20,049 nt of DNA from a virus: positions 1 to 20,049 of IMG/VR virus record IMGVR_UViG_3300030020_000121; one strand, 5' to 3'. Under the pieces are notes generated by a model. The model saw only the letters and a list, made by a program, of their open reading frames with translations. It made no database searches and was not told where the DNA came from. Position numbers and translations under genes: made by a program. The number at the start of each line of letters is the position of its first letter. Within the stretch, counting starts at the first letter, position 1. Shown here in pieces: positions 1-20,049 of the stretch.

Positions 1-2
1 GT

Positions 3-77
3 ACTGACAATTTAAGTGCATCAGTTCAGAATTCACCTATCATCAATGGTGAAGTCACAACCGGAGGGATTATTTAA
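3..77 (+). CDS. 3' end of an upstream phage gene (partial)
   Basis: Of the three forward frames, only this one is open from the left edge; the other two hit stops within the first 15 bases. It encodes 24 residues, ending in ..INGEVTTGGII, and stops at TAA 75-77. That stop overlaps the ATG of the next gene (TAATG), and the Shine-Dalgarno of the next gene (GGAGGG, 63-68) lies inside this frame. This tight coupling is the same as elsewhere in the block and supports a real gene. The Ser/Thr/Asn/Gly-rich tail gives no family. A Mu-type order would place a terminase upstream, but nothing here shows that. Confidence 0.5.
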   Translation, partial: TDNLSASVQNSPIINGEVTTGGII

Positions 78-454
78 TGGGATGCTTAGACCCGCAGCCA
101 CAAAACGCCGTGATTCAAATCATCAGGGGTGAGGACATCCCCGTCTCGGTAAGGCTCGTTGACGCCGCAACCGGACTTCCTTTTGACCTCACCAACGCCA
201 CCGAGATTGCGGCCCTCTTTTTAAACGCCGATGGAACCTACCTGACAAAACTCTTCTCGGCTCAACAAATCTCAATCATCAGCGCCCCAGGGGGTTACTT
301 TCAAATTCAACTCCTAGCTGCAGATACGGCCCTACTCGCTCTCTCGGCCATTCCTGGGTTGTCGAGTTTTGAGGTTCACATCACAATCGCGGGTCTTAAA
401 ACCTACGTTCAGTTGATCAATTCCATTCAGGTTATTCAGACACTTTTTCCGTAG
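77..454 (+). CDS. Unknown phage protein with BppU-like N-terminal pattern
   Basis: This is a 125-residue protein starting at an ATG with a good Shine-Dalgarno (GGAGGG at 63-68), and its stop overlaps the ribosome binding site of the portal gene. Residues 13-55 (IQIIRGEDIPVSVRLVD, then GLPFDLTNAT and LNADGTYL) alternate hydrophobic and polar residues like a small beta-sandwich. They resemble the N-terminal domain seen in BppU-type baseplate and fibre proteins and in small proteins of many phage late operons. No signal peptide or membrane segment is seen. Placement between an unknown gene and the portal suggests a virion or accessory structural role, but this is inference and the exact job is unknown. 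Confidence 0.7.
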   Translation: MGCLDPQPQNAVIQIIRGEDIPVSVRLVDAATGLPFDLTNATEIAALFLNADGTYLTKLFSAQQISIISAPGGYFQIQLLAADTALLALSAIPGLSSFEVHITIAGLKTYVQLINSIQVIQTLFP

Positions 455-463
455 GAGTCAGCC

Positions 464-2020
464 ATGGCAGGAAAGCCAAGCGAAGGCCAAACGATGTTGG
501 ACTGGATCGACGACGTTCCACCCAACATCAAGACCGAACTAAAAAACAGGTACGACGAGCTGACCCACTTGGAACAAGAACAAGTTCAGATGGGTACGGC
601 CGTACCTCAACTCTACGGATCTCTCTCAAGGTTCGTTGCCAACCCGTCCACCGTCTCGGTTGAAACCTTCAAACGAATGCTTGATACCGACGAGACTCTT
701 AATGCCGGGATCAATTTCATGAACCTTGCCATGATTGCCCGGTTTGGTGAGTACATTCATCCGATCCCCAAGATCCAAGCTTTCGTTCGTAAGGCCCTTG
801 AGATGATGGAGGGCTCTTGGCACGAAAACTTAGACGAGATGCTCTCAGCAGAGTGGTCAGGTTTTAGCGTCACGGAGCAGGTGTGGAGATTCGAAGAGGA
901 TTTTGACGGGGCCCCTGCGTTTTTGCCAAAGAAGCTTGTGACTTATGCGCCGTTGACCATGGTTTTTGCGGTGAATCGTCACGGTGAGGTTTTGCCTGAT
1001 GGGATTTTTCAGTACCAAAGGTTCCACAACACTTTCATGAACTCCTACGTTTATGGAATCAACAATGGAGACTTGGATGGATTTCGCCCAGACCTTTATG
1101 CTTCTGTCGGTGATTTTCCATACCCTATTCGTATCAGTGCTGATCTCACTTACCTTACGGTCAAGATTCCGAAGGACCACGTCATCCACCTACGAGGTTC
1201 AGGAACAGGGAAATTTGATTCGCCTTACGGACGTTCGGTTTTCAGGTCGATCTACAAAAACTGGGTCGCAAAAGACGCCTTCTTAAAAATGTGGGTCATC
1301 GCAGCCGATAGGAAGGGAACACCCCTTCTCGCGGGCTGGGCCTCACCCAATGACACGGTTCTTCAAAACAACATGAACAACCCCAATGGTCCCGGTGTTC
1401 AGCAGATGCGTGCTGACTTGGCCATGGCGAACACCATGAAGAATCTCCACAACACTTCTTTTGTGGTATTCCCCGGCCGCAAGGATGAGGAGTATTCTCT
1501 TGAGGCTTTCCAAACTCAAGGGGACATGAACGTCTTTAAGGACGGTGTTGAGTACTTCAACAAAGCGATCATGCGTGGTCTTCTCATTCCGCCGCTCGTC
1601 ATGTCGGGTGGGGACGGTGGTGGCGCTTATTCTTTGGGCCAAGAGCACCACAAGATTTTTCGTCAATCAATTGACGGTAAACTAAAACCTTACAAACAAG
1701 CGATCCTTCAGCAGTTCATTCGTAAGATCATCGCCTACAACTTTCCTGAGAAGGAATGGCGTGCACAAGGAATCGGTGATTTCATCGTTGAGGAGTTTGA
1801 TCCTGAGGTGATGGAAAAACTGGCCAATATTTACAACACACTGACCACCGCGGGATTCATGGACCCTTCTGAGCAGGCCGACATGGATCAGGTCAGACAA
1901 AAAATGAACCTTAAACCCGGTCTAGCGAAACCCAAACTTCCTCTGATGGGATTTGAAGAACCAGATCCTGCGGAAGAATCGACCGCTGACCAAAAACCAA
2001 CCGAGCAGGACAATGAGTAA
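464..2020 (+). CDS. Portal protein (Mu gp29-like, DUF935 type)
   Basis: This is the 518-residue portal subunit, close in length to Mu gp29. Portal rings form the DNA entry and exit channel at one vertex of the head and dock the terminase. Family-like features are the N-terminal segment TFKRMLDTDETLNAGI (about 68-83), the aromatic-rich part with WSGFSVTEQVWRF (131-143), the IPKDHVIHLRG region near the middle, and the C-terminal SGGDGGGAYSLGQEHH stretch near residues 380-395. That stretch corresponds to the conserved 'LG..hh' part of DUF935 portals. The C-terminus is acidic. The start has AGGAG at 453-457, overlapping the upstream stop. The 3' end overlaps the next gene by 8 bases. The minor head protein and protease downstream fit the Mu order. 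Confidence 0.9.
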   Translation: MAGKPSEGQTMLDWIDDVPPNIKTELKNRYDELTHLEQEQVQMGTAVPQLYGSLSRFVANPSTVSVETFKRMLDTDETLNAGINFMNLAMIARFGEYIHPIPKIQAFVRKALEMMEGSWHENLDEMLSAEWSGFSVTEQVWRFEEDFDGAPAFLPKKLVTYAPLTMVFAVNRHGEVLPDGIFQYQRFHNTFMNSYVYGINNGDLDGFRPDLYASVGDFPYPIRISADLTYLTVKIPKDHVIHLRGSGTGKFDSPYGRSVFRSIYKNWVAKDAFLKMWVIAADRKGTPLLAGWASPNDTVLQNNMNNPNGPGVQQMRADLAMANTMKNLHNTSFVVFPGRKDEEYSLEAFQTQGDMNVFKDGVEYFNKAIMRGLLIPPLVMSGGDGGGAYSLGQEHHKIFRQSIDGKLKPYKQAILQQFIRKIIAYNFPEKEWRAQGIGDFIVEEFDPEVMEKLANIYNTLTTAGFMDPSEQADMDQVRQKMNLKPGLAKPKLPLMGFEEPDPAEESTADQKPTEQDNE

Positions 2021-2315
2021 ATACGAAGCCACCAAGTGTGAGGGCCCCATCATTGAACCCATGAGTTTTGAGGAGTCCGAAAGGATTCATCAGTCCATGT
2101 CCAAAACCATTCTGGGATCCGCTGAAGACTTTAACCGTCTCATGCGATTTTTTGCCCAAGCCACTCAGGCCTACGCAGAGCTGGCCGGTCGCAAAAAAAT
2201 TGAAGGCAAGGAAGAGGCCTTTAAGTTTTACGCTGGGATGGTGGATGGTTTAAGACTCGCGCAACAAACCATTATCGAATTCGAAGAGAAAACATTTCTT
2301 GATCCGCTCACATGA
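2013..2315 (+). CDS. Small unknown phage protein (100 aa)
   Basis: The chosen start is ATG 2013, inside the end of the portal gene (ATGAGTAA, 8-base overlap), because the N-terminus beginning MSKYEATKCEGP looks natural. A longer frame is open back to ATG 1953 but would run 68 bases into the portal gene. GAGCAGGA just upstream may act as a Shine-Dalgarno, although its spacing is short. The protein is largely helical in appearance, with MSFEESERIHQSM followed by FNRLMRFFAQATQAYAELAGR, and ends in an acidic helix. No membrane segment or known motif is visible. Its place between portal and minor head protein suggests a head-assembly accessory role, and no function can be assigned. Confidence 0.7.
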   Translation: MSKYEATKCEGPIIEPMSFEESERIHQSMSKTILGSAEDFNRLMRFFAQATQAYAELAGRKKIEGKEEAFKFYAGMVDGLRLAQQTIIEFEEKTFLDPLT

Positions 2316-2378
2316 AGTGACTGGGATGGGTTGGTACCTTCCTTGCCGAGTTGGAGTCTCGGGCGGATCACCATTTAG

Positions 2379-3239
2379 GTGACCATGAAGTGGATGAAGA
2401 AATACCAGGCTCACTCCTGGTCCATTCAAGACGATCTCATGAACAGAACCATCAAAATGATGGAGATCATGATGTTGGGGATGCTCGAGAAGATCTCAAC
2501 TGAGTATCTTGAGACCGGGTCCTACACCAAACCGTCTGATCAACAAATGTACCTGGTTATGGAGAGGTTTTACTCCCAAGTGGTTCACAAAGCCTACGGT
2601 GTCAGTCAGGTAGTAAAGCAGGTCCAGGGGTTCAAGCCGCAGAGTGACAAAAAAAAGTTGGGCAAATTACCGTTGGGTATTCCCAATCGACTCCCGCCCT
2701 TGGTCAAGTTCTTCTCGAGCAAACGAATGTGGCCAACGATGCAGCGGCGGGGCCGGATCATTGTGGGGAAACTTCAAAAGGCCTACTTTAAGAAGCTTGA
2801 TCGTAAGTTTGCCGAAATTGGTCCGGCACTTCAAAGAGGAGAAATTTCTCCTGAAGAGGTCAAAAAAGAGCTTCGCGAAGCCTGGAAAGCAACAAAAAGT
2901 CGCGTTGAAACCATTTTTCAAACAGAAACGACGAACTACTTCAACAAAGTTCAGGTCAGTTTCTTCAACGATGACGAAGACATTATTGGTTTCTTGTTCC
3001 AATCCAATCGCGATAGCTCGACCACAGACATTTGTCGCAAAAGAGACGGACTGATCTATCGTCCAGGTACTCAATTGCTCAAAGAGAACACCCCCGCATG
3101 CCACTGGCGTTGTCGGAGTGAACTGATTCCTCTTGCAAACACTCCACAAAACCTTAAGATGTTCAAAGACACCAATAGAGATCCAAATAAACGACGAGTT
3201 CCACCATTACCTCCGGGATGGGTGGCGGGACGGAAATAA
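2379..3239 (+). CDS. Minor head / head morphogenesis protein (Mu gpF-like)
   Basis: The 286-residue product matches the Mu F / SPP1 gp7 family of minor head proteins, which act with the portal in procapsid assembly. Recognisable parts are the helix KSRVETIFQTETTNYFN (about 174-190), then TTDICRKRDG (about 213-222) and ACHWRCRSELIPL (about 240-252). Together these are the conserved 'C..RDG...P.CH..CRS' signature of the family, and the Cys/His residues could bind a metal. It is shorter than Mu gpF. The start is uncertain: GTG 2379 follows GGCGGA at a sensible distance, while ATG 2385 and ATG 2394 are alternatives. An in-frame TAG at 2376-2378 excludes extension. The 63-base gap upstream holds only a weak 5-bp hairpin (2346-2362). 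Confidence 0.88.
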   Translation: MTMKWMKKYQAHSWSIQDDLMNRTIKMMEIMMLGMLEKISTEYLETGSYTKPSDQQMYLVMERFYSQVVHKAYGVSQVVKQVQGFKPQSDKKKLGKLPLGIPNRLPPLVKFFSSKRMWPTMQRRGRIIVGKLQKAYFKKLDRKFAEIGPALQRGEISPEEVKKELREAWKATKSRVETIFQTETTNYFNKVQVSFFNDDEDIIGFLFQSNRDSSTTDICRKRDGLIYRPGTQLLKENTPACHWRCRSELIPLANTPQNLKMFKDTNRDPNKRRVPPLPPGWVAGRK

Positions 3240-3247
3240 GGACAGGG

Positions 3248-4699
3248 ATGCCCTTTAAGCGTTTGAAGGATGCGACAGGAACCGTCGAGAACTCGGAGAG
3301 TTCAAGCGGTGACTCAGATTCTTCAATTATTCGACCAGCGATTCTTGTCCACTCGGGTCCCGAGGGAGAAGGCGTTACTTATCAATCAATGGATGGTGAG
3401 ACCAAACCATTCGATGCTGATCGAATCAAACGTATCGTCGAAAATCAAAACGCTCTCTTGGAAGACATCGCTAAACAGTATGGTGGTTGGGACAAAATGC
3501 CTCCTGGTGCCTTTCCCCCTATTCTCGACACTCATGATCCTGATTCATCGGGCAACGTCTACGGACGAATGACCAGTAAACTTCGATTAGAAGTTCGTGA
3601 TGTTCCTAAGGTTGGAAAAAATGTTGCGTGCGCCGTTACCGATCTTTTGTTTCTGGGAGCAGAGAATGTCCAGAAGGTGAAAGATGGTCGAGTTTATCAC
3701 TTAAGCGTGGGAATTGACGAACTGGCTGATACCCTAGGGGAGATCAGTTCCGTTGTTGAACCCGCGGCTCCCGGTGCCATGCTCCTTAGTAAAGGCAAGA
3801 AAACAATTAAAGGAGACAATTCAATGTCTAAAAAATCACTTCAGGCATCAAAAGCACGCATGAGCAAACTCAGCGCGATGAAAGAAAACCTGACGAACAT
3901 GAGTTCGAAGCTGGTTACCACCAAGGAAAGCGTTCGCTTGGCAAAAGCAGAAGGTCAAATTATGACCCGCTTAACTGCTCTTGCAAGAGCCGGAAAACTC
4001 ACTCCCGCTGAAGTGAAAAATCTTAAAGGAAGCCAAGTCAAACACATGGCCGCACTTCCTCCCGAGATGCTCGAAACCGTCATGAAGTCTTACGAAGCTC
4101 TTGAGACCAAGGTAGTCATTGGTCAACGCGGATCTTCGGACGCTTCTCAGACAGTTGATTTTGGTGGAATGGGCAAAGAACTTGAACGTCGTCAAATCTC
4201 AAAACTGAAGGCCCAAGTTCGTGGCGAGATGAAAAAACTCGGCGCGAAACTTAAAGAAGATGGTGAAGACGACAAAGACCACGGCGACAAACACGAGATG
4301 TCTCATAAATTGAGCGACGAGGCTCAAGAATCTCACCGTGCTAAAAAAATGGGTGAAGAGCACGAAGAGCGTGGTCACGCTTCTCCCGAGATGAAAGAAC
4401 ATTTGGCAAAAATGGCCCACCACCTTGAGAAGGGTGATCTTGAGGGTGCCAAATCTTGCCACGCCGAAATGTGCAAAATGGCTTCTGAAGGTAAATCACT
4501 CTCTGCAATGGACGACGTTCATTCTGAAGATGAAAAAAAATCCATGGAAGCATTGGAGTCAGAGCTCGATGAGGTGAAAACCAATTTAGCTCGAATGGCC
4601 GGAATGGTTGATGAGCTCATGAGCTCTGAAGCCGAAGAAGGTCACGACTTCGAAAATGGCGCAGCCGGTGAAGAAGGCCACGCTGGAGCAAAAGCTTAA
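3248..4699 (+). CDS. Prohead protease with C-terminal scaffold (Mu gpI-like)
   Basis: This gene encodes 483 residues from ATG 3248, which follows AAGGA (3238-3242) at good spacing. An upstream in-frame ATG (3218) lies inside the previous gene and lacks a Shine-Dalgarno. Residues 1-180 look like a phage maturation protease. They contain DTHD with His96 followed by VYGRM, then YHLSVGI with Ser153, then SSVVEPAAPGAML, matching the 'H..G', 'lSiG' and 'lvevs....pa' pattern of serine prohead proteases; His96 and Ser153 are the likely catalytic pair. The rest (193-483) is a charged, helical, Met/His-rich scaffold domain. The protease would cleave the scaffold and head proteins during maturation. The fusion matches the Mu I/Z arrangement. 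Confidence 0.85.
   Translation: MPFKRLKDATGTVENSESSSGDSDSSIIRPAILVHSGPEGEGVTYQSMDGETKPFDADRIKRIVENQNALLEDIAKQYGGWDKMPPGAFPPILDTHDPDSSGNVYGRMTSKLRLEVRDVPKVGKNVACAVTDLLFLGAENVQKVKDGRVYHLSVGIDELADTLGEISSVVEPAAPGAMLLSKGKKTIKGDNSMSKKSLQASKARMSKLSAMKENLTNMSSKLVTTKESVRLAKAEGQIMTRLTALARAGKLTPAEVKNLKGSQVKHMAALPPEMLETVMKSYEALETKVVIGQRGSSDASQTVDFGGMGKELERRQISKLKAQVRGEMKKLGAKLKEDGEDDKDHGDKHEMSHKLSDEAQESHRAKKMGEEHEERGHASPEMKEHLAKMAHHLEKGDLEGAKSCHAEMCKMASEGKSLSAMDDVHSEDEKKSMEALESELDEVKTNLARMAGMVDELMSSEAEEGHDFENGAAGEEGHAGAKA
3809..3815 (+). promoter_or_regulatory. Internal Shine-Dalgarno for the scaffold
   Basis: AAAGGAG lies inside the protease reading frame (codons for Ile-Lys-Gly-Asp), eight bases before ATG 3824. 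It is as strong as the sites in front of the decoration and sheath genes, which suggests it was selected for independent, high-level scaffold translation. Confidence 0.75.
3824..4699 (+). CDS. Scaffold protein from an internal in-frame start (Mu Z-like)
   Basis: ATG 3824 is codon 193 of the protease gene and is preceded by AAAGGAG (3809-3815) with eight bases between, one of the strongest ribosome binding sites in the window. Starting here gives a 291-residue protein without the protease domain: MSKKSLQASKARMSKL, many Lys/Glu/Met residues, coiled-coil-like helices, a His-rich stretch, and an acidic C-terminus. Mu (I and Z) and lambda (C and Nu3) make scaffold in just this way, so that scaffold outnumbers protease. 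The scaffold would fill the procapsid and be removed by the protease. The internal start is seen in sequence; its use is inferred. Confidence 0.8.
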   Translation: MSKKSLQASKARMSKLSAMKENLTNMSSKLVTTKESVRLAKAEGQIMTRLTALARAGKLTPAEVKNLKGSQVKHMAALPPEMLETVMKSYEALETKVVIGQRGSSDASQTVDFGGMGKELERRQISKLKAQVRGEMKKLGAKLKEDGEDDKDHGDKHEMSHKLSDEAQESHRAKKMGEEHEERGHASPEMKEHLAKMAHHLEKGDLEGAKSCHAEMCKMASEGKSLSAMDDVHSEDEKKSMEALESELDEVKTNLARMAGMVDELMSSEAEEGHDFENGAAGEEGHAGAKA

Positions 4700-4726
4700 G
4701 TTCAACTTTTTTAAAAGGAGTTCAAA

Positions 4727-5140
4727 ATGTCTCAACCCGAATTAAGAGATGCCCTGTTTATCCAAACGGATAGCCGCTCGAATTTTAAACAGATCATCGC
4801 CAAACGGCCTGATCTTACGAAGTTCAACGGTGGTCGTTTAACACCTTCTCTCGTTGGAACTTACCAGTACGCTGGTCTTGTTCTTGGTTTTGCAGCGACT
4901 GGTGCCGACGCCGGTTACTACAAAGCTTACAACTCTGCCAACACAGACGGATCACAAGTGCCCGTTGGTGTTTTAGCTGAAGACGCAAACATCGATGCAG
5001 CCGGTAACGGTTCAGAGATGAAGTGGATCAGTGGTGGTCAATTGATCCAAGGACTTTTGATCGGCTTGGATGCAAATGCGATCACTTTGCTAAAAGCAAA
5101 TAGCTACACAGAGCAGGGCTTACAAATCTTAGATTTTTAA
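4727..5140 (+). CDS. Head decoration protein (lambda gpD-like)
   Basis: The 137-residue protein directly precedes the major capsid gene, as in lambda D-E. The pattern fits the head decoration family: LTPSLVGTYQYAGLVLGFAAT (split across about 39-59) gives the 'G...laG.vLG..t' motif, followed by GYYKAYNSANTDGSQVPVGVL and then a late hydrophobic strand around GGQLIQGLLIGLD. Trimers of such proteins bind the outer surface of expanded capsids and stabilise them against packed DNA. AAAGGAG at 4714-4720 gives a strong start, as expected for a protein made in hundreds of copies. It is slightly longer than lambda gpD (110 residues). Weak residual doubt concerns exact family rather than role. Confidence 0.8.
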   Translation: MSQPELRDALFIQTDSRSNFKQIIAKRPDLTKFNGGRLTPSLVGTYQYAGLVLGFAATGADAGYYKAYNSANTDGSQVPVGVLAEDANIDAAGNGSEMKWISGGQLIQGLLIGLDANAITLLKANSYTEQGLQILDF

Positions 5141-5142
5141 AT

Positions 5143-5160
5143 TTTAATTAGGAGGCTTTC
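5143..5160 (+). promoter_or_regulatory. Strong ribosome binding leader of the capsid gene
   Basis: TTTAATTAGGAGGCTTTC carries a perfect AGGAGG eight to nine bases before the ATG in an AT-rich, unstructured context. It matches the tail tube leader at 10180-10197 in 17 of 18 positions. Confidence 0.7.
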
Positions 5161-6234
5161 ATGTCTACAGTTTTTGCAGCGGAGCACACGCGGGTACTTC
5201 AAGAAGTCATCCGTGAAATTGAAGTCGATCCCACGGAGTTTTTGGGAGTAAAATATCTCCCCACGGTTGAGATCCCTTCAACAACTGTGTTCGTGGATGT
5301 CTTGGAAGCCCGTGGCGGGATGGTCCAAGAGCACACGAAAGGTGCGGACCCCAAGGGTTCTCAACGTCGTCAATTCAGAACTCAACAATTCGCGCCCGGC
5401 GCGTACAAAGAGTTCATCCGTTTTGACGAACAGGATATCTTGAACCTTCGTGAGCTGGGTTTAAACGACCTGTCGAAACGTGGGATTCGTCAACACTTAA
5501 ACGAGAATGCTCTCGTGTTGAACAACCGCATTGAGACTCGTATTGAGCTCTTGCGTTGGCAGGCGATTTTCAATGGAAACTACGTCTACGACGGTCGCAC
5601 CATCAACTTTGGTGTCCCCTCGCAGAATCAGGTTTCTCCGGCGAACTCGTGGGGAATGGTCACAGGCGGTAACTACGTTGCCAACCCTGCGGCGACCCCT
5701 GTTCAGGATTTGCGATTTTGGACACTCGGTGGGTATAGCCCTTTCCGAAAATACAAGATCACAAAAATTATCATGAACCCGAACACCGCGCGAATCGTTT
5801 TGGATAACCCCAATGTTCAGTCATTGATCCAGTACCGTTTTGCTGCTGAAACCTACAAAATGCACGACATCAATGCCGTCATGGGTTTCTTGGTTCCCGG
5901 TTGTCCCCAAATCGAAGTTTATGGCGGTTGGTATCAGTCAGAGACGCAAAATGCGACCACTGGCGAGATCACTGTCGGCGACGCGATCTATTTCATCCCC
6001 GATGGAAAGATCTTCTTTGAGGCGAAACTTCCGGATAACAACAAAATTGGAGACATGGTCATGACTCTGAGCCTTTCAAACGGTTCAGTGGACAACCCCG
6101 CTCCCGGTAAGTTCGTCTTGGTTGACGAGCACATCGAAGACCGCAAGGGCAATCCCTATATCGATTTGATCGGTGGGTTCTACGGAGCTCCTCGCCTGAA
6201 GCGATATCAGGACGTGTTGACAGCGTCTGTCTAA
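5161..6234 (+). CDS. Major capsid protein (lambda gpE-like)
   Basis: The 357-residue product is close to lambda gpE (341) and has the features of the phage capsid E family: an N-terminal arm, the FLGVKYLPTVEIPSTTVFVDV strands (split at about residues 23-43), GADPKGSQRRQF and FAPGAYKEF (the family's 'F.p...k'), then a long helix with RIETRIELLRWQAIFNG. The C-terminal third carries PDGKIFFEAK and DRKGNPYIDLIGGFYGAPRL. It forms the icosahedral shell with the HK97 fold. The decoration gene upstream and the strong AGGAGG leader fit a very highly expressed protein. A strong hairpin with a T-run follows immediately and probably ends part of the transcripts. No truncation is seen. Confidence 0.9.
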   Translation: MSTVFAAEHTRVLQEVIREIEVDPTEFLGVKYLPTVEIPSTTVFVDVLEARGGMVQEHTKGADPKGSQRRQFRTQQFAPGAYKEFIRFDEQDILNLRELGLNDLSKRGIRQHLNENALVLNNRIETRIELLRWQAIFNGNYVYDGRTINFGVPSQNQVSPANSWGMVTGGNYVANPAATPVQDLRFWTLGGYSPFRKYKITKIIMNPNTARIVLDNPNVQSLIQYRFAAETYKMHDINAVMGFLVPGCPQIEVYGGWYQSETQNATTGEITVGDAIYFIPDGKIFFEAKLPDNNKIGDMVMTLSLSNGSVDNPAPGKFVLVDEHIEDRKGNPYIDLIGGFYGAPRLKRYQDVLTASV

Positions 6235-6240
6235 TTGATA

Positions 6241-6277
6241 GAGTCGCGGGGTGGGTCTCTCACCCCGTAACTCTTTT
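6241..6277 (+). terminator. Likely rho-independent terminator after the capsid gene
   Basis: The inner stem CGGGGTG (6247-6253) pairs perfectly with CACCCCG (6261-6267) around a seven-base loop. G6246 can pair with T6268, there is one C/A mismatch, and GAGT (6241-6244) pairs with ACTC (6270-6273). Four T's follow (6274-6277). The GC-rich stem with a short T-run fits an intrinsic terminator, perhaps a leaky one because genes continue downstream. It could equally protect the 3' end of capsid mRNA. Confidence 0.72.
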
Positions 6278-6293
6278 AAAAAGGATGCTGAAC

Positions 6294-6695
6294 ATGGCTC
6301 TAGTTAAAGTCAAATTTTTGAAAAACGTCACGACTCCAAACGGAACCTACAAGACGGGTGAAGTGATTGAGGTCGATGCTGATTTTGCAAAAATGATCAC
6401 GACTCCGGTTAAATACTCGGACCGTGATGAAATGTTTGTGAAGGCGATTTTGATTGAGCCCCAAAGTTCGGCGGCTCCTCACGAAACAGCTCCCGGAATG
6501 GTGGCGATCCCGGTTGCCAACCTGACCGTTTCAGACATGAATGACTTAGGGATCAAGAACATCGTGAAAACTCCCGAAGACCCTGAGCATCAAAAATACT
6601 TGGAAGCTTCCGGAGCTCTCCCGACCGAGCAGAACTTAAAGACCAGGCAAAACCGACTGGAGAAACGCCAACAAGCGGCGAAGTCTTCAGAGTAA
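6294..6695 (+). CDS. Small unknown phage protein, SH3-like N-terminus
   Basis: ATG 6294 is chosen over ATG 6285 because AAGGA (6281-6285) stands eight bases before it and would overlap the earlier codon. The product is 133 residues. The first 45 residues (MALVKVKFLKNVTTPNGTYKTGEVIEV) look like a small five-strand SH3-like barrel, common in minor phage proteins after the capsid gene. The middle has a Pro/Ala-rich part and the C-terminus is a charged helix with QNRLEKRQQAAKSS. Position between capsid and the gp36-like connector suggests a head completion role, comparable in place to Mu gp35 or lambda FI, but sequence alone does not establish this. Confidence 0.7.
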   Translation: MALVKVKFLKNVTTPNGTYKTGEVIEVDADFAKMITTPVKYSDRDEMFVKAILIEPQSSAAPHETAPGMVAIPVANLTVSDMNDLGIKNIVKTPEDPEHQKYLEASGALPTEQNLKTRQNRLEKRQQAAKSSE

Positions 6696-6704
6696 GGACT
6701 TTGA

Positions 6705-7325
6705 ATGTTGGACCAAAAGTGTTTGATGTACACAACCTTTGACTCAGTCAAAGTTAAACTGGTCAACAAGGTCCAATTTCAGGCCGATCCCACACAACCC
6801 GTAGATGGCGAACTACCTGATGTTTTATTGACACAACTGGTTCGAGACGCCGAGACCGATGTCGAGCTCGACCTTCGGTCAAGGTACGCGATTCCTTTCA
6901 GGTCTATTTCGACCGGAACTTTTACCAACCTTCCCGATCACACTCAAAGAGCGATCAGGAAAGTGGTGGATCTTCGTGCTGAGTTTCTCATCATCGGCAC
7001 TGACTTCGGCCGTGGTTCTCACATCAATGCTGAGGGCTACACCAAAACCGTGACCGAAAGATACGACCTGGAAATAGACCGACTTTTAGGTCGGGACAAA
7101 GAGGGTGAGAACTCTAAACACGACCGTTTCAGGTTTTCTCCCCCACTGGAAGATCTCATGTTGGCCCAAACAAACTCTTCGGCCGATGACGGTTACAAAG
7201 GCATGATCATCAATACCGACGGGGCCTGCCAAAACCCCGCTACCTACGCGGCACAGCAAATTAATGATCCTTCGAGGTCTTACCTCTCCAATCCGTTTCC
7301 GACGGGTAGGAACAACGGATGTTGA
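6705..7325 (+). CDS. Head-tail connector, Mu gp36-like (DUF1320 type)
   Basis: The 206-residue product begins with a Shine-Dalgarno AAGGA (6694-6698). It has the DUF1320 pattern: an early YTTFDSVKVKL, then LLTQLVRDAETDVELDLRSR followed by YAIPF (about 42-65), then LPDHTQRAIRKVVDLRAEFL. Such proteins sit near the portal as connector or adaptor subunits. The usual family length is about 140 residues, so the C-terminal 60 residues (FRFSPPLEDLMLAQTNSS.. to TGRNNGC) are an extension, rich in Asn/Ser/Pro, without a recognised motif. The stop overlaps the start of the next gene by seven bases, implying coupled translation. The assignment rests on the N-terminal two thirds and on gene order. Confidence 0.72.
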   Translation: MLDQKCLMYTTFDSVKVKLVNKVQFQADPTQPVDGELPDVLLTQLVRDAETDVELDLRSRYAIPFRSISTGTFTNLPDHTQRAIRKVVDLRAEFLIIGTDFGRGSHINAEGYTKTVTERYDLEIDRLLGRDKEGENSKHDRFRFSPPLEDLMLAQTNSSADDGYKGMIINTDGACQNPATYAAQQINDPSRSYLSNPFPTGRNNGC

Positions 7326-8008
7326 AGGTAAACTTGGACGGGCTCAAGGATCTCGTAAAGAGGTTTGACGATCCCGCTCTCAAGGCCGAGCTCAACAAGA
7401 TCCCTTCGATGAAAGGGGTCGCGGCCATTATCTCTCAGGCCATCGCTGACAATTTTGAACAGGAGGGACCGGGATGGGCTCCTTTAAAGGTCGCCACACT
7501 TCGGGCTTCAGTAAAAAAATCAGTCATCAACAAAATGAAAAAGCGCTTCTTACGGGGAAAAAAGGAGAGCCAACTCAATACTTCGGAAAGGTCCTCCCTC
7601 AAAAGAAAGGTCGACTCGCAGCTCATCGCGCACGAAAAAAACGCCCGGACCTCTTCGAACATGAAGAAGTCGGGGAAGAATCAGATTCAAGCCAACCGGA
7701 AGATTCTTCAGAAGACGGGTCTCCTTAAAAAGACCGCCACCATCCCTGGCTTCACTGGATCCAGTGCTCCGACCAAAGGCGGGAAATCTGTCTCTGGGTC
7801 AAATTTGTACAGCATTCAAGGAACGAACCTAGTTTGGGGAACAAATCTCGTCTACGCTGGTGTCCATAACAACGGAGATCCTTCTCGAGGAATTCCCAAG
7901 CGTGAGTTCATGGTGATCAGAGACGCGTGGAAGGTCCAGCTCAATAATTACATCGCCGAGAAGGCCCTTCAGATTTTAACTCAGTTTCTTACTAAGGGTC
8001 GACGATGA
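7319..8008 (+). CDS. Tail completion / virion morphogenesis protein (Mu gpG, P2 gpS-like)
   Basis: The family features are split: FEQEGPGWAPLKVATL (46-61) is the 'F...G..W.pL...T' motif, KILQKTGLLKKT (128-139) the 'iL..tG.L' motif, and YAGVHNNGDPSRGIPKREFM (179-198) the 'ya..H..G...iP.R.f' motif. These occur in the order expected for the phage virion morphogenesis family, which completes tails and head-tail joining. The protein has 229 residues, well above the roughly 150-160 usual, because residues 62-127 form a Lys/Arg/Ser/Asn-rich insertion. In Mu the homologue lies next to F, whereas here it has moved to the connector cluster. The start overlaps the previous stop, with TAGGA (7307-7311) upstream. 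Confidence 0.82.
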   Translation: MLKVNLDGLKDLVKRFDDPALKAELNKIPSMKGVAAIISQAIADNFEQEGPGWAPLKVATLRASVKKSVINKMKKRFLRGKKESQLNTSERSSLKRKVDSQLIAHEKNARTSSNMKKSGKNQIQANRKILQKTGLLKKTATIPGFTGSSAPTKGGKSVSGSNLYSIQGTNLVWGTNLVYAGVHNNGDPSRGIPKREFMVIRDAWKVQLNNYIAEKALQILTQFLTKGRR

Positions 8009-8745
8009 ATCCGGTGAATCCCAAAATCATCAACGGTCAGCAGATCAAACAAGCAACAATCGATGGTTTGTTTCTGTCGAGTCCAGGTGAGGATATCGTT
8101 CCCAAAACACTCCTTCAGCTCTCCTCAATCCCAGGATTCGTTGCACTCTTTGGCCCCTACATTTCAGACTCAAGTGGTAACAAAACGTCCAACCAACAAC
8201 GCTGGGCTGATTATCAAAGGATGGACTGGTCGGTCAGGCAACTTCCGGCAATCAACGTGTTTGAGGCCTCCTCTGAAAACAAAGATTCTGACCAAGCCTT
8301 CCTTCGTGGCACAGTGCAGATCCAGGTTTTTTGGCCACCGAACATGCGCCGGGAAGACCTGGCCAGAGTGCCTGCAGCATTTAAGGGTGTGCTCGAGAAC
8401 TTTTTCTCCAGCGATTACGTTGGGAACATGTTGGACGAGCTCTACTACATTCAAAGGCCAATGAAAGTTTATGGATTAAACGAATACGGAAAAACCCTGA
8501 CATGGTCGCCAAACGTCGAGGGTATCGTCGAGGATGAACTGGTCCCTGTGACTATCCTTGATGTTCAGTACCGAATAGATTTAAGATCTTGGTACAGAGC
8601 ACTTGAGTTCATGAGAAGAACCAAGGGTCAACCTTTTGAAGTGACCCTGGAACCTTTGGTGGAAATTTTGGGCGAGTATGACGGACTCGATCAAGATGAA
8701 GTGAGTCAGATTGTCGTCGCGGATGATTTTACAGTTAATACTTAA
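8005..8745 (+). CDS. Probable tail terminator / joining protein
   Basis: This 246-residue protein overlaps the previous gene by four bases (ATGA). No sharp motif is visible. It has mixed alpha/beta character with VQIQVFWPPNMRREDLARV, a long helix-like segment FKGVLENFFSSDYVGNMLDEL, and a late VTILDVQYRIDLRSWYRALEF strand-helix run, and ends in an acidic tail. Its position between the gpG/gpS-like protein and the sheath is where Mu and other contractile phages encode the tail terminator (gp37/38-like), so a capping role at the head-proximal end of the tail is likely. This is inference from order and size, not from recognised homology. Confidence 0.6.
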   Translation: MNPVNPKIINGQQIKQATIDGLFLSSPGEDIVPKTLLQLSSIPGFVALFGPYISDSSGNKTSNQQRWADYQRMDWSVRQLPAINVFEASSENKDSDQAFLRGTVQIQVFWPPNMRREDLARVPAAFKGVLENFFSSDYVGNMLDELYYIQRPMKVYGLNEYGKTLTWSPNVEGIVEDELVPVTILDVQYRIDLRSWYRALEFMRRTKGQPFEVTLEPLVEILGEYDGLDQDEVSQIVVADDFTVNT

Positions 8746-8756
8746 AGGAGTTTACA

Positions 8757-10184
8757 ATGTCACAAACTATCGACACCATCGGCAACCGACTGACCCCCAG
8801 CGTTCCGTTGCAAATCACTTACGGAAGTCAGGCTCTGGCCGTCGGCCGAAAGTTTGCGACTCTCTTTGCCCACATGGCGGCTTCGGGTGGGACCGGAATG
8901 CCCTACCAGGTTTACAATGTCATCAACGTCGGTGACGCGGCTTCGGCTCAGGCGGAAGTTGATCTCGTGGCCGGATCAGGATCTCAGGCCGGAAAAATGG
9001 CCGCAGCTTTTGTGAAATCAAATCAATTGTCTGGAAATGCGAATTTCCCGGCATTCCGAATTGTTCTTCTGGCTTTTTCAGACACGAACTTTGGAACAAG
9101 CAACGTGGCCTTTAACGGGATCATGAATCTTCGAAGTGACCTTCTGGTCTCCTGCTACCCTGCTGAAAATGCGGCGATGCTTTTACAGCTTGAAAATTTG
9201 GCCATTACCCTCTCGGGTCCTGACCGCGACCTTAAAGGTCAGTTTGGTTCATTTGTTCAATTGGCCTCCCTGGCCCCTCTGGCGACTCAAATCGCTTTTG
9301 ATATCGACTCTCAGTACGTCATGGTTGAATCTCTCCCTGACTCAAACACGGCCCTTGTTGAACAGGCCGGCGTTTTGACTGAAGCCTCAAACGTCATCAC
9401 GGGCCTAGCCTCAGCAGTTGGTATTTATCCTGGCGCTCAAATCTCAGGAACTGGAGTTCCCGCGGGTGCCCTGGTTGGTCAAGTGACCTCGTCAACCGTG
9501 ACCATGGTCGACTCTTCGGGCAACGCACTTCCCGCGGCGGCAAGTGAAACTTCTGAGTCGATCTCTTTCCAAAACGTGGTCAGTCAGCCTCCTGAGCTCG
9601 TGGCGGCGGCGGTGGCGGCCGGAAAACTAGCCTCTGTCTTTCCTTACGTTCCTTTGGCTAATGTGGTTTTGGGTGGAATCATTCCTCCCCAAATCGCAAG
9701 TGACATCATCGATTGGAATCCTTCAGGTGAAAGTGAAGCAGCCCTTCAGGCGGGTCTGTCTCCTTTGACCGTAGATCCTGCGGGTGATGTGGTTTTTATC
9801 CGCACTCGAACCACTTACACCACAACCCCTGCCAATGTGACTGTGACTTCGTACTTCGATTGGCAACAAATCGTGACCCTGTACGACTTCCGTGAAGTGG
9901 TTTACCAGCTTTCGCAAAACCCTCCGTTCAACAACAACCCCGGTGGCACACTGGCGTCGGCTGATGTTGCGGCGGCATTTAAAGATGAAGTCTTGCGGGA
10001 AGCTTATGCTTTCCAAGCACAAGGTGCATTCCAGAACGTAAAACCAAACGCCACAAAATTCGTGGTTCAAGTTTCTTCGTCTGGTCGGTTTGATTTCTAC
10101 ATCCCTTGCGAAGTCATCCCCGGATTGTACGTCATTGCGGGAAACATTCAGGGCGTGGTCTCGGCTTCTTCGTTTACAATTTAA
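8757..10184 (+). CDS. Contractile tail sheath protein (Mu gpL-like) with inserted domain
   Basis: The 475-residue product is near the size of Mu gpL (495). Residues 1-205 and 276-475 look like a sheath: an N-terminal arm (IGNRLTPSVPLQITYGSQAL), a plasticity-prone middle, LTVDPAGDVVFIRTRTTYTT with YFDWQQIVTLYDFREVVYQL, and a compact C-terminal domain ending in VVSASSFTI. The sheath surrounds the tube and contracts to drive it through the envelope. The tube gene follows directly, which confirms the role. Residues about 207-272 form an extra Ser/Gly/Ala/Val-rich module with YPGAQISGTGVPAGALVGQV, unlike the rest. Translation starts from a strong AAAGGAG. Confidence 0.88.
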   Translation: MSQTIDTIGNRLTPSVPLQITYGSQALAVGRKFATLFAHMAASGGTGMPYQVYNVINVGDAASAQAEVDLVAGSGSQAGKMAAAFVKSNQLSGNANFPAFRIVLLAFSDTNFGTSNVAFNGIMNLRSDLLVSCYPAENAAMLLQLENLAITLSGPDRDLKGQFGSFVQLASLAPLATQIAFDIDSQYVMVESLPDSNTALVEQAGVLTEASNVITGLASAVGIYPGAQISGTGVPAGALVGQVTSSTVTMVDSSGNALPAAASETSESISFQNVVSQPPELVAAAVAAGKLASVFPYVPLANVVLGGIIPPQIASDIIDWNPSGESEAALQAGLSPLTVDPAGDVVFIRTRTTYTTTPANVTVTSYFDWQQIVTLYDFREVVYQLSQNPPFNNNPGGTLASADVAAAFKDEVLREAYAFQAQGAFQNVKPNATKFVVQVSSSGRFDFYIPCEVIPGLYVIAGNIQGVVSASSFTI

Positions 10185-10197
10185 TTAGGAGGATTTC
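10180..10197 (+). promoter_or_regulatory. Strong ribosome binding leader of the tail tube gene
   Basis: TTTAATTAGGAGGATTTC overlaps the sheath stop codon (TAA 10182-10184) and precedes ATG 10198. It differs from the capsid leader (5143-5160) at a single base. Confidence 0.7.
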
Positions 10198-10629
10198 ATG
10201 GGCGTTTTATTCATTGATCGGGGCCGTATTACAATCAACGGAACTGAAGTCCTCGACATCGAGAACATCACCCTGAAGGTTTCTTACGGGACCAAGTATG
10301 TCCCGACCATGACGACCAACCGTCGTCATAAAGGAACCGTTAAGGGAAATTTGGACATCAATTTGAGTTTCTCAGTGGCCGTTCAGTCGACCCTTGGGAC
10401 CCCAAAGCTAGAGTCCATTGATTACAACTCCCAAGACGTGGCCCTGACTTTTGCTCACGGAGCGGACAGGTACACTTGCACGGGTCTTGATTTTGTCGAC
10501 GCCGATCAGTCCGCGGGTGGCGTGGGGTCTGAAGGTAAAAAGGCTTTCAACATGTTGGCCCTAGACATCATCGACCAAGTCGGGAATTCTGCTCTCTTTG
10601 CAACGTCTTTAGGACTTTTGACAACGTAA
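10198..10629 (+). CDS. Tail tube protein (Mu gpM-like)
   Basis: This 143-residue protein begins GVLFIDRGRITINGTEVLD, followed by GTKYVPTMTTNRRHKG and LDINLSFSVAV, a run of alternating beta strands typical of myophage tail tube subunits (Mu gpM is 118 residues). Stacked hexameric rings of this protein form the inner tube through which DNA passes. It follows the sheath gene by 13 bases, which is the universal order in contractile tails, and has an extremely strong ribosome binding site, as expected for a protein needed in over a hundred copies. No signal peptide or membrane segment is present. Confidence 0.88.
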   Translation: MGVLFIDRGRITINGTEVLDIENITLKVSYGTKYVPTMTTNRRHKGTVKGNLDINLSFSVAVQSTLGTPKLESIDYNSQDVALTFAHGADRYTCTGLDFVDADQSAGGVGSEGKKAFNMLALDIIDQVGNSALFATSLGLLTT

Positions 10630-10642
10630 GCTAGGATTTTGA

Positions 10643-11185
10643 ATGGGCCACGAAAAACATGAGCCAATTGAAACAATCGAGGACCGCCTTGCGAAATTTC
10701 GTGAAGGCGCTAGGTACGCCGGATCCCTTTCCTTTCGAGGACAGGTCGTCCACTTCAGAGTTTTGAGCAGATCTGAAGAGATGGAGATCAGACGTAAGGC
10801 CATCACGGCCTCCATGCATTATGGAGGGGATGAGACTGAGAAAAACAATTTCATCCAGATGTCGACTCTTCAATTGGCCAGTACACCAGTTGGCCCTAGT
10901 AAAGTCCCGAGTCTTCCGATTGCACTTTTGGATAAGATGACCAGTGATGAGCTCAAGTTTCTTTATGATGAGTACATCAAAATCATGGACGACGCGAACC
11001 CGTCGATTGAGAGAATTGGGACTGAAGAGTTCCGATCTCTCGTAGATCTGGTAAAAAAAAACGGGGTGGGGTCGAGAGACTTATCTTTAAAGCAGCTCAG
11101 GGCGATATTTATCGCATTTCAGGATTTGATCCAGCGAGTGGATTTCCAAACCTCACCGATGGACAGCTCCTCTGGTGGGCAGTGA
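10643..11185 (+). CDS. Tail assembly chaperone, short form (G-type)
   Basis: The 180-residue product lies between tube and tape measure genes, the fixed location of tail assembly chaperones. It is helical and acidic, with RVLSRSEEMEIRRKAI (39-54), LLDKMTSDELKFLYDEYIKI (95-114) and FRSLVDLVKKN (130-140). No catalytic motif is visible. Chaperones of this type bind the tape measure and recruit tube subunits and are absent from the virion. At codons 138-141 the gene carries nine A's (GTA AAA AAA AAC), a -1 slippery site. Ribosomes that do not slip finish at TGA 11183-11185; slipped ones continue to 11265 for a 207-residue fusion. TAGGA (10633-10637) serves the start. Confidence 0.8.
   Translation: MGHEKHEPIETIEDRLAKFREGARYAGSLSFRGQVVHFRVLSRSEEMEIRRKAITASMHYGGDETEKNNFIQMSTLQLASTPVGPSKVPSLPIALLDKMTSDELKFLYDEYIKIMDDANPSIERIGTEEFRSLVDLVKKNGVGSRDLSLKQLRAIFIAFQDLIQRVDFQTSPMDSSSGGQ
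11056..11062 (+). promoter_or_regulatory. Programmed -1 frameshift site (A AAA AAC)
   Basis: Nine A's (11053-11061) followed by C contain the heptamer A AAA AAC in the correct phase with the chaperone frame (codons AAA 11057-11059, AAC 11060-11062). The -1 frame is closed upstream (TGA 11023-11025) but open from 11026 to TAG 11263-11265, while the +1 frame stops within 10 codons. The downstream open frame has a plausible protein sequence. No obvious pseudoknot was picked out by eye. Confidence 0.8.
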
Positions 11186-11265
11186 TGAACAGGGCCGTCA
11201 ACGATCTCGAGGCTGAAGAGCACGAGAATCGAGTAAAAGAGGAGTCGGCGCAAAAAAGGGGATAG
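11062..11265 (+). CDS. Frameshift extension of the tail chaperone (T part)
   Basis: Read after a -1 slip at 11056-11062, this part adds 67 residues to the first 140 of the chaperone, giving a 207-residue G-T type fusion. The segment ISGFDPASGFPNLTDGQLL followed by WWAVMNRAVNDLEAEE and a charged tail is a convincing coding sequence, with an aromatic-rich helix and a Glu/Lys-rich end. A separate 26-codon frame from ATG 11185 (overlapping TGA of the short form as TGATG) lies within it and might be translated by re-initiation, but the longer conserved-looking segment upstream of that ATG argues for frameshifting. The fusion is thought to bind the tape measure protein, whose gene starts four bases later. 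It is seldom annotated because it has no start codon of its own. Confidence 0.78.
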   Translation, partial: RGGVERLIFKAAQGDIYRISGFDPASGFPNLTDGQLLWWAVMNRAVNDLEAEEHENRVKEESAQKRG

Positions 11266-11268
11266 ACC

Positions 11269-13059
11269 GTGTCTGATACCAAATTAGAAATGGATCTTGA
11301 CCCCAAAAAAGTCATCGCCTCCATGGCCGAGCTATCAAAAAAAGCTCAAGAGTTGGCCGATAAAATTGAAGAGTCTCTCGGCAAAGAAGCCGTCAAAAAC
11401 TTCAAAAAACTAGAAGATCAGTCAGAACAATCATCAGATAAAATCTCAACCATTTTTCGTAACCTCGGGAACCGACTCAAAGAAGACATGAAGAGTTTTC
11501 TCGGGGTCTCGGCCCTCGCTGAGGGGCTCAACATTGCCAAGGATCTAAAATCCGGGGCGCAACAAGTTTTTGAGATGGAAAAAGCTTTTGACCGACTCAA
11601 CACACGTTTGGGATTATCGGTTGATAAAATGAATGACTTCAAAAAATTGGTCGCCATGCGGGTCGCAGGGACTGGTCAGAAATTGGAGGACGTTCTTCCT
11701 GGTATGGAAAAAGCATCCTCTAAAGGTGGCGTAAAAGACACAGCACAATTGGCCAACATCGCCGAGACCTTGGGTCAGGCCAAGGGTATCAACAAAAACG
11801 AAAACACCGAGACACTGTCTGACACCGTGATTGAGATCCTTCAGAGACAAGGACAAAAGGTCACCTCTGAGTCCTTCAAAAAAACTCTGGATGCCCTTGA
11901 GGGTGGACGAGTGAAGGGGGCCTTTGGATCGGCCAGTGAAGTGGGAGACGTGGTCAAAGACATGGCCGCCGTGGCAAAAAAATCAGGCATGGGCACGCGT
12001 GAACTTGCGGGTTTAGCCGCCGTGGCCTCAAAAGGTGGCGAGGGTTCTGTCAATATCTTAAAACAACTCATGCAGCAGGGAGCAACCGTTGGTGGCCAGG
12101 AAAGATTGAATTCCACCTTGGGAGTTCAACTTTTTAAGAACGGAAAAATGGATGCCTCTCAGTTGGGAAAAATCGACACCGGAAGATTTGGTCAGTTTTC
12201 AGAACAGGCCATGGAAGGTGCGACGGGTCTTCACGGTTCCTCAGGTGCTGACCTGACACGACTGGCCGCGTCTTTTAAAGACAACATGGACGATTTTTCC
12301 AAGGTCGCCAGCGGGGCCAACGAAACTGCTGATCAGTTTGGAATCGCTGCCGACAACTTCAGCACAAAATTTGATCAGTTCAAAGAGCGACTCAAGGCCA
12401 CCGTCATGGTGGTCGGTGATGACCTGTCCAAGGCCGTCAACGAGTTCATGAAGGGAAACACCAAGGGTGGGATGAACTCTCTCGGACAGGCCGGCGGGGC
12501 CCTCTGGGAAAACAAAGGGGCCATCGCGGGCGGGGCCGGACTCATGGGTCTCTCAGCCCTTCTCATGGGTGGTGGCGCGTCACAACTTTTGGGCAAAATT
12601 CCGGGTGGTGGAATGCTCAAAGGAATGGCCGGAGGCGAGCTCGCAAAAGCCGCGGGGGCTACTCCCGTTTATGTCGTCAACGCTTCAGAAATCGGTGGTG
12701 GTGGGGCCATGGCCGGAAGTGGGGCAATGGGGATGATGGGCAAGGTCGGTGGTGGATTTGCGGCCCTCGGTGCGGGTATCGGGGTGGGGGAGCTTCTCAA
12801 TCACTGGGAACCATCTAAGAGACTCCTAGACTCGGTCGGCGATAAGGCCTTTGACATGTTTGGTCCCGACAAAAAAGACATCATGTCGTCTGCCGAAGGA
12901 AGTGCCAATGCGGTAGGAGCCTCGCGGTTCAACAAAGAAAACGGAACCAACCTTTCGGCCGAAGCGTTTGCCAAAGCCGTTGAAACGGGAACACTTCGGG
13001 CCATGATGAAACGACCCGTCCAAATGACCAATCCTTCAAACGTGAAAGGGGTGAGATAA
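11269..13059 (+). CDS. Tape measure protein
   Basis: This 596-residue protein begins with GTG, three bases after the chaperone extension's TAG, with AGGGGA (11257-11262) as Shine-Dalgarno. Residues 15-70 and 340-395 are strongly charged helices likely to coil, as in tape measures. Residues about 408-510 are Gly/Ala-rich and hydrophobic (GAIAGGAGLMGLSALLMGGG, GGFAALGAGIGVGELL), the part that can insert into the host membrane. VYVVNASEI (467-475) resembles strands near the end of other tape measures. It sets tail length, with about 1.5 angstrom per residue implying a tail somewhat under 100 nm (estimate). Location after the chaperone and before the hub genes is diagnostic. Confidence 0.85.
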   Translation: MSDTKLEMDLDPKKVIASMAELSKKAQELADKIEESLGKEAVKNFKKLEDQSEQSSDKISTIFRNLGNRLKEDMKSFLGVSALAEGLNIAKDLKSGAQQVFEMEKAFDRLNTRLGLSVDKMNDFKKLVAMRVAGTGQKLEDVLPGMEKASSKGGVKDTAQLANIAETLGQAKGINKNENTETLSDTVIEILQRQGQKVTSESFKKTLDALEGGRVKGAFGSASEVGDVVKDMAAVAKKSGMGTRELAGLAAVASKGGEGSVNILKQLMQQGATVGGQERLNSTLGVQLFKNGKMDASQLGKIDTGRFGQFSEQAMEGATGLHGSSGADLTRLAASFKDNMDDFSKVASGANETADQFGIAADNFSTKFDQFKERLKATVMVVGDDLSKAVNEFMKGNTKGGMNSLGQAGGALWENKGAIAGGAGLMGLSALLMGGGASQLLGKIPGGGMLKGMAGGELAKAAGATPVYVVNASEIGGGGAMAGSGAMGMMGKVGGGFAALGAGIGVGELLNHWEPSKRLLDSVGDKAFDMFGPDKKDIMSSAEGSANAVGASRFNKENGTNLSAEAFAKAVETGTLRAMMKRPVQMTNPSNVKGVR

Positions 13060-14360
13060 TGGCTCTTAACGACATCATCAATTCAATCTCGAACATCTCA
13101 AACCCTTACGGTGCTCCCTCAAAGGGAACCTGGAATCTTCAACGGTGTATTTTTCAACAACTTTCAAACGGAAATGTTCAAAAGTCCGTTGTTCTTTTTT
13201 TTGAACAACGAGGGGCCGCGGCCTCTTCCGGGCAAATCGCCGAGAACATTCAGAGCATTACGGCCCTGGATCAGGTGGCCGACGCTGGTGGAAGACGTCT
13301 TGCGATTTACGAATACCCTTACCAAGACGGACAAGAACTCTCAGACATGGGTCGAAAGGGTGAGGTTTTCACTTTTAACCTCAAGTTTTGGGGTCTTCAG
13401 TACCAAGAACGCTTCAATGACTTTATTGAGAACGTCACCAAGTACAGTGGTGATGCTCAAATCATTCACCCGGTTCGCGGAGTGTTTCCGGTCAAGTTTC
13501 AAAACTGGGATTTCGTTCACAGGTTTGACGAGTGGAATGCCGTCACGATCAAAGCCGTTTTCATGGAGGACAACTCTGTCCAACTACAAAGTCTAAACGG
13601 CACAGCCCAAACCACGGCAAAGTCGACGAGTATTGATCAGTCCATCAGAAACTCTCTTTCAAAACTGACTCAGTACCAATCGGCAGTTCAGTCGGCTCTC
13701 TTTGACGCCACGGCCATTTTGCTTTTACCAAAAGCCATCCAAAATGCCTTGAGCCAACGCTTGACCTCGATCACCAACGCGGTGGCAGGATTTCAGGCCC
13801 AACTTGCGGCCACTTTTTCAAACAACGCGACGATCAATACTCTGGGGGCTCAAGCGGCATCGGCCGGTGTCAGTCTTATCAATTTATCTTCAGGCACGGT
13901 CCCCAACGCGGGAAGTACCACGACGAGTAATCTTCCCCCTGTTTTACAGGTGGGTTATGACCCGGCGACGACAGCCTTGATCCAATCTCAACTGAGTTCT
14001 TTTTTGAATGCGAACCAGATCACGACTCAGCAGGCCGTTTTTTCGGCCAACCAACAACGGGCTGCGATCTCAGTCGCCATCGCTGAGGCGGAAGCAAACC
14101 TGGGAATTTACAGCTTTGATGTGGTTTTTAATTACCGTCAAATCGCCGTCATGATCCAGGACGTGACCGAGACTTGTATCTCTCAAGCGGTCACTCAGAT
14201 CATTTCCTACACGCCAATTATTCCCATGAGTCTTCGTCAAATCGCCTTTGCCAACGGTTTAGCTCCCGACAGACAAAACGACATTGAGGCTCTAAACCCG
14301 TCACTTCCTTCGGTGAATCGGGTGGAGGCTGGGACCACGGTCCTTGTTCCTGCTTCATGA
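13059..14360 (+). CDS. Mu gpN-like tail/baseplate protein (DNA-circularisation N family) with LysM-like C-terminus
   Basis: Residues about 78-170 contain GGRRLAIYEYPYQDG, DMGRKGEVFTFNLKFWG, IIHPVRGVFPVKFQNW and the following EWNAVTIKAVFME. This is the pattern of the family named after DNA circularisation protein N, to which Mu gpN belongs. Mu gpN is in fact a tail and baseplate hub component. The long middle (175-370) is Ala/Gln/Ser-rich and helical. The last 45 residues (RQIAFANGLAPDRQNDIEAL, NPSLPS.., GTTVLVPAS) look like a LysM-type peptidoglycan or assembly domain. Start and previous stop overlap (TAATG), and the 3' end overlaps the next gene by four bases, so translation is coupled. The protein has 433 residues; Mu gpN has 491. 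Confidence 0.82.
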   Translation: MALNDIINSISNISNPYGAPSKGTWNLQRCIFQQLSNGNVQKSVVLFFEQRGAAASSGQIAENIQSITALDQVADAGGRRLAIYEYPYQDGQELSDMGRKGEVFTFNLKFWGLQYQERFNDFIENVTKYSGDAQIIHPVRGVFPVKFQNWDFVHRFDEWNAVTIKAVFMEDNSVQLQSLNGTAQTTAKSTSIDQSIRNSLSKLTQYQSAVQSALFDATAILLLPKAIQNALSQRLTSITNAVAGFQAQLAATFSNNATINTLGAQAASAGVSLINLSSGTVPNAGSTTTSNLPPVLQVGYDPATTALIQSQLSSFLNANQITTQQAVFSANQQRAAISVAIAEAEANLGIYSFDVVFNYRQIAVMIQDVTETCISQAVTQIISYTPIIPMSLRQIAFANGLAPDRQNDIEALNPSLPSVNRVEAGTTVLVPAS

Positions 14361-15502
14361 CCCAGACTCCAATTGAGCTAGAGTTCATCAGTGCTTCGGA
14401 CCCCCAAAGTCCTTCACAAAAAATTGTGACTTTCACAAGTTATCAGTTTGAGAGAAACATTCTTTCGCCAGGATCTGCCTTTCGGTTTACGGCACCAGGG
14501 GTTTCGCGTGATACCAGAATGGCGATCAGGTCAGGAGACTTTGTTCAAATTTTTGCCAAAACAGGAACAAACACTAGGTTACCCTTAGCCGTTGGGATCA
14601 TTGATGAGACGGACACTCACATCACTAAAGACTCTGTCGAATATGTGATGACCGGACGAGATGTCCTGGGTCAACTTGTGGATAATGCCGCCACTGATTC
14701 AAACAACAAAATTATTTATTTTGAGAAGGCAACACTTAAAACCATCATTGGTTCAGTCCTGGCAAACACTCGGTGCCCAAAAGGTTTTAATATTTCAAAT
14801 GCCCCCAACTCATCTTTCCTTTTTTCTTCGAATCCTGGTGAGACAAAAATCAACGCCCTTCAGAGAATGCTTGAGTTTGCCAACCTTTTGATTTGGACTT
14901 CTGCCGACGGGATGATCCTTGTGGGTAAACCCAATTTTGCCCAACCGACCTCTGGCGATCTTCTCGCCCAGTATGACGGTCTTGAGAACAACATTCTCGA
15001 GTGTCGTGTTCAAAGAAACCTCAACCAATCAATTCGTCAAATTGCGGCCCAACTTCAAAGTCTCAATCAAACTGATCCCGGTGTGGCGACCATGATCAAT
15101 AACGACCAGGATATGCAAGAGGTCATCCCCACTGGTGTCGGAAGATCGATTTACACCTTCTTTGATTACGGAAATGGTGGAGACACCGTCAACTTGATCA
15201 CGCAGGTAGGAAATCAAAGTGGAAACTACAATCAAATAGGTAAAGAATTTGCCCGAAGACAAATTGCTCGTGAAAACATGAACGTCATCAAGGTTGAGGC
15301 CGTGGTCACTGGACATGTAAATAGTTACGGCAGTCTTTATGACATTGATCAGACTTACAATGTGATCATTGACGATGAAGAGTTAACTGAAACTCTCTAC
15401 TCCCACCATGTAAGTTACGAGTTGACCAAGGACCAGGGTATTCTTACTCGCCTTCATCTTTGTAGGCTGAACACCATTGTCAGTGGATCGGCGGCAAGAT
15501 GA
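14357..15502 (+). CDS. Baseplate hub protein (Mu gpP / P2 gpD-like)
   Basis: The 381-residue protein is almost the same size as Mu gpP. It has beta-rich segments characteristic of the gp27/gpD hub fold, including FERNILSPGSAFRFTAPG, GDFVQIFAKTG, YVMTGRDVLGQLVDN, ALQRMLEFANLLIWTSADG and VLVGKP-like strands (residues about 30-200). The late HVNSYGSLYDIDQTYNVIID part is the second barrel, and YELTKDQGILTRLHL ends it. The trimeric hub joins tube and spike. The gene overlaps both neighbours by four bases (ATGA at each end), as befits hub, N-like and spike subunits made in equal small amounts. In P2-like phages this family is called late control D, although it is structural. Confidence 0.82.
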   Translation: MTQTPIELEFISASDPQSPSQKIVTFTSYQFERNILSPGSAFRFTAPGVSRDTRMAIRSGDFVQIFAKTGTNTRLPLAVGIIDETDTHITKDSVEYVMTGRDVLGQLVDNAATDSNNKIIYFEKATLKTIIGSVLANTRCPKGFNISNAPNSSFLFSSNPGETKINALQRMLEFANLLIWTSADGMILVGKPNFAQPTSGDLLAQYDGLENNILECRVQRNLNQSIRQIAAQLQSLNQTDPGVATMINNDQDMQEVIPTGVGRSIYTFFDYGNGGDTVNLITQVGNQSGNYNQIGKEFARRQIARENMNVIKVEAVVTGHVNSYGSLYDIDQTYNVIIDDEELTETLYSHHVSYELTKDQGILTRLHLCRLNTIVSGSAAR

Positions 15503-16059
15503 TGACAGAAATTGAGTTGATCAGACTCATTCGAATGGTGATCAGGGAAGAGTTGGCCCCCATTGCCATGAGTAAAATCATTGGCAATGCCGATCAAATG
15601 AGAACGACCTTCCAAAGGACCGCAACGGACTCTCAGTTTTCTAATGCCCGAAACATCCAACCTTTTGGTCTGGGTTCGAGAGCTCCTGTCGGAACCGATG
15701 CCCTTTCCGTTCCGATTGGTGGGAACGCGACCCACGTCAATATTGTAGGACACTTTGATTCCAATCGACCCACCATGGAAGACGGAGAGACGGTTCTCTA
15801 CGATGCTTTTGGGCATGTGATTTACCTCTCTGAGTCTAAAGTCCAGTTGGGATCAAAAACCGCTCAACACCCGGTCCCATTGGGAGATGTGCTTCAGACA
15901 TTTTTAAATAACTTTTTAACGGCAATTTTAAACCATACTCACGAGGGCAATTTGGGATATGCGACGGGGACACCCATCAATGCCAGTGACTTTACCTCGA
16001 TTCAGGCCAGTCCGATTGAAGACGGAACGATCAACTCGAGTATTGTTTTTACGGAGTAA
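15499..16059 (+). CDS. Baseplate spike protein (Mu gp45 / gpV-like)
   Basis: The 186-residue product has the Mu gp45/baseplate V pattern: N-terminal helix EIELIRLIRMVIREEL, an OB-like part with RPTMEDGETVLYDAFGHVIYL (split, 90-110), KVQLGSKTAQHPVPLGDVL (114-132), and a C-terminal helix with FLNNFLTAILNHTHEG. HTH (146-148) gives an H-x-H pair of the kind that binds an iron ion at the tip of Mu gp45 and P2 gpV spikes. Here, however, about 38 residues follow it, so the tip could differ. The trimeric spike pierces the outer membrane. ATG 15499 and ATG 15502 are adjacent possible starts; the first gives the usual ATGA overlap. Confidence 0.8.
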   Translation: MMTEIELIRLIRMVIREELAPIAMSKIIGNADQMRTTFQRTATDSQFSNARNIQPFGLGSRAPVGTDALSVPIGGNATHVNIVGHFDSNRPTMEDGETVLYDAFGHVIYLSESKVQLGSKTAQHPVPLGDVLQTFLNNFLTAILNHTHEGNLGYATGTPINASDFTSIQASPIEDGTINSSIVFTE

Positions 16060-16062
16060 TTT

Positions 16063-16272
16063 ATGCCGATGAACGGATCCCAACTGGGAACTGAAATTAA
16101 AGGGGCCATCGAAGCGATCTTCGGTGCTCCTGCGGATGAGGAAAAACTGGAAGAGTTTTGCAACGCGTTGGGAACAATGATTGTCTCTCATATCCAGACA
16201 AACGCGATTGTGGAGCCGGGGAGTTTTTCAAACGGTGGTGGTCCAGTCGGGGGCACGGGAACGATTACCTAG
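16063..16272 (+). CDS. Small unknown protein between spike and wedge genes (69 aa)
   Basis: The start has GGAG (16053-16056) six bases upstream and the gene begins three bases after the spike stop. The product is a helical N-terminal half (GTEIKGAIEAIFGAPADEEK, then LEEFCNALGTMIVSHIQTNA) and a glycine-rich end (SFSNGGGPVGGTGTIT). Small proteins with an N-terminal helix pair followed by 'I..a..v.pG.f....GGG' are common beside spike or baseplate genes in myophages, where they may help assembly. No function is established and none is claimed. ATG 16069 is an alternative start. Confidence 0.65.
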   Translation: MPMNGSQLGTEIKGAIEAIFGAPADEEKLEEFCNALGTMIVSHIQTNAIVEPGSFSNGGGPVGGTGTIT

Positions 16273-16307
16273 ATCATTGGATTTTTGGCTGTTACGATGG
16301 GAGGCGA

Positions 16308-16679
16308 ATGCAAAACTTACAGATGAACCCTCTAAAAAAGGATTACGTTGTCGTCAACGGCTCTCCGGTGCCGAGCGATTCTATTTTAGATAAGGCCTAT
16401 TTTGCACTCACCATTCCCCAGGGCCAATGGCTTTACTCGGTCCCCGGCCAAGGATCTCTCCTTTACACCCTCGAAAACCGATTGAGAGATCAAAATTTAG
16501 AGGTAACTTTTTCTTCGATGGTGAAAAACGCCATTGACACTCAATTGATTCAAACGGGCCAAGCGACGGCCGTTTCTACCCAGAACACCGAAGCCACACC
16601 GACAGGGAGTGCGAATAACATTTATGTGACCCCGGCCGCCACCACATTGTCCGGTCAGCTAAATTTCTCAGGAGTCTGA
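16308..16679 (+). CDS. Baseplate protein, Mu gp46-like (wedge)
   Basis: A longer frame opens at 16158 but would overlap the preceding gene completely, so ATG 16308 is chosen, with GGAGG (16300-16304) upstream at a short three-base spacing; ATG 16323 is the alternative. The 123-residue protein carries KKDYVVVNGSPVPSD, ILDKAYFALTIPQGQWLYSV, and GQGSLLYTLENRLRDQNL, matching the GP46 pattern of a short strand, a helix 'ay..L.T..G', and a glycine before 'sll'. Mu gp46 is the counterpart of T4 gp25/P2 gpW wedge proteins, which trigger sheath contraction with J. The C-terminus is Thr/Ala/Asn-rich. Position between spike and J agrees. Confidence 0.68.
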   Translation: MQNLQMNPLKKDYVVVNGSPVPSDSILDKAYFALTIPQGQWLYSVPGQGSLLYTLENRLRDQNLEVTFSSMVKNAIDTQLIQTGQATAVSTQNTEATPTGSANNIYVTPAATTLSGQLNFSGV

Positions 16680-16682
16680 TAA

Positions 16683-17915
16683 ATGCCCACATTTCTTACA
16701 CCCAGTCAGTGCGCGACCCAATACTTCCAGGTTTTAAAGTCCATCAAGCCTGATTTGAATACGAACGACAACAACTCTGATTTTGTGATCAGGGGAAAAA
16801 CCATCTCAGGGGTCGTTTCCGGTCTTTACGGAGACTTGGGAAAAATCAACAACGATCCCTTTATTTCAACGGCCAGGGCCACGGCTCTGACCATCATTGG
16901 ACAAGACTACGCCATTCCCCAACAACCAGCCACCCAAGCCAGTGGGTCCGCTGCGGTTACTATTTCAGGGACCAATGGAACTGTGATCAACCCAGGGGAT
17001 CTGACATTTCTTTACGCTCCCACAAATATTCTCTACACGAACACGACGGGTGGAACCATCGTGGGTGGGGTCTTGACCGTTTCGGTTCAGTGTTTGGTCG
17101 CGGGTCAAATTGGAAACATCGCCTCACCCGACACTTTTACGGTGGTGAGTCCTCCGACAGGGGTGACGGGAAACGCCGCTATCGTTTCAACCATCGGAAA
17201 TGGTTCAGATGCGGAAACAACCGATAGTTATCGTTCACGTCTTTTGACTCGTAGGCAAAACGCTCCTGCGGGAGGAAATGAAACCGACTACCCTGAGTTC
17301 GCCTTTCAAGCGTCTTCGGCAGTCAGGTCTGCCGCCATTTACCGATTCGTTCGAGGGCTGGGAACCGTTGGTGTTTATGTGACGGCTGGAACCACAAATA
17401 TTGACGCGGCCGTGACCGCAGGCGAGTCCGTCGTTCGGATTCCAACGAGTGATGTAATCAACACCATTCAAAATTACTACAACGCGGTCGTACCTCTCAC
17501 GGACTGCCCTTTTGTTTACTCACCGACTGAGCTCGATATCAACGTAACCGTAAACGTGATTTATGCCGCAGGACTGACGAGCTCAAGTGTTCCTTCGGAT
17601 TCTGTGAACAATCCTTTGGGTTTGACCTGTCAGCAGTTGGTTCAAAGGGAAATTTCTCGGGTTCTTTACAAGTACGCCGTCGGCGGAAGACCTCTTCCCG
17701 GAAAATCCGGTGGGTGGGTTGTGGCCGCTGATCTTGATGATGGGATTGACGTTTATCTTTCGGCCGTCCCCAATCAAAATACGGGTGTTTTAAATGGGAT
17801 CATTCCCATTTTGTCTGACTGGCAAGTTCAACCCTTGACCGGAACGACAATTGATTACCCGATTGGACAAAACCAATTACCTGCCCCAGGTACAATAACG
17901 GTGGGGGCAATCTAA
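16683..17915 (+). CDS. Baseplate J protein (Mu gp47-like)
   Basis: The 410-residue product is a typical baseplate J family member. It has DFVIRGKTISGVVSGLYGDL and INNDPFISTARATALTIIGQ in the N-terminal helical part, then the beta-rich domain with SGTNGTVINPGDLTFLYAPT and GQIGNIASPDTFTVVSPPTG, then the hallmark GSDAETTDSYRSRLLTRRQN (about 180-200) followed by GNETDYPEFA and the VRSAAIYRFVRGLGTVGVYV strand. J forms the wedge ring around the hub and links spike, gp46 and gp48-like subunits. It starts three bases after the gp46-like stop (TGATAAATG). The 3' end abuts the next gene, which begins directly after the stop codon. Confidence 0.92.
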   Translation: MPTFLTPSQCATQYFQVLKSIKPDLNTNDNNSDFVIRGKTISGVVSGLYGDLGKINNDPFISTARATALTIIGQDYAIPQQPATQASGSAAVTISGTNGTVINPGDLTFLYAPTNILYTNTTGGTIVGGVLTVSVQCLVAGQIGNIASPDTFTVVSPPTGVTGNAAIVSTIGNGSDAETTDSYRSRLLTRRQNAPAGGNETDYPEFAFQASSAVRSAAIYRFVRGLGTVGVYVTAGTTNIDAAVTAGESVVRIPTSDVINTIQNYYNAVVPLTDCPFVYSPTELDINVTVNVIYAAGLTSSSVPSDSVNNPLGLTCQQLVQREISRVLYKYAVGGRPLPGKSGGWVVAADLDDGIDVYLSAVPNQNTGVLNGIIPILSDWQVQPLTGTTIDYPIGQNQLPAPGTITVGAI

Positions 17916-18662
17916 TTGGGATTGAATCCTTATTTTCTTAATACCGAACAACTCCTGGACATCCTCCTAGCGGAACTTCCTCCGGGAGTTTACCCACAGG
18001 ATCGTGCGAACAGTTCGGACGTGACCAAGATCTCTTACTCGAGTGCAGAGCTCAGAGCGCACGCGACTCTCATCGCCGGGGTTTATCTTCAGGCCAACAA
18101 TGTTTTTAACAACTTCTTTATCACAACACTGACACCAGATGGTCTTGCTCAGTGGGAAAAAGATTACTTTGGAGCGATTCAGGATTCTTCTTTGAGTTTT
18201 ACCGAAAGACAACAAAACCTTTTTGCCAAGTTTCGGGCAACGGGTGGACTTTCGCTTCCCTACATTACATCGATTGTGTCCGGAATTCTCACTCCCGTAG
18301 GTTTGACCTTTGCCATTTTACCTCTGAGTGGTCAGGTGAACACAAATGGAGACACCGGAACTTGGATTTTGGGTTACTCTTCTTTGGGTCAAAACACTTA
18401 TTTGGGATCACTTGACCCGATCATTGGTGAGCAATCTGGATTTACACCCCTTGATTGTTCGCTGAATTACACTGCGGCCGGGATCACGGCGGACCAATTG
18501 GCCGACATTCAAGAAACGGCTTATGCCTACGAGGTCCGAATTTACGGGAACGCGGATGCCACGACCTTAGCTTTACTTGACAAAGACTTAACTAAATTTG
18601 AGCCTGCTCGCAGCACTCACATCATCTTAAATAACTCGACACCACCGGCAACCCCGACGTGA
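17916..18662 (+). CDS. Tail protein, Mu gp48 / P2 gpI-like, TTG start
   Basis: The frame starts with TTG immediately after the J stop (TAATTG), and GGGGG (17903-17907) is eight bases upstream. The 248-residue product contains no methionine apart from the initiator, so a non-AUG start is unavoidable. The pattern LLDILLAELPPGVYPQD, LTPDGLAQWEKDYFGAIQD, RQQNLFAKFRATGGLSLPYI and SIVSGILTPVGLTFAIL matches the 'LP.G....W...yG......R...l.a....gG....i..i....G' features of the gp48/gpI baseplate group. C-terminal residues 190-240 include a further helix and strand. This protein joins the J ring to the tail fibres. Mu gp48 is shorter (about 190 residues); the extra part lies after residue 145 (TGTWILGYSS.. 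region). Confidence 0.7.
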   Translation: MGLNPYFLNTEQLLDILLAELPPGVYPQDRANSSDVTKISYSSAELRAHATLIAGVYLQANNVFNNFFITTLTPDGLAQWEKDYFGAIQDSSLSFTERQQNLFAKFRATGGLSLPYITSIVSGILTPVGLTFAILPLSGQVNTNGDTGTWILGYSSLGQNTYLGSLDPIIGEQSGFTPLDCSLNYTAAGITADQLADIQETAYAYEVRIYGNADATTLALLDKDLTKFEPARSTHIILNNSTPPATPT

Positions 18663-18703
18663 TGAGAGTCGCTGAGTTTTGGAGGACTTATTTTACAGCG
18701 TAA
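18662..18703 (+). CDS. Possible 13-codon coupled ORF before the last gene
   Basis: ATG 18662 overlaps the preceding stop as TGATGA, the coupling used elsewhere in the block, and reads MRVAEFWRTYFTA before TAA 18701-18703. It spans the GGAGG (18681-18685) of the next frame. It may be a leader, the true N-terminus joined by a +1 frameshift, or chance. No independent evidence of translation is available. Confidence 0.3.
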   Translation: MRVAEFWRTYFTA

Positions 18704-20049
18704 CTGGTTACAACTTGATAGGAAATTAGTCGACAAAACTGACCTCGAGTACACCGTTCAGGGGATGCAGGATCTTTTAGATCTCTACTCAGTCGCCCTT
18801 TACGGTCCTGGCGTTTTGATCTCTTCACTTTATCCAACTCCTTTTACGATCACCGGAGACACCGGGGACATGGGTGTTACGGTTGGTGACGGGATTGGTT
18901 TTGATACGGTCGGGAACTTCACCTCAATCATGCCTAGCCTCACCGGATCACCCGTCGCGACGCCGGCCGTTGGGGACCCTTCAAACCCCCGATGGGATCT
19001 TTTGGCCATTGAGTATCGACAAGTCGGGGACACCCTGATTCCGAAACCCTCAGATCCTTTGACAATGGTGGACCTCAATCTTCATGACGACTTTGCTTTG
19101 GTCATCGTCCCAGGAACGGCATCGGCAACACCAGCTTACCCGACCTATACGGGTCCAGGTTTTGTTTTGGCAGGCCTTCAGGTTCCTTCTGGGGCCACGA
19201 TGGGAAATCAAATTCTTATCGATTATTCTCAGAGAGTTTTTTCTCGATTCGGATTCTCTCAACAACCCGTTTTTGTCCAAGAAATTCCCACGGGCAATGT
19301 CGACGGAACCAACCAAGTGTTCACTTTATCGCAAACACCCATCACGACAGGGTCTTTGGATGTTTACAAAGACGGTGTGAAGCTTGGGGTGTCTCAATAT
19401 TCCTTGGCCGGAATGTCAATATCGATGTCTTTTGCTCCCAAATTGGGAGAGGTAATTTGGGCCAGTTACGTTGCGAATTCTCCAAACTCACAAAACCCCC
19501 TTCAGGCCGTCACCGAAACTCCGGCCGGAACCATTGATGGGACCAACCTTAAATTCGTTCTTGCACAAAAGCCCATTTATCAAGCGGCAACCAACGTCTA
19601 CATTGACGGTGTTTGGGTTGATCCGGATGTTTGGGGTCTGGTGTCGACTGCGGGAAATCAGTCTTACATTTTGTTCACCAACGGCTATCAACCTCAGCCT
19701 GGGGAAGCTCTTGAGGTTCAATATTGGCTTTTTACTTGGCCCAATCTGACCGCTGTTCCATCCACAAGTGGTGGTGGCGGAGTCACCCGAGAGATTCATG
19801 GAAGTTACACCTCGCCAATTGCAATTGACCCGACGGTGGGACTTGTTCCCTCGTCCGCTGCCGATCAGACGTGGTATGTGATTCCAAATGAACTCGGAAC
19901 ACAACTCATCACGGCATCTCCGGCGATTGCGCCCGGCACGACCATTGGCCAGAGAGTGGTTTACAAAGGAACTGACCCGGCGAACTGTCTGGAAATTCCT
20001 AGTGCATCTGGATCAGGAACAAATCAGAATGGGAGCTGCACGTTAACAA
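18690..20049 (+). CDS. Large tail fibre/baseplate-distal protein, partial, non-AUG start
   Basis: The frame is open from 18666 (after TGA 18663-18665) past the window end, giving 453 residues from ATT 18690. GGAGG (18681-18685) is followed four bases later by ATT, then TTA CAG CGT AAC TGG. The only ATG nearby is 18765, which would remove the conserved-looking RNWLQLDRKLVDKTDLEYTV segment. The N-terminal 180 residues include FVLAGLQVPSGATMGNQILI, beta-rich parts follow, then two repeats (residues about 202-260 and 280-345), then a Gly-rich linker and a segment with PGTTIGQRVVYKGTD like the intertwined tips of tail fibre proteins. It most likely binds the host or forms the baseplate-fibre junction. 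An indel or frameshift at the start is possible. Confidence 0.65.
   Translation, partial: MLQRNWLQLDRKLVDKTDLEYTVQGMQDLLDLYSVALYGPGVLISSLYPTPFTITGDTGDMGVTVGDGIGFDTVGNFTSIMPSLTGSPVATPAVGDPSNPRWDLLAIEYRQVGDTLIPKPSDPLTMVDLNLHDDFALVIVPGTASATPAYPTYTGPGFVLAGLQVPSGATMGNQILIDYSQRVFSRFGFSQQPVFVQEIPTGNVDGTNQVFTLSQTPITTGSLDVYKDGVKLGVSQYSLAGMSISMSFAPKLGEVIWASYVANSPNSQNPLQAVTETPAGTIDGTNLKFVLAQKPIYQAATNVYIDGVWVDPDVWGLVSTAGNQSYILFTNGYQPQPGEALEVQYWLFTWPNLTAVPSTSGGGGVTREIHGSYTSPIAIDPTVGLVPSSAADQTWYVIPNELGTQLITASPAIAPGTTIGQRVVYKGTDPANCLEIPSASGSGTNQNGSCTLT
19293..19469 (+). repeat. Tandem protein repeat, copy 1, in last ORF
   Basis: Residues about 202-260 read GNVDGTNQVFTLSQTPI, then VYKDGV, then PKLGEVIWASY. 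Shared positions with copy 2 are G.xDGTN..F.L.Q.PI, VY.DGV, P..GE and a final Y. The pattern fits a small immunoglobulin-like beta module common in phage adhesins. Confidence 0.6.
19527..19724 (+). repeat. Tandem protein repeat, copy 2, in last ORF
   Basis: Residues about 280-345 read GTIDGTNLKFVLAQKPI, then VYIDGV, then PQPGEALEVQY. It has about seven residues more than copy 1, placed between VYIDGV and the PxPGE turn, and a 19-residue linker separates the copies. Confidence 0.6.

Follow-up and report, generated by a model that had tools for sequence, protein, structure and literature searches.

A conserved nine-A run and a long overlap of two reading frames in a predicted tail assembly chaperone gene of an uncultured phage

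The window analysed here is a stretch of 20,049 bases from an uncultured phage (IMG/VR record IMGVR_UViG_3300030020_000121). Between the tail tube gene and the tape-measure gene it carries an ORF with a run of nine A's near its end, after which two overlapping frames stay open. Frameshifting in tail chaperone genes is a classic form of recoding and is conserved, and the locus raises the question of whether its gene is also read in two frames, what the two products would be and what slips on the run. A sequence-only reading had proposed a programmed −1 frameshift which yields a tail chaperone fusion, with a dual-coding stretch of about 120 bases. The features examined are given in Table 1.

Table 1. 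Features of the chaperone locus and their positions in the window
Feature	Position	Strand	Basis
Tail tube protein	10198..10629	+	Weak PHROG tail tube match; located after the sheath
Likely tail assembly chaperone, zero frame (G-like), 180 aa	10643..11185	+	ORF, fold model, position between tube and tape measure
Predicted slip site AAAAAAAAAC	11053..11062	+	Tandem in-phase heptamers; TAAAAAAAAA invariant in 8 lineages
−1 frame extension (T-like), 67 codons + TAG	11062..11265	+	Open in 8/8 lineages; conserved motifs
Dual-coding stretch, 40 zero-frame codons (GVGSRDLSLKQLR... tail) overlapped by −1 frame	11063..11182	+	Both frames conserved beyond nulls
Putative tape-measure protein, 596 aa, GTG start	11269..13059	+	Position and length

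The gene and its surroundings

The window encodes a Mu-type portal (PF06074, E 3e-34), and sheath and baseplate hub genes are also present. The gene of interest lies between the tail tube and the tape measure and the same order recurs in relatives, the match of the tube itself being weak; two relatives have tail tube proteins with 91% and 64% identity to that of the window. The tape measure is named from gene order, as this ORF has no meaningful match among the phage-tail families of Pfam or PHROG. The tail may be a short one, judging by the short ORF. At the far end of the window, an ORF (18765-20048) with 428 codons or more runs off the edge and perhaps encodes a tail fibre.

The zero-frame protein was modelled with medium confidence (pLDDT 69). 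Among its best BFVD matches are several that carry the name tail assembly chaperone (E 2e-3 to 4e-2), although TM-scores are low, and the first structural match in the PDB is the HK97 chaperone 2ob9, which is weak and not significant. An XkdN-like match (PF08890, phrog_389; E 0.002-0.04) was obtained for one relative only, L014, and at 14.8 bits it falls below the curated PF08890 cut-off of 27. A PDB sequence search with the profile returned nothing relevant. Each of these lines is weak individually, but together with gene order they make it likely that the zero-frame protein is a tail assembly chaperone, as had been proposed from the sequence.

The −1 extension gave less. Its model (79 residues, pLDDT 70) has no structural match and a PHROG scan assigned it to no family. 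The idea that it duplicates the helical unit of the chaperone was rejected following a negative profile comparison.

When annotated phages were searched by tblastn with the chaperone and the sheath nothing close was found, and scans of genome contigs with the same two proteins revealed no prophage relatives. None of the phages in the annotated collection is closely related to the lineage of the window. Relatives were recovered from metagenomes: one contig with an identical gene copy (L002) and seven diverged contigs (L005, L009, L013, L014, L016, L019 and L022), which together with the window make the eight lineages compared below. Five of the seven were recovered by sheath or tube searches independent of the chaperone gene, and their zero-frame identities to the window are 75% (L005), 45% (L009), 48% (L013), 43% (L014) and 40% (L016). 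The other two, L019 and L022, were found by searching with the chaperone; of the two patterns used in that search, one falls within the overlap.

The nine-A run and the two frames that follow it

The run occupies 11053-11061, is followed by a C, and no other A-run of the window reaches nine. In the zero frame it is read GTA AAA AAA AAC GGG, which places both A AAA AAA (11053-11059) and A AAA AAC (11056-11062) in the X_XXY_YYZ phase. Beyond the slip codon the zero-frame ORF continues for 40 codons to 11185, and this tail includes the peptides AIFIAFQDLIQR. The −1 frame opens at 11026 and continues to the TAG at 11263-11265, so that a slip would produce a fusion of 207 residues, and the tape-measure GTG at 11269 is located 3 bases past this stop. 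The coordinates given in the sequence-only reading hold, and its figures of 67 codons and a 207-residue fusion are correct.

Exactly nine A's, in the same codon phase and within TAAAAAAAAA, are found in all eight lineages, and the alignment is gap-free over the 139 columns that start just before the slip. The base after the run is C in six lineages, G in one and T in one. The length holds even in L019, at 56% GC, and in the GC-rich contig L009; given the amino acids and codon usage, and treating the lineages as independent, the expectation for an invariant A9 is approximately 4e-12. The −1 frame of every lineage is open to a stop at or near the tape-measure start. An absent run or stops in the −1 frame of relatives had been named as evidence against frameshifting, and neither was seen in the seven contigs.

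The first base of the run is informative with regard to what is conserved. It is a wobble position, kept as A in each lineage within GTA, CTA, TTA or ATA, and the product of the chances from codon usage is 1.3e-7. As A AAA AAC alone would leave base 11053 free, the constraint must involve either A AAA AAA or the run as a whole. Judged from this alignment, the conserved slip unit is the whole A9 run and not just A AAA AAC; the latter had been proposed as the slip signal and is indeed in phase, but it is not the sole one.

A second nine-A run is present in L005 (2028-2036), inside another ORF of the structural region (1683-2351) whose counterpart in the window has no A9. It probably arose by chance and may serve as a natural slippage control. 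It indicates that such runs can appear by chance, but not eight times at the same place.

The claim that both frames encode protein was examined against two nulls. Each zero-frame protein was held fixed while its codons were resampled by the usage of that contig, and the −1 translations were compared over 35 codons. Identity of the −1 protein was 47% against 20% under this null, with z about 21, or 14-20 with up to three lineages left out, these z-scores being inexact as the lineages are related. The −1 frame was open through the compared overlap in all eight, where the null averaged 1.5 and reached at most 5 or 6. In the reverse test, with the −1 protein fixed, zero-frame identity was 51% against 22% (z about 23, inexact for the same reason), and the zero frame was open in 8/8 lineages, where the null averaged 2.3. 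The +1 frame contains stops in every lineage.

Synonymous sites give the same picture. The same-codon fraction was 0.608 in the overlap where 0.309 was expected, and 0.353 upstream of the slip where 0.325 was expected, so constraint appears only from the slip onward and shared ancestry adds little upstream. The −1 frame carries the conserved motifs ER, F.A and LTxGQ..W. In L009, L014, L019 and L022 the zero frame stops 35 codons after the slip codon, so that W[WF], a motif of the −1 frame, is single-coded there, yet it is kept.

These results support the proposed dual coding: both frames of the overlap, of about 105-125 nt across the lineage, appear to encode conserved protein under selection, and the short chaperone would therefore carry its own conserved C-terminal tail. 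Comparative sequence evidence supports conservation of the slip site, use of both frames and gene order, with a fold that is probably chaperone-like. The case for a frameshift-type tail chaperone is well supported; it would be of an ordinary kind, and what is unusual about it is the invariant A9 and a long stretch that appears selected in two frames.

Ribosome or RNA polymerase as the slipping agent

We consider it probable that the gene encodes a frameshifted chaperone of the lambda G/GT type, made by a ribosomal −1 slip on the A9 run. Most ribosomes would stay in the zero frame and produce the 180-residue G-like protein. A minority would slip back one base on the nine A's, with the Lys tRNAs in the P-site and the A-site both re-pairing with AAA, and produce the 207-residue GT-like fusion, whose last 67 codons are from the −1 frame and whose stop adjoins the tape-measure start. 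If the roles are those known from lambda, the part common to both products would coat the tape measure, and tube protein would be brought in by the −1 extension at a set ratio. We infer the ribosome, rather than RNA polymerase, as the slipping agent, together with the slip efficiency and protein contacts of this scheme.

The same two proteins would result from slippage of RNA polymerase, where transcripts with ten A's (one added) are read into the −1 frame and transcripts with nine encode the short protein. We give this reading a lower but substantial probability. A homopolymer of about 8-9 or more A or T is expected of genes with transcriptional slippage and is present here in each lineage; its length is exactly nine throughout, the GC-rich contigs included, which is a length known to provoke efficient slippage of bacterial RNA polymerase (PMC5009743). 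Thermus thermophilus dnaX uses this length for slippage (PMC3711429) and resembles the window in its nine-A run and two C-termini; it differs in that slippage there is known to be transcriptional, the products are about 1:1 and the longer product is in the zero frame (PMC5009743). The variable base after the run (C, G or T) also points to the polymerase.

Evidence for a ribosomal stimulator was not obtained, which again fits the polymerase. A check for a folded RNA stimulator had been suggested, and the idea was rejected: no structure downstream of the slip stands out in the eight sequences (z-scores −1.0 to 1.3), nor do these sequences contain compensatory pairs or covariation in that region. 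Upstream of the slip, no conserved Shine-Dalgarno-like element was seen by eye. Both A_AAA_AAC and A_AAA_AAA shift far less readily in E. coli than A_AAA_AAG does (PMC5009743).

We nevertheless favour ribosomal slippage on two grounds, the ribosomal nature of known chaperone cases and the uniform direction of the shift. The chaperone cases reviewed in PMC5009743 are ribosomal and no transcriptional one was found in the literature searched. A uniform direction has been taken as favouring ribosomal over transcriptional slippage (PMC3711429), and the shift is always −1 across these lineages; this is a weak argument here, since the −1 protein itself fixes the direction. Polymerase slippage, whether acting alone or added to ribosomal slippage, is given the smaller share of our confidence. 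A tentative proposal that follows the polymerase reading is that the lineage might set its chaperone ratio mainly by slippage of RNA polymerase on A9, with 36-42 codons selected in two frames, giving the short chaperone its own conserved C-terminus. The invariant A9 allows a direct test of whether RNA polymerase, in place of the ribosome, does the slipping in some phages.

A separate gene in the −1 frame, initiated from a start of its own, is very improbable. The conserved −1 part has no ATG, GTG or TTG in the window, L005, L013 or L016; in the window the first such codon of this frame is at 11182, past the conserved part, and in L013 the entire −1 frame has none. GTG or TTG does occur inside the conserved part in L009, L014, L019 and L022, but a separate gene would leave the kept A9 run unexplained, and independent initiation was rejected as contradicted by the start codons of L013 and the window. 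Although homopolymers are error-prone, it is scarcely credible that sequencing or assembly introduced an error into a gene with a single frame, or that the gene is decaying. This reading was rejected, as the eight-lineage comparison contradicts it with the same nine A's across different metagenome records and lineages and with both frames conserved.

Comparison with known frameshifted tail chaperones

The ribosomal frameshift that we favour has its closest parallels in lambda and P2. As in lambda gpG/gpGT, the gene lies between the major tail protein and the tape measure, the −1 slip is in phase and the extension ends at the tape-measure start; lambda however slips on GGGAAAG, reaches its zero-frame stop after 15 nt and has an extension of 143 codons, against A9, 120 nt and 67 codons in the window. 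Phage P2 (gpE/gpE+E') shares the contractile tail, the sheath-tube-E-T order, the −1 slip and an extension of similar size (56 codons) that reaches the tape-measure start, and differs in slipping on T TTT TTG with 18 nt to the stop and almost no dual coding. Since the joined E+E' is annotated in the P2 record, as joined frameshift genes are elsewhere, the description of the fusion as 'unannotatable' was overstated.

Lambda and Mu had both been offered as precedents. The lambda layout is indeed shared, while a −1 shift in Mu is not borne out, as −2 frameshifting is reported for Mu (PMC5009743); the context of Mu gp41 is nonetheless similar, with a Mu-type portal (PF06074) and the sheath-tube-chaperone-tape measure order.

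The distance from slip heptamer to zero-frame stop is 15 nt in lambda, 18 in P2, 0 in xkdN of Clostridioides phage CD1801 and 120 in the window. Published averages are 26 nt for the SEA-PHAGES actinobacteriophages and 36 nt for the set of Xu and colleagues, which has 28 phages (PMC10885494). The overlap is therefore far longer than in lambda, P2 or these averages, in a comparison that covers lambda, P2, CD1801 and the two published sets, and rare cases of equal length may exist. Distance to the stop is among the features of the prediction tool PRFect, and part of what the tool misses is put down by its authors to longer distances (PMC10885494).

CD1801 xkdN resembles the window in having an in-phase A AAA AAC at the gene end and a −1 frame open for 57 codons to the tape-measure start, and differs in that its run is shorter and the heptamer abuts the stop, giving 0 nt of overlap. 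In this phage (MW512570.1) the gap between xkdN and the tape measure is unannotated, and the region L025:1740-1922 probably represents an unannotated chaperone frameshift.
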